Part shown: one piece after another, positions 1 to 49,163 of the stretch
Position numbering within the stretch: the stretch's first letter is position 1
Layout: every line of letters begins with the position of its first letter
Source of the DNA: Vicinamibacterales bacterium
Lineage (GTDB): Bacteria > Acidobacteriota > Vicinamibacteria > Vicinamibacterales > UBA2999
Assembly (NCBI GenBank): GCA_030680175.1
Contig: JAUXWO010000022.1
Location: 1-49,163 of the forward strand
Reading direction: 5' to 3'
DNA length: 49,163 nucleotides
The notes under the pieces: model-generated
Databases searched by the model: none
Told to the model about the DNA's origin: nothing
What the model saw: only the letters and a program-made list of their open reading frames with translations
Position numbers and translations under genes: made by a program

Positions 1-691
1 GGGGCGGCGTGCCTGACGGCGGCGCGATGATGCGCGGCGGCGGCTGGGCCTGCGGACGCTTCGCCGGCGCGCGGGGCGCGGCGGGGGGCGCGGACTGCCC
101 GGGTTCCTCGACCCGCAGGCGGAGGCTCGGGGGCACCACGCGGCCGCTCGGCGCAAACGGCGCGGGCGCCTCGTGGATGGTCGGCGCGGTGTCGTCGGTC
201 GCGGCGGACTCGGCCGCCGGCTCGCTGACTTCGATCTCGGCGGGGGGCTCGGCGCTGGCCGCCGGTTCCTCCGCGACAGGGGCCTCGGCCACGGAGGCCG
301 CTTCGGCGGCGGCGGGCGCCTCGACGTCCGGCGCCGGGAGGTCCCCCTCGAGGGGTTCCTCGACCGCGGGCGCGACGGGGGCCTTGACCTTGATCAGGCG
401 CGGCGGGGGCAGCGCGGGCGCCGCCGGCGTGGCCGGCTCCGGCGCGGCCTTCTTGGCCTTCACCCCGCCCTTGCCGGCCTTGGCCGGCGCCTCGGAGAAC
501 ATGTCGCCACCGGGGAGCGCAATCTCACGCTGGCGCGCGAGACGCTCCACGAACTGACGGGCAACGATCTCCTCGAGCGTGCTCGACGCGCTCTTGAGCT
601 CGATGCCGTGGTTCTTCTTGAGCAGCTGGAGCACTTCCTGGCTCGTCGTTCCCAGCAGCTCTGCGACCTTGTAAATCCGAACAGTGGCCAA
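1..691 (-). CDS. infB: Translation initiation factor IF-2, N-terminal part (cut by window start)
   Basis: IF-2 is the cytoplasmic GTPase that brings initiator tRNA to the 30S subunit. Only about the first 230 residues are present. The protein begins MATVRIYKVAELLGTTSQEV, which matches the IF2_N domain found at the start of the family. A long Ala/Pro/Glu-rich linker follows, as is usual before the GTPase core; the G domain lies outside the window. The chosen start is TTG, because AGGAG lies about 5 nt upstream and the IF2_N domain begins right there. The gene is 75 bp downstream of nusA in the conserved order rimP-nusA-infB, so co-transcription is likely. The linker is low-complexity and its exact sequence carries little functional information. 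Confidence 0.93.
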   Translation of the reverse strand, partial: MATVRIYKVAELLGTTSQEVLQLLKKNHGIELKSASSTLEEIVARQFVERLARQREIALPGGDMFSEAPAKAGKGGVKAKKAAPEPATPAAPALPPPRLIKVKAPVAPAVEEPLEGDLPAPDVEAPAAAEAASVAEAPVAEEPAASAEPPAEIEVSEPAAESAATDDTAPTIHEAPAPFAPSGRVVPPSLRLRVEEPGQSAPPAAPRAPAKRPQAQPPPRIIAPPSGTPP

Positions 692-766
692 ACCTACTCC
701 TCAGTCTTCGTCTATCCGCGTCCGTGTCCGCCCGTCACCCGCACCGGCCCGTGGGCCGTCGCGGTG

Positions 767-2047
767 TCAGCGCGGTTCGTCCGGGGACGTCCGGTCGTGC
801 TCGGTCGTCTCCGCGGGCGCCTCCGTGACGGCCTCGGCCACCGCCTCCGGAGCCGCGTCGACGGCCGCAGGCGTCTCGCCGGCGTCCGCGCTCGCGACCG
901 CCTCGTCGCCAGCCGCGCCGGCCTCAGCCGCCTCGGCGCCCTCCGCGTCGGCGCCCTCGCCCTCGGGGGCGAAGTCCCCGAACTGGGCTTCGACCTCTCG
1001 GCGCTTCTCTTCCTCGCTCTTGATGTCGATCCGCCACCCGGTGAGCTTGGCGGCCAGCCGCACGTTCTGGCCCTTCTTGCCGATGGCGAGCGAGAGCTGC
1101 TGGTCCTCGACGACGACCTCCATCACGCGCTCGTAGTCGTCGACGACCGACACGCGCTGCACCTTCGCGGGGCTCAGCGCCTGCGTCACGAACGTCACCG
1201 CGTCATCCGAGTACTCGACGATGTCGATCTTCTCGCCGCGGAGCTCGCGGATGATCGCCTGGACTCGCGTGCCCTTCATGCCGACGCACGCGCCGACCGG
1301 ATCCACGTCGCGCTCGCGCGAGTAGACCGCCACCTTCGCCCGGTCGCCGGCCTCGCGGACGGCGCCCCTGATGATGACGGTGCCGTCGTAAATCTCCGGC
1401 ACTTCCTGCTCGAAGAGCTTGATGAGCAGGGCCGGGTCCGTCCGCGACAGCACGACCTGCGGGCCCTTCGCGCTCTTGCTCACGCCCTTGACGACGGCGC
1501 GGACGCGGTCGCCCTGTGAGTAGCTCTCGGCGCGCGACTGCTCCTTGCGGGGCAGGATGGCCTCGATCCGGCCGACCTCGACGATGATGTCGCCCTGCTC
1601 GAAGCGCTTGACCGCGCCGCTCATCACCTCGCCGACGCGCTGGTTGTACTCGTCGTAGATCGTCTCGCGCTCGGCTTCGCGCACCTTCTGGAAGATCACC
1701 TGCTTGGCGGTCTGGGCCGCGATGCGGCCGAGCACGTCGGTGCGCTTCGGAAACTCGATCTGGTAGCCGACCTCGACGCCCGCGTCCTCGCCGTAGATCT
1801 CCTTCGCCTCGGCGAGCGAGATCTCGGTGGCCGGCGTTTCGACCTGCTCGACGATCGTCTTCACGGCGAACAGCTCAATCTGGCCGTTCTCCGGATTGAA
1901 CTTCGCCTTGAGGTCCTCGCCCGTCTTGTAGAACTTCCGCGACGCCGTGAGCACCGCCTCTTCCATGGCGGCGATGACGACCTCGGGCTCGATGTTCTTC
2001 TCCTTGGCCAGGGCTTCGATGGTCTGCTGCAGCGGGTTGCTCGACAT
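767..2047 (-). CDS. nusA: Transcription termination/antitermination factor NusA
   Basis: NusA binds RNA polymerase and nascent RNA and modulates pausing, termination and antitermination. The 426-residue product starts MSSNPLQQTIEALAKEKNIE, typical of the NusA N-terminal domain. S1 and two KH domains follow, including the KH segments GACVGMKGTRVQAIIREL and SLAIGKKGQNVRLAAKLTGW. The C-terminal acidic repeats of E. coli NusA are absent. Instead the last 70 or so residues form an Ala/Glu/Asp-rich low-complexity acidic tail. The ATG was preferred over longer in-frame extensions because the conserved domain begins there. It lies 76 bp after rimP and 75 bp before infB. In E. coli this operon is controlled by NusA itself; the leader hairpin before rimP would allow similar control here (inference). 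Confidence 0.95.
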   Translation of the reverse strand: MSSNPLQQTIEALAKEKNIEPEVVIAAMEEAVLTASRKFYKTGEDLKAKFNPENGQIELFAVKTIVEQVETPATEISLAEAKEIYGEDAGVEVGYQIEFPKRTDVLGRIAAQTAKQVIFQKVREAERETIYDEYNQRVGEVMSGAVKRFEQGDIIVEVGRIEAILPRKEQSRAESYSQGDRVRAVVKGVSKSAKGPQVVLSRTDPALLIKLFEQEVPEIYDGTVIIRGAVREAGDRAKVAVYSRERDVDPVGACVGMKGTRVQAIIRELRGEKIDIVEYSDDAVTFVTQALSPAKVQRVSVVDDYERVMEVVVEDQQLSLAIGKKGQNVRLAAKLTGWRIDIKSEEEKRREVEAQFGDFAPEGEGADAEGAEAAEAGAAGDEAVASADAGETPAAVDAAPEAVAEAVTEAPAETTEHDRTSPDEPR

Positions 2048-2123
2048 GGCGTTTTTACTGTGTCGTCTCTCTTCGCTCTCGCGACCGGCGGCGCCGCCAA
2101 CGGGCCGCCGCTGGGCGTGGCGC

Positions 2124-2600
2124 CTAGAATTCCACTTCGAGGCGGCCGCGGCTGATCTGGGCGAGCGGCAGCCGGTGCAGCTTGCCGCCCTGCGCTTCGA
2201 GCAGGACCGCGTCGTCTTCGATCCCGCGCAGCCGCCCGGCAAATGCCGTTTGCCGATCGACGGGCGCGGCCATCACAATCTTCGCGAGCCGGCCGGCAAA
2301 CCGCTGGTAGTCGCCAGCGGCCCGCAGCGGCCGGTCCAGTCCCGGCGACGACACCTCGAAGGTGCACCCTTCCGGCAGCAGCTCCTCGACCTCGAGGATC
2401 GTGCCGAGTTCGGTGCTCACCACCTCGCAGTCGCCGATGCTGACGCTGTCGTCGGGCGTGGCGGCCGGGCCTGGCTTGTCGATGACGACCCGCAAGACCT
2501 GCCGTCCCCCCTCCCGGCGCATCGTCACGTCGAAAATCTCGAGCCCGTGGCTCCCGGCCACGCGCGTCGCGATCTCCTGAATGCGCTCGAGCGGGGTCAC
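2124..2600 (-). CDS. rimP: Ribosome maturation factor RimP
   Basis: RimP assists maturation of the 30S ribosomal subunit. The 158-residue length is normal for the family. The N-terminal domain shows LEIFDVTMRREGGRQVLRVV, and the family signature FEVSSPGLDRPL is intact. An SH3-like C-terminal part ends LAQISRGRLEVEF. The start is GTG, preceded by a G-rich ribosome-binding region (AGGGGGGCGG). It is the first gene of rimP-nusA-infB. The promoter and a terminator-like hairpin lie directly upstream. Confidence 0.94.
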   Translation of the reverse strand: MTPLERIQEIATRVAGSHGLEIFDVTMRREGGRQVLRVVIDKPGPAATPDDSVSIGDCEVVSTELGTILEVEELLPEGCTFEVSSPGLDRPLRAAGDYQRFAGRLAKIVMAAPVDRQTAFAGRLRGIEDDAVLLEAQGGKLHRLPLAQISRGRLEVEF

Positions 2601-2620
2601 ACCGCCCCCCTAAACAGAAA

Positions 2621-2645
2621 AGAGTGGACCTACAAGGCCCACTCT
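2621..2645 (-). terminator. Attenuator-like hairpin in the rimP-nusA-infB leader
   Basis: Read on the minus strand, the leader contains AGAGUGGGCCU, a UGU loop, then AGGUCCACUCU, giving an 11-bp stem with one G-U wobble. It is followed at once by UUUUCUGUUU. This has the form of an intrinsic terminator, yet it lies between the promoter and the rimP start, about 20 nt from the GTG. That makes it a candidate attenuator for an operon encoding NusA. The fold is visible in the sequence; the regulatory role is inference. Confidence 0.6.
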
Positions 2646-2673
2646 GGTTTCCCAGATCCGAACCGGACCCATA

Positions 2674-2682
2674 ATTGTAGCA
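2674..2682 (-). promoter_or_regulatory. Extended -10 promoter of rimP operon
   Basis: On the minus strand TGCTACAAT fits an extended -10 element (TGnTATAAT) with one mismatch in the hexamer. No -35 box stands out; the corresponding positions are G/C-rich and abut a run of ten G. Transcription would start near 2667 and give a leader of about 65 nt containing the hairpin at 2621-2645. Confidence 0.5.
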
Positions 2683-2714
2683 CAGGGAAATTCGGGGGGC
2701 CGGGGGGGGGGCAA

Positions 2715-2740
2715 AGTGCCGTCGGAGGCCGGCCGGCACT
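2715..2740 (-). terminator. Possible terminator after rimO
   Basis: The arms AGTGCCG (2715-2721) and CGGCACT (2734-2740) form a stem, and the minus-strand transcript continues TTTG. It lies about 57 bp past the rimO stop and before the rimP promoter, so it could separate the two transcripts. The short T tract makes it weak. Confidence 0.35.
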
Positions 2741-2796
2741 GGGGCGGCCGGGGGCGCCGGCGTCGAACGGCCGCCGCGGCGCGGCCGCCGCGCGCC

Positions 2797-4218
2797 TCAG
2801 AGCACCCGGGCGACGAGGTCGTAGTCGCGGGCGCCGACGATCTCGGCGTCGAGAAAGGCCCCCGCGCGCAGGGTTTCCGGGTCGCTTTCGGTCAGGTAGA
2901 CGACCGGGTCGATGTCCGGGGCCTGGGTGGCCAGCCGGCCCCGGTAGGCCAGTTCGTGCTCCGGATCGGGGCCGTCCACCATCAGCCGGATCGTCTGGCC
3001 AATCCGGGCCTTCTGCTGGCGGGCCACGATCTGCTTCTGGACGCGCATCAGGCGCCGCTGGCGGGCCGCCTTGACGCCCGCCGGCACGTCGTCCGGCAGG
3101 TCGAACGCCGACGTCCCTTCCTCATGCGAATAGGTGAAGACGCCCAGGTGGTCGAACCGGACCTCGCGGATGAAGGCCTCCAGTTCGGCAAAGTCCTCGT
3201 CGGTCTCCCCGGGGAACCCGACGATGAAGGTCGTGCGGAGCGAGACGCCGGGGATGCGGTCGCGGATCTTCCGGAGCAGGGCCTCGTAGCCGGCGCGCGT
3301 CCCGGGCCGCTTCATCCGCTTCAGCACCCGGTCCGAGGCGTGCTGCAGCGGCAGGTCGATGTACTTGCACGTCTTGGCCGACGCGGCGATGGCGTCGATG
3401 GTCTCGTCGGTGATCGTCGTCGGGTAGAGGTAGAGCAGCCGCACCCACTCGAGGCCCGCGACGCCGTCGAGTGCGCGGAGCAGGCGGGGCAGCGCACCGC
3501 GCTCCTTGCGGTCGATCCCGTAGAACGTGGTGTCCTGCGAGATCAGCAGGATCTCCTTCACGCCCTGCGCGGCCAGCCGACGGGCCTCCTCGACGATCGA
3601 GTCCACCGGACGGCTGCGGTAGTGGCCGCGCATCTTCGGGATGATGCAGAAGGCGCACTTGTAGTCGCAGCCCTCCGCGATCTTCACGTACGCGTAGTGG
3701 GCCGGCGTCGCGCGGCGGCGCGGCGTCTCGGCGTCGTAGATGTAAGTCGGGAGGTCGAGGCCGAAGACGGGCCCGGCCGCGGTGCCGCCGGGCGCGGGCT
3801 CGGTGGCCGGTGCCGTGCGGGCGGGATCACGGCGGTAGAAGGCCAGCGGGGCGGCGCCGGCCGCCCCGGCCGGACGGCCCGTGAGCGCCTCGACAATGCG
3901 CGGGACATCACCGGTCCCGAGGACCTCGTCGATCTCGGGGACCTCGCGCTTGAGGTCGTCGCGGTAGCGCTCGGCGAGACAGCCCGTGACGACGAGCCGC
4001 CGGCCCGGGACCTGCTTCTTGAGCTCGGCCATCTCGAGGATGGTGTCGACGGACTCCTGCTTGGCCCGGTCGATGAACGCGCAGGTGTTCACGACGAGCA
4101 CGTCGGCGTCGCCCGCCTCGGACGTGATCTCGTGCCCCGCCTGCTCGGCCAGGCCGAGCATCACCTCGGCATCGACGAGATTCTTCGGGCACCCCAGCGA
4201 GACAAAACCAATCTTCAT
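2797..4218 (-). CDS. rimO: Ribosomal protein S12 methylthiotransferase RimO
   Basis: RimO is a radical-SAM enzyme that methylthiolates a conserved Asp of ribosomal protein S12. The 473-residue protein begins MKIGFVSLGCPKNLVDAE, with the MTTase N-terminal cysteines in SLGCPKN, VVNTCAF and VVTGCLAE. The radical-SAM motif is CDYKCAFC, followed by typical segments (LLISQDTTFYG, DLPLQHASDRVL, TTFIVGFPGE). A TRAM-like domain closes the protein. An Ala/Pro/Gly-rich insertion of about 40 residues precedes the SAM domain. ATG is used; a TTG codon directly before it is in frame but less likely. It is transcribed toward rimP, but a hairpin and a promoter lie between them. Confidence 0.95.
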   Translation of the reverse strand: MKIGFVSLGCPKNLVDAEVMLGLAEQAGHEITSEAGDADVLVVNTCAFIDRAKQESVDTILEMAELKKQVPGRRLVVTGCLAERYRDDLKREVPEIDEVLGTGDVPRIVEALTGRPAGAAGAAPLAFYRRDPARTAPATEPAPGGTAAGPVFGLDLPTYIYDAETPRRRATPAHYAYVKIAEGCDYKCAFCIIPKMRGHYRSRPVDSIVEEARRLAAQGVKEILLISQDTTFYGIDRKERGALPRLLRALDGVAGLEWVRLLYLYPTTITDETIDAIAASAKTCKYIDLPLQHASDRVLKRMKRPGTRAGYEALLRKIRDRIPGVSLRTTFIVGFPGETDEDFAELEAFIREVRFDHLGVFTYSHEEGTSAFDLPDDVPAGVKAARQRRLMRVQKQIVARQQKARIGQTIRLMVDGPDPEHELAYRGRLATQAPDIDPVVYLTESDPETLRAGAFLDAEIVGARDYDLVARVL

Positions 4219-4239
4219 CAACGACCCGCACTGAAATCA

Positions 4240-4449
4240 CGGACAAACACGAAGGACACGAAGGCCACGAAGCGACGCACCCAGGGTCATACTCGACGAG
4301 CCCAGCCCACCATTGTCCCTGAAAAACGGAACTTACGTGTCTTCGTGGCCTTCGTGACCTTCCCGCCTTCGCTCGCTCCAGACCGCGCGAGCTTCGGGCG
4401 AGGTCTCGCCGTAGCGGCCGTCGGCCGCGGAGGCGGACGTGTTTGTCCG
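4240..4449. repeat. Intergenic palindromic element, CACGAAGG family, compact copy
   Basis: The 210-bp element fills the rimO-asnS gap. Its ends are perfect 12-bp inverted repeats, CGGACAAACACG (4240-4251) and CGTGTTTGTCCG (4438-4449). An inner perfect 16-bp inverted pair, CACGAAGGCCACGAAG (4257-4272) and its complement (4341-4356), follows 9-bp periodic CACGAAGGM units. Two further hairpins lie near the right end: GGCGAGGTCTCGCC, and GCGGCC-GTC-GGCCGC. The right end is 3 bp from the asnS stop. Related sequence flanks the osmC-like gene at 35.2-36.0 kb. Confidence 0.8.
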
Positions 4450-4452
4450 GAA

Positions 4453-5754
4453 TCAGGGGTACAGGCGGTACAGCATCCGCGGGTAGGGGATGGTCTCGCG
4501 GACGTGCTCCAGGCCGCAGATCCAGGCGACGACGCGCTCGATGCCCATGCCAAACCCGCCGTGGGGCACGGTCCCGTAGCGGCGGAGGTCCAGATACCAC
4601 TCGAACGCCTCCTGCGGGAGGTCGTGTTCCTTGATGCGCTGCAGCAGCAGATCCAGGTCGTCGAGACGCTGGCCGCCGCCGATGATCTCGCCGTAACCCT
4701 CCGGCGCCAGCACGTCCACGCAGAGCGCCTTGTCGGGCTCCTGCGGGTCCGGCTTCATGTAGAACGCCTTGATTGCGGCCGGGTAGTGCGTGACGCACAC
4801 CGGGCCGTCGAACTGCTCCGAGAGCACCGTCTCGTCCGTGCCGCCCAGGTCGCCGCCGATCTGGAAGGGCAGGCCCTTGTCGAGCAGGATCTTCGCCGCT
4901 TCGTCGTAGTGCAGCCGCGCGAATGGCGCCTTGACGGCCTCGAGCTTGCTCGTGTCGCGTTCGAGGACCTTCAGTTCGGCCGCGCGCCGGTCGAGCACAC
5001 GCGCGACGACCGAGGTCACCAGGCCCTCGGCGAGCGTGATGACATCGTTCAGGTCCGCGTACGCCATCTCCGGCTCCACCATCCAGAACTCGGTCAGGTG
5101 GCGCCGCGTCTTGCTCTTCTCGGCGCGGAACGTCGGGCCGAAGCAGTACACGCGCCCGAGCGCCATCGCGTTGGCCTCGTTGTAGAGCTGCCCGCTCTGC
5201 GTCAGGTAGGCCGTCGTGTCCTCGAAGTACTGCACCGGAAACAGCGTCGTCGTCCCCTCGCAGGCGGCGGGTGTGAAGATGGGCGTGTCCGCGAGGATGA
5301 AGCCCTGGCCGTTGAAGAAGTCGCGGACGGCGTTGATCACCTCGTGCCGCACCCGAAGGATCGCGGTCTGGCGCTCGGCGCGAATCCAGAGGTGCCGGCG
5401 GTCGAGCAGGTAGTCGACGCCGTGCTCCTTGGGGGTGATGGGGTAGTCGTGCGCGGCGCTCACGACCTCGAGCCCGGAGGCCACGACCTCGTAGCCGCCT
5501 TTGGCGCGCGCGTCGGCGCGCACCACGCCGGTGATGATGACGGCGCTCTCCTGGCCGAGATGGTCGGCGCGCTGGAAGACCTCCTCGCCGACGTCGTTCT
5601 TCCCCATGACGACCTGCACGAAGCCCGTGCCGTCGCGCACGACGAGGAAATGGATCTTGCCGCTCGACCGGCGGTTGTGGAGCCAGCCCTTGAGGGTGAT
5701 GGTCTCGCCCGCGTGCTCGCCGATCCGGCCGATGGTGATGTGGGGTGCGCTCAT
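4453..5754 (-). CDS. asnS: Asparaginyl-tRNA synthetase
   Basis: This enzyme charges tRNA-Asn in the cytoplasm. The 433-residue product has an OB-fold anticodon-binding domain ([20 protein letters not shown]) followed by a class II catalytic core. Motif 2 is [19 protein letters not shown], and motif 3 is [16 protein letters not shown]. The terminal [10 protein letters not shown] is typical of AsnRS. The ATG overlaps the stop of the upstream TIM-barrel gene as ATGA, indicating translational coupling. Longer in-frame extensions upstream run through that gene and the GATC repeat and were rejected. Confidence 0.95.
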
Positions 5755-6617
5755 GAGTTCAGCATCTCGTCGTTGAGGCCGAGCAGCCGCTCCAGCCGCG
5801 CCTTCGCGCGCGCCGTCCGCTCCAGCACGGTGGGGGGCGGCGCCGTCGCCGCCACTTCGAAGATCCAGGCGCCGTCGTAGCCCACCTTCTGCAGGGCGAG
5901 CACGGCGGCCTCCCAGTCGATCCCGCCCGACCACGGGACGAGGTGCGCGTCGTCCCTCCCGTCGTTGTCGTGCAGGTGCGTCGTCGTGATGTGGCCCGAG
6001 CAGGTCTCGACGGCGTCGACCACATCCCCCATCAGGAACGCGTGCCCCACGTCGAGGCAGATGCCGAAGGCGCGGGATTCGAGCGCGTCCTCGAGGAGCG
6101 AAACCAGCGTCTCGGGCGTCGAGAGGGGATTCGGGATCACCTCGAGCGCCACGGCCACCCCGGCCGCCGCGGCCAGCGACTCGAGCGTCTCGAGCGTGCG
6201 GCGCGCGGCGTTCACGTGGTTGTCGTTGGCCGCGGGCCGCTGGACGAGCGGCACGCCGAGGTGCACGACCAGATGGGAGTACGGAATGACCTTCGCGACC
6301 TCCAGGACCTGCCGGATCTCCGCGACCGTCCGCTCGCGCCGGGCCTCGTCGGCGATCGCCGTCGAGTACGTGTCCCCCCAGACGCCGTTGACGAACCCGG
6401 CCGTGACGGGCGCATGCATCGAGTGGAGCGTCAGGCGCGTGTCGTCGAGCCACTCGGCGAGCGCCGCCACCGCCGCCGGGTCGTGATAGTCGAAGTGGGT
6501 GCGCGTGGCGAAGACCTCGACGGCGTCGAAGCCGTGCGCCGCAACCTCGACGAGGTGCTCCCGGTCGAGCCGCTCCCCGTGAAACAGGTGCGTGGAGACG
6601 CCGAAGAGAGGGGGCAT
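5751..6617 (-). CDS. Sugar phosphate isomerase/epimerase-like TIM-barrel protein
   Basis: The 288-residue protein belongs to the xylose-isomerase-like TIM-barrel (AP_endonuc_2) superfamily. Metal-ligand positions of the fold are visible: Glu in ALEVIPN, Asp/His in CLDVGHAF, His/Asp in THLHDNDG, and Glu in IFEVAA. Members isomerise or epimerise sugars or act as hydrolases, so the substrate cannot be read from sequence. It is translationally coupled to asnS (ATGA overlap). A start at ATG places [14 protein letters not shown] at the beginning of strand 1. No Shine-Dalgarno sequence is visible. A GATACT hexamer at the edge of the repeat upstream could act as a -10 element, which would give a very short leader (tentative). 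Confidence 0.8.
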
Positions 6618-6626
6618 ACAGATAGA

Positions 6627-6882
6627 GTATCTGATGATCTCGTGATGTGGTGATCTGGCGATGGAAATGGCGATCTTCCGATGCGTGGCGCGCTTCGCGG
6701 CTGATATCTATCTGTTGATCTGCCGATCTGCCGATCTGCGCGCGGCGCTTCGCGCCACGATCTACCTGGCGATGTCGCCGCGGCGCGTCGCGCCTGCCGG
6801 CTCGCGATCGGAAATTAGATCTGGAGATCGCGACCTCGGACATCCCATCACGAGATCACCACGTCACGAGATCACCAGATAA
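6627..6882. repeat. GATC-dense dyad-symmetric intergenic element, copy 1
   Basis: The gap between amgK and the TIM-barrel gene is filled by a low-complexity element with about 12 GATC sites in 256 bp. Its ends, 6628-6664 and 6845-6881, are 37-bp inverted repeats with about 4 mismatches, built from 8-bp periodic units such as GATCTCGT and GATGTGGT. Internal modules include GCGCTTCGCG-type hairpins and GATCTGCC repeats. It shares ends and internal phrases (CGATCTTCCGAT) with the element at 9439-9605. Confidence 0.8.
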
Positions 6883-6905
6883 CCTATCGCCTCATCTATC
6901 TCCTC

Positions 6906-6929
6906 ATCTATCTATCTATCTATCTATCT
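6906..6929. repeat. ATCT tetranucleotide microsatellite at the amgK stop codon
   Basis: Six perfect ATCT units, flanked by degenerate ones from about 6891, contain the amgK stop codon and its last codons. On the minus strand this reads GATA repeats. Because TAG recurs every 12 nt in every frame, the tract stops translation whatever its length. Confidence 0.85.
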
Positions 6930-7911
6930 CCTCCAGTAACTCCCGCAGGCGGGCGAACCGCGCGTGGCGCGCCAGGTTCGCACGGACGTAGTTCAGCGTC
7001 CGCGGGATGTACTGGATGTAGACCGGATTGCCCCGTGTCGTGGTCTGGTAGCCGAAGGTGCCGAGCGCCTTGAGGTTGCGCTGCAGCGCCATCAGGTCGA
7101 ACCGCCGCCGGAACTCGCCCTCGTCCCCGCCGCTGCCCTGCAGCGCGAGGAAGTAGGCGACCAGTTCGTCGACCGTGGCCTCGTCGAGGTCCACGTACGA
7201 GTCGCGCAGCAGCGAGACGAGGTCGTAGGTGTCCGGCCCCATCCGGGCGTCCTGGAAGTCGATGATGTGCAGGCCACCCTCGTGCAGCATCAGGTTGCGG
7301 CTGTGGTAGTCGCGATGGCACAGCACGCGCGGCTCCGACGCCAGCTCCTCGACGATCGCCCGCCACTCCTCCCGCAGCGCCCCGCGCACGGCCTCGTTCG
7401 GGGCCTGGCCCTGGTAGGCGATCAGGAAGTGCCGGACGAAGAACTCGAGTTCCCACGTCAGCTTCTCGACATCGAACGCCACCCCGTACGGCGGGTAGTC
7501 GGGCGAGGCGAGCGCCGCGCCCCGCTGCTGCAGCTGGGCGATGAAGGAGACCGCCTGCCGGTAGAGCGCGGCATGCTCGGCCGCCGTCGCCGCCCCGAGA
7601 TGCGCCTGCAGCGTCACGTCGCCCAGATCCTCCAGGCCGATGATGCCCAGCGGATCAGAGTGGTGGAGGATGGCCGGCACGGGAAGCGGGATCTGCCGCA
7701 TCAGCGCCGCCACCGAGACGAACGGCATCGACGCGAAGGTGATGGCGTCGGCATGGAGCGCCAGCACGATCGACGGCGCCTCACGCTGGTGCACGCGGAA
7801 GTACTTCCGGTCCGAGGCATCCCCCGTGAGCGGGAGCACGTGCGTGACGGTGGGGGTCAGACCCTGGAGGGCGAGGTACTCGGCAATGCGCGTCGGGGCG
7901 TCGGCGGTCAC
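6916..7911 (-). CDS. amgK: AmgK-like aminosugar (MurNAc/GlcNAc) anomeric kinase
   Basis: The 331-residue phosphotransferase is of the APH/choline-kinase fold. It shows the ATP-loop region LTGDASDRKYFRV, the catalytic loop CHRDYHSRNLM, and the metal-binding IIDFQDARMGPDTYDL. These match AmgK, which phosphorylates MurNAc/GlcNAc at C1 in the MurNAc salvage route to UDP-MurNAc known from Pseudomonas. The partner nucleotidyltransferase lies directly upstream with a GTGA overlap, as expected for an AmgK-MurU pair. Start is GTG. The C terminus (EEIDR) is encoded in a GATA microsatellite. Substrate is inferred from family and context. A hexose kinase of another pathway remains possible. Confidence 0.72.
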   Translation of the reverse strand: MTADAPTRIAEYLALQGLTPTVTHVLPLTGDASDRKYFRVHQREAPSIVLALHADAITFASMPFVSVAALMRQIPLPVPAILHHSDPLGIIGLEDLGDVTLQAHLGAATAAEHAALYRQAVSFIAQLQQRGAALASPDYPPYGVAFDVEKLTWELEFFVRHFLIAYQGQAPNEAVRGALREEWRAIVEELASEPRVLCHRDYHSRNLMLHEGGLHIIDFQDARMGPDTYDLVSLLRDSYVDLDEATVDELVAYFLALQGSGGDEGEFRRRFDLMALQRNLKALGTFGYQTTTRGNPVYIQYIPRTLNYVRANLARHARFARLRELLEEIDR

Positions 7912-8867
7912 GGCAGCGATCTTACGTCGAGACCTTCCGGCCCGCCTACGAGCATCGCGTCCGCATGACGCGCGCCGGCCGGCACCACCACATCGTCGGT
8001 GACGATGCAGCCGTCGAGCACGGCGCCGGGGCCGACGGTCACGCGGTCCCAGAGCACGGAGTCCGTGACGCGGGCGGTGGGATCGACGACGGTGTCCGCG
8101 CCTTGATCGAGCGCACAGGCCTCCCGCGCCGCGAAGGTGCGGACGGTCTCGAGGTAGTCGCGGGGCGTGCCGATGTCGAAGAAGGCGGCGTGGCTGCGGT
8201 ACACCTGCACCGCACCCGGCCGGGCCGCGATGAGCCGCGGGTAGAGCCAGCGCACCGACTCGCTCGGGGTGTCGTCCGGCGCATCCGCAAAGGCGGCGGC
8301 CTCGACGGCCTGGACGCCGATGAAGTGTCCCGGCGCCGGCCCCGCCAGCGGACCGGACGCGGCGCTGTCCGTGGCGCGCACGAACCCCGTCACCTGATCC
8401 GCGGCGTCCGCCTGCACGCCGCCGTAGCGTGCCGTATCCCCCGGCACGACGGCCATCGTCACGAGCGCCCGCCGCGCGACATGCTGTGCGGCCAGCGCGG
8501 CGAGGTCCACGTCCGTCAGCGTGTCGCCGTTCACGATCAGGAAGCGCGCGCGGTCGAGCAGGGGGAGGGCGCGCCGCGGTCCGCCGGCGGACCCGAGCAC
8601 GGGGTCCTCCCACGAATACCGCACCGCCAGCCCGAAGGCGCGGCCATCGCCCACGAGGCGTGTGATCGTCTCGGCCCGGTGATGCAGGTTGATGACGACG
8701 CGGCGGACGCCGGCCGCGTGGAGCCACCGGAGGGTGCGCTCGATGACCGTGCGGCCGGCGACGGGCAGGGCCGCCTTGGCGCGCACGCGGGAGAGGGGCT
8801 GCAGGCGCGTCGCGAGGCCCGCGGCGAGGACGAGGGCCGGCCAGTCGTGCAGCGCCGCGGGCGTCAC
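7908..8867 (-). CDS. murU: MurU-like sugar-1-phosphate nucleotidyltransferase with hexapeptide tail
   Basis: The N-terminal two thirds is a Rossmann-type nucleotidyltransferase: the signature ALVLAAGLATRLQPLS, the Lys-containing RAKAALPVAG loop, and FLIVNGDTLTDVDL with the metal-binding Asp. It would activate the sugar-1-phosphate made by the adjacent kinase to a UDP-sugar. At 319 residues it is about 100 residues longer than typical MurU. From about residue 250 it has hexapeptide-like repeats (VDPTARVTDSVLWDRVTVG) suggesting a left-handed beta-helix, as in other NDP-sugar synthases. GTG start, with 4-bp GTGA overlaps at both ends (with cyaB and amgK). The symbol rests on the gene pair, so the nucleotide and sugar specificity are uncertain. 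Confidence 0.68.
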   Translation of the reverse strand: MTPAALHDWPALVLAAGLATRLQPLSRVRAKAALPVAGRTVIERTLRWLHAAGVRRVVINLHHRAETITRLVGDGRAFGLAVRYSWEDPVLGSAGGPRRALPLLDRARFLIVNGDTLTDVDLAALAAQHVARRALVTMAVVPGDTARYGGVQADAADQVTGFVRATDSAASGPLAGPAPGHFIGVQAVEAAAFADAPDDTPSESVRWLYPRLIAARPGAVQVYRSHAAFFDIGTPRDYLETVRTFAAREACALDQGADTVVDPTARVTDSVLWDRVTVGPGAVLDGCIVTDDVVVPAGARHADAMLVGGPEGLDVRSLP

Positions 8868-9424
8868 GGCAGGCTGACGGCGAAGACCATGTCGTTGCCG
8901 GTCAGGCCGTGGGCGTCCCGCTGCTGCAGGAAGATCGCGCGATAGGAGTCGGTGATGTAGTCGGCGCGGGTGCAGCCAAGCGCCGCCGCCATCTCGTGGA
9001 TGCGGGCTTCGCCCCCCTCGATCTCGACGAAGGTGCCGACCGGCGTCTCGTCCACCGCGATCACGAGGTCCTCGGCCGCGAACTCCTCGCGGTACTTCTC
9101 GTAGCGGAACCAGACGTGGAGGCCGAGCTCGCGGAAGACCTGCAGCAACACTTCGCCGTCGGCGACGATCGTCTCCTTCTCCTCGCGGAGCTTCATCTCG
9201 GACGGCTGAACGGGGCCCTTGTAGGTGAGCAGGCTCTTCCCGCCCTCGGAGCGGATGCGCAGGACCGAGCGCTGGCGCCGCAGGCGTTCGTCGTCGGTGT
9301 CGAGGAGGCTGTCTTCCTGGAGGCGGCGGCCGCGCAGCGGCGTCGCGCCCGCGGCCAGCACCCGCCGGCGGGCCTCGTCGGGGCTCTCGAACCGCAGCTT
9401 GATCTCGCGCTCGAGCTTCGACAT
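8864..9424 (-). CDS. cyaB: CYTH-domain protein, CyaB-type (class IV adenylate cyclase-like)
   Basis: The 186-residue protein has the CYTH signature near its start (EREIKLRF) and the charged strands of the triphosphate tunnel (LRIRSEGGKSLLTYKGP, KLREEKET, FRYEKYREEF, VAVDETPVGTFVEIEG). CyaB-type members cyclise ATP, while related CYTH proteins hydrolyse thiamine triphosphate or inorganic triphosphate, so the activity is uncertain. It is the first gene of a three-gene operon with murU and amgK, joined by a GTGA overlap. The ATG lies about 15 nt from the edge of the GATC-dense repeat. Linkage to wall-sugar salvage genes is unexplained by known CYTH functions. Confidence 0.78.
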   Translation of the reverse strand: MSKLEREIKLRFESPDEARRRVLAAGATPLRGRRLQEDSLLDTDDERLRRQRSVLRIRSEGGKSLLTYKGPVQPSEMKLREEKETIVADGEVLLQVFRELGLHVWFRYEKYREEFAAEDLVIAVDETPVGTFVEIEGGEARIHEMAAALGCTRADYITDSYRAIFLQQRDAHGLTGNDMVFAVSLP

Positions 9425-9438
9425 ATGGAAAGACAGGA

Positions 9439-9605
9439 GTATCTGGCGATCTCGTGATGTGGTGACGTGGTGATGGATGTCTCGATCTTCCGATCGTCCA
9501 GAGCGCTTCGCGCGCGATCGATCTGCTGATCGGAAGATCGATCGAGAGATCGTGACCTCGCACATTCCATCGCGAGATCACGACCTCGCACGATCGCCAG
9601 ATTAT
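9439..9605. repeat. GATC-dense dyad-symmetric intergenic element, copy 2
   Basis: The 167-bp element fills the gap between htrA and cyaB and carries about 11 GATC sites. A perfect 13-bp inner inverted pair, CGATCTTCCGATC (9483-9495) and GATCGGAAGATCG (9528-9540), flanks a GCGCTTCGCGCGCG module. Its outer ends (TATCTGGCGATCTCGTGATG and a diverged complement) match those of copy 1 at 6627-6882. The two copies bracket the cyaB-murU-amgK operon exactly. Confidence 0.8.
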
Positions 9606-9608
9606 CGC

Positions 9609-11138
9609 TTATTCCTTCCGCACCGTCACGAACGTCTCCTGGCCACCCCGCAGGATGAGCAGGAACGCCGTGCTGCCGGAGGCGACGCGGTTGAGCTCGC
9701 GGCTGGCCTCGGCGGGCGAGGTCACCGGCACGCGGTTGACCTGCAGGATGACGTCGCCGCGCGCGATCGGCGCGCGGGCGGCCGGGCTGCCCGGCTCGAC
9801 GTCGGTCACCAGCACGCCCGCGGTGTCCGCCGGAATGCGCAGGCGGCGGGCGATGTCGGGCGAGAGCGCGCCGAGCGTGATACCGAAGCCGACGCCGGTC
9901 GTCTCCTGCGGTTCGGGCGCGGCCGAGGCCGTCGTGCTCTCGGCGTCGAGGTCGAGTTCGTCGACCGTGAGGTTCAGCGTGCGCTCCTGCTTGTTGCGCA
10001 GCACCTTGACCGGCACCGTGGTGCCCGGCTTGGTCCCGACCACCGTGCGGACCAGCTCGTCGCGGTTGCGGACGGGCTTGCTGTTGAACTCGAGGATGAT
10101 GTCGCCCGGCTCGAAGCCGGCGCGCGCGGCCGGCCCGCCCCGGGTCACCGTGGCGACCAGCGCGCCGCGCCGCTCGGTGAGGCCGAAGTCGGACACCGCG
10201 TCGAGCGGGATGTTCTGCACGCTCACGCCGATCACGCCGCGCGTGACCTTGCCCGTGCGCAGCTGCGGCAGCAGGTTGGCGACGACGTTGATGGGCACGG
10301 CGAAGCCGATGCCGATGTTGCCCTGCTGGCGCGGGTCCGTGTAGATGGCGGTGTTGATGCCGATGACCTCGCCGCGCACGTTCAGCAGCGGGCCGCCGGA
10401 GTTGCCGGGGTTGATGGCCGCATCCGTCTGCAGCACGTCCTGCGTGCGCCCGTCGGCCACGGGGAACGGCCGCTCGGTCGCCGAGATCACGCCGACGCTG
10501 ACGGTGTGGGCGAGGCCGAACGGGTTGCCGATGGCCATCACCCAGTCGCCGGGCAGCATCTGGTCGGAATCGCCGAACTTCACGGCGCTCAGCGCGCGGG
10601 CCGGCTTGTTGGTGAGGCGGATGAGCGCGCTGTCGCTCAGCGGATCGCGGCCGACGATCTCCGCGAGGTACGAGATCTCCGGATCCTCGCCGTAGAGCGA
10701 GACCTCGATCTTCGTCGCGCCTTCCACCACGTGGTTGTTCGTGAGGATGAAGCCGTCGGTGCTGATGAGGAACCCGGTGCCGGCCGACTGCGTGACCTGC
10801 GGGCGGCCCTGGCGGGGCTGCTGCGGCTGGCCGAAGAAGCGCTCGAACAAGTCGCCGCCCCCCTGGCCGCCGCCGAAGAACTCCGTCATCTCCTGCGAGC
10901 GCTGGCGCGACTCGGTCCGGATGTTCACGACCGACGGGCTCACCGTCGACGCGATCGTCCGGAACGTCGAGGCGTCAATCGGCCCGCCGAGCGGCGCGCT
11001 GTTGGTCGGCGGCACCTGCATCGTCTGCGCCGAGGAGGCCGGTGACAGGTCCAGGCGCGAGGCGATGACCATGCCCACGGCGAGCGAGGCCACCGAAATC
11101 AGCAGTGCATAGAAAAAGGTCGTCTTCCGGGTCGACAT
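9609..11138 (-). CDS. Periplasmic HtrA/Deg-family serine protease with two PDZ domains
   Basis: The 509-residue protein degrades or refolds damaged envelope proteins. An N-terminal signal anchor (FFYALLISVASLAVGMVIAS) exports it. The trypsin-like domain carries the triad His136 (TNNHVVEG), Asp169 (DPLSDSALI) and Ser247 (INPGNSGGPL). Two PDZ domains follow, one from about residue 290 (RGVIGVSVQ) and one from about residue 420. This is the DegP/DegQ arrangement. A Gln/Gly-rich LA-loop-like stretch (FFGGGQGGG) precedes the core. The ATG has GGAGGA about 4 nt upstream. It lies 17 bp after the M24 peptidase gene on the same strand, so one operon is likely. Confidence 0.92.
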   Translation of the reverse strand: MSTRKTTFFYALLISVASLAVGMVIASRLDLSPASSAQTMQVPPTNSAPLGGPIDASTFRTIASTVSPSVVNIRTESRQRSQEMTEFFGGGQGGGDLFERFFGQPQQPRQGRPQVTQSAGTGFLISTDGFILTNNHVVEGATKIEVSLYGEDPEISYLAEIVGRDPLSDSALIRLTNKPARALSAVKFGDSDQMLPGDWVMAIGNPFGLAHTVSVGVISATERPFPVADGRTQDVLQTDAAINPGNSGGPLLNVRGEVIGINTAIYTDPRQQGNIGIGFAVPINVVANLLPQLRTGKVTRGVIGVSVQNIPLDAVSDFGLTERRGALVATVTRGGPAARAGFEPGDIILEFNSKPVRNRDELVRTVVGTKPGTTVPVKVLRNKQERTLNLTVDELDLDAESTTASAAPEPQETTGVGFGITLGALSPDIARRLRIPADTAGVLVTDVEPGSPAARAPIARGDVILQVNRVPVTSPAEASRELNRVASGSTAFLLILRGGQETFVTVRKE

Positions 11139-11155
11139 GTCGTCCTCCACTCCCC

Positions 11156-12337
11156 TTACACGAGCGAAACAATCGCCTGCTGGCGGGGGCCGGTCACCTC
11201 GGGGCCCGCGGCCGTCCACGCCATGTCAATCTCGGTGCGCACGCCGAACGTGTCGAAGTACAGCCCCGGCTCGATCGTGAAGCCCGTGCCGGGGAGCAGG
11301 CGCCGGTCGTCGTGCGTCTCGTAGTCGTCGAGGTGCGCGCCGTTGCCGTGCACCTCCTCGCCGAGGCTGTGCCCGGTCCGGTGCAGCACGTGCGCTCCGT
11401 AGCCGGCCGCCTCGAGGACCCCGCGCGCCGCGCGGTCCACTTCGAAGCCGCGCAGGTCCCGTCCCGCCGCCGCCGCGTCCTCGACCAGGGCGATGGCCGC
11501 CTCGCGCGCGTCCCGCACCGCCTCGAAGGCCCGCGTCATCGCGGCCGGCACCGTGCGGCCCGTGAAGGCCACCCACGTGATGTCGGCGAAGACCGCGCCG
11601 GGCGCGTCGAGCTTGCCCCACAGGTCGATGAGCAGCAGCTCGTCGGGGCGGATGGCGCGCGTCTGCGCGGCCGTCGGCAGGTAGTGCGGGTTCCCCGCGT
11701 TCTCCTGCGCCGACACGTTCGGCGCCGAGTCGCTCACGAGGCCCTCGTCGGCGAACCACTGCGACATCAGCGCCTGGATCTCGAACTCCGTCGTGGGCAC
11801 GCCGTCGGCGATCCGCCGCGCCACCGTCTCGAACGTGCGGTCCTTGATCCGGTACAGCTTCGCGGCCGCCGCGTGATGCGTGGCGAACTGCGCCTCGCTC
11901 CACGACGCCTCGAACCGCTGCACGAGATCGCCTGAGGACACGATGTCCACGCCGCGCGCGCGGACCATCTCAATCGTGCCGGCGTCGACGCGCGACACGT
12001 ACGGGATGGCGCAGAGCGGCGAATATTCCATCGCCACGCGCCGCAGGCCGCCAAGGAGCGTCGTCAGCCCCGTATCGAGCGCGGCCCGGCCCGCGTAGAC
12101 GGCCGTGGTCCCCGGCAGGTGATCGAGGTTGTGCCGCTCGATCGCGTGCACCAGCGCGACGGGGTCGCCGGTGGCGGGAATCAGGTAGTACCAGCGGCGC
12201 GTCGTCATGTGGCCGCCGCCGCCGAGCCCGGCGAGCCGCTGGGCAACGGGGTTCGAGCCGTGGAAGTCGTACAGGAGCCACCCGTCGAGGCCTTCCGCGC
12301 GAAGCGCCGACTGCACGGCGCCGATATCCAACGGCAT
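11156..12337 (-). CDS. M24-family metallopeptidase, Xaa-Pro aminopeptidase type
   Basis: The 393-residue protein has a creatinase-like N-terminal domain (DGWLLYDFHGSNPVAQRLAG) and a pita-bread catalytic domain. The dinuclear metal ligands are recognisable: Asp in LLIDLWGKL, Asp in VFADITW, His in HRTGHSLGEEVHG, Glu in FTIEPGLYF and Glu in RTEIDMAW. Such enzymes remove N-terminal residues preceding proline; dipeptidase activity is a possible alternative. There is no signal peptide, so it is probably cytoplasmic. A TATACT hexamer at 12347-12352 is placed so that the transcript would start only a few nt before the ATG. It is divergent from the M14 gene and followed closely by htrA. Confidence 0.88.
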   Translation of the reverse strand: MPLDIGAVQSALRAEGLDGWLLYDFHGSNPVAQRLAGLGGGGHMTTRRWYYLIPATGDPVALVHAIERHNLDHLPGTTAVYAGRAALDTGLTTLLGGLRRVAMEYSPLCAIPYVSRVDAGTIEMVRARGVDIVSSGDLVQRFEASWSEAQFATHHAAAAKLYRIKDRTFETVARRIADGVPTTEFEIQALMSQWFADEGLVSDSAPNVSAQENAGNPHYLPTAAQTRAIRPDELLLIDLWGKLDAPGAVFADITWVAFTGRTVPAAMTRAFEAVRDAREAAIALVEDAAAAGRDLRGFEVDRAARGVLEAAGYGAHVLHRTGHSLGEEVHGNGAHLDDYETHDDRRLLPGTGFTIEPGLYFDTFGVRTEIDMAWTAAGPEVTGPRQQAIVSLV

Positions 12338-12459
12338 ATTTCTCCGAGTATAGCCGGTTTGACACGCGGGTCTCCGGCTGCAATAGTTTGACGCATCCAC
12401 CCGCCCGAAAGTCTTGCTGGCCGGCGCGCGGCGGCGCGATCGCCGGTCCGGAGTGTGTC

Positions 12460-14379
12460 ATGCCGACTCCAGCCCCGCGCCCCTTCATCCACCGCTTTCC
12501 GTCCGTGATCACCCTGGCGGTGGCGTCGCTGCTTGTATGGACGCACGGAGGCGACGCGCGGTTCGCCGGGGCCCAGCAGCCGGGCGCCGTGACGGGCGGG
12601 ACGCAGACGATGTACCGGGTGGGGGGCGGGCACCGGGACGGCCCGTCGGCGTTCCCGAAGGTCGAGTACGCCCAGGTGAAGCCCCTCAAGGACGGCGAAC
12701 TCGACTTCCAGCACTACCACACGTTCGAGGAGTCGACGGCGCTGCTCCGGATGTGGGCGGACCGGTATCCGGAGATCGTCGAGCTGTACTCGGTCGGCCA
12801 GTCGCTCGAGGGGCGCGACATCTGGCAGATCACCATCACCAACAAGAAGACGGGGCCGCACACCGACAAGCCGGCGTTCTTCATGGAAGGCGGGCGCCAC
12901 GCCGGCGAGATCAGCGGCATCGAGGCGACGCTGTACTTCATCAACGAAGTATTGAGCGGCTACGGGAAGGATCCCGCGCTCACGCGGCTGGTGGACACCA
13001 AGACCATCTACGCGCGCCCCAACCAGAACCCCGACGGCAGCTCGCTCTACCACTACACGGCGCAGACGCTGCGCAGCAACGTGCGGCCCGTGGACAACGA
13101 CAACGACGGCCTCTTCGACGAGGATCCGGGCGAGGACCTCGACAACGACGGGTTCCTGCGGCAGATGCGCCAGCACGTGGGCGCCGGCAAGGGCACGTTC
13201 GTGATCGATGATCGCGATCCGAAGGGCCGGGCGATGCGCCGCGTGGGTCCGAACAAGGGCGACTACGAGGTGTACTCGGAAGGGATCGACAACGACGGCG
13301 ACGGCCGCTACAACGAGGACGGCGTCGGCGGGCTCGACCTGCACCGCAACTACCCGATGAACTGGCGGCCGATGAGCGAGGCCACCGGCCGCGGCTACAC
13401 ACAGGCGGGTGCCGGCGCGTATCCGCTCTCGGAGCCCGAGACGCGCCTCGTGTTCGACTTCCTGATCCGGCACACGAACGTCGCGATCGCGCAGTCGCTC
13501 GACACGGCGGTGCCGATGATCCTGCGGCCGCCGTCGACGAGCAAGAGCGAGGAGTCGATGTTCCCCGAGGACCGCGCGCTCTACGAGAAGTTCGACGCCG
13601 AGGGGCTGAAGTTCACCAACTACCCGTGGGCGGGCGACGTGTACAACGTCTACGCGACGCGCGGCGGCCCGAACCCCGAGACGGGCGCGCTGCCGCAGCC
13701 GACGCCGCTCTTCGGCCACGGCCCCGACTTCGGCTACTTCTACTTCGGCTCGATCTGGTACGGCAACGAGATTTGGAACGGCGGCCGCTTCGAGGACTAC
13801 AACAAGGACGGCCGCTTCGAGGAGTGGGAGCTGTACCGCTGGCACGACGAGCACCGTGCCGGCAAGCCCGACTACATGCCCTGGACGAAGTTCCAGCACC
13901 CGCAGCTCGGCGCGATCGAGATCGGCGGCTTCAACCCGAAGTTCTACGGGCAGAACTCCCCGCCGGATCTGCTCGAGGAGTGGGCGGGCAACGAGGCGCG
14001 CTTCAATCTCTACCTCGCGCAACAGTTGCCGCAGGTGCGGATCGTCTCGGCCGGCGTGAAGGGCGCCGGCGCCGATGGCGAGTACGACATCGAGATGACG
14101 GTGACCAATGAGGGCGGCATCCCCACGGCGCTCGAGCAGGCCAAGCGCGTGAAGATCGTGCGGCCCGACACGGCGCGCCTCACGCTCGGCGACGGCATGG
14201 CGCTGGTGAAGGTCGGCGACACCCCGGGGCCGCCGACGCTCGACATCGAGCTCGACTGGCTCAACCCCGGCGAGCAGAAGACCGCACGCTGGCGCGTGAA
14301 GGGGAAGGGCGCCGTCGACGTGGCGATTCTATCGACCCGTGGCGGTGTGGACCGCCGTACGGGCCTGGCGCTCAAGTAG
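12460..14379 (+). CDS. Secreted M14 zinc carboxypeptidase with calcium-binding-type insert
   Basis: The 639-residue product has a signal peptide-like start (VITLAVASLLVWTHGG). The M14 domain shows GRHAGE (zinc ligands His147 and Glu150) and ARPNQNPDG. Between the metal site and LDLHRNYP are two Asp/Asn-rich segments, DNDNDGLFDEDPGEDLDNDG (from residue 212) and DNDGDGRYNEDG. They resemble calcium-binding dockerin or thrombospondin type 3 loops. A beta-rich C-terminal domain, perhaps CARDB-like (DGEYDIEMTVTNEGG), completes it. The ATG was chosen because the hydrophobic export signal follows it; a TTG 72 bp upstream is in frame. It probably digests extracellular peptides. The metal-loop insert suggests calcium-dependent stability. 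Confidence 0.87.
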   Translation: MPTPAPRPFIHRFPSVITLAVASLLVWTHGGDARFAGAQQPGAVTGGTQTMYRVGGGHRDGPSAFPKVEYAQVKPLKDGELDFQHYHTFEESTALLRMWADRYPEIVELYSVGQSLEGRDIWQITITNKKTGPHTDKPAFFMEGGRHAGEISGIEATLYFINEVLSGYGKDPALTRLVDTKTIYARPNQNPDGSSLYHYTAQTLRSNVRPVDNDNDGLFDEDPGEDLDNDGFLRQMRQHVGAGKGTFVIDDRDPKGRAMRRVGPNKGDYEVYSEGIDNDGDGRYNEDGVGGLDLHRNYPMNWRPMSEATGRGYTQAGAGAYPLSEPETRLVFDFLIRHTNVAIAQSLDTAVPMILRPPSTSKSEESMFPEDRALYEKFDAEGLKFTNYPWAGDVYNVYATRGGPNPETGALPQPTPLFGHGPDFGYFYFGSIWYGNEIWNGGRFEDYNKDGRFEEWELYRWHDEHRAGKPDYMPWTKFQHPQLGAIEIGGFNPKFYGQNSPPDLLEEWAGNEARFNLYLAQQLPQVRIVSAGVKGAGADGEYDIEMTVTNEGGIPTALEQAKRVKIVRPDTARLTLGDGMALVKVGDTPGPPTLDIELDWLNPGEQKTARWRVKGKGAVDVAILSTRGGVDRRTGLALK

Positions 14380-14384
14380 CGACC

Positions 14385-14416
14385 GCCGCCCGGCAGCCGG
14401 CGGGAGGCCGGGCGGC
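14385..14416 (+). terminator. GC hairpin after the M14 gene
   Basis: A perfect 10-bp stem, GCCGCCCGGC (14385-14394) with GCCGGGCGGC (14407-14416), has a 12-nt loop and begins 6 nt after the M14 stop. No T run follows, so termination would be weak or factor-assisted. Confidence 0.4.
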
Positions 14417-14430
14417 GCCTGTGCGCGTCT

Positions 14431-14436
14431 TATAAT
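14431..14436 (+). promoter_or_regulatory. Consensus -10 box (TATAAT) before the VWFA gene
   Basis: A perfect TATAAT hexamer stands in otherwise GC-rich sequence, 43 bp before the ATG of the VWFA-domain gene. No recognisable -35 box lies 16-18 bp upstream, where the M14 hairpin sits. A small CCGCC/GGCGG hairpin (14443-14456) falls in the predicted leader. Confidence 0.45.
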
Positions 14437-14478
14437 GGAGGACCGCCCCCCGGCGGCCTTTCCGTGGTGAGACGAACG

Positions 14479-16581
14479 ATGAACCGAACCGTTGCGCCCC
14501 TGCTGCTGACGCTGGTGGCGCTCGCGGCCGTGGCGCCCCTCCGTGGACAGGGACAGCCCGCCGCCGAGGCGCCGCAGCCGCCCGTCACGTTCCGCGCCGA
14601 GGTCAACTACGTCGAGGTCGACGCCCGCGTCTTCGATGCGCAGGGCCAGTTCGTGGCCGGCCTCTCCGAGGGCGATTTCGAGGTGCTCGAGGACGGCAAG
14701 CCGCAGAAGGTCACCGTCTTCTCGCTCGTCAACATCCCGGTCGAGCGCGCCGAGCGGCCCCTCTTCGCCGCCGCCCCCATCGAGCCGGACGTCCAGAGCA
14801 ACACGCGCGGCTACGACGGCCGCGTCTACCTCATCGTCCTCGACGACCTGCACACCCATCCGCTGCGGACCGTCCGCGTGCGCCAGGCGGCGCGCGAGTT
14901 CATCGAGCGGTTCGTCGGCGCCAACGACGTGGCGGCCGTCGTCCACACCAGCGGGCGCGGCGACGCGGGGCAGGAGTTCACCTCCAACCCGCGGCTGCTG
15001 CTCGCCGCCGTGGACAAGTTCTCGGGGCGCAAGCTCCGCTCCGCGACGCTCGAGCGGCTCGACATGGAGTACATGACGCGCAACCAGCGGCAGCAGGGCG
15101 AGCGCGTCGACGACCCGGCGTCGTTCGAGCGCGGGCACCAGGCGCGGAGCGCGCTCCAGACGGTCAAGAACCTTGCCGACTTCATGGCGGGGGTGCGCGG
15201 CCGGCGCAAGGCGATGGTCCTCTTCAGCGAGGGCATCGACTACGACATCACCGATCCGTTCACCAACCAGGACGCGACGATGATCATGGATGCGACGCGG
15301 GACGTCATCGCGGCGGCCACGCGCGCCAACGTCGCGATCTACGGGGTCGATGCCCGGGGCCTCGCCTCCGCCGGTGACGAGTCGATCACGGTGGGGGCGT
15401 TCCCCGACGATCGGTCGCTCGGCATCGACAGTTCGTCCCTGCAGAACGAGGTGCGGCTCGGGCAGGACAGCCTGCGCGTCCTCTCCGACGAGACCGGCGG
15501 CTTCGCCGTCGTCAACCAGAACGACCTGCGCAGCGCGTTCCGCCGGCTCGTCGACGACAACAGCTCGTACTACGTGCTGGGCTACTACCCGGCCAACGAC
15601 CGGCGCGACGGCCGGTTCCGGCGCATCGACGTGCGGGTGGCCCGGCCGGGGATGACCGTGCGCGCGCGCCGCGGCTACGTGGCGCCGCGGGGCCGCGCGC
15701 CGGCCGACACCCGCATGACGCTGCCCGGCGGCGCGCCCTCGGAGCTGCGCGACGCGATGAGCAGCCCGATCCCCGTGTCGAGCCTGCCGGTCTCGGTGAA
15801 CGCGGTCGCCTTCAAGGGCCCGCGCCCGAACGCCGTCATCGCCCTGTCGATTCTTCTCGACGGACGCGACCTGGCGCTCGTCGAGAAGAACGGGGTGCTG
15901 GTCAACGACATCGATGTCGTGGCGACGGCCGTGAACTACCAGGGCAAGATGTTCCCGGGCGACCGGAGCACCGTGAACCTCCAGCTCAAGCCCGACACGG
16001 CGGCGCGCGTCCGGGCGGCCGGCTTCCGCGTGCTGACGCAGATCGCGCTGCCGCCGGGGCGCTACCAGCTGCGCGTGGCCGCCAGCGAAGCCAACGGCAA
16101 GCGCGCCGGGTCGGTCCTCTACGACCTCGACGTGCCGGATTTCGACCGCGAGCGCTTCTCGATGAGCGGCCTGGCGATCACGTCGATCTCGAGCAGCGTC
16201 GCGCCGAGTGCACGGCAGAACTACCCGCTGAACGACCTCCTGCCGGGGCCGCTCTCGACGCTGCGCGAGTTTCCGGTCGGCGACGAACTGGCGATCTTCA
16301 CCGAGGTCTACGACAACACCGCCGCCACGCCGCACAAGGTCGACATCAGCGCCGTGCTGAAGGCCGACGCGGGTCCGACGGTGTTCCAGACGAGCGAGGA
16401 GCGCGACAGCTCGGAGTTGCAGGGCCGCGCCGGCGGCTACGGGTTCGCGGCGCGCATTCCCCTCGGGGACGTGGCGCCGGGCCTCTATCTGCTGCGCGTC
16501 GAGGCCGCCTCGCGCGTGGGCAACCAACCGCCCGTCGCGCGGGAAGTGCTGTTCCGCGTCGTGCCGCGGCCGGCGCCGTAA
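14479..16581 (+). CDS. Secreted VWFA-domain protein, acidobacterial type
   Basis: The 700-residue protein has a signal peptide (PLLLTLVALAAVAPLRGQ) and the FRAEVNYVEVDARVFDAQG opening of the VWFA-related family expanded in Acidobacteria. The metal-site strand reads YLIVLDDLHTHPL, so the canonical DxSxS motif is replaced by DDLHT. This may alter cation binding, or may be usual for the family. Later parts include the VWA core end (YYVLGYYPANDRRDGRFRRI) and two beta-rich segments with no recognised motif. Function is unknown, presumably protein-protein contacts in the envelope. The ATG was chosen over two GTG codons upstream because it starts the signal peptide. The PrcB-like gene follows after 21 bp. 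Confidence 0.82.
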   Translation: MNRTVAPLLLTLVALAAVAPLRGQGQPAAEAPQPPVTFRAEVNYVEVDARVFDAQGQFVAGLSEGDFEVLEDGKPQKVTVFSLVNIPVERAERPLFAAAPIEPDVQSNTRGYDGRVYLIVLDDLHTHPLRTVRVRQAAREFIERFVGANDVAAVVHTSGRGDAGQEFTSNPRLLLAAVDKFSGRKLRSATLERLDMEYMTRNQRQQGERVDDPASFERGHQARSALQTVKNLADFMAGVRGRRKAMVLFSEGIDYDITDPFTNQDATMIMDATRDVIAAATRANVAIYGVDARGLASAGDESITVGAFPDDRSLGIDSSSLQNEVRLGQDSLRVLSDETGGFAVVNQNDLRSAFRRLVDDNSSYYVLGYYPANDRRDGRFRRIDVRVARPGMTVRARRGYVAPRGRAPADTRMTLPGGAPSELRDAMSSPIPVSSLPVSVNAVAFKGPRPNAVIALSILLDGRDLALVEKNGVLVNDIDVVATAVNYQGKMFPGDRSTVNLQLKPDTAARVRAAGFRVLTQIALPPGRYQLRVAASEANGKRAGSVLYDLDVPDFDRERFSMSGLAITSISSSVAPSARQNYPLNDLLPGPLSTLREFPVGDELAIFTEVYDNTAATPHKVDISAVLKADAGPTVFQTSEERDSSELQGRAGGYGFAARIPLGDVAPGLYLLRVEAASRVGNQPPVAREVLFRVVPRPAP

Positions 16582-16602
16582 GACGGCACGAAGGAGGCGG
16601 GT

Positions 16603-17019
16603 ATGACATGGATTCTCGCGGCGGCACTGGCCGCCCAGATGGGAGGGGCCGGTATGGTCACGGTGGCGCAGGACCTGATGAGCGGCATCGAGGAGCCGCG
16701 GCAGGTCGCGGTGCAGGACGAGACCGCCTGGGCGCGCCTCTGGCGCGCGCATGCCGGTGACGGCCTGCCGCCGTCCGTCGACTTCGGCACCCAGACGGTG
16801 CTCGCGGTCTTCCTGGGGACCCGCACGAGCGGCGGGTTCGAGGTGGAAATCACGGGCGTCCGCGTGGAGGGCGGCGTGACGGTGGTGCAGTGGGTGGAGC
16901 ACCGGCCGGCGCCCGGGCGGGTGGCGGCGATGATCATCACCTCCCCCGCGCATATCGTCGCGGTGCCGCGCGTGGCCGGCGAGGTGCGCTTCGAGCGCGT
17001 GACGCCGTCGGCGCGCTGA
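16603..17019 (+). CDS. PrcB-like (protease complex subunit PrcB family) small protein
   Basis: The 138-residue protein contains a PrcB C-terminal-type domain, seen in DFGTQTVLAVFLGTRTSGGF and EITGVRVEGGVTVVQWVEHR. In Treponema, PrcB belongs to the dentilisin protease complex; most homologues have no assigned role. The short hydrophobic N terminus (WILAAALAAQ) could be a weak export signal. The start is well supported, since AGGAGG lies 7 nt before the ATG. It follows the VWFA gene by 21 bp and is probably co-transcribed. A strong hairpin follows at 17039-17073. Confidence 0.75.
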   Translation: MTWILAAALAAQMGGAGMVTVAQDLMSGIEEPRQVAVQDETAWARLWRAHAGDGLPPSVDFGTQTVLAVFLGTRTSGGFEVEITGVRVEGGVTVVQWVEHRPAPGRVAAMIITSPAHIVAVPRVAGEVRFERVTPSAR

Positions 17020-17038
17020 CTCGACGCCCGAAATGCAT

Positions 17039-17073
17039 ACAGGCCGGGCCCGGCATCACCGGGTCCGGCCTGT
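17039..17073 (+). terminator. Strong hairpin between convergent genes
   Basis: A 15-bp stem, ACAGGCCGGGCCCGG (17039-17053) with CCGGGTCCGGCCTGT (17059-17073), has a 5-nt loop (CATCA). The one imperfect pair is G-U on the plus-strand RNA but A-C on the minus strand, so it folds best as a terminator of the VWFA-PrcB transcript. No T tract follows. Confidence 0.6.
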
Positions 17074-17105
17074 GGCGTGTCTGGTCGTGTCCGGGCGAGG
17101 CCGGA

Positions 17106-17525
17106 TCAGGGCACCGGCGTCAGTTCGAGCTTGCCCACGAGCTGCGGCTTGATCGTGCCGTTGGCGTGGGTGAAGACGTACTGCGGGCTCGACATCCCGG
17201 GCCGGCGCGGCGTCGACAGCGTGACCTCGATGACGGCGTCGGGCGGAAGCGGACGCGGGTGGCGGTAGGTGTCACCACCGACGGGGTTCCCGCCCGCGTA
17301 CCAGTTCTCTTCGATGCGGAGCCCGGCGATGGGCGCGCTGTTCACGTTCTTCACGCGAATCACCGTCACCACTTCGTTGGCGCTGACCTTCGTGGCCGGC
17401 TTCGTGTACTCGATGACGGCCTCACCGCGAACGGGCGCCACCAGCCGCCGCTGCTGGGCGTCGACGGTCCCCACGAGGGTGACCACGGCCACCACTGCAA
17501 TCATGAACTGACTCAAGCGCCTCAT
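17106..17525 (-). CDS. Small secreted protein of unknown function
   Basis: The 139-residue product has a clear signal peptide (MIAVVAVVTLVGTVDAQ, cut likely after AQ). The mature part is a single beta-rich domain (VVTVIRVKNVNSAPIAGLRI, DAVIEVTLSTPRRPGM). This alternation resembles small immunoglobulin-like or FxLYD-type exported domains, but I cannot assign a family. ATG preceded by GGAGG at 8 nt spacing. It is convergent with the PrcB-like gene and appears monocistronic. Its G+C and codon use are like the surrounding chromosome, unlike the AT-richer region just upstream of it. Confidence 0.7.
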   Translation of the reverse strand: MRRLSQFMIAVVAVVTLVGTVDAQQRRLVAPVRGEAVIEYTKPATKVSANEVVTVIRVKNVNSAPIAGLRIEENWYAGGNPVGGDTYRHPRPLPPDAVIEVTLSTPRRPGMSSPQYVFTHANGTIKPQLVGKLELTPVP

Positions 17526-17779
17526 TCTCGAAACCTCCGGAAGTGTGGTTCGTCGTACCCGCGGATTATAGACCCTTAGACCTCAACCGGCAAGAATCGG
17601 CCTGTCTTTGCAGAAAACTGGGTCTCTGAAGGTCTCGTCGAAGGGATGTCTAAGACTCGCCAAGCGCTGAGCATCCTGCTTTGCTCGCGGACTCGACACG
17701 TGCAGGGCCGGATGTTCGGCACCGTGCCTGAACCCTCTAAGGTTTACCTCGTCAGTCGGCTTCACCAACGGCCTAGACT

Positions 17780-18421
17780 TCAGAACCTTCCATGCCCGGC
17801 GTGCTCGTCGGTGAACACCACAGCACCGGTCGAGGAGATGCACACCTCTGTGACGCTACCCTTGGCCATGCCGAACGCAACGTTCCATCTGTTGTACGAA
17901 ACAAGCTTCGCGAGGCCGTCGCTTGAAATACTTGCTCTGGTCGGCTGTCCTAGCTTGGCTGTGATGTCCGCTTCCGAAGAGTACCGCCCTAGGCCGAACA
18001 CGCGGGAGGAGCCGGTCTGGTCACACACAATTACAGCTGCGAGGGCGTCGGGGCTTGGACCCGTGAACAACACGGTAAGGGCTTTGTCGCTGTGGCTTTC
18101 CTTAAACCACCAAAATAGCGAGGACTTGCCGTCACGTGTCTCAGGACTGGCCGTCGCATCGTTGTTGGGTGCTCCCTTGAGCAGCTTCACTTCAACGGTC
18201 GTCATCCCGAGGCGCACGCCCTCGAGTTCTTCGACGACCACTGGGCGAGCCTTGTAGCTAGACCACGCCCACCCACCGGCCACAACAGTCGCGAGGAGAA
18301 GGACGACTCCGGCGCACACCTTCCCTACGAGCGCCCATTTCCTTCTTGTCGTGACGTGGTAGACGCCCACGACCAGGAGCACCAACACGGTCGAGAAGAA
18401 GATCCCGCTGCCTACGCTCAC
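17780..18421 (-). CDS. Unrecognised membrane protein, two TM helices plus exported domain
   Basis: The 213-residue protein has two hydrophobic segments near its start (GIFFSTVLVLLVVGVYHV and VGKVCAGVVLLLATVVAGGW). The following domain includes LEGVRLGMTTVEVKLLKGAP, whose G-M-T-x-x-E-V-x-x-x-x-G-x-P pattern recalls SmpA/BamE-like repeats. A second G-Q-P copy occurs in ADITAKLGQPTRASIS. The start is GTG with GGAG 8 nt upstream; the upstream in-frame sequence to 18703 lacks coding character. The gene sits in an AT-richer island, suggesting transfer. Function unknown. Confidence 0.6.
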   Translation of the reverse strand: MSVGSGIFFSTVLVLLVVGVYHVTTRRKWALVGKVCAGVVLLLATVVAGGWAWSSYKARPVVVEELEGVRLGMTTVEVKLLKGAPNNDATASPETRDGKSSLFWWFKESHSDKALTVLFTGPSPDALAAVIVCDQTGSSRVFGLGRYSSEADITAKLGQPTRASISSDGLAKLVSYNRWNVAFGMAKGSVTEVCISSTGAVVFTDEHAGHGRF

Positions 18422-18669
18422 CGTGGTGTCTCCATGCTCTTTGGGACAGATGCCGGTCCGGGGATACGGCGTCGTACGGCGCCGAAAGACCTTCCCCGGC
18501 AATGCCAGCTGTGCGGCACCGGCCGCAACATAGCACGGGCGCTCAGAGGGCCAACGGGGGCGAATCGGAAGGCGAAACCGACAATGAGATCCATAGAAAA
18601 ATGCACAAGGTAAACTGTTGAAAACAAACAGGTTACCTGGACAGTTTATTCTGCAATGTTCAAGGCGTA

Positions 18670-18861
18670 ATGCTACGATCTCTAGGGTCAGAGCGACCTT
18701 CAATGGACTTGGACTTCCTCAAAGCGGGCGTTGCGCTCATCGGAGTGGTGACGGTAGTGCAACTCCTTCTCGGTGAGTTGCTGGAGGCGGTTAAGAGAAC
18801 GCTGGTACTGTGCGCGGCCTTTGTGAAGTGGCTGCGCACCGACTTCCGAGACCTGTTGTAG
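18670..18861 (+). CDS. Small single-pass membrane protein, unrecognised
   Basis: The predicted 63-residue product contains one hydrophobic helix (AGVALIGVVTVVQLLLGELL) followed by a basic tail (KWLRTDFRDLL). An alternative ATG at 18703 gives 52 residues and keeps the helix. AAGG upstream of the first ATG is only a weak ribosome-binding site. It precedes the two-TM protein gene by 20 bp and is divergent from the gene ending at 17780. Such a small ORF could occur by chance, but the helix, spacing and orientation support it. Confidence 0.4.
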   Translation: MLRSLGSERPSMDLDFLKAGVALIGVVTVVQLLLGELLEAVKRTLVLCAAFVKWLRTDFRDLL

Positions 18862-18881
18862 ATCACGTCACGTGCGACCGC

Positions 18882-19529
18882 ATGGATGAGCCATCTCTGC
18901 CTGGGACCCCGACCGAGTTTGCGCGTCTGTGGCTCCGGGTCGCGTTTCCGAAGGCTTGGGCGTCGCTGGGAGCGATCCTAGTCGTGCTCGGCGTGGCATC
19001 GCTGTACGTCAGCACGAATCATCGGGATTGGAGCGAGAGGCTGAGCGACCTCGGATGGCAACTTGCACTTGGAGTGTTCCTGCTGGTGTTCGTCTTCCGA
19101 ACGTTCGTGGCTCCGTACGAGATCTATAGGAGCCTCAAGATTGACCGCGACCGGCTACACGCCGTGGTAGACACCAAGCGCAAGAACCAAGCGGTAGCGG
19201 AGAGGCTATTAGCGCTCTACCAGTCCGGCACGCATGACGTGGCGAACATGACGGTAGATCCACACTACGCGGAGGATCGCCTCAAGTTTGGTAAACACGC
19301 TCACGACTGGCTGACCAGCCTTAGGAGTGAGATGCTTGCTTGCGAATGCTTGCCCCAAGAGCTCAGCGCCGTAACCGATTTCAGTGCGGCTGATATTCCA
19401 GATCCAGCGTCTCTCGGGTATCTCTACCCCGGCAATCCTGTAATAGCTCTCGAGAAGGCTCAATTCGCAATGCGGTTGAGAGCATTGAAGCGCGTGATCA
19501 ACAGCTACTCCGAGTACAACGTCCTATGA
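18882..19529 (+). CDS. Unrecognised two-TM membrane protein with cytoplasmic helical domain
   Basis: The 215-residue protein has a short N terminus, two membrane helices (ASLGAILVVLGVASLYVS and LGWQLALGVFLLVFVFRTFV), and about 140 cytoplasmic residues. The cytoplasmic part starts with a charged helix (IYRSLKIDRDRLHAVVDTKR). No catalytic motif is visible. Two-TM proteins with helical cytosolic domains are frequent among uncharacterised accessory and defence genes, but nothing here proves such a role. The start MDEPSLPG is preferred by position after the small ORF; no clear Shine-Dalgarno sequence is seen. It lies in the AT-richer island. The gene end is followed within 12 bp by a CACGAAG-like repeat remnant. 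Confidence 0.6.
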   Translation: MDEPSLPGTPTEFARLWLRVAFPKAWASLGAILVVLGVASLYVSTNHRDWSERLSDLGWQLALGVFLLVFVFRTFVAPYEIYRSLKIDRDRLHAVVDTKRKNQAVAERLLALYQSGTHDVANMTVDPHYAEDRLKFGKHAHDWLTSLRSEMLACECLPQELSAVTDFSAADIPDPASLGYLYPGNPVIALEKAQFAMRLRALKRVINSYSEYNVL

Positions 19530-19540
19530 CGCGTACGTCC

Positions 19541-19585
19541 AGCCTGTTGTTCGTGTTCGTGCAGCACGTTCGTGGTTCGCGACGG
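19541..19585. repeat. Remnant of the CACGAAGG repeat family
   Basis: The stretch has TTCGTGTTCGTGCAGC and ACGTTCGTGGTTCGCG phrases resembling the right-arm units of the elements at 4240-4449 and 35219-36024, without intact ends. It fills most of the 78-bp gap between the two-TM gene and the zinc-ribbon gene. Confidence 0.4.
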
Positions 19586-19607
19586 GATGGAGGCGGGGTT
19601 TGAACCC

Positions 19608-20069
19608 TTACATCTCGCCGTTCCAGTCCTCAGGCTCGGCGGCGATGGACCGGAAGATTTCCAGGTGCCATTTGCCGCCGCCCCAGGGCTCGATCACCTC
19701 GGTGGCGACCACGTCGACCAGGATCTCGGCAAAGGTCCGGCCTTCCGGGTCCCCGTCGAGGTGATAGGCCGGCTCATCCCAGTCGAACGTCGGGTAGAGC
19801 ACCAGCGTCAGGAACAGGTCGTACCCGTCGTCGACCACCAGGAGCTGGCCGCACGGGCGCTTCTGGGTGGAGTGGTAGATGAGGTATTTCTCGGCGCTGT
19901 GGGCGCGGATGTAGCGCTTGAGGGCGAACTCCCGCGCGACGACCTCTTCCACCGCGATCTTCTTGTCCCAGCAGTCGCGGCAATACCGCTCCTCGCCGCG
20001 GGGCTCGGAGACTTCTTTGGCGCCACAGAGCGCGCACTTCTGCTTGTTGGCGATCGACTTGCGGGACAT
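19608..20069 (-). CDS. Zinc-ribbon protein of unknown function
   Basis: The 153-residue protein begins with a likely zinc ribbon, Cys11-x2-Cys14 and Cys30-x2-Cys33 (CALCGAKE, YCRDCWDK). A compact alpha/beta domain follows (YLIYHSTQKRPCGQLLVVDD, FDWDEPAYHLDGDPEGRTF). I do not recognise the family. Hydrophobic segments and a signal peptide are absent, so it is probably cytoplasmic. It is convergent with the preceding membrane-protein gene and divergent from the M28 gene. ATG start; the region before it runs into an 8-bp tandem repeat. Confidence 0.6.
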   Translation of the reverse strand: MSRKSIANKQKCALCGAKEVSEPRGEERYCRDCWDKKIAVEEVVAREFALKRYIRAHSAEKYLIYHSTQKRPCGQLLVVDDGYDLFLTLVLYPTFDWDEPAYHLDGDPEGRTFAEILVDVVATEVIEPWGGGKWHLEIFRSIAAEPEDWNGEM

Positions 20070-20107
20070 AAGGCAGAATTGTACTTCGAGGGCGCCTCGG
20101 GTGCCTA

Positions 20108-20190
20108 GGTGCGGAGGTGCGGAGGTGCGGAGGTGCCGAAGTGCCGGGGGGGCGGGGTGCCGGAGTGCCTGGGGGCCGAAGTGCCTCAGG
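20108..20190. repeat. 8-bp tandem repeat AGGTGCGG and degenerate copies
   Basis: Three perfect AGGTGCGG units (20108-20131) are followed by decaying copies (AGGTGCCG, AAGTGCCG, then irregular GTGCC units). The tract lies between divergent genes, ending 13 bp before the GTG of the M28 peptidase, where promoters would be expected. Confidence 0.7.
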
Positions 20191-20203
20191 GCCGGGAGGG
20201 CCA

Positions 20204-21961
20204 GTGAAGCGCGCAGTGATCGTGGTCGTGATGGTGGCGGGGCTGGCGCTCGGTGGCGGGGCGGCCCAGGACGTACATCTGCCCGCGCTGGACCGGCACC
20301 TGCCGCCCCGCGTCGAGACGATCTACCGCTACCTCTCCTCGCGCGTCGATCCGGCCGCGGGCATGGATGTCGTGCGCTTCATGGACCAGTACTGGCGGCT
20401 GGCCGGCAACGAGGGCTTCGAGCGGTCGCAGCAGTTCATCTTCGACGTGCTGGTCGCCGGCAGCTTCGCCGACGGCCGGGGCGACATGGCGGATCTCCCC
20501 GTGGCGCGCGTCTGGTACGAGGAGTTCCCGAACGCGGGGCAGGGGTGGAGCGTGCTGCGCAGCACCCTCGCCCTCGCAGGGCCCACCCCCGAAGTGCTGC
20601 TGTCGCGCGCCGAGCACCGCGTGACGCTGGCGATCAACTCCTTCTCGACTGACGGCCCCGTGCGCTACCGCGTGGTGGATGTCGGGCGCGGCGTGGACGC
20701 CGCCGACTACGCGACCCGGGACGTCACGGGCGCGGTGGTGCTCGCGAGTGGTCCCGTGGGTCCCGTCTGGAACCAGGCCGTGCGCGTCCACGGGGCAGCG
20801 GGCGTCGTGTCGTCGGACGTGGCCCCCTACACGCGGCCCGACGAGACGCCGGACATCCTGCAGTGGGGCAGCATCCCCTACGACGACCAGCTGCGCTCCT
20901 TCGCCTTCAAGGCCACGCCCCGCGCGGCCGCGCGGCTCCGCGAACGCCTCGCGGCCGGTCCCGTCGAGGTGACCGTCGATATCGCCACCGACTTCTCGCG
21001 GCGTCCGAATCGCACGCTCGTCGCCGAGATCCCGGGGCGCACGCGGCCCGACGAGCGCGTCGTGCTCGTGGCCCACGTGCAGGAGCCGGGCGCCAACGAC
21101 AACGCGAGCGGCTCTGCGTCCCTGATGCTCGCCGCGCTGGCGATGCAGCGCGCAGCCGCGTTCCGCGGGCTGCCGCTGCCCGACCGGACCCTCACCTTCC
21201 TCTGGGTCGATGAGATCCGGGGGACCGAGGAGTGGATCCGCCGCGACCCGGCGCGCGCCGGGCGCGTGCTGGCGATGATGTCGCTCGACATGACGGGGCA
21301 GGACACGGCGAAGACCGGCGGGACGTTCCTGATCGAGAAGTCACCGGATCCGAGCGCCCTCTGGGACCGCCCGTCCGATCCGCACTCGGAGTGGGGCAAG
21401 GGCACGGTCGACCCCGCGTGGGTGCGCGGGCACTTCCTGAACGACCTGCACCTCGCCGTCAGCCTGCGCCGCGCGCGGACGACGGGGTGGGTGGTGCGCA
21501 CGAATCCGTACGAAGGCGGCAGCGACCACACGGTCTTCCTGCGCGCCGGCGTGCCGGCGCTGCTCAACTGGCACTTCACCGACCGCTACTACCACTCGAA
21601 TCTCGATCGGCCCGACAAGACCAGCCCGCTGACGATGAGCCACGTGGCGACCGCCGTGGCGACCACCGCCCAGTTCCTGGCGACGGCGGGCGCGGAGGAT
21701 GCCGAGCCGCTCGCGGCCCTCGTGGAGGCGGCCGCCGACTCGCGCTTCGAGACGGAACGGGCCAATTGGCGCGCGCTCGTGGCGGCAGCGCCGGATCGCG
21801 CGGCCGCGGAGGCGATCGAGCGGGACGTGTGGGCGGCGTGGCAGCGGTGGTATGCCGAGGCGCTCGAGAGCGTGGCGGCCATCACGCCCGAGGCGCTCCC
21901 GCCGGCGGCCCGCGCGCGCATCGACCGCGCGACCGCGCGCATCCGCACGGTCACGCCGTAA
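20204..21961 (+). CDS. Secreted M28-family zinc aminopeptidase-like protein
   Basis: The 585-residue product starts with a signal peptide (KRAVIVVVMVAGLALGGGAA). The M28 catalytic region carries VLVAHVQEPGANDNASGSAS (zinc His near 291 and bridging Asp near 300), VDEIRGTEEW (catalytic Glu pair near 338-343), SLDMTGQD, and GGSDHTVFL (zinc His near 441). Between signal and catalytic domain lies a PA-like insertion region. The GTG start follows GGGAGGG by 4 nt and begins the export signal; the longer reading frame upstream is the tandem repeat. It is convergent with glgP, the stops being 9 bp apart. The role is probably extracellular peptide breakdown. Confidence 0.85.
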   Translation: MKRAVIVVVMVAGLALGGGAAQDVHLPALDRHLPPRVETIYRYLSSRVDPAAGMDVVRFMDQYWRLAGNEGFERSQQFIFDVLVAGSFADGRGDMADLPVARVWYEEFPNAGQGWSVLRSTLALAGPTPEVLLSRAEHRVTLAINSFSTDGPVRYRVVDVGRGVDAADYATRDVTGAVVLASGPVGPVWNQAVRVHGAAGVVSSDVAPYTRPDETPDILQWGSIPYDDQLRSFAFKATPRAAARLRERLAAGPVEVTVDIATDFSRRPNRTLVAEIPGRTRPDERVVLVAHVQEPGANDNASGSASLMLAALAMQRAAAFRGLPLPDRTLTFLWVDEIRGTEEWIRRDPARAGRVLAMMSLDMTGQDTAKTGGTFLIEKSPDPSALWDRPSDPHSEWGKGTVDPAWVRGHFLNDLHLAVSLRRARTTGWVVRTNPYEGGSDHTVFLRAGVPALLNWHFTDRYYHSNLDRPDKTSPLTMSHVATAVATTAQFLATAGAEDAEPLAALVEAAADSRFETERANWRALVAAAPDRAAAEAIERDVWAAWQRWYAEALESVAAITPEALPPAARARIDRATARIRTVTP

Positions 21962-21970
21962 ACCGGCGCG

Positions 21971-24112
21971 CTAGCCGCGGGACTGGCCGTCGCGCGCGGC
22001 CGGCAGGTACATCTGCTGGATGTAGTCCTTCAGCATGCGCCGGCTCGAGAAGCGGGGCAGGTTCGACCGCATGGCCTCGCGCACGACCTGCATCCACCGC
22101 GTCGGCACGCCCCGCGCATCGCGGTCGTAGAACGCCGGCACGACCACGTCTTCGAGCAGGCGGTAGAGCGCATCGGCGTCGGCGGCGTCGGTGGCATCGT
22201 GATCGTCGGGATTCGTCTGGCTCTCGATCAGCCAGCCGTTGGTGCCGTTGTAGCCCTCCGCCCACCACCCGTCGCCGATGCTCAGGTGCGGCACGCCGTT
22301 GATGGCCGCCTTCATGCCGCTCGTGCCGCTCGCCTCGAGCGGCTTGCGCGGGTTGTTGAGCCACACGTCGCAGCCCTGCACCAGGTAGTGGGCCAGGTGC
22401 AGGTCGTAGTCGTCGATGAAGGCGATGCGTCCGGCAAACAACGGATCGAGCGCGCGCTTGAAGACGCGCTGCAGGTGGTGCTTGGCCGGATCGTCGGCGG
22501 GATGCGCCTTGCCGGCGAACACGATCTGCACCGGCCGGTTCGCGCCGTTCAGAATGCGCGCCAGCCGCTCCACGTCGGTGAAGATGAGCTCGGGCCGCTT
22601 GTAGGCCGCGAAGCGCCGCGCGTAGCCGATGGTCAGCGCCTCGGGATCCAGCATGGCGCCGCCGGCGACCACCCGGTTCGGGCTGACGCGCTCGGCCGTC
22701 CAGCGCTGGCGCGACCGCTCGCGGATGAACCCGAACAGGTACGACCGCAGCGCCTGGCGCATCGCCCAGAGTTCCTCGTCCGGGATCTCGCCCAGCCGGT
22801 CGCACAGCGCCTGCTCGTCGTGGTGCTCCAGCCAGTCCGCCCCCAGGTACCGGTCGAGCAGCGTCGTCGTCTCCGACGACAGCCACGTCGGCACGTGCAC
22901 GCCGTTGGTGATCGCGCCCACGGGAATCTCGGCGACGGGCCGGTCGGGCCACATCGACCGCCACATCTCGCGCGTGACCTCGCCGTGGAGCTGGCTGACG
23001 GCGTTGATCCGGCTGGCGCTGCGCATGGCGAGCGCCGTCATGTTGAACAGGGGTCCGCTGCCGCTGTCGTGCTCGCCGAGGGCGAGGAAGCGCGCACGCG
23101 ACTCGCCGAGGTCGCCCCAGCAGCCCGCGAGATGCTTCTCGACGAGGTGGAACGGGAAGGCGTCATGTCCGGCCGGCACCGGCGTGTGCGTGGTGAACAC
23201 GGTGGTGGCCCGCACCTCCTCGAGCGCCGCGTCGAACGTGGCGCCCTTCTCGAGCCCTTCGCGAATGCGCTGGAGGGCGACGAAGGCCGCGTGGCCCTCG
23301 TTCAGGTGCCACACGGCTGGCGTGATCCCCATCGCGCGCAGCACGCGGACGCCACCGATGCCGAGGATCACCTCCTGCTGGATGCGCGTCTCGCGATCGC
23401 CGCCGTAGAGCCGCGCCGACAGATCCCGATCCCAGGGCTGGTTCTCCTCGAGGTCCGTGTCGAGGAGCAGCAGCTTCACGCGCCCGAGGTTGACACGCCA
23501 GACGGCGACGAGCACCGTGCGGTCGCCGAGCGGGACCGCCGTGATGCAGGGCTTGCCGTCCGGGGTGATCGCGGCCCTGATCGGCGCGGCCGCCCAGTTG
23601 ATCCGCTCGTACTGCTCCTCCTGCCAGCCGTCGTTCGACACGCGCTGGTGGAAGTAGCCCTGCGGATACATGAAGCCGATGCCGATGAGCGGCACGCCGA
23701 GGTCGCTCGCCTCCTTGCAGTGATCGCCCGCGAGCACGCCCAGGCCGCCCGCATAGATCGGCAGCGACTGGTGCAGGGCGAACTCCGCCGAGAAGTACGC
23801 GATGGCCCGGCCGTTGATGTCGTCGCTCTGGCTGGCCCACCATGTGCCCTTCGACGTGCGCGCGCTGTCGAGGCCGGCGACGGCCCGGTCGTAGCGCGCC
23901 AGCAGCTCGGGATTCTCCGCGGCCGCGACCAGCTTCTGCGGATCGATGGCCTGCAGCAGCCGCACCGCATTGTGGGCGACCGCGCGCCACAGCGGGTAGT
24001 CGAGCGCCCGAAAGAGCTGGCGGGCGTCCTGGTGCCAGCTCCACCACAGATCCAGGGCGAGTTCGGGGAGCCGGTGCAGGCGGGCGGGGATCGGGGTGGT
24101 AAATCGTTCCAT
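21971..24112 (-). CDS. glgP: Alpha-glucan (glycogen) phosphorylase, GT35
   Basis: The enzyme releases glucose-1-phosphate from alpha-1,4-glucans. At 713 residues it is the shorter bacterial/archaeal type with an N-terminal DUF3417-like region (LPELALDLWWSWHQDARQLF). The core shows GGLGVLAGDHCKEASDLGVP, VWHLNEGHAAF, and the pyridoxal-phosphate lysine motif EASGTSGMKAAING. The MERFTTPIP start was chosen since the upstream in-frame extension overlaps the neighbouring gene. It begins 16 bp after the threonine-dehydratase-like gene on the same strand, suggesting one transcript, although the two reactions have no evident link. Cytoplasmic. Confidence 0.92.
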   Translation of the reverse strand: MERFTTPIPARLHRLPELALDLWWSWHQDARQLFRALDYPLWRAVAHNAVRLLQAIDPQKLVAAAENPELLARYDRAVAGLDSARTSKGTWWASQSDDINGRAIAYFSAEFALHQSLPIYAGGLGVLAGDHCKEASDLGVPLIGIGFMYPQGYFHQRVSNDGWQEEQYERINWAAAPIRAAITPDGKPCITAVPLGDRTVLVAVWRVNLGRVKLLLLDTDLEENQPWDRDLSARLYGGDRETRIQQEVILGIGGVRVLRAMGITPAVWHLNEGHAAFVALQRIREGLEKGATFDAALEEVRATTVFTTHTPVPAGHDAFPFHLVEKHLAGCWGDLGESRARFLALGEHDSGSGPLFNMTALAMRSASRINAVSQLHGEVTREMWRSMWPDRPVAEIPVGAITNGVHVPTWLSSETTTLLDRYLGADWLEHHDEQALCDRLGEIPDEELWAMRQALRSYLFGFIRERSRQRWTAERVSPNRVVAGGAMLDPEALTIGYARRFAAYKRPELIFTDVERLARILNGANRPVQIVFAGKAHPADDPAKHHLQRVFKRALDPLFAGRIAFIDDYDLHLAHYLVQGCDVWLNNPRKPLEASGTSGMKAAINGVPHLSIGDGWWAEGYNGTNGWLIESQTNPDDHDATDAADADALYRLLEDVVVPAFYDRDARGVPTRWMQVVREAMRSNLPRFSSRRMLKDYIQQMYLPAARDGQSRG

Positions 24113-24128
24113 GAATCTGGGGACGCGC

Positions 24129-25100
24129 CTAGGCGCAGGCGCCGACGAGCGACGCAAAGCGGGAGAGATCGATGTTGCCGCCGGAGACGACCGCGACCAC
24201 ACGGCCGTGGCCGGCGCGGCCCGACAGCGCGGCGGCGACCGCGCACGCGGCCGCCCCTTCCGCAATCACATGCACGCGGTCGGCGACGAGCCGCATCGCC
24301 GCGCGCGCCTCATCGAGCGACACGACGATGGAGCCGGCGACCGAGTCGCGCAGGAGCGGCCACATGCCGGGCAGGACGGACTTGCCGCCGGCGCCGTCGA
24401 CGAACGACGCCTGCCAGCCCTCGAAATACCGCGCTTCGCCCGCGGCCAGCGACGCGGCGAGCGGCGCCGCCGTCTCGGGCTCGGCCGCATAGATCTTCAC
24501 GCCCGGCCGCGTCGGATGCACGGCCGCGGCCAGCCCGGCCAGCAGCCCGCCCCCGCCGAGCGGCGCGACAATCGCGTCCACGTCGGGCAGGTCCTCCAGG
24601 ATCTCCAGCCCCGCCGTGCCGTTCCCCGCGATGAACGCGTCATCGTCGAACGGGTGGACGAAGTGGCCCGTCATCCGGTCCGAGCGGTGCGATTCCACGG
24701 TGCGCCAGCACTCGTCGTAGCTGGCGCGGATGATCGTCGCGCCGAGGCGCGTGATGGCGTCGATCTTGGTGTCGGGCGCCGTGTCCATCACCATCACCGA
24801 GCACGGCACCCCGGCCTGCCGCGCGGCGAAGGCCACGCCCTGCGCGGCGTTGCCGGCGCTGACGGTCCAGACCCCCTGGGCGAGCGCGCTGGCCGGCAGC
24901 CGGCGCACGGCGTTGCTCGCGCCGCGAATCTTGAACGATCCAATCGGCTGCAACGACTCGAGCTTGAGGTAGATTTCAGGACGCGCCTCGCCGCCGCCCT
25001 GCGGGAGCGGCACGTCGAGCCGGACGAGCGGGGTGCGGACGGCGGCGGCGTAGACGGCCGTGGCCGCATCGTGCACGGCGGCCAGCGGAATGTGTCTCAT
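24129..25100 (-). CDS. Threonine/serine dehydratase-like PLP enzyme
   Basis: The 323-residue fold-type II PLP enzyme has the lysine motif GSFKIRGASNAV, the Asn/Ser loop TVSAGNAAQGVAF, and the phosphate-binding loop APLGGGGLLAG. The end VVAVVSGGNIDLSRF is typical of catabolic threonine dehydratases and serine racemases. There is no C-terminal ACT regulatory domain, so this is not the feedback-regulated biosynthetic IlvA type. It would deaminate threonine or serine to 2-oxo acids; racemase activity is possible. It is divergent from the S58 peptidase gene and just upstream of glgP. Confidence 0.85.
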   Translation of the reverse strand: MRHIPLAAVHDAATAVYAAAVRTPLVRLDVPLPQGGGEARPEIYLKLESLQPIGSFKIRGASNAVRRLPASALAQGVWTVSAGNAAQGVAFAARQAGVPCSVMVMDTAPDTKIDAITRLGATIIRASYDECWRTVESHRSDRMTGHFVHPFDDDAFIAGNGTAGLEILEDLPDVDAIVAPLGGGGLLAGLAAAVHPTRPGVKIYAAEPETAAPLAASLAAGEARYFEGWQASFVDGAGGKSVLPGMWPLLRDSVAGSIVVSLDEARAAMRLVADRVHVIAEGAAACAVAAALSGRAGHGRVVAVVSGGNIDLSRFASLVGACA

Positions 25101-25163
25101 GATGCTGATAACCGACGAATCGTATCACACGGCCGCGACGGGACGGCCGCGGGAGGGCTGGGC

Positions 25164-26303
25164 ATGCGACTGGGGCTGATGCTGGTGATGTGCGCGACGG
25201 CGCTGGCGGCGGCGCAGGGCGACGGCCGCCCGCGCGCGCGGGACATCGGGCTGGCGCCGGGCGTGTTCGCGCCCGGCCCGCTCAACGCGATCACGGACGT
25301 GGACGGCGTGCGCGTCGGGCAGGTCACGCTCGTCGAGGGCGACCGCGTCCGCACCGGCGTGACCGCGATCCTCCCGCACGGCGGCAACCTGTTCCAGGAG
25401 AAGGTCGCCGGCGCCGTGTTCGTCGGCAACGCCTTCGGCAAGCTGGCCGGGTCCACGCAGGTCGGGGAACTCGGCACCATCGAGACGCCCATCATCCTGA
25501 CGAGCACGCTCAGCGTGGCCGCGGGCATCGAGGGCGCCGTCTCGTGGACGCTGGCGCAGCCCGGCAACGCCGAGGTGCGCTCGGTCAATGCCCTCGTCGG
25601 CGAGACCAACGACGGCGGGCTCCACGACATCCGCGGACCGCACGTCACCGCGGCGCATGTGCGCGAGGCGATCGACGGCGCGCGCGGCGGTCCCGTCACG
25701 GAGGGCAGCGTCGGCGCCGGCACGGGCACGCGCGCGTTCGGCTGGAAGGGCGGCATCGGCACCTCCTCGCGGCGGCTCGACGCGCGCTACGGCGGCTACA
25801 CCGTCGGCGTCCTCGTGCAGTCCAACTTCGGCGGGGTGCTCACGATGGCGGGCGCCCCGGTGGGGCAGGCGCTCGGCCGCTACGCGTACCAGCCGCCACC
25901 GGGCGGCGGTGACGAGGACGCGGGCGACGGCTCGTGCATGATCGTCGTCGCGACCGACGCCCCGCTCGACGCACGGGACCTCCAGCGCCTGGCCGCGCGT
26001 GCGATCTTCGGCATGGCGCGGACGGGGTCGTCGTTCAGCAACGGGAGCGGCGATTACGCGATCGCCTTCTCGACCGCGACGGGCCTGCGTGTCCGCGGCG
26101 GCGCGACCTCGGCGGTGTCACGCCCCGTGCTGCCGACGGACCTGGTGTCGCCGCTCTTCCAGGCCGTGCTCGAGGCCACCGAGGAAGCGATCTACAACTC
26201 GCTCCTGAAGGCCACGCCCGTGACGAGCGCCGTGGGCACGGCCGAGGCGATCCCGATCGATCGCGTGCGCGAGGTGCTGCGGCGGCATCAGGTCGTGCCG
26301 TAG
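25164..26303 (+). CDS. Exported P1/S58-family (DmpA-type) aminopeptidase
   Basis: The 379-residue protein belongs to the self-cleaving DmpA/BapA N-terminal nucleophile family. Family motifs include NAITDVDGVRVGQVTL near the start, LVGETNDGGLHDIRG, and DGSCMIVVATDAPLDARDL. Gly256-Ser257 would be the autocleavage site, freeing Ser257 as the nucleophile. A short signal peptide (LGLMLVMCATALAAAQG) suggests export, whereas several studied members are cytoplasmic. The ATG follows GGGAGGGC. Its 3' end overlaps the convergent PLP-enzyme gene by 16 bp. It probably releases N-terminal D- or beta-amino acids or ordinary residues from peptides. Confidence 0.88.
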   Translation: MRLGLMLVMCATALAAAQGDGRPRARDIGLAPGVFAPGPLNAITDVDGVRVGQVTLVEGDRVRTGVTAILPHGGNLFQEKVAGAVFVGNAFGKLAGSTQVGELGTIETPIILTSTLSVAAGIEGAVSWTLAQPGNAEVRSVNALVGETNDGGLHDIRGPHVTAAHVREAIDGARGGPVTEGSVGAGTGTRAFGWKGGIGTSSRRLDARYGGYTVGVLVQSNFGGVLTMAGAPVGQALGRYAYQPPPGGGDEDAGDGSCMIVVATDAPLDARDLQRLAARAIFGMARTGSSFSNGSGDYAIAFSTATGLRVRGGATSAVSRPVLPTDLVSPLFQAVLEATEEAIYNSLLKATPVTSAVGTAEAIPIDRVREVLRRHQVVP

Positions 26304-27331
26304 CCGAAACGCTTCTCCGCCGCCGGCGTCATCGACAACCCGCCGGTGTGCAGGAAGAGGACGCGCGCGCCCTGCGGGATCCGGCCGTCACCGACGAGGG
26401 TCGTCAGGCCGGCGAACGCCTTCGCGGTGTACACCGTGTCGAGGAAGTAGCCTTCGGTCGACGCCATCCGCCGGATCGCGGCATCGCTGCCCGCGTTTGG
26501 CACGCCGTACCCTTCCTCGGCGCAGCCGTAGACGATGTCGTGCACGCTGATCGCATCGGGCGCGAGGTCCAGCCCGAAGTGCGCGACGGATTCATCGAAG
26601 AGCTGGCGGGGCGGGCGCTGGCCGAAGGCCTCCGCCGACGCCCGGTTGGTGATCGCCACCGGATGCACGCGCGCGGTGAAGCCCCCGAGCGCGAGCCCGA
26701 GCAGGACGCCCGTGGTCGTCGATCCCGTGCCGAAGGCCAGCACCACGTCGTCGAAATCGAACCGGCCCGCGCGCTGGCGCGCGATCTCGGCGATCGCGCT
26801 CATGTAGCCCGGCTCGGCCTGCGGCATCGTCCCGCCCGCCGGCACGAAGTACCCGTCGGTCGCGGCGGTCACCTCCGCGCACAGCGCCTCGACGCGCCGG
26901 GCGTCGGCGGCCGTGGGCGCCGTGAAGTCCATCGGGCAGAAGTGGAGCGTGGCGCCGAGGTAGTCGAGCAGCAGGAGGTTGCCGCTCCAGTCGCGCGCGC
27001 GATCGGGCGCTGTGCCCGCCACGACGCAGTGGATGTCGAAACCGGCCCGGCGCGCCGCCGCCGCCGTCATCATCGTGTGGTTCGAGGTGAGCGGCCCGAC
27101 GGTGACGATGGTGCGCGACCCGCGCGCGCGGGCGTCGGCCAGGATGAACTCGAGCTTGCGCGTCTTGTTGCCGCCGATCGCGAGTCCCGACACGTCGTCG
27201 CGCTTCATCCAGAGATCGATGCCGAGCTCGGCGCCGAGGCGTGCGAGCGGGACGAGCGGGGTGGGAAAGGCGCCGAGCCGGACGCGGGGCAGGCCGGCGA
27301 GGAATTGCAGCAGCGTCTCGAGCGTAGGCAC
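26288..27331 (-). CDS. D-cysteine desulfhydrase/ACC deaminase-family PLP enzyme
   Basis: The 347-residue fold-type II PLP enzyme has MKRDDVSGLAIGGNKTRKLE, where the lysine of GGNKTRK binds PLP. GPLTSNHTMMTAAAARRAG and FGTGSTTTGVLLGLALGG follow. These match D-cysteine desulfhydrase and 1-aminocyclopropane-1-carboxylate deaminase relatives; which substrate is used cannot be told here. The start is GTG (PTLETLLQFLAGLPRV). It shares 16 bp of 3' end with the S58 peptidase gene, which releases amino acids, and lies 35 bp after the histidine kinase gene on the same strand. Confidence 0.82.
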   Translation of the reverse strand: MPTLETLLQFLAGLPRVRLGAFPTPLVPLARLGAELGIDLWMKRDDVSGLAIGGNKTRKLEFILADARARGSRTIVTVGPLTSNHTMMTAAAARRAGFDIHCVVAGTAPDRARDWSGNLLLLDYLGATLHFCPMDFTAPTAADARRVEALCAEVTAATDGYFVPAGGTMPQAEPGYMSAIAEIARQRAGRFDFDDVVLAFGTGSTTTGVLLGLALGGFTARVHPVAITNRASAEAFGQRPPRQLFDESVAHFGLDLAPDAISVHDIVYGCAEEGYGVPNAGSDAAIRRMASTEGYFLDTVYTAKAFAGLTTLVGDGRIPQGARVLFLHTGGLSMTPAAEKRFGYGTT

Positions 27332-27366
27332 GGCGCGATTGTAACGGACGAGCGTGCCGCCTGCCG

Positions 27367-28476
27367 TCAGGACGCGCCGGAGGGCGCCACGGGCAGCCGC
27401 AGGTGGAACGTGCTGCCGGCGCCCGGCGCGCTCTCGACCTGCAGCCGGCCGCCATGCGCCTGGGCGATGGCGAATGCCGTCGCGAGGCCAAAACCGCTGC
27501 CGCGCGCCCCCTTCGTCGTGAAGAACGGGCGGAAGAGCTGCGCCAGGACGTCCGGGGCCATGCCGCAGCCCGTGTCCCGGACCGTGACGTCGTGGACGTC
27601 GGGGTCCGAAGTGATGCCGACCGTGACCACGCCGGCGTCCTCGATGGCATCGATGCCGTTGCGCACGAGGTTGAGCACCACCTCGCGCAGCTCGCTCGGC
27701 ACGCCACGCGTCCAGGCCGGCGTCTCGCACGCGGTGAGCCGCACCTCGACCGTCGCGCCGCGCGCCTCCCGCGCCTCCACGACCCACGGCAGCGCCCACT
27801 CCGCCGTCGCCGTGACGAGCGCGCCGAGGTCCACGGGGGTGAAGGCGGCCGGCACCGACTGCCGCGCGATCACCTGGCGCATGCGCCGCACGATGTTCGT
27901 GCCGTCCGCCGCGGCATCGTGAATCGTCGTAATGTGCGCGCGGAGGCTGTCTGGCAGCTCGTCGAGGAGCAGCAGCTCGCTTGTGCCGCGGATCACCTGG
28001 AGCAGGTTGCCGAAGTTGTGCGACACGCCCGCCGCGACCTCGCCGAGCTCGCGGAAGCGCTCGGCGTCGAGCACGCGCGATCGCAACTGGTCCTGCTCCG
28101 TGAGGTCGTTGACGGCGATCAGGCAGAGCGGCCGGCCCTGGTGCTCGAACGGGGTGAGCGTGACCTCCACGTCGCGCGGCCCATGCCGGAGCGGAAAGTG
28201 GAACTCGAACCGGGCCGTCTCGTGACGCCGCGCGACCAGGGCGTCGAAACGCCCCTGGAAGCTCGCGACCTGCGTGCAGGGGGCGACCGTGGTGAAGAAG
28301 TTGCGGCCGAGCACGTCGTGGCGCCGCCGGGCGGCGATGTGCTCTTCGCGTTCGTTGTAGAAGAGGATCTCCCCCGTCATGTCCACGACGATGATGCCGT
28401 AGGGCAGCAGGTCAAGGGTCCGGAAGTCGAGGCTCGGGCCCGGCGGCGTGATGGGGAGGGCGTGGGCAGTCGCCAT
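27367..28476 (-). CDS. Histidine kinase with photoactive-yellow-protein-like PAS sensor
   Basis: The 369-residue protein has a single N-terminal PAS domain and an NtrB-like kinase core. No transmembrane helix is present, so it is cytoplasmic. The PAS domain contains GRNFFTTVAPC, very close to the chromophore-cysteine region of photoactive yellow protein (PYP). Counting without gaps, Tyr40, Glu44, Arg50 and Cys67 fall where PYP has Tyr42, Glu46, Arg52 and Cys69; Thr50 is replaced by Ala48. The kinase part has the H-box VSHNFGNLLQVI (His153), N-box LVRNGIDAI (Asn273), DTGCGM, and GSGFGLATA. No response regulator is adjacent; a receiver protein lies 10 kb away. Light sensing through p-coumarate is inference. 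A redox or ligand-sensing PAS is the alternative. Confidence 0.85.
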   Translation of the reverse strand: MATAHALPITPPGPSLDFRTLDLLPYGIIVVDMTGEILFYNEREEHIAARRRHDVLGRNFFTTVAPCTQVASFQGRFDALVARRHETARFEFHFPLRHGPRDVEVTLTPFEHQGRPLCLIAVNDLTEQDQLRSRVLDAERFRELGEVAAGVSHNFGNLLQVIRGTSELLLLDELPDSLRAHITTIHDAAADGTNIVRRMRQVIARQSVPAAFTPVDLGALVTATAEWALPWVVEAREARGATVEVRLTACETPAWTRGVPSELREVVLNLVRNGIDAIEDAGVVTVGITSDPDVHDVTVRDTGCGMAPDVLAQLFRPFFTTKGARGSGFGLATAFAIAQAHGGRLQVESAPGAGSTFHLRLPVAPSGAS

Positions 28477-28567
28477 GGGTGTTCGTCGCGCCCCGGGGCC
28501 GCGGCTCCCTGACGTAATCGGCGCCGTCGGCGGGGGCTTGAATGGCGCCCGGGATGCCAGGGACGGC

Positions 28568-28597
28568 TGGACGGACCTCCAAGCCGTACGTTATAAC
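28568..28597 (+). promoter_or_regulatory. Likely promoter of tRNA-Leu
   Basis: TGGACG (28568-28573) and TATAAC (28592-28597) are spaced by 18 bp and lie 36 bp before the mature tRNA 5' end. The -10 box is good and the -35 box weak. Confidence 0.45.
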
Positions 28598-28633
28598 TAG
28601 AAGTTCCTGCCGGAAACGAACGACCCTTCATGT

Positions 28634-28719
28634 GCGGAAGTGGCGGAATGGCAGACGCGCTAGCCTCAGGAGCTAGTCCGGGCAACCGGGTGGAGGTTCG
28701 AGTCCTCTCTTCCGCACCA
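28634..28719 (+). tRNA. tRNA-Leu (anticodon CAG)
   Basis: The 86-nt gene folds as a class II tRNA. The acceptor stem is GCGGAAG with CTTCCGC. The D-arm is TGGCGGAATGGCAGACGC, and the anticodon arm CTAGCCTCAGGAGCTAG contains CAG. A variable arm and the T-arm GGAGGTTCGAGTCCTC follow, and the terminal CCA is encoded. A terminator follows at once. The 3' 22 nt are repeated twice downstream. Confidence 0.95.
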
Positions 28720-28966
28720 AATGACAGGCCAACCCACGGGTTGGCCTTTTCATTTTGGTGCGAAAGCGAGACTCAGCCACTCAGCCGTCGCGCTTCGCGC
28801 TCGGCCTGGAGGGGTCGAGTCCTCTCTTCCGCACCACTCATTCGGCACATGCCTCATTCGCGGCGCGGCAGAGGGCCTCAGGCACCCGGTCGTCGCGCTT
28901 CGCGCTCGACCAGGGGCTCGAGTCCTCTCTTCCGCACCAAATGACAGGCCGACCCACGGGTTGGCA
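28698..28966 (+). repeat. Tandem copies of the tRNA-Leu 3' end
   Basis: The 22-nt T-arm/acceptor segment TCGAGTCCTCTCTTCCGCAC(CA) occurs three times: inside the tRNA (28698-28719), at 28815-28836 and at 28918-28939. Copy 3 also repeats the downstream terminator sequence, so 28698-28744 and 28918-28964 form a 47-bp direct repeat with one mismatch. Copies 2 and 3 are each preceded by GTCGCGCTTCGCGCTCG (28787-28803 and 28892-28908), giving a unit of about 104 bp. No other gene is visible between the tRNA and yhbY. The arrangement resembles an attachment-site remnant or a local amplification. Confidence 0.8.
28727..28753 (+). terminator. Intrinsic terminator of tRNA-Leu
   Basis: GGCCAACCC and GGGTTGGCC form a stem of at least 8 bp with a CACG-type loop, followed by TTTTCATTTT. 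It starts 8 nt after the CCA end. A decayed copy without the T run occurs at 28947-28964. Confidence 0.85.
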
Positions 28967-29048
28967 CCTGGGCGAGGAGCTCGCGAGGCTGCTGGCGGGG
29001 GCGTAGCCGCGGATCCGCCTTCGTGTGCCTTCGAGGCGATAATGGGGC

Positions 29049-29333
29049 ATGACACCGAATCTGACCGCCCGTGAGCGCGCGCATCTGAAGGCTCGGGCAC
29101 ATGGTCTCGAGCCGGTGGTCCGGACGGGCAAGTCGGACGCCACGGACGCGCTGGTGGCAGAAGTCGATCGAGCCCTGACCGCACACGAGTTGATCAAGGT
29201 GAAGGTCAGCGCAGATGATCGCGACGCTCGTGTGACCATCGGGGACGACATCGCCGCGCGGACAGGTGCGGCGGCAGTCCACCGTATTGGCAAGGTCCTC
29301 ATCCTCTGGCGGCCCCGCCCGGAGACAGAGTGA
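29049..29333 (+). CDS. yhbY: CRM-domain RNA-binding protein, YhbY family
   Basis: The 94-residue protein is a stand-alone CRM (CRS1-YhbY) domain. It shows LTARERAHLKARAHGLEPVV at the start, then the RTGKSDATDALVAEVDRALT helix region and HELIKVKV. The usual GxxG loop is represented by RTGKSD. E. coli YhbY associates with the large ribosomal subunit precursor, so a role in 50S assembly is likely. It begins about 80 bp after the tRNA-derived repeats and lies 64 bp before udk on the same strand. A clear Shine-Dalgarno sequence is lacking. Confidence 0.88.
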   Translation: MTPNLTARERAHLKARAHGLEPVVRTGKSDATDALVAEVDRALTAHELIKVKVSADDRDARVTIGDDIAARTGAAAVHRIGKVLILWRPRPETE

Positions 29334-29397
29334 TGCGCCGGACTACTGGCCGGCGCGATCACGCTCACCTCGGTTCTGCCCAGGCGGGGCGTGTGGC

Positions 29398-30030
29398 ATG
29401 AGTGATCCACGGCTATCGCCTATCGTGATCGGCGTGGCCGGCGGCTCCGGGTCCGGCAAGACCACCGTCGTCCGCAAGATCGTCGAGAGCCTGGGCGACG
29501 ATGGGGTGACGGTGCTGGATCACGACCGCTATTACCGCGACCGCAACGACCTGCGGCTCGAGGAGCGCGCCGTCCTCAACTACGATCACCCCGACGCGCT
29601 CGAGACGGACCTGATGGTGCGCCATGTCCGCCACCTCAAGGCGGGCCAGGAGATCGCCGTGCCGCGCTACGACTTCGCGCGCCACGCCCGCCTCGCCGAC
29701 ACCGACACGATCACCCCCAGGCGCGCCCTGATCGTCGAGGGCATTCTGATCTACACCGACGCGGCGTTGCGCGACCTGATGGACCTGAAGGTGTTCGTCG
29801 ACACGGACGCCGACACGCGGTTCATCCGCCGGCTGCAGCGGGACGTGGCCGAGCGGGGCCGCACCATGGCGTCGGTCATCGATCAGTACGAGGGCACGGT
29901 CAAGCCCATGCACCTCGACTTCGTCGAGCCGAGCAAGCGGTACGCCGACATCATCATTCCGCAGGGCGGCCACAATGCCGTGGCGATCGACCTGCTGCTC
30001 ACCTTGATTCGCAGCGTCACGGGACGCTGA
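29398..30030 (+). CDS. udk: Uridine kinase
   Basis: The enzyme phosphorylates uridine and cytidine in pyrimidine salvage. The 210-residue product shows the Walker A GVAGGSGSGKTTVVRKI, the nucleoside-site DHDRYYRD, YDHPDALETDLM, VPRYDFARHAR, VEGILIYTD and RRLQRDVAERGRT, all characteristic of Udk. The length is normal. The ATG at MSDPRLSP was chosen because the P-loop follows after 15 residues. It lies 12 bp before the next gene on the same strand. Cytoplasmic. Confidence 0.94.
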   Translation: MSDPRLSPIVIGVAGGSGSGKTTVVRKIVESLGDDGVTVLDHDRYYRDRNDLRLEERAVLNYDHPDALETDLMVRHVRHLKAGQEIAVPRYDFARHARLADTDTITPRRALIVEGILIYTDAALRDLMDLKVFVDTDADTRFIRRLQRDVAERGRTMASVIDQYEGTVKPMHLDFVEPSKRYADIIIPQGGHNAVAIDLLLTLIRSVTGR

Positions 30031-30042
30031 GCGGGGCGCACC

Positions 30043-31116
30043 ATGCGGCGGGCGCGTGCGTGGGGGGGCGGCACGATGGCCCTGGCGGCGATCCTGATCG
30101 TGCGCCTCGGCGCCGTCGACGCGCCGGAGGCGCTCTGGCCCGAGGTCGCGGCGTGGCTGCACGACCACGCCGGCCTCTCGGAGGCGGACCAGCAGACCCT
30201 GGCTGCAGGCCGGGCCGTGGCGCGCACCGTCGAGACCGCCACGGCCTCGGAGTCCGCCGCCGCCGGGGCCGTCGTCATCGACGCGCCAGTCGAGCGCTTC
30301 CTGCAGGAGTTCGTCACGGTCTCGTCCAGCCGGCGCGGCCCGGGCGTGCTCGCGATCGGGGTCTTCAGCGATCCCCCCATCCCTGCCGACCTCGACGGCC
30401 TGACGCTCACCACGGAGGACCTGGCCGCGCTGCGTCGCTGCCGGCCGGGTGACTGCGACGTGAAGCTGCCGGCCGCCGCCATCGGGCGCTTTCGCGACGC
30501 CGTGTACTGGGGCGCGCCGTCGGCGCCGGCCGAGGCCACGGCGGTGATGCGCGGATGGCTGTTCGACCGGGTGCGGGCGTATCGGGGGGGCGGCAATGCC
30601 GCGCTCGGCTTCGCCGACGATCGGCGTCCGCCGACCGACCTGGGCGGCGAACTGGCGGCGCTCCTCTCGCACGAGCCGTGGCTCGAGCACCTCGCGCCCG
30701 GCGTGCGGGCGTACCTCGCCGGCTATCCCGGGCTCCGGCCGGTCGACGTGCACGACACCCTCTACTGGGCGCGCGTGGACTTCGGATTGAAGCCCACGAT
30801 CCGGTTGAACCACGTGTCCGTGCACGCCACACCGAACGCCCCGGCGGGGCTGACGCACGTCATCGCGACCAAGCAGATCTATGCGAGCCACTACCTGCGC
30901 GCGGCGCTCGAACTGCGCCTGATCTTCGCGCGCCCCGGGGGCGGGTTCGTTCTCGCCATGGCGACCCGCAGCCGCAACGATGGGATGACCGGGATGCTCG
31001 GGTTCGTGGTCCGCGCGAAGGTCCGGAGCCGCAGCCGGGACGGGCTGGTCCGGTATCTCGAGCACATGAAGGCGACGCTCGAGGCCGGCCGGCGCGGCGG
31101 CGTGGTCGGCCCCTGA
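30043..31116 (+). CDS. Exported protein of unknown function
   Basis: The 357-residue protein has a basic then hydrophobic N terminus (RRARAWGGGTMALAAILIVR) consistent with a signal peptide or anchor. Export depends on the start, since an ATG at 30076 would shorten the basic region. The rest is one domain of mixed structure with no catalytic motif I recognise; notable segments are LRRCRPGDCDVKLPAAAIGR and HVIATKQIYASHYLRAALEL. The CRPGDCDVKL segment looks like a conserved, perhaps disulphide-bonded, loop. It is 12 bp after udk, but a separate promoter follows for arsR, so co-transcription would end here. Confidence 0.65.
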   Translation: MRRARAWGGGTMALAAILIVRLGAVDAPEALWPEVAAWLHDHAGLSEADQQTLAAGRAVARTVETATASESAAAGAVVIDAPVERFLQEFVTVSSSRRGPGVLAIGVFSDPPIPADLDGLTLTTEDLAALRRCRPGDCDVKLPAAAIGRFRDAVYWGAPSAPAEATAVMRGWLFDRVRAYRGGGNAALGFADDRRPPTDLGGELAALLSHEPWLEHLAPGVRAYLAGYPGLRPVDVHDTLYWARVDFGLKPTIRLNHVSVHATPNAPAGLTHVIATKQIYASHYLRAALELRLIFARPGGGFVLAMATRSRNDGMTGMLGFVVRAKVRSRSRDGLVRYLEHMKATLEAGRRGGVVGP

Positions 31117-31121
31117 CCCGC

Positions 31122-31150
31122 TTGACTGTCATTTTAGTTTGATCTAAAGT
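31122..31150 (+). promoter_or_regulatory. Sigma70-type promoter with overlapping dyad, before the ArsR gene
   Basis: TTGACT (31122-31127), a 17-bp spacer and TAAAGT (31145-31150) form a near-consensus promoter in an AT-rich patch. The inverted repeat TTTAG-N6-CTAAA (31133-31148) overlaps the spacer and -10 box, where an autorepressor would bind. The predicted start of transcription falls at about 31157, right at the GTG of the regulator gene, implying a leaderless message. Confidence 0.65.
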
Positions 31151-31157
31151 CTGCGGC

Positions 31158-31520
31158 GTGACGATGACCGCGCCCGTCCTGGCCGCGCTGGCCTCGCCCC
31201 GGCGCTGCGAGATCCTGCGGCTCACCTGGCGCCGCGAGCTGGCGGCGGGCGAGATTCATCGGGCGCTGCCCGACGTCACCTTCGGCGCCGTCTCGCTGCA
31301 CCTGCGCACCCTCGCGCGGGCCGGCCTCATCGACGCCCGCGTGGACGGGCGATTCCGCCGCTACCGTGCCAATCGCGCCGCGCTCGGACCGCTGGCCGCC
31401 TCCCTCGAACGCATGTGGCGCGACCGGTTGTGGCGCCTGAAGCTGCTCGCCGAACTCGACCACGCCCGGCGCGGCCCGCGCGCGCGGGGCGCGTCCCGTC
31501 CCCGTACACCGAAGGCCTGA
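31158..31520 (+). CDS. ArsR-family winged-helix transcriptional regulator
   Basis: The 120-residue protein has the ArsR fold: LAALASPRRCEILRLTWRRE at the start, the recognition helix region FGAVSLHLRTLARAGLI, and the wing DARVDGRFRRYRAN. No metal-binding cysteines of the ArsR/SmtB sensors are present. It is of the subtype that controls adjacent SRPBCC-domain genes, and such a gene follows after 2 bp. The start is GTG at the predicted transcription start, or ATG 6 bp downstream; neither has a ribosome-binding site. The dyad over the promoter suggests autorepression. Confidence 0.85.
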   Translation: MTMTAPVLAALASPRRCEILRLTWRRELAAGEIHRALPDVTFGAVSLHLRTLARAGLIDARVDGRFRRYRANRAALGPLAASLERMWRDRLWRLKLLAELDHARRGPRARGASRPRTPKA

Positions 31521-31522
31521 CG

Positions 31523-32293
31523 ATGACCAGCGCCGACCTGCCGTACCGGCTTGACCGCACCCTGACGATCCGCGCGCCGCGGACGACCGTCTTCGCGTTC
31601 TTCACCGACTCGGCCCGCTGGGCGGCGTGGTGGGGCGCCGGGTCCACCATCGACCCGCGGCCGGGCGGGCGCGTCTACATCCGCCATCCAAACGGCATCG
31701 AGGCCGGTGGGGAGGTGCTCGAGATCGACGCGCCCGCGCGGCTGGTCTTCTCCTACGGCTTCGCGAGCGGGACGCCGATGCCGATGGGCGCCTCGCTGGT
31801 GACGCTGACCTGCGAGCCGCATGCGCGCGGCACGCGCGTGCGCCTCGTCCACGAGTTCGGCGACGAGGCCGCGCGCGACGAGCACGTGCAGGGGTGGCGC
31901 TACCAGTTGTCCCTCTTCGCCAACGTCGTCGCCGACGACCTGCATCGCGACGTGGCGACGCGCATCGACGCGTGGCACGCGGCATGGGCGGAACCCGACA
32001 CGGCGGTCCGCGAGCGCATGCTCGCCTCCGTGGCCACACCGGATGTCCGCTTCCGGGACCGGTTCAGCGCGATCGAAGGCCTCAGCGAGCTGCTGCCGCA
32101 CATCGCCGCGACCCAGCGCTTCATGCCCGGCCTGGCCCTGGCACGCGACGGCGAGATCCGCCACTGCCAGGGGATGGTGCTGGCCGACTGGATTGCGACC
32201 TCGGCGGACGGGCAGCCGCGCGGACGGGGCAGCAATGTCTTCATCCTCGATGCCGACGGGCTGATCGAGTCCGTGACAGGCCTTTGGCGCTGA
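31523..32293 (+). CDS. SRPBCC (AHSA1-type) domain protein fused to an NTF2-like domain
   Basis: The 256-residue protein has an AHSA1/START-like domain in roughly its first 145 residues (LTIRAPRTTVFAFFTDSARW, WWGAGSTIDPRPGGRVYIRH, RLVHEFGDEAARDEHVQGW). An NTF2/SnoaL-like domain follows (FRDRFSAIEGLSELLPHIAA, ending SNVFILDADGLIESVTGLWR). Single-domain SRPBCC proteins next to ArsR regulators are common; the appended NTF2-like domain is less so. Both folds bind small hydrophobic ligands, so ligand sequestration or turnover is plausible. It follows arsR by 2 bp, certainly in one operon. No export signal. Confidence 0.78.
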   Translation: MTSADLPYRLDRTLTIRAPRTTVFAFFTDSARWAAWWGAGSTIDPRPGGRVYIRHPNGIEAGGEVLEIDAPARLVFSYGFASGTPMPMGASLVTLTCEPHARGTRVRLVHEFGDEAARDEHVQGWRYQLSLFANVVADDLHRDVATRIDAWHAAWAEPDTAVRERMLASVATPDVRFRDRFSAIEGLSELLPHIAATQRFMPGLALARDGEIRHCQGMVLADWIATSADGQPRGRGSNVFILDADGLIESVTGLWR

Positions 32294-32321
32294 TCCACGG
32301 ACGGCCGGGCGGAGACGACGC

Positions 32322-32607
32322 CATCCGCAGATGACGCAGATGACGCAGATGATCCAGATGATCCAGATGGTCCAGATGATCCAGATCAGGCCAGGGTCCA
32401 GGATCGTCGGCAGCGAGATGTGCGTCCCGCGGTCGGCCTGGCCGACCGGGCACGCGGCCGGATGGCGCCGGCGTGAGTGGCGTCTCGCGCGGGTGGTGGC
32501 CACTCACGCCGGTGCCATTCGGCCGCGTGCCAGGCTGCCGGTCATGACCGGCAGCCGCGGGACGCCGCAGCGTGCGTCATCTGCGTCATCCGCGTCATCT
32601 GCGGATG
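32322..32607. repeat. 286-bp nested palindromic element with 9-bp terminal repeats
   Basis: The outer arms are 9-bp periodic: GATGACGCA and GATGATCCA units at 32330-32390, and complementary units at 32574-32607, ending CATCCGCAGATG / CATCTGCGGATG. Inside, TGCGTCCCGCGG (32421-32432) faces CCGCGGGACG (32555-32564). A 32-bp arm at 32450-32481 pairs with 32499-32530 with two mismatches, around a 17-nt apex. A perfect 20-bp palindrome, CTGCCGGTCATGACCGGCAG, lies at 32535-32554. The element sits in the 474-bp gap between the SRPBCC gene and the permease. The remaining 160 bp hold only the presumed permease promoter. Confidence 0.8.
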
Positions 32608-32767
32608 ATCCCATGGTGGGTTTGGTGGCGCCTGGATCCTTGGGGCGCGCCGGGGTCGTGTCGGCCGATCCGCTCGCCCCTTCACTCGTCCCAGGCGGCG
32701 CCGTCCTGGTCTTGGTTCCCCCTCCCGCTCGGCGTAAGCTGATCGCCGACCACATCCCGGGGGAGCC

Positions 32768-35209
32768 ATGTTCGAGACACTCTGGCAGGACATCCGCCTG
32801 ACGTGGCGGATGATGGCGCGGCAGAAGGCGTTCTCCGCCGCCGCGCTCCTCACCCTCGCGCTCGGCATCGGCGCCAACACCGCCATCTTCTCCATCGTCC
32901 ACGGCGTCCTGCTGCGGCCCCTGCCGTATCCCGAGCCGGACCGGCTCGTGCAGGTGTCGGAGGCGCACCCCGGTGCGAATGCGCCGATCGCCGCCCCCCT
33001 CTTCAGCCACTTCACCTACAACGCCTGGCGCGAGGCGCCGACGACCGTGGAGGACGTGGGCGGGTTCACCAACCGCGCCTACATCGTGGAGGGCGCGGCG
33101 GGCCGCGTGCGCGGCGCGGCGTTGACCCCCCAGATCTTCGGGCTGCTGCGGGCCACGCCGCTGGCGGGCCGCCTGCTCGACGAACGAGATGCGGCGGCAG
33201 GCGCCGAGCCCGTCGTCGTCCTGAGCCACGGCTACTGGCAGGAGCGCTACGGCGGTGACCCGGCCGTCGTCGGACGCGTGATCGACCTCGACACCGAGGC
33301 CCACACGATCGTCGGCATCATGCCGGCCGGCTTCTACTTCCCGGAGCGCCAGCATCGCCTCTGGACGGCGTACCGTGTCCCGCCATCGGCGGACGTGCAG
33401 GGCATCGCGCTCTTCGGCGCGATCGCGCGGCTGCGTCCGGGCGTGACGCCCGAGCAGGCGGCCGCGGAGGCCACGGGCGTGGCGCGCGGCGCGGAACGCA
33501 ACGAGATGATCGCGAACCTGGTGTTCGGCGTCGGCGGCCCTGTCGCCGTCAGCGCGCGCACCCTGCTCGACCAGATGACGGCCGGCGTCCGCCCCGCGCT
33601 CGTCCTGCTGCTGGCCGCTGTCGGCCTCGTGCTGCTCATCGCCTGCGCGAACGTCGCGAACCTGTTCCTGTCGCGCGGCGCGGCGCGCCGGCGCGAGATT
33701 GCCATTCGCGCCGCGGTCGGCGCAGGAAGTGGGCGGCTCGCCCGCCAACTGCTGACCGAGAGCCTGACGTACGCGGTCGTGGGGGGCGCCCTCGGCCTCG
33801 GACTCGGCTGGGCGCTCACGCGCCTGCTGCCGGCCCTGGCGCCGCAAGGGTTTCCGAGACTGGACGACGTGGCGGTGGATGTGCGGGTGATGGCCTTTGC
33901 GGCGATCGTCTCGATCGTCGCGGGCCTGCTCGCGGGCGTCGTGCCGGCCTGGCGCGGCGCGCGGCCCGATCTCGTCCCGGCGTTGCGCGAGTCGGCCGGC
34001 GCGTCGGGCGGCCCCCGCGCGCGCCGCGTGCGGGCCGCGCTGCTGGTCGCGGAAGCCGCACTCGCCGTGGTCCTGATCGTCGGTGCGGCGCTGCTGGCGC
34101 GCAGCTTCGTGGCGCTCGTCCAGGTGGACGCCGGGTACGATCCAGACAACGTCCTGACCGCGCGGTTGCACGTGCCGGGGCCCGCGACCGGGAGGGCCGA
34201 TCGCGTCGGCAGCATCCTGGAACCGCTGCTGGAGCGGTTGCGCGCCACGCCGGGGGTGGAGGCGGCCGGCGCCACCAACATGGCGCCGCTCGGCGGCTCG
34301 ACCGCCATCATGGGTTTCAACATCCGCGGCGGCGACGGCGAGGAACGGGAGGCACGTGCGCTGGCGTACGTCGTCACGCCCGGCTACGCCGAGGCGTTGA
34401 GCCTGCGCCTGCGTGACGGGCGGCTGTTCACGGCCGGCGATCTGGGTGGTGGCGGACGGACGATGCTCGTCAACGAGGAGTTCGTCCGCACCTACCTCAT
34501 CGACGGACGGCCCGTCGTCGGCAGGACGATCACCTTGCCCGGGCCTCCCGAAGAACCGGCGGCTGACGTCGAGATCGTCGGCGTCGTGGCCAACGTGCTG
34601 AAGGACGGGTTCGATCGCCGGCCGCAAGCCGAGATCTACCAGCTGCCACGGTCGGGCGCCAGGTATGCGGGCGATGTGAGCGTCGTGCTGAAGACGACGG
34701 GCGATCCCACCGCCCTCGCGCCCACCGTGCGGGCCATCCTGGGCGAGATCGATCGACAGGCGGTCCTCGACCCGGTGGCCACGCTCGCCAGTCAGGTGGA
34801 TCGCTCGGTGTCGGAACCGCGCTTCGCGGCCCTGGTGCTGCTCGCGTTTGCCGGCCTCGCGCTCGTACTCGCCGCCACGGGGCTCTACGGCGTGCTGTCG
34901 CACACCGTCGTGCAGCGGCGGCGCGAGATGGGCGTGCGTCTGGCGATCGGCGCCACGCGAAGCGACATCGTGCGGCTGATCGTCGGGCAGGGGCTCGGCG
35001 TGACGGCGCTCGGGCTCGGCCTGGGACTCGTGGCGGCGATCGGCACGACGCGCCTGATGGAGGGCCTGCTGTTCGGGATCACGCCGCTCGACACGGTGGC
35101 CTTCGCGGCCGCGCCGGCGCTGCTGTTCGCCGTGTCGCTGGTGGCCTGCCTGCTGCCGGCGCTCCGCGCCGCTGCCACGGACCCGGTGGAGGCGCTCCGG
35201 AGCGAATGA
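32768..35209 (+). CDS. MacB/FtsX-like orphan ABC permease, acidobacterial duplicated type
   Basis: The 813-residue protein opens LWQDIRLTWRMMARQKAFSA and has the first membrane helix with ALGIGANTAIFSIVHGVLLR. A periplasmic MacB-core domain follows (YIVEGAAGRVRGAALTPQIF, VVLSHGYWQERYGGDP). The FtsX helices come next (LVLLLAAVGLVLLIACANVA with LFLSRGAARRREIAIRAAVG). A second periplasmic and FtsX half repeats the pattern (QRRREMGVRLAIGATRSDIV). This duplicated architecture matches the acidobacterial orphan permease family. No ATPase gene is adjacent, as is usual for these. The substrate is unknown. ATG preceded by GGGGGAG. Confidence 0.9.
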   Translation: MFETLWQDIRLTWRMMARQKAFSAAALLTLALGIGANTAIFSIVHGVLLRPLPYPEPDRLVQVSEAHPGANAPIAAPLFSHFTYNAWREAPTTVEDVGGFTNRAYIVEGAAGRVRGAALTPQIFGLLRATPLAGRLLDERDAAAGAEPVVVLSHGYWQERYGGDPAVVGRVIDLDTEAHTIVGIMPAGFYFPERQHRLWTAYRVPPSADVQGIALFGAIARLRPGVTPEQAAAEATGVARGAERNEMIANLVFGVGGPVAVSARTLLDQMTAGVRPALVLLLAAVGLVLLIACANVANLFLSRGAARRREIAIRAAVGAGSGRLARQLLTESLTYAVVGGALGLGLGWALTRLLPALAPQGFPRLDDVAVDVRVMAFAAIVSIVAGLLAGVVPAWRGARPDLVPALRESAGASGGPRARRVRAALLVAEAALAVVLIVGAALLARSFVALVQVDAGYDPDNVLTARLHVPGPATGRADRVGSILEPLLERLRATPGVEAAGATNMAPLGGSTAIMGFNIRGGDGEEREARALAYVVTPGYAEALSLRLRDGRLFTAGDLGGGGRTMLVNEEFVRTYLIDGRPVVGRTITLPGPPEEPAADVEIVGVVANVLKDGFDRRPQAEIYQLPRSGARYAGDVSVVLKTTGDPTALAPTVRAILGEIDRQAVLDPVATLASQVDRSVSEPRFAALVLLAFAGLALVLAATGLYGVLSHTVVQRRREMGVRLAIGATRSDIVRLIVGQGLGVTALGLGLGLVAAIGTTRLMEGLLFGITPLDTVAFAAAPALLFAVSLVACLLPALRAAATDPVEALRSE

Positions 35210-35218
35210 GCCCGGAGC

Positions 35219-35367
35219 ATCACGTACAAACACGAAGGACACGAGGAAACGAAGGACGCACGACACTACGGCTTCAGTAGAATGTCGCCACGGACATTCG
35301 CAACGCCGTAATCGCCGTGAATCGATTCGTGCGTCCTCGTGGTGTTCGTGAGCTTCGTGTGTGTCCG
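35219..35367. repeat. CACGAAGG-family element, copy left of the osmC-like gene
   Basis: It starts with ATCACGTACAAACACG (35219-35234) and CACGAAGGAC-type units. It ends with a complementary arm (CGTGCGTCCTCGTGGTGTTC) and CGTGTGTGTCCG (35356-35367), a variant of the family end CGTGTTTGTCCG. The left end is 10 bp from the permease stop. The first 16 bp are the exact complement of the last 16 bp of the copy ending at 36024. Confidence 0.7.
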
Positions 35368-35410
35368 GGTGTCAGTGGCCCGGGTGCGGCGCACGGCAGG
35401 TGGACCGGAA

Positions 35411-35893
35411 ATGGAGAAGGCGCGCGTGTCGGAACACAGAGCAACGATTCACTGGCGGATGGGGGAGGGGACGTTCCTCAAGGGGCGGTACTCACGCGAG
35501 CACACGTGGGCGTTCGATGGAGGCGTGACCGTGCCGGCGTCGCCGTCGCCGTCGGTCGTGCCCCTGCCATACTCCAACCCGGCGCACGTGGATCCCGAGG
35601 AGGCATTCGTCGCTGCGATCGCCAGCTGCCACATGCTGACGTTTCTGCACCTCGCCTCGCGGGCCGGCTACGACATCGCGGCGTATCAGGACGATGCGGT
35701 GGGCGAGATGTCACGCAATGCGGAGGGCCGGCTCTGGGTGAGCCGGGTCACCCTGGCGCCGCGCATCGATTACGTGGGTATCGCTCGTCCCGACGCGGCG
35801 GCCGAGTCCGCACTCCACCACGCCGCACACGAGGAATGCTTCATCGCCAACTCCGTGCGGACAGAAATCCTGGTTCGCCCGCCCGTGGAGTGA
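35411..35893 (+). CDS. OsmC-family peroxiredoxin-like protein
   Basis: The 160-residue protein has the two OsmC/Ohr cysteines, in AIASCHMLTFLHLAS and HEECFIANSVRTEI, and the family segment NPAHVDPEEAFVAA. Such proteins reduce organic hydroperoxides using dithiol reductants in the cytoplasm. The ATG at MEKARVSEHRATI was chosen because the upstream in-frame residues are translated repeat sequence. It is monocistronic and lies between two copies of the CACGAAGG repeat whose outermost 16 bp are perfect inverted repeats. This suggests the gene and flanks may have moved or rearranged as a unit. Confidence 0.87.
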   Translation: MEKARVSEHRATIHWRMGEGTFLKGRYSREHTWAFDGGVTVPASPSPSVVPLPYSNPAHVDPEEAFVAAIASCHMLTFLHLASRAGYDIAAYQDDAVGEMSRNAEGRLWVSRVTLAPRIDYVGIARPDAAAESALHHAAHEECFIANSVRTEILVRPPVE

Positions 35894-35900
35894 GACTTCC

Positions 35901-36024
35901 TTGTTCGTCTTCGTGGCCTTCGTGACCTTCCCGCCTCCGCTCGCAGATCACGCACCGGCGGGCTACGGCGAGGTCTCGCCGTTAGCGGCCTTCGGCCGCG
36001 GAGGCGGACGTGTTTGTACGTGAT
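35901..36024. repeat. CACGAAGG-family element, copy right of the osmC-like gene
   Basis: The stretch matches the right half of the element at 4240-4449: CTTCGTGGCCTTCGTGACCT, the hairpin CGGCGAG-GT-CTCGCCG, the hairpin GCGGCC-TTC-GGCCGC, then CGTGTTTGTACGTGAT (36009-36024). The stems are identical to the 4-kb copy while the second loop differs (TTC against GTC). Its last base overlaps the stop codon of the M1 peptidase gene. Confidence 0.78.
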
Positions 36025-37643
36025 CAGGGTTCGCGGGTGAACGGGCCTGGATCGAAGAGCAGCCACGTGTCCGGGTCGAGCGTGACCGCCTGGGGTTCGG
36101 TGTCTGAGGCGAGCGTGAACGTCGCCTCCCGGCCCGTCAGCGCGACGCGCTCGAGGCGTGGCACGTCCTGGCCGGCCATACCGAGGCCGATCTCGATCGG
36201 CAGCTGGTAGGCCTCGGCCTCCTGCGTCTGCCTGACCGTCACGGTGACCTGCCTGGTGGCCGCGTCATACCGCCACTGGCCCTCGAGCCGCGGCACGCCG
36301 CTGCGCGTCAGCCACTGGGCGAAGAACGGCGTCAGGTCCCGCCCCGACACGCCCTCCATCACGCGGCGCAGATCGTCGGTGGACGCGTTTCGAACGCGGT
36401 AACGCGCGTACCACTCGCGCATGCCCTCCCAGAACGCCGTGGTGCCGACCTCGGCCCGCAGCATGTGCAGCACCCACGCGCCCTTCTGGTAGACGAGGGC
36501 GTTCAGGACGCGCGTCATGTCGTCGAGGTTCCGGTGGACGATGGGCGTGCCGGGCAGCTTCAGTTCCGTCTGCAGCACCGTGGCGCGGCTGCGCCGCAGG
36601 CCGTCGACGAAGGCATCGCGCCCTTCGACGTGCTCCGTGTAGAGCAGCGTGAAGTAGGTGGCGAAGCCCTCGCTCAGCCAGACGTCGTCCCAGTCGTCCT
36701 CCGTCACCGCGTTGCCCCACCACTGGTGGGCGACCTCGTGCACGACGGGGCCGGTGCCCGCGGCGACGCCCTTCTCGCCGTAGAAGATCGCCGAGGCGTA
36801 CTCGACGCCGCCGCCCATGCCCGTCGCCTGGATGTTGGCGAGCTTCTCGTACGGGTACGGCCCGATGCGCTCGATGAAGAACGCCATCGCCCGGCGCGTC
36901 GTCTCCTCGAAGAGCGCGCGGCCCGTGTCGCGATCCTCGGGGAAGACCCAGGTCTGCAGCGGGATGCCGTGCACGTCACCGGCATGGTGGACCGAGAACG
37001 GGGCGGCGGCCAGCGCGTAGAGCCACGACGGGATCGGCGCCGACTGACGCCAGTGCGTCAGCCGCCGGCCCTCGGGCAGGTCGCGCGTTTCGATCAGCCG
37101 GCCGTTCGAGATCACCTGGTACGACGCGGGCGCGGTGACGAGGAACTCGCCCGTGGCCTTGTCGTACGGATGGTCGATCATCGGCAGCCAGTGGCGGGCG
37201 CGGTGCGGCCAGTTCTCGCTGAAGACCACCCGGGCGCCGTGCAGGTTGGTGTGCACGCGCAGGCCCTCGCGCGGGACGCCGCCGTACCGGATGGTGTAGG
37301 TCACCTGGCCGCCGCGAGCCAGGCCCGGCGGCAGCGGCAGGCGAAGCCGGTCGTCCGCATGCGTGAACGCGATGGGACGGCCACCTGCCGTCACGGAGGC
37401 TACCGTCATGCCCGTGCCGTCCGCCGCGGCGACGAGGTCGAGCGTGACCTCGCGCACGGCGGCATCCATGAGCCGCAGCGTGACCTGGGCTTCAGCCGCA
37501 ATGGCGGCCGAGTCGCCGGCCAGCGTCAGGGTGAAGGCGTAGTGCAGGGCATCGAGCCCGGGTTGGCGCGGATACGTGTCCGCGGCGAGGGGCGTGGCGG
37601 CGAGACCGAGGAGCAGGCCCGCGAGCAGGGATCGCATGCGCAT
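36024..37643 (-). CDS. Exported M1-family metallopeptidase
   Basis: The 539-residue protein has a signal peptide (RSLLAGLLLGLAATPLAADT). The M1 aminopeptidase signatures are HEVAHQWWGNAVTEDD (HExxH, near residue 300), the third zinc ligand Glu in WLSEGFATYF, and GMGGGVEYASAIFY in place of the exopeptidase GAMEN motif. The GAMEN change suggests altered N-terminus recognition. A beta domain follows (QWLTRSGVPRLEGQWRYD). It probably cleaves peptides outside the cytoplasm. ATG-CGC-ATG offers two starts 6 bp apart. It lies 14 bp after the conserved hypothetical gene, in an operon of three. Confidence 0.87.
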   Translation of the reverse strand: MRMRSLLAGLLLGLAATPLAADTYPRQPGLDALHYAFTLTLAGDSAAIAAEAQVTLRLMDAAVREVTLDLVAAADGTGMTVASVTAGGRPIAFTHADDRLRLPLPPGLARGGQVTYTIRYGGVPREGLRVHTNLHGARVVFSENWPHRARHWLPMIDHPYDKATGEFLVTAPASYQVISNGRLIETRDLPEGRRLTHWRQSAPIPSWLYALAAAPFSVHHAGDVHGIPLQTWVFPEDRDTGRALFEETTRRAMAFFIERIGPYPYEKLANIQATGMGGGVEYASAIFYGEKGVAAGTGPVVHEVAHQWWGNAVTEDDWDDVWLSEGFATYFTLLYTEHVEGRDAFVDGLRRSRATVLQTELKLPGTPIVHRNLDDMTRVLNALVYQKGAWVLHMLRAEVGTTAFWEGMREWYARYRVRNASTDDLRRVMEGVSGRDLTPFFAQWLTRSGVPRLEGQWRYDAATRQVTVTVRQTQEAEAYQLPIEIGLGMAGQDVPRLERVALTGREATFTLASDTEPQAVTLDPDTWLLFDPGPFTREP

Positions 37644-37657
37644 GGCCCGCCACGGTA

Positions 37658-38062
37658 TCACGCGCCCGGCGCCAGGCGATCCGGGAGCACGAACGTCGCG
37701 CGCGCCCGATCCGACCAGAGCGTGGCCTCGTGGTAGTAGCGGTCGAGGACGGAGGGTTTCCACGTCAGCAGATCCGGATGCGCGGTGGCGAACGACTCCC
37801 ACGTGCCGGCCTCGCTTCCGTGCATCCGTTCGTGCACCAGCACCAGATACGCCCACGTGATCGTCGCGTGGAAGAGCATCGGTGCGCCCTTGGCGGCGGC
37901 AAAGCGCTGCAGGTCGGCCATGAAGCGCGCGGCCGCCTCCGCGAGCGGCCACCGGCGCAGATAGAGCCACGCCATCCGGACGTGGTCCCGGTGCGGGAAC
38001 TCGCCCAGCGAGCCCTCGGCGAACTGCGTCATGAGCGTGTCGTCGTCGAGCGGTGCGGTCAT
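37658..38062 (-). CDS. Conserved protein of unknown function with FPHRDHVRMAW motif
   Basis: The 134-residue protein is largely helical. Recognisable segments are GEFPHRDHVRMAWLYLRRWP, HATITWAYLVLVHERMHGSE, and a Trp/Leu-rich end (LLTWKPSVLDRYYHEATLWS). The spaced histidines (HRDH, HAT, HERMH) could bind a metal, as in some small helical hydrolases or DinB-like folds, but that is speculation. I do not know a function for the family. The start overlaps the upstream RHH-like gene by ATGA. No signal peptide. Confidence 0.65.
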   Translation of the reverse strand: MTAPLDDDTLMTQFAEGSLGEFPHRDHVRMAWLYLRRWPLAEAAARFMADLQRFAAAKGAPMLFHATITWAYLVLVHERMHGSEAGTWESFATAHPDLLTWKPSVLDRYYHEATLWSDRARATFVLPDRLAPGA

Positions 38063-38367
38063 GCGGGCCTCCGTGGCGGCGGGGTTTCCGTGAGGCGGTG
38101 GGCGTCGGCGGCCGTCAGGTCGAGTCCGAAGACCCGTCGCAGCTCATCGATCCGGCCCCGCGTCTCGTCGGAGAACGGCGCCCGCCCTTCGAAGGCGTGG
38201 AGGACGATCCCTTCGAGCAGGTCGCCGAGCGTGAGGTCGTGGTAGTCAGCGAGGGCCTTCAGCACCTTCAGCAGGCGCTTCTCGAGGCGGACGCCCGTCT
38301 GCACGCGCTCAATCGTCGTGGACCTCTTGTTTTGGTCAACAGGTAACATGGTAACAATGTAACACAT
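38059..38367 (-). CDS. Small ribbon-helix-helix-like protein
   Basis: The protein of up to 102 residues has a strand-helix-helix pattern: TTIERVQTGVRLEKRLLKVL, then ALADYHDLTLGDLLEGIVLH. This resembles CopG/Arc-type ribbon-helix-helix DNA-binding domains, here predicted and not proven. Its start is uncertain. The ATG at 38367 puts three GTTAC repeats inside the coding region, while an ATG at 38349 (MLPVDQNK) would leave two of the three upstream, partly overlapping the new start. Neither has a good ribosome-binding site. It is the first gene of an operon with the unknown gene (ATGA overlap) and the M1 peptidase, so it may control them. Confidence 0.6.
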   Translation of the reverse strand: MCYIVTMLPVDQNKRSTTIERVQTGVRLEKRLLKVLKALADYHDLTLGDLLEGIVLHAFEGRAPFSDETRGRIDELRRVFGLDLTAADAHRLTETPPPRRPA

Positions 38368-38591
38368 GGCGGTGTCGTTACTTCAACATCCGGCCACCCG
38401 GGACAGCCGCTGGCCCGAAATCTGCACAATGAATCGGAGAGTCACGGATCTGGGCGCATCCGCACACCATTCACACGGTGGTTGGCGCGTATTTGAACCA
38501 GATCCAAGGGATCCCGCCGACGCGGTGTTGGTGGGCGGACGTGTGCGGTGTGCGGCCCGGTGTGCGGCCGCCGCCAGTGAGGGAGAATGGT

Positions 38592-39365
38592 ATGGTTACG
38601 AATCAGCGGGGCCACGCGAGCACGATGCCCGAGGCTGCGGCCGCGTTCATGAGGCGACCAGTGGAGACCGATGTTGAGCGTCTACAGGCGCGCGTCCGTG
38701 ATCTCGAGACGCTCTGCGCCGAGGTCTATGTGGCCGCGGTCGAGCTCGGCCTGCCCCAGGATCTCCTGAACCGGCTCTGGTCGGTGGTATCCGACGGCCA
38801 GATGCCGCACGCGTTCGCGATCGACGCGCCCGCGTTCCTGCCGCCCAAGGCGCCGCCGGCCGAACCGCCCCCCGTGCCGGTCCCCGATCCCGTCCAGCAG
38901 TGGATCGAGAGCCAGCCGCCATTTCCCGCGCGCCGCGACGCGACGGGGCCGCGCCCCGTTGATCCGCAGCTCCAGCCGCTTGCGGCCCGGCGCACCGTGC
39001 TCGTCGTCGACGACGATGTGATGATGCTCGAGGTGCTCATCCGCATCCTCGCCCGCGAGAACTACGAACTCCTCACGGCCTCGTCGGGGCCCGAGGCCCT
39101 GGCGCTCGTCGAGTCGAGGGGCGGCAGCCTCGATCTGCTCGTCACCGACTTCTCGATGCCGGAGATGCGGGGGCGCGAACTCGCCGAGCGCGTGCGGCAG
39201 CACCACCCCGAGATCAAGGTGCTCTACCAGACGGGCTTCAGCGATCTCCTGTTCGAGGACCGCGCCGAGCTCGAAGAGGGGTCGGCGTTCCTGGAGAAGC
39301 CGTTCACGGCGCGCGGGCTGCGCGAAGCGGCGCGGCTCGTCCTCTTCGGCGCCCTCAACCCGTAA
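38592..39365 (+). CDS. Response regulator receiver protein with N-terminal helical region
   Basis: The 257-residue protein has an N-terminal helix likely to form a coiled coil (VETDVERLQARVRDLETLCA) and a Pro-rich linker (PPKAPPAEPPPVPVPDP). A C-terminal receiver domain follows. The receiver shows the acidic pair VLVVDDDVMM, the phospho-acceptor Asp near residue 186 in LLVTDFSMPEM, and the switch Lys in FLEKPFTARGL. There is no output domain, so it signals by protein contacts or takes part in a phosphorelay. The ATG with GGGAG 6 nt upstream was preferred. The 224 bp upstream to 38367 hold GTGTGCGG repeats and no other gene. It has no neighbouring kinase; the PYP-like kinase is 10 kb away. Confidence 0.84.
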   Translation: MVTNQRGHASTMPEAAAAFMRRPVETDVERLQARVRDLETLCAEVYVAAVELGLPQDLLNRLWSVVSDGQMPHAFAIDAPAFLPPKAPPAEPPPVPVPDPVQQWIESQPPFPARRDATGPRPVDPQLQPLAARRTVLVVDDDVMMLEVLIRILARENYELLTASSGPEALALVESRGGSLDLLVTDFSMPEMRGRELAERVRQHHPEIKVLYQTGFSDLLFEDRAELEEGSAFLEKPFTARGLREAARLVLFGALNP

Positions 39366-39449
39366 CGATCAGCGCCGGCGCGCGCCGGGCGTCGGCCCAC
39401 GCCTCGTCCCAGGCGGACTCCCTCCGTGGGGTTCGCGTATCCTGTAGGG

Positions 39450-41234
39450 GTGGCACTGAAGCGCGGCGCCGGCGTCGTCCTGTCCCTCCTGGGGTTCGCG
39501 GTCCTCGTCTCGGCCGCCGGATTTATCCTCCTGTATCTGATGGTGTCGGCCGAGCCGGTGCTGCCCGAACGCGGCACGCTGGTGCTGCGTCCGGCCGGGG
39601 CCCTCGACGAACTCCTGCCCGACGATGTGCTGCACCTCGTGCGATCGCGGGAGCGGCAGACGGTGCGGGCGTATGTCGAGGCCCTGCGCAAGGCCAAGGT
39701 CGATCGGCGCATCCGGGCGGTGGTCATCGCCCCGCGCGGGTTGAACTCGCCGTTCTGGGCCAAGGTCCAGGAACTGCGCGAGGCCCTCCTCGACTTCCAG
39801 GCGTCGGGCAAGCCCGTGATCGCGTTCCTCGAGTCCGGCGGCGATCAGGCGTACTACCTGGCGACGGCGGCCGACCGGATCGTGCTCGTGCCGACGTCCG
39901 ACGTGAGCCTGACGGGCCTGGCGATGTACGACCTGTTCCTGCGGGGCACGCTCGACTGGGCCGGGGCGTATCCCGACTTCCTGCACATCGGCGACTACAA
40001 GACCGCGATCAACCTCTACACGGAGTCGACGTCCACGGCGGCGCAGCGCGAGATGAACGAGTCGCTCACCGAAGATCAATACGCGCAGCTCGTCCGGGGC
40101 ATCGCCGACGGCCGCGGCAAGACGGAGGCCGAGGTCCGGCAGCTGATTGACGAGGGGCCGTTCACCGCCGATGCGGCCTATGCGGCGGGGCTGGTCGATG
40201 AGCTGGGCTATCAGGACGAACTGGACGACCTCGTGCCGGCCCTCGGCGGCGGTGACCGGCTGATCGAGATGCACGACTACGCGCGGGTGGGCGACCGCTC
40301 GGCGGGCATCCGTCGCGGCGGCACGATCGCGCTCATCCACGCGGTCGGGACCATCGTGTCCGGGCGGAGCACGTTCGACCCCGTCAACGGTCCGGTGCTC
40401 GGTTCCGAGACCATCATCGAGCACATCCGCGCGGCGCGCGCCAACCCCGCGGTCCGCGCCGTGGTGCTCCGGATCGACAGCCCCGGCGGATCGTCGGTGG
40501 CGTCGGATGTCATCTGGCGCGAGCTGATGTTGATCAAGGAGGGCGAGAACCCGCGTCCGCTCGTGGTCTCGATGTCCGACCTCGCGGCCTCCGGCGGGTA
40601 CTACCTCGCGATGGCCGGTGACGTGATTGTGGCGCAGCCGGGCACGCTCACGGGCTCGATCGGCATCTTCACCGGCAAGTTCGTGACGACCGGCGTCTTC
40701 GACAAACTCGGCGTCAACCTCGAGGCGACGAGCCGCGGCCGCCAGGCGGAGATCTACTCCCCCGATCGCGCGTTCACGCCGGCCGAGCGCGAGAAGATCA
40801 TGGCGTCGATGCAGGCCTTCTACGATCAGTTCATCGAGAAGGCGGCCGAGGCGCGGCAGACCACGCCCGAGAAGATTGCGGCGGTGGCGCAGGGCCGCGT
40901 GTGGACGGGCCGGCAGGCCCGCGAGATCGGACTCGTGGATGAAGTGGGCGGGCTCTACACGGCGATCGCCGTGGCCAAGCAGCGCGCGCGGATGCCCGAG
41001 GATCAGGAGGTCTCCCTGATCGTCTATCCGCCGCGCCGCAGTGTGCTGGAGGTGCTGGCCGAAGGGGTGCCGGGGACCGAGGCGCACGCGGACCGCGCGG
41101 CGGCCGGCGTGATGGCGCGGCTCGTCGGGCCGCTGGAGCGCCGCGCCTTCGCCTCGCTGCTGGCGCCGGCGCGGCTGTTCCGGGCGGGGGAGGGGCTGGC
41201 GCTGATGCCGCAGGCGCTCGTGCGCCAGCCCTGA
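39450..41234 (+). CDS. sppA: Signal peptide peptidase SppA, long (67K) type
   Basis: SppA is a membrane-anchored serine/lysine protease that degrades cleaved signal peptides. The 594-residue protein has an N-terminal membrane helix (GVVLSLLGFAVLVSAAGFIL) and the two homologous halves of the long type. The catalytic Lys is near residue 183 (GDYKTAINLYTE), in the first half. The nucleophile Ser is near 380 (SDLAASGGYYLAMAGD), in the second half. The GTG at ALKRGAG was chosen. A GTG 24 bp upstream is in frame, and TATCCT between them could be a -10 box giving a leaderless message. It is convergent with the PpiD-like gene, the stops being 12 bp apart. Confidence 0.9.
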   Translation: MALKRGAGVVLSLLGFAVLVSAAGFILLYLMVSAEPVLPERGTLVLRPAGALDELLPDDVLHLVRSRERQTVRAYVEALRKAKVDRRIRAVVIAPRGLNSPFWAKVQELREALLDFQASGKPVIAFLESGGDQAYYLATAADRIVLVPTSDVSLTGLAMYDLFLRGTLDWAGAYPDFLHIGDYKTAINLYTESTSTAAQREMNESLTEDQYAQLVRGIADGRGKTEAEVRQLIDEGPFTADAAYAAGLVDELGYQDELDDLVPALGGGDRLIEMHDYARVGDRSAGIRRGGTIALIHAVGTIVSGRSTFDPVNGPVLGSETIIEHIRAARANPAVRAVVLRIDSPGGSSVASDVIWRELMLIKEGENPRPLVVSMSDLAASGGYYLAMAGDVIVAQPGTLTGSIGIFTGKFVTTGVFDKLGVNLEATSRGRQAEIYSPDRAFTPAEREKIMASMQAFYDQFIEKAAEARQTTPEKIAAVAQGRVWTGRQAREIGLVDEVGGLYTAIAVAKQRARMPEDQEVSLIVYPPRRSVLEVLAEGVPGTEAHADRAAAGVMARLVGPLERRAFASLLAPARLFRAGEGLALMPQALVRQP

Positions 41235-41246
41235 CCCGCGCCGTGC

Positions 41247-43172
41247 CTACCGCATGGTGTTGACGACGCGTGCCATCGTCTCGTCGCGTACCGCGATGCG
41301 CATCGAGGCCTTGGCCTTCGTCATGTAGGCGCTGAAGAACCGGTCGCGCCGCGCCTCGATGAGCTCCTGCCGGAGCGGTTCCCGCCCGTCGGCCAGCTGG
41401 GCCTCGGTCACATCCTCACGCTCGGCCACGCGCACGACCGCGGTGCCGCTCGGCACCTCGATCGGGCCGCTGACCCCGCCCACCGGCAGGGCGAACGCCG
41501 CGGCGTCGAGCGCCGGGCTCGTGCCGATGGTGGTGATGGCGCTGCCGCGCGTGATGAGTTCGGTGGACGACACCGCGAGCCCCTCGCGGCGGGCGGCCGC
41601 GGCGAAGTCGGGCGCGCTCTTGAGCGCGGCGGCAATGGCCGTCGCGCGCTCCCGGGCCAGCGCCTCGGCGCGCTCGCGCGTCACGTCCTCGCGGACCCGG
41701 TCGCGCACCTCGTCGAGGGCCGGCACGTACGGCTCCGACGTGCCGGTGCGGGTGTAGAAGACCCAGCCGCGCGCCACGCGCGTGGCCTCGCTGACCTCGC
41801 CCTCCGCCATCTCGAACACGCGTCCGGTGATCTCGGGCGCGGGACCCAGCCCCGTGATCGGCTCGTCGCGCAGGAACAGCTCCGACTCCTGCAGGATCAG
41901 CCCGCGCTCGCCGGCCACGCGCTCGAGGTCGGCGACCGTGCGCACCGACGGTTCGATGGCGCGCGCGGTCTGCTCGGCCTGCTGCTGCGCGGACTGCCAC
42001 CGCAGCTGATCGACGATCTCGGCACGCACGTCGGCCAGCGGCTGCGTCGTGCCGGGGCGCCTGTCGGTGAGCTTGATGATGTGGAACCCGAACGGGCTCT
42101 CGACGACGTCGCTGATCTGGCCGACCTCGAGGGCGAAGGCCGCCTGCTCGAACTCGGGCACCATGCGGCCGCGTCCGAAGTAGTCGAGGTCGCCGCCCTG
42201 CACCGCCGACCCCTCGTCCTGCGAGTGCTCGCGGGCGAGCGCCGCGAAGTCGGCGCCGCTGCGGGCCTCGGCGAGCAGCGCGGCCGCGCGCGTGCGCACC
42301 GCGCCGGCGTCGGCGCCATCGAGGCTCAGCAGGATATGGCTCGCGCGGATCTCCTCCGGCGTCGAGTACTGCGCGCGGTTGGCCTCGTAGAAGGCCGCGA
42401 TCTCGGCGTCGGGCACCGTCAGCCCCTCACGCACCTGGTCCACGTCGACCAGCGCGTACTTGATGCGGCGGCGCTCGCCCACGCGGTAGGCCTCCTTGTG
42501 CGTCTCGTAGTACGCCGCGAGGTCCGCGTCGGCCACCTGCACCTGGGGCCGGAACACGTCGGGCGTGATGGCGACGACGTCGAGCCGCACCTTCTCGTTG
42601 CGGAGCCGGAACTCCTCGGCCACTTCGGCGTCGGTGAGCGTCATCCACGCGGTCAGGCTGTTGCGCAGCTTCTCGATCGCGATGGCACGGCGCATCTGCG
42701 CCTCGAACTCGCTGGTGGTCATCGGCGGGCTCTGGAACGACAGCACCTGGCGGTACCGCTGCTCACCGATGAACACGCCGTTCTCCTGGAACGCGGGCAT
42801 CGCCAGGATCCGCTCACGCACCTCGACGTCGCTCACGGAGACGCCCTGGCGCGCGGCCTCGACGACCATGGACTGCTCGTCGATGAGCTGCTGCAGGATC
42901 TGCTGCTCGATGCCGAGCTGCCGGAGCAGGTCCTCGCTCATCCCCGCGCCGTAGGCATTGCGGTACGCCTGCAACTGCGCGCCGTAGCGGCGCTGGAACG
43001 CCCCCACGGTGATCGATTCGTTCTCGACCTCGGCCAGGACTTCCCCCGGCGCCGCGCCCGTGCTCGTCGTCAGGAAATCGGGAATGTAGAACACCACGAA
43101 AGTGAGCACCACCAGGGCCAGGCTCCACTTGAGCCACCCCTTGTGCCGCCGCATCCGGTCGAGCATCGTCAT
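41247..43172 (-). CDS. PpiD/SurA-like membrane-anchored peptidyl-prolyl isomerase
   Basis: The 641-residue protein has a cytoplasmic N terminus and one membrane helix (WSLALVVLTFVVFYIPDFL). A SurA-N-like chaperone region follows (VENESITVGAFQRRYGAQL). A parvulin domain lies at about residues 275-380 (IRASHILLSLDGADAG, YFGRGRMVPEFEQAAFAL, VVESPFGFHIIKLTDRR). A long helical C-terminal part with a second degenerate parvulin-like segment (GSAITTIGTSPALDAAAFAL) completes it. This is the PpiD arrangement, acting on proteins emerging from the Sec translocon. ATG-ACG-ATG offers two starts. It is divergent from the diguanylate cyclase gene across a 450-bp gap. Confidence 0.88.
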   Translation of the reverse strand: MTMLDRMRRHKGWLKWSLALVVLTFVVFYIPDFLTTSTGAAPGEVLAEVENESITVGAFQRRYGAQLQAYRNAYGAGMSEDLLRQLGIEQQILQQLIDEQSMVVEAARQGVSVSDVEVRERILAMPAFQENGVFIGEQRYRQVLSFQSPPMTTSEFEAQMRRAIAIEKLRNSLTAWMTLTDAEVAEEFRLRNEKVRLDVVAITPDVFRPQVQVADADLAAYYETHKEAYRVGERRRIKYALVDVDQVREGLTVPDAEIAAFYEANRAQYSTPEEIRASHILLSLDGADAGAVRTRAAALLAEARSGADFAALAREHSQDEGSAVQGGDLDYFGRGRMVPEFEQAAFALEVGQISDVVESPFGFHIIKLTDRRPGTTQPLADVRAEIVDQLRWQSAQQQAEQTARAIEPSVRTVADLERVAGERGLILQESELFLRDEPITGLGPAPEITGRVFEMAEGEVSEATRVARGWVFYTRTGTSEPYVPALDEVRDRVREDVTRERAEALARERATAIAAALKSAPDFAAAARREGLAVSSTELITRGSAITTIGTSPALDAAAFALPVGGVSGPIEVPSGTAVVRVAEREDVTEAQLADGREPLRQELIEARRDRFFSAYMTKAKASMRIAVRDETMARVVNTMR

Positions 43173-43623
43173 ACGGAGGGAACCTCTTCCTCTTGGCCTT
43201 CGCCAGAATCCCGTATCGTACGTCAACGCTTTGCACGACTGCAACCAGCGGCGTCCCAGGCGCGGGCGCGCCGGGGTGGGGTGCGGGCGGCCCGGGGGCC
43301 GTGGCACCGGCGCCGGGGCCGTCGGGCGCAGGCCCGCGGCACACTGTGGTATATTTCACTTGGACTGAAGTACTTACGGGTGGTTCGCGTCGCCGGTCCG
43401 GCGACCGAAGCACGCCGTGGGGTTCCCGATCGACCCGGAGGCGCGGCGTCTGCGCTCCGCCGTCGGTGCGTTTCAACGTCAAGCTGACCACAACCGCGTG
43501 AGCACCCGACCGAGCCTTCTGGGCCGCGATGGCGGCACGGCCTCCTGTGACGCTGCCCGTGCCGGTGCCCGGCGCGTGGCGGTGCCGCCCCCTGGCGCTG
43601 GGCTCGGGCCGGCAGGCGCGTAG
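43173..43623. other. 450-bp divergent intergenic region
   Basis: No gene was found between the ppiD-like start and the GGDEF gene. The ppiD-proximal half is G/C-run rich with several possible hairpins. Near 43348-43378 is an AT-rich patch with TATATT (43350-43355), ACTT-N6-AAGT (43358-43371) and the palindrome AAGTACTT (43368-43375), the best candidate promoter/operator. An open frame from 43417 ends at a TAG directly before the GGDEF-gene ATG and looks non-coding. Confidence 0.5.
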
Positions 43624-44676
43624 ATGGCTCTGTCCCAGGGTGCCCGTCCCGATCTGGCCGCGCGCCTGCGCGAGGGCCAGCGCGCCCTGCGGGGGCGCCT
43701 GGGCCGCGCCGACACGCAACTCGCGATGATGCGCGCGGCGCATGAGACGCTGGACCCCTCGGAGATCGGGGAACTGGTGGTGGACCACGCCTCTGCGTGG
43801 CTGCCTGCCAGCCCCTGCGCCGTGGTGGCGCCCAATCGCGAGGGGCACATCGACGTGCTGGCCAGCCGGGCCGTGCCGGCCGCGCTCGCCGAGCCTGCCG
43901 TCGCCATCGGGCGCTGGGTCCTGCGCCATGAGCGCGGCTTCCTGACCGCCGATTTGCGGCAGGACGGCCGCGTCACGGCGCCCGCGGGGGCGGCGCTCGG
44001 GTGGCCGCTCCGGTGCCGCGGGCGGACGGTCGCGGCGCTCGTGATCGTGGATCGGACCCCGGCCACCGCGGAACCGCGCATCACGGCGGGCGTCGGACAG
44101 GCGCTCGACGAGGTGCTGTCGGGGCCGGCCGTGGCGCTCGACAACGCCCTGACCGTGCAGCGCGCCGAGGCGCTGTCGGTCACCGACGACCTGACGCAGC
44201 TCTACAACTCGCGGTACATGAACCAGGTGCTGCGACGGGAGACCAAGCGCGCCTCGCGTAGCGGCCGGCCGCTGTCGTTCCTGTTTCTCGACCTCGACGG
44301 GTTCAAGGGCGTCAACGACGTGCACGGCCACCTGGCGGGCAGCCAGGCCCTCGTCGAGGCGGCCGTCGTGATTCGCGGGTCGGCCCGCGAGACCGACATC
44401 GTCGCCCGCTTCGGCGGCGACGAGTTCGCGCTCATCCTGCCGGATACGGGCAGCGAGGGCGCCGCGGCGGTCGGCGAACGTATCCGGGAGCGGCTGGCGG
44501 CGCACACGTTTCTCGCCGACGACGGCCTGGCCTTGCGCCTGACGGCCTCGGTGGGGGTCGCGACGCTGCCGGATGTGGCGGCCTCGGCTGAAGAACTGGT
44601 GCGAGCGGCCGATATGGCGATGTACCGGGTGAAGGCCGCGGGCAAGGACGGAATTCACGTGGCGGTCGGGGACTGA
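43624..44676 (+). CDS. Diguanylate cyclase with N-terminal GAF-like domain
   Basis: The 350-residue protein makes cyclic di-GMP. The N-terminal 175 residues form a GAF-like domain (LVVDHASAWLPASPCAVVAP, GWPLRCRGRTVAALVIVDR). The C-terminal GGDEF domain has DDLTQLYNSRYMNQVL, FLDLDGFKGVND and the intact active site RFGGDEFALILP (residues 264-268). The inhibitory site RxxD (RETD, 255-258) is present at the standard five-residue spacing, so product inhibition is expected. There are no membrane helices. The ATG follows a same-frame TAG directly. The gene lies 83 bp before mreB on the same strand, which may link c-di-GMP synthesis to expression of the shape operon. Confidence 0.9.
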   Translation: MALSQGARPDLAARLREGQRALRGRLGRADTQLAMMRAAHETLDPSEIGELVVDHASAWLPASPCAVVAPNREGHIDVLASRAVPAALAEPAVAIGRWVLRHERGFLTADLRQDGRVTAPAGAALGWPLRCRGRTVAALVIVDRTPATAEPRITAGVGQALDEVLSGPAVALDNALTVQRAEALSVTDDLTQLYNSRYMNQVLRRETKRASRSGRPLSFLFLDLDGFKGVNDVHGHLAGSQALVEAAVVIRGSARETDIVARFGGDEFALILPDTGSEGAAAVGERIRERLAAHTFLADDGLALRLTASVGVATLPDVAASAEELVRAADMAMYRVKAAGKDGIHVAVGD

Positions 44677-44747
44677 CCCCGCTGCCGCACGGTGTGACAC
44701 GGTATTTCACGGACCATCCCGGGCCCCGCGCGGCCCGGGCGGAGTAA

Positions 44748-45785
<1,038 letters not shown>

Positions 45786-45837
45786 CCGAGGTGGCGGCGC
45801 CAGGCGCCGCGCCCCGGGTCCTGAGAGCTGCTCCCCG

Positions 45838-46683
45838 ATGGCCATTGCCGACATCCGCCAGCGCCCCGGCGTGCTCTTCGTCAGCGCCATCCTCCTGCAC
45901 GTGGTGATCATCTCCACGCAGGTCAACGCGCCGTCGGGACGCCCGCTGCTGTCCGCGCTCACGTTCGGCGTCGTGGGCGAAGTCCAGCGCGCCTCGATGG
46001 GCGTGGTGCGCGGGGTGCAGGGGGCGTGGGGCGGCTACGTGGCGCTCCACGAAGTGCAGGAAGAGAACGCGCGCCTCGAGCAGCAGGTGCAGACGCTCCA
46101 GGTGCGGCTGCAGGAGCAGCGGGCCATGGCCGAACGCGCGCAGAGCCTGCGCCAGCTGCTCGAACTGCGCGAGCGGGCCGGCCTCGACACCGTCGCGGCC
46201 GAGGTCATCGCCGGGCCGGCGAGCCCGGACTTCCGCACCGTGACGATCGACCGCGGATCGCGCGAGGGGCTCGCCGCCGACATGTCGGTCATCTCGCCGG
46301 CCGGCGTGGTCGGGCGCGTGATTCAACCGAGCGCGCGCGCGGCCATCGTGCAGCTGATCGTGGATCGCAACGCCGCGGCGGGGGCGCTCATCGAGCGGTC
46401 CCGCGTGCAGGGCGTCGTGCTCGGCGTGGGCAGCGAGACACTCCAGCTGGAGTACGTGAGTGACACGGCGGATGTCCAGCCGGGCGATCTGGTGGTGACC
46501 TCCGGGATCGACGGCATCCACCCGAAGGGATTCGTGATCGGCACCGTCGATCGGGTTGACGCCGGCACGAACGGGTTCCACGTGATTGCGGTGCGTCCGG
46601 CCGTGGACTTCTCGCGCCTGGAGGAGGTGCTGGTGGTGGTGACCCCGCCCCCGGGACGCGCGCTGACGGATCCGGGGCCGTGA
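45838..46683 (+). CDS. mreC: Rod shape-determining protein MreC
   Basis: MreC is a bitopic membrane protein whose periplasmic part activates PBP2. The 281-residue product has one N-terminal membrane helix (VLFVSAILLHVVIISTQV). A coiled coil (LHEVQEENARLEQQVQTLQV and onward) and the beta-barrel domain (VIAGPASPDFRTVTIDRGSR, VGRVIQPSARAAIVQLIVDR) follow. It lies 52 bp after mreB and overlaps mreD by GTGA. A Pro-rich end (VTPPPGRALTDPGP) follows the barrel. Confidence 0.94.
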   Translation: MAIADIRQRPGVLFVSAILLHVVIISTQVNAPSGRPLLSALTFGVVGEVQRASMGVVRGVQGAWGGYVALHEVQEENARLEQQVQTLQVRLQEQRAMAERAQSLRQLLELRERAGLDTVAAEVIAGPASPDFRTVTIDRGSREGLAADMSVISPAGVVGRVIQPSARAAIVQLIVDRNAAAGALIERSRVQGVVLGVGSETLQLEYVSDTADVQPGDLVVTSGIDGIHPKGFVIGTVDRVDAGTNGFHVIAVRPAVDFSRLEEVLVVVTPPPGRALTDPGP

Positions 46684-47186
46684 GGGGCGTCGTCGTCGCC
46701 GCGGCCCTCGCGCTGGCGCTGGTGCTGCAGACCCTGCTCACCGGCCTCGTCATCCGTGGCGCCGCCGCGCTGGACCTCGTCCTGATCGTCGTCGTCTACG
46801 TGGCGCTGACCCGCGGGCCGGTGACGGGGCTCGTCGCCGGGACGGTGGCCGGACTGGCCCAGGACGCGCTCGGCAGCGGGGTGCTCGGGATCGGCGGGCT
46901 GGCCAAGACGATCGTCGGGTTCGCCGTCGGCGTGGTGGGGACCCAGTTCATCGTGTCGGCGCCGCTGTCGCGCCTGGTCGTCTTCGCCATGGCGACGGTG
47001 CTGCACGCGGCCCTGTTCATGGGGCTGTATGTGGGGCTCGGGCTGCGGAGCTTCCCGTCGCCGTTCGAGGCCGTCGCGACGCAGGCGGTCGGGAATGCCT
47101 TCGTCGGGGTGGTGGGCTTCCAGATCATCGAGTGGCTGCCCGGGCTCGCGGAACGCCGCCGGGCCCGCCGGCCGCTGAAGCGGTGA
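46680..47186 (+). CDS. mreD: Rod shape-determining membrane protein MreD
   Basis: The 168-residue polytopic protein has about five hydrophobic helices: VVAAALALALVLQTLLTGLV, DLVLIVVVYVAL, GLVAGTVAGLAQDAL, LVVFAMATVLHAALFMGLYV and the C-terminal AVGNAFVGVVGFQIIEWL. The family pattern G-x-x-x-G-x-x-x-D is seen in LVAGTVAGLAQDALGSG. The start is GTG within the mreC stop (GTGA overlap). It is part of the membrane core of the elongasome together with MreC and PBP2. Confidence 0.9.
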   Translation: MRGVVVAAALALALVLQTLLTGLVIRGAAALDLVLIVVVYVALTRGPVTGLVAGTVAGLAQDALGSGVLGIGGLAKTIVGFAVGVVGTQFIVSAPLSRLVVFAMATVLHAALFMGLYVGLGLRSFPSPFEAVATQAVGNAFVGVVGFQIIEWLPGLAERRRARRPLKR

Positions 47187-47252
47187 CGGGCGACGGACGA
47201 GGGTATAGGCTGTATAACCTGGGGAAGGGCGGCCCGGCCGCCCGCTGACATC

Positions 47253-49163
47253 ATGGCCATTGCTGAAGACCGCCGCCGGCTGGCATCCCGCCTTGTGACG
47301 CTCCGCGTGGGCGCGGTGGTGGCGTTCGTCCTGCTGGCGGGCAACTTCTGGTTCGTGCAGATCGTTCAGCACGCGCGCTTCCAGGAGATGGCCGAGAACA
47401 ACCACCAGCGGACGCTTGCGCTGCGCGCGCCGCGCGGGGTGATCTACGACCGCCACGGCCACATCCTCGTCGAGAACCGCCACGCCTTCAATATCTCGAT
47501 CGTCCGGGAACACACGCGCGATCTCGATCGGACCATCCGGCTGCTCGCCGAGGTGACGGGGACCAATGCCGCGCGCATCCGTGAGATCGTCGAGCGTCAC
47601 CGGCGCGAGCCGGTGTTCCGGCCGATTCTCGTCATCCAGGATGCGACGCTGGCACAGGTGGCCGCCGTGACCGCGCGGCGGCTCGACTTCGAACTGCCGG
47701 ATGTGCTCGTCCAGCAGGTCCCGACGCGCCAGTACCCGACCGAGGCGCTGGCGGCGCACCTGATCGGGTACGTGGGCGAGGCCAACGACACACAGGTGGC
47801 CGAGGACGGGGTGGCGTCCGGCGCCATCGTCGGCCAGTCGGGGATCGAGCGGGTCTACAACCGCATGCTGATGGGCGAGGATGGCGCGCGGCGCGTCGTC
47901 GTCAACAGCCTCGGCCGGGAGATCCGCGAGATCGACGAGCTGCCGCCGCAGGAAGGCGGCCGCCTGCAGCTCACCATCGACTTCGACATGCAGCGCGCGG
48001 CCGAGGAGGCGTTCCGGGCCTACGACCGCGCGGGATCGGCCATCGTGCTCGATCCGCGGACGGGAGAGGTGCTGACATTCGTCAGCCTGCCGGCGTACGA
48101 TCCGAATGCCTTTGCGACGGGCATCGATCGCGCCGCGTGGCAGGCCCTCAACACCGATCGGCTGCGCCCGCTGCAGAACCGGGCGATCCAGGGGCGCTAC
48201 TCGCCCGGGTCCACCTACAAGATCGTCGTCGCGACGGCCGCCCTCGAGGAAGGGGTCACCACGCCCACCGAGCGCATCTACTGTCCCGGGGGCGGCAACT
48301 TCTACGGCCGGTTCTTCCGCTGTCATCTGGCGCGCGGCCACGGGTACGTGAGCCTGCGCGAGGCGCTCGAGAAGTCGTGCAATACCTACTTCTACACGAT
48401 GGGTGACCGGCTCGGCATCGATCGCCTGCACAAGTGGTCCAACCTGCTCGGCCTGGCCGGGCTGAGCGGCATCGACCTGCCCAACGAGGTCGAGAGCATC
48501 GTGCCGTCGAGCGCGTGGAAGCGCGAGCGGACGGGCGAGCGGTGGTACCCGGGTGAGACCATCTCGGTCGCGATCGGCCAGGGCCAGCTGTCGGTGACGC
48601 CGATGTCGCTGGCGCTGATGATGACGTCGGTCGCCAACGGCGGCACGCGCGTCGTCCCGCGCCTCGTGCGCGCGGTCGACGAGGGCGACGGCTGGCGCCC
48701 GGTGCCGCCCGAGCGTGGCCCCCTCACCACGCCGATGGAGCCGGAGACGGTGTCGGCGATTCATGACGGGCTGTGGATGGCGGTCAACGGCGCGGGCACG
48801 GCGGGCCGCGCGCGGATCGCGGGCCGCGATGTGTCCGGGAAGACGGGCACGGCCCAGGTCATCTCGCTCTCGGGACGGGAGCGCGCCGAAGGGACGACGG
48901 ATCGCGACCTGCGTGACCACAGCTGGTTCGTCTTCTTCGCGCCCCGCGACAATCCCGAGGTGGCCGGTGTGGTGTTCGCCGAGCACGCCGACGGCTCGCT
49001 CGGCGCGCCGATCGCCCGTCACATCATCGAGACGTACTTCGCCAGGAAGGACGGCCTGCCCCTGCCGACGCTGAACGTCCCTCCGCGGGCGCCCGTCCCG
49101 GCGCCCGTGCCGCCGACCGCGGCGGGCACGGGGGCGCGGCCCGTGGCCGACGGCACTGGCGCG
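47253..49163 (+). CDS. mrdA: Penicillin-binding protein 2 (elongasome transpeptidase), 3' end cut
   Basis: PBP2 crosslinks new peptidoglycan during rod elongation. The 637 codons present include a membrane anchor (LRVGAVVAFVLLAGNFWFVQ) and the pedestal domain (APRGVIYDRHGHILVEN). The transpeptidase has SPGSTYK (catalytic Ser320, Lys323), the SxN motif in EKSCNTYFY and the KTG motif in SGKTGTAQ. A Pro/Ala-rich tail begins near the window end, so most of the protein is present. It follows mreD by 66 bp. rodA would be expected next. Confidence 0.95.
   Translation, partial: MAIAEDRRRLASRLVTLRVGAVVAFVLLAGNFWFVQIVQHARFQEMAENNHQRTLALRAPRGVIYDRHGHILVENRHAFNISIVREHTRDLDRTIRLLAEVTGTNAARIREIVERHRREPVFRPILVIQDATLAQVAAVTARRLDFELPDVLVQQVPTRQYPTEALAAHLIGYVGEANDTQVAEDGVASGAIVGQSGIERVYNRMLMGEDGARRVVVNSLGREIREIDELPPQEGGRLQLTIDFDMQRAAEEAFRAYDRAGSAIVLDPRTGEVLTFVSLPAYDPNAFATGIDRAAWQALNTDRLRPLQNRAIQGRYSPGSTYKIVVATAALEEGVTTPTERIYCPGGGNFYGRFFRCHLARGHGYVSLREALEKSCNTYFYTMGDRLGIDRLHKWSNLLGLAGLSGIDLPNEVESIVPSSAWKRERTGERWYPGETISVAIGQGQLSVTPMSLALMMTSVANGGTRVVPRLVRAVDEGDGWRPVPPERGPLTTPMEPETVSAIHDGLWMAVNGAGTAGRARIAGRDVSGKTGTAQVISLSGRERAEGTTDRDLRDHSWFVFFAPRDNPEVAGVVFAEHADGSLGAPIARHIIETYFARKDGLPLPTLNVPPRAPVPAPVPPTAAGTGARPVADGTGA

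Follow-up and report, generated by a model that had tools for sequence, protein, structure and literature searches.

Genes and features at the locus

The window analysed here, a 49,163-nucleotide stretch of DNA from a Vicinamibacterales bacterium, carries on its reverse strand an open reading frame at 27367–28476 that starts with ATG and encodes a sensor histidine kinase of 369 amino acids, exactly as a preliminary description of the sequence had stated. The G+C content of the frame by codon position (0.73/0.49/0.94) follows a coding-like pattern within surrounding DNA of 70% G+C. An equal-length open frame overlaps it on the forward strand (27403–28512), as is common at 70% G+C, but there is next to no probability that the reverse-strand frame is a pseudogene or was wrongly called, a reading already contradicted by the codon-position composition, the full-length homologues in two other genomes, the intact kinase motifs and the pLDDT of the structural model described below.

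The protein, all of whose features are encoded on the reverse strand, combines PYP, HisKA and HATPase modules. Its N-terminal PAS input domain (residues 15–125; 28102–28434), which Pfam PAS matches at residues 20–118 with about 39 bits, is assigned here to the photoactive yellow protein (PYP) family on the basis of the TIGR02373 profile, PDB matches, predicted fold and a tree. Alignments and the model place a DLT motif and coiled-coil linker at residues 124–152 (28021–28107), leading into the HisKA/DHp helix pair (residues 144–201; 27874–28047; model helices 125–169 and 176–204), which Pfam HisKA scores at 25.8 bits, slightly below its cut-off of 26.9; the two homologues score 27.3 (L038, above the cut-off) and 24.1 (L159, below it). 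The HisKA match and alignment with ZraS and FixL predict His153 (28018–28020), in the H-box VSHNFGNLLQ, as the phospho-acceptor. The catalytic domain (residues 259–364; 27385–27702) matches HATPase_c at 89.7 bits (E 2e-25, cut-off 26.4) and contains, as spotted by eye, what we take to be the N, G1, F and G2 boxes.

No phytochrome module was found in the 369-residue protein, with zero Pfam matches to GAF or PHY at E values up to 1. A full-chain AlphaFold2 model (mean pLDDT 87) has a PAS fold, a continuous helix at 125–169, a second DHp helix and an ATPase domain, so that, in the model, one helix joins PAS to DHp at the place where Ppr has its bacteriophytochrome module. The highest mean hydrophobicity over 19 residues is 1.42 and lies within the PAS domain; because a strongly hydrophobic stretch is absent, a membrane span is unlikely and the kinase is probably soluble. 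The early characterization of the protein as a soluble NtrB-like kinase lacking the bacteriophytochrome part thus agrees with what we find, an NtrB/FixL-like kinase, with solubility graded as probable. On this reading, the gene specifies a compact, probably soluble sensor kinase of the two-component type, with a genuine PYP-family domain as its input.

No response regulator gene lies beside the kinase gene. On its downstream side, 35 bp away and on the same strand, is a gene for a PLP enzyme related to D-cysteine desulfhydrase and ACC deaminase (26288–27331, reverse strand), which may be co-transcribed with it. The enzyme scores below the curated cut-off of all eight NCBIfam models listed for it, its close relatives (E up to 1e-60) occur in only 2 other genomes of the 40 searched, and we know of no link between an enzyme of this kind and PYP. 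The other side of the kinase gene is occupied by a divergent tRNA-Leu(CAG) gene (28634–28719). None of the neighbouring genes of the window was seen beside the kinase homologues in their two genomes (G149 and G549). A response regulator in the surroundings of the two homologues was considered as a conserved partner and rejected: it lies 5.2 kb (L053, confirmed by Pfam) and 3.6 kb (L195, recognized by eye) from the homologous kinase gene, near lepA and non-adjacent.

Further observations concern the rest of the window. Within 28695–28965, the last 22 nt of tRNA-Leu(CAG) recur with zero mismatches at 28815–28836 and 28918–28939, and the second copy additionally repeats the sequence immediately 3′ of the tRNA gene; the repeats have the look of degenerate tandem copies of the tRNA or of former integration sites. 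We dropped the idea of a horizontal-transfer signature at the tRNA, as the kinase gene and the repeated ends lie on opposite sides of it. The segment 17780–19529 is possibly acquired DNA: codon composition in its open reading frames is atypical, and its G+C content is lower (60% in 18001–20000, compared with 68–73% alongside). At 43624–44676, a gene for a GGDEF diguanylate cyclase, in which GAF matches slightly below the cut-off, is situated upstream of an apparent mreB-mreC-mreD group (names assigned by eye).

Membership of the input domain in the PYP family

The domain scores 74.8 bits (E 6e-21) with the NCBIfam photo_yellow profile TIGR02373 and 39 bits with Pfam PAS, so that the lead over the best general PAS model is about 36 bits. 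In a phmmer comparison with the PDB, the first 33 sequences are all PYP or Ppr, including the PYP-derived FAST, with E values of 1.2e-15 to 8e-11, and the next match has an E value of 0.0029; the top match is the PYP domain of Ppr (1mzu). Similarity to PYP runs without a gap across residues 16–107, or about 90 residues. In this gapless alignment with Halorhodospira halophila PYP, Tyr40 (28357–28359) corresponds to Tyr42, which hydrogen-bonds the chromophore phenolate, Glu44 (28345–28347) to the proton donor Glu46, Arg50 (28327–28329) to Arg52 and Cys67 (28276–28278) to Cys69, which carries the p-coumaroyl thioester, all four on the reverse strand. The spacing first noticed by inspection therefore holds, with the GRNFFTTVAPC segment matching GKNFFKDVAPC of PYP, and the likeness as a whole far exceeds chance, as the profile E value indicates.

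The conserved chromophore pocket described by Dohmen et al. (PMC12826048) consists of Ile31, Tyr42, Glu46, Phe62, Val66, Ala67, Pro68, Cys69 and Phe96. By alignment, all nine residues are present in the domain, whereas 12 ordinary PAS domains from kinases have between none and three of them; among 15 further conserved PYP positions, 12 match. The preliminary description held that only the Thr50 equivalent was changed, which is right for the hydrogen-bonding residues that it named and wrong elsewhere. Differences from H. halophila PYP also include Phe28 to Tyr26, Tyr94 to Phe92, Asp97 to Pro95, Met100 to His98, Gly86 to Arg84 and Trp119 to Leu. Tyr94, Met100 and Trp119 affect PYP photochemistry (PMC9664959, PMC12826048), and the replacement of all three counts against reading the protein as a light switch. 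The Ala at position 50 (Ala48; 28333–28335, reverse strand) is not a deviation, because Ala is the published PYP-family consensus there (PMC12826048); of the 32 PYP loci of the phylum, 22 have Ala at this position, 9 have Ser and 1 has Thr.

The score of 74.8 bits falls short of the 143 bits set as the curated cut-off for TIGR02373, as does that of every PYP in 396 genomes of the phylum, none of which passes; the cut-off, which a Caballeronia PYP clears with 185 bits, is an annotation threshold rather than a defining trait and catches about 20% of PYP homologues according to Xing et al. (PMC9664959). The same authors, in 2022, delimited the family by homology together with Cys69. The domain has the Cys69 equivalent, those of Tyr42 and Glu46, PYP-specific sequence similarity and a PYP-like predicted fold. 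In the domain model (pLDDT 86.9), natural PYPs fit at Z scores of 17.8–18.8 and r.m.s.d. values of 1.3–2.5 Å, ahead of the PYP-derived FAST (Z 16.3) and nanoFAST (15.2) and of the best non-PYP PAS domain (14.3); a Foldseek search with the same model returned PYP, Ppr-PYP and FAST in places 1–38. As far as the fold is concerned, the predicted structure is thus that of PYP, as the initial reading of the pocket would lead one to expect.

A competing account would see here an NtrB-like kinase with an ordinary PAS domain that senses a ligand and in which one segment has come to resemble PYP by convergence. The domain's usual D-L-T ending and ordinary linker length fit that account, as do matches to Pfam PAS and PAS_4 above the gathering threshold (true of published PYPs too) and a tree in which the split between PYP and generic PAS domains is only moderately supported (79/95), with long generic branches. 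Against convergence stand the gapless similarity and the lead of TIGR02373 over every general PAS model, the nine pocket residues where ordinary domains have at most three, the modelled fold that lies nearer to PYP, and the nine non-PYP matches in 396 genomes, which reach at most 38 bits with TIGR02373. We regard convergence as very unlikely and already contradicted. Together, these results confirm that the PAS domain of the kinase is a genuine PYP-family domain with a complete pocket.

PYP loci in the phylum and beyond

A search of 59 genomes with the full-length protein was discarded, since all 59 matched and other histidine kinases dominated, and PYP-only profiles were used afterwards; the best non-self match listed in that search (8.9e-41) spans only the kinase part, and the others reflect general PAS-kinase likeness. 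A pattern search of genome contigs with the kinase core gave 103 loci, the best 80 of which match chiefly in the linker and H-box, and the PYP profile found nothing in 11 genomes drawn from those loci.

In 396 genomes of the phylum, TIGR02373 gave 23 matches in 21 genomes at 77–114 bits and nine further matches in nine genomes at 28–38 bits, with a gap between the two groups. None of the nine low-scoring matches (L042–L050), which were excluded from the locus count, combines the Tyr, Glu and Cys. One of them, at 1501–1770 of L046 (G385), lies in a 139-residue frame and scores 30 bits; this distantly PYP-like protein has a GRDFFRDIGGC segment that puts a Cys where PYP has Cys69, and it lacks the Tyr42 and Glu46 equivalents. 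Samples of 162 genomes of the order and 77 genomes of the family of G149 contained 2 and 24 PYP-bearing genomes, respectively. The total, including the window, came to 32 PYP loci; the equivalents of Tyr42, Glu46 and Cys69 are present in all 32, which were picked by PYP profiles and are thus biased towards conserved pockets.

Judged by their frame length and Pfam matches, 22 of the 32 loci are of single-domain size (frames of 121–189 codons). Three are PYP kinases: that of the window, L038 (G149) and L159 (G549). A V4R domain lies C-terminal to PYP in two (L161 and, slightly below the Pfam cut-off, L032), an EAL domain lies N-terminal to PYP in three (L021 and L140 by Pfam, L162 by eye), and one PYP lies in a long frame (L024). 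The three EAL phosphodiesterases with a C-terminal PYP have no phytochrome match. Table 2 of PMC12826048 gives EAL–PYP fusions with PYP at the N terminus only, and the order EAL then PYP may be unlisted in that paper. In L052, a C-terminal PYP (14458–14799, reverse strand) belongs to a frame of about 430 residues, the first 300 of which have no Pfam match at E values up to 0.001.

The two homologues of the window kinase, from two genomes of another family in the phylum, are full length and share its architecture, with identities to the window protein of 44–46% and 43% in full-length alignments. All three compact kinases keep all nine pocket residues, so that homologues with the kinase and without the Tyr/Glu pair or the Cys, which would have spoken against the assignment, were not seen. 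The tree groups the three in a single clade (100/99), which falls with the PYPs rather than with the generic PAS domains. The fusion is rare, occurring in 1 of 162 genomes of the order, and a second draw of 396 genomes of the phylum, with PYP in 20 genomes that were mostly repeats of the first, added no further PYP kinase.

PYP was matched in none of 64 genomes of the phylum that includes a Latescibacterota-labelled record. In Pseudomonadota, the phylum of a Herminiimonas record, 4 of 398 genomes had a PYP match (up to 11 candidates scored per genome), and none of the four is a compact PYP kinase. One of them (L198) is a frame of about 900 residues with eight of nine pocket residues, and another (L200) is short. 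The other two (L199 and L201), also frames of about 900 residues, have lost the equivalents of Glu46 and Cys69, in the manner of published methylobacterial Ppr cases. With Glu46 and Cys69 gone in two of the four matches, the pocket is evidently lost from some PYP domains carried by large proteins. Among 72,556 plasmid records, five matched, and annotation and frame length identify none of these as a compact PYP kinase; no relatives of the kinase were found in viral contigs. Myxococcota are stated in print to be the phylum richest in PYP.

Chromophore supply, proposed light signalling and significance

PYP requires p-coumaroyl-CoA. The source genome (5.0 Mb in 143 contigs, estimated to be 100% complete) was searched with profiles across all contigs for tyrosine ammonia-lyase (TAL) and the PYP-type coumarate ligase (pCL), neither of which was found, and the earlier remark that both genes are missing from the window extends, as judged by these profiles, to the whole assembled genome. 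The sole Lyase_aromatic protein is HutH, which scores 684 bits against the HutH cut-off of 539, has the loop RSHAAGVG and adjoins an apparent urocanate hydratase gene. The best match to the ligase profile TIGR02372 is 57 bits; as a positive control, the ligase encoded beside the Caballeronia pyp scores 291 bits, itself below the curated cut-off of 334.7. In three genomes with a single-domain PYP (G084, G119 and G130), tentatively taken to be Geothrix-like, one lyase apiece was found and no ligase scored above 50.3 bits.

Each of the two genomes with homologous kinases (G149 and G549) has a second lyase that adjoins a ligase scoring 133 and 125 bits, respectively, with the PYP coumarate-ligase profile. 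These loci (L196 and L197) are apparent aryl-polyene-type clusters, as judged by eye, and their aromatic lyase has a YHGCGLG loop. We dropped a tie between this TAL-like/ligase pair and PYP in view of the aryl-polyene-type context and of a genome (G545) that has the pair and no PYP match.

In the survey by Dohmen et al. (PMC12826048), 5% of pyp operons contain TAL and 32% contain pCL; the authors suggest uptake of the chromophore or enzymes encoded elsewhere. Because so few surveyed operons contain them, the absence of TAL and pCL beside pyp is the rule. Gaps between contigs or enzymes of broad specificity could possibly account for the missing genes. As judged from the assembled genome, the failure to find chromophore genes lowers the probability of a photoreceptor function, which we still regard as likely.

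Several known kinases help to frame how a signal might travel. The window kinase resembles YF1, a LOV–FixL chimera, and FixL-type kinases in overall size and in the order PAS, linker, DHp and CA, but their inputs are a flavin-binding LOV or a haem-binding PAS domain. When phmmer aligns the window kinase with YF1 (4gcz), a single gap separates the two from the DLT motif to the phospho-acceptor His; it is exactly seven residues long, or one heptad, and makes the window linker the shorter. Linker length is identical in the three PYP kinases and in nine of ten ordinary PAS kinases, the tenth being seven residues longer; a fixed linker length was accordingly dropped as a special mark, being the common short form. 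With the full-length model, the lowest Foldseek E values belong to the LOV histidine kinases SB2F1 and YF1, in a loose fit (TM 0.34–0.57). In YF1, linkers of equal heptad phase reportedly retain the sign of the response, and light is said to lower net kinase activity. Because the linker of the window kinase is in the FixL/YF1 heptad register, light would, by analogy, lower its net kinase activity as well.

The observed family membership, complete pocket, conserved architecture and kinase motifs lead us to propose a route for the signal; its chromophore, photochemistry, direction and target are what we infer for this kinase. Most likely, p-coumaroyl-CoA would acylate Cys67, and Tyr40 and Glu44 would hold the phenolate of the chromophore. 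Blue light (about 430–465 nm) would isomerize the chromophore, which Glu44 would then protonate, and the ensuing partial unfolding would reach the DHp helices by way of the DLT motif and coiled-coil linker. This would alter both the autophosphorylation of His153 and the phosphotransfer, with a response regulator encoded elsewhere as the presumed target. A HisKA score slightly under the cut-off and the presence of the fusion in a single genome of the order are points against this reading. On balance, we favour as likely a compact kinase with a PYP input that is switched by blue light through p-coumaroyl on Cys67, and from its sequence the protein is probably a blue-light switch.

It is rather unlikely, if still to be reckoned with, that the domain is a PYP by ancestry that has lost photoreception, either working as an apoprotein or sensing another ligand, redox state or thiols through Cys67. 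The failure to detect TAL and the PYP-type ligase in the assembled genome would agree with such a loss, and neofunctionalized PYPs have been discussed and proposed for some methylobacterial Ppr proteins (PMC9664959); the two Pseudomonadota proteins without Glu46 and Cys69 point the same way. However, the full pocket has been kept in three compact kinases despite identities of only 43–46%, the methylobacterial redox candidates lose Cys69 whereas the window kinase keeps Cys67, and absence of the chromophore genes is usual, as the operon survey (PMC12826048) indicates. Given that no enzyme to produce or activate the chromophore was found, a more specific version of the blue-light kinase, which we consider improbable, is a coincidence detector that would be loaded only with imported plant p-coumarate activated by a general CoA ligase. 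If true, its response to blue light would be conditional on plant phenolics, which would give this acidobacterium a light-AND-coumarate gate.

Set against known systems, the blue-light kinase proposed here is of modest novelty. The preliminary description saw an unexpected lineage and a changed position 50; part of this is already in print. Dohmen et al. (2025, PMC12826048) describe 15 shorter proteins in which an N-terminal PYP precedes a histidine kinase/HATPase_c or HATPase alone, separate them from the phytochrome-containing ones and propose blue-light input to a response regulator. By that published description, they share domain order and a Cys69-bearing PYP with the window kinase. PYPs of Acidobacteriota are published there as well (2.4% of 984), so both the compact design and its PYP input in this phylum had been reported, and the Ala at position 50 agrees with the consensus of the family. 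Ppr of Rhodospirillum (Rhodocista) centenum likewise has an N-terminal PYP feeding a histidine kinase; it differs by the bacteriophytochrome module between the two, where the window kinase has a short helix, and by Ser at position 50 (PMC12826048) in place of Ala. H. halophila PYP shares the nine pocket residues, the gapless alignment of about 90 residues and the PYP fold, but it is a single-domain protein whose operon includes TAL and pCL, whereas the window has a kinase fusion and neither gene was found; its Tyr94, Met100, Trp119 and Thr50 are replaced in the window domain. We found no literature linking photoactive yellow protein with Geothrix, and the literature matches listed for Vicinamibacter, Luteitalea and Holophaga do not mention it. 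What is new here is a small, well-supported clade of PYP kinases, its rarity in the order and the undetected chromophore genes.

As natural history, the locus presents a compact PYP kinase that is rare among its relatives, in a genome without an obvious chromophore pathway. PYP is among the best-studied photoreceptors, and its signalling is mostly obscure as its partners are separate or elusive. A direct fusion of PYP to a histidine kinase in 369 residues, in the heptad register of YF1, is a handy object for studies of how PYP controls a kinase, and the protein is a possible optogenetic part.
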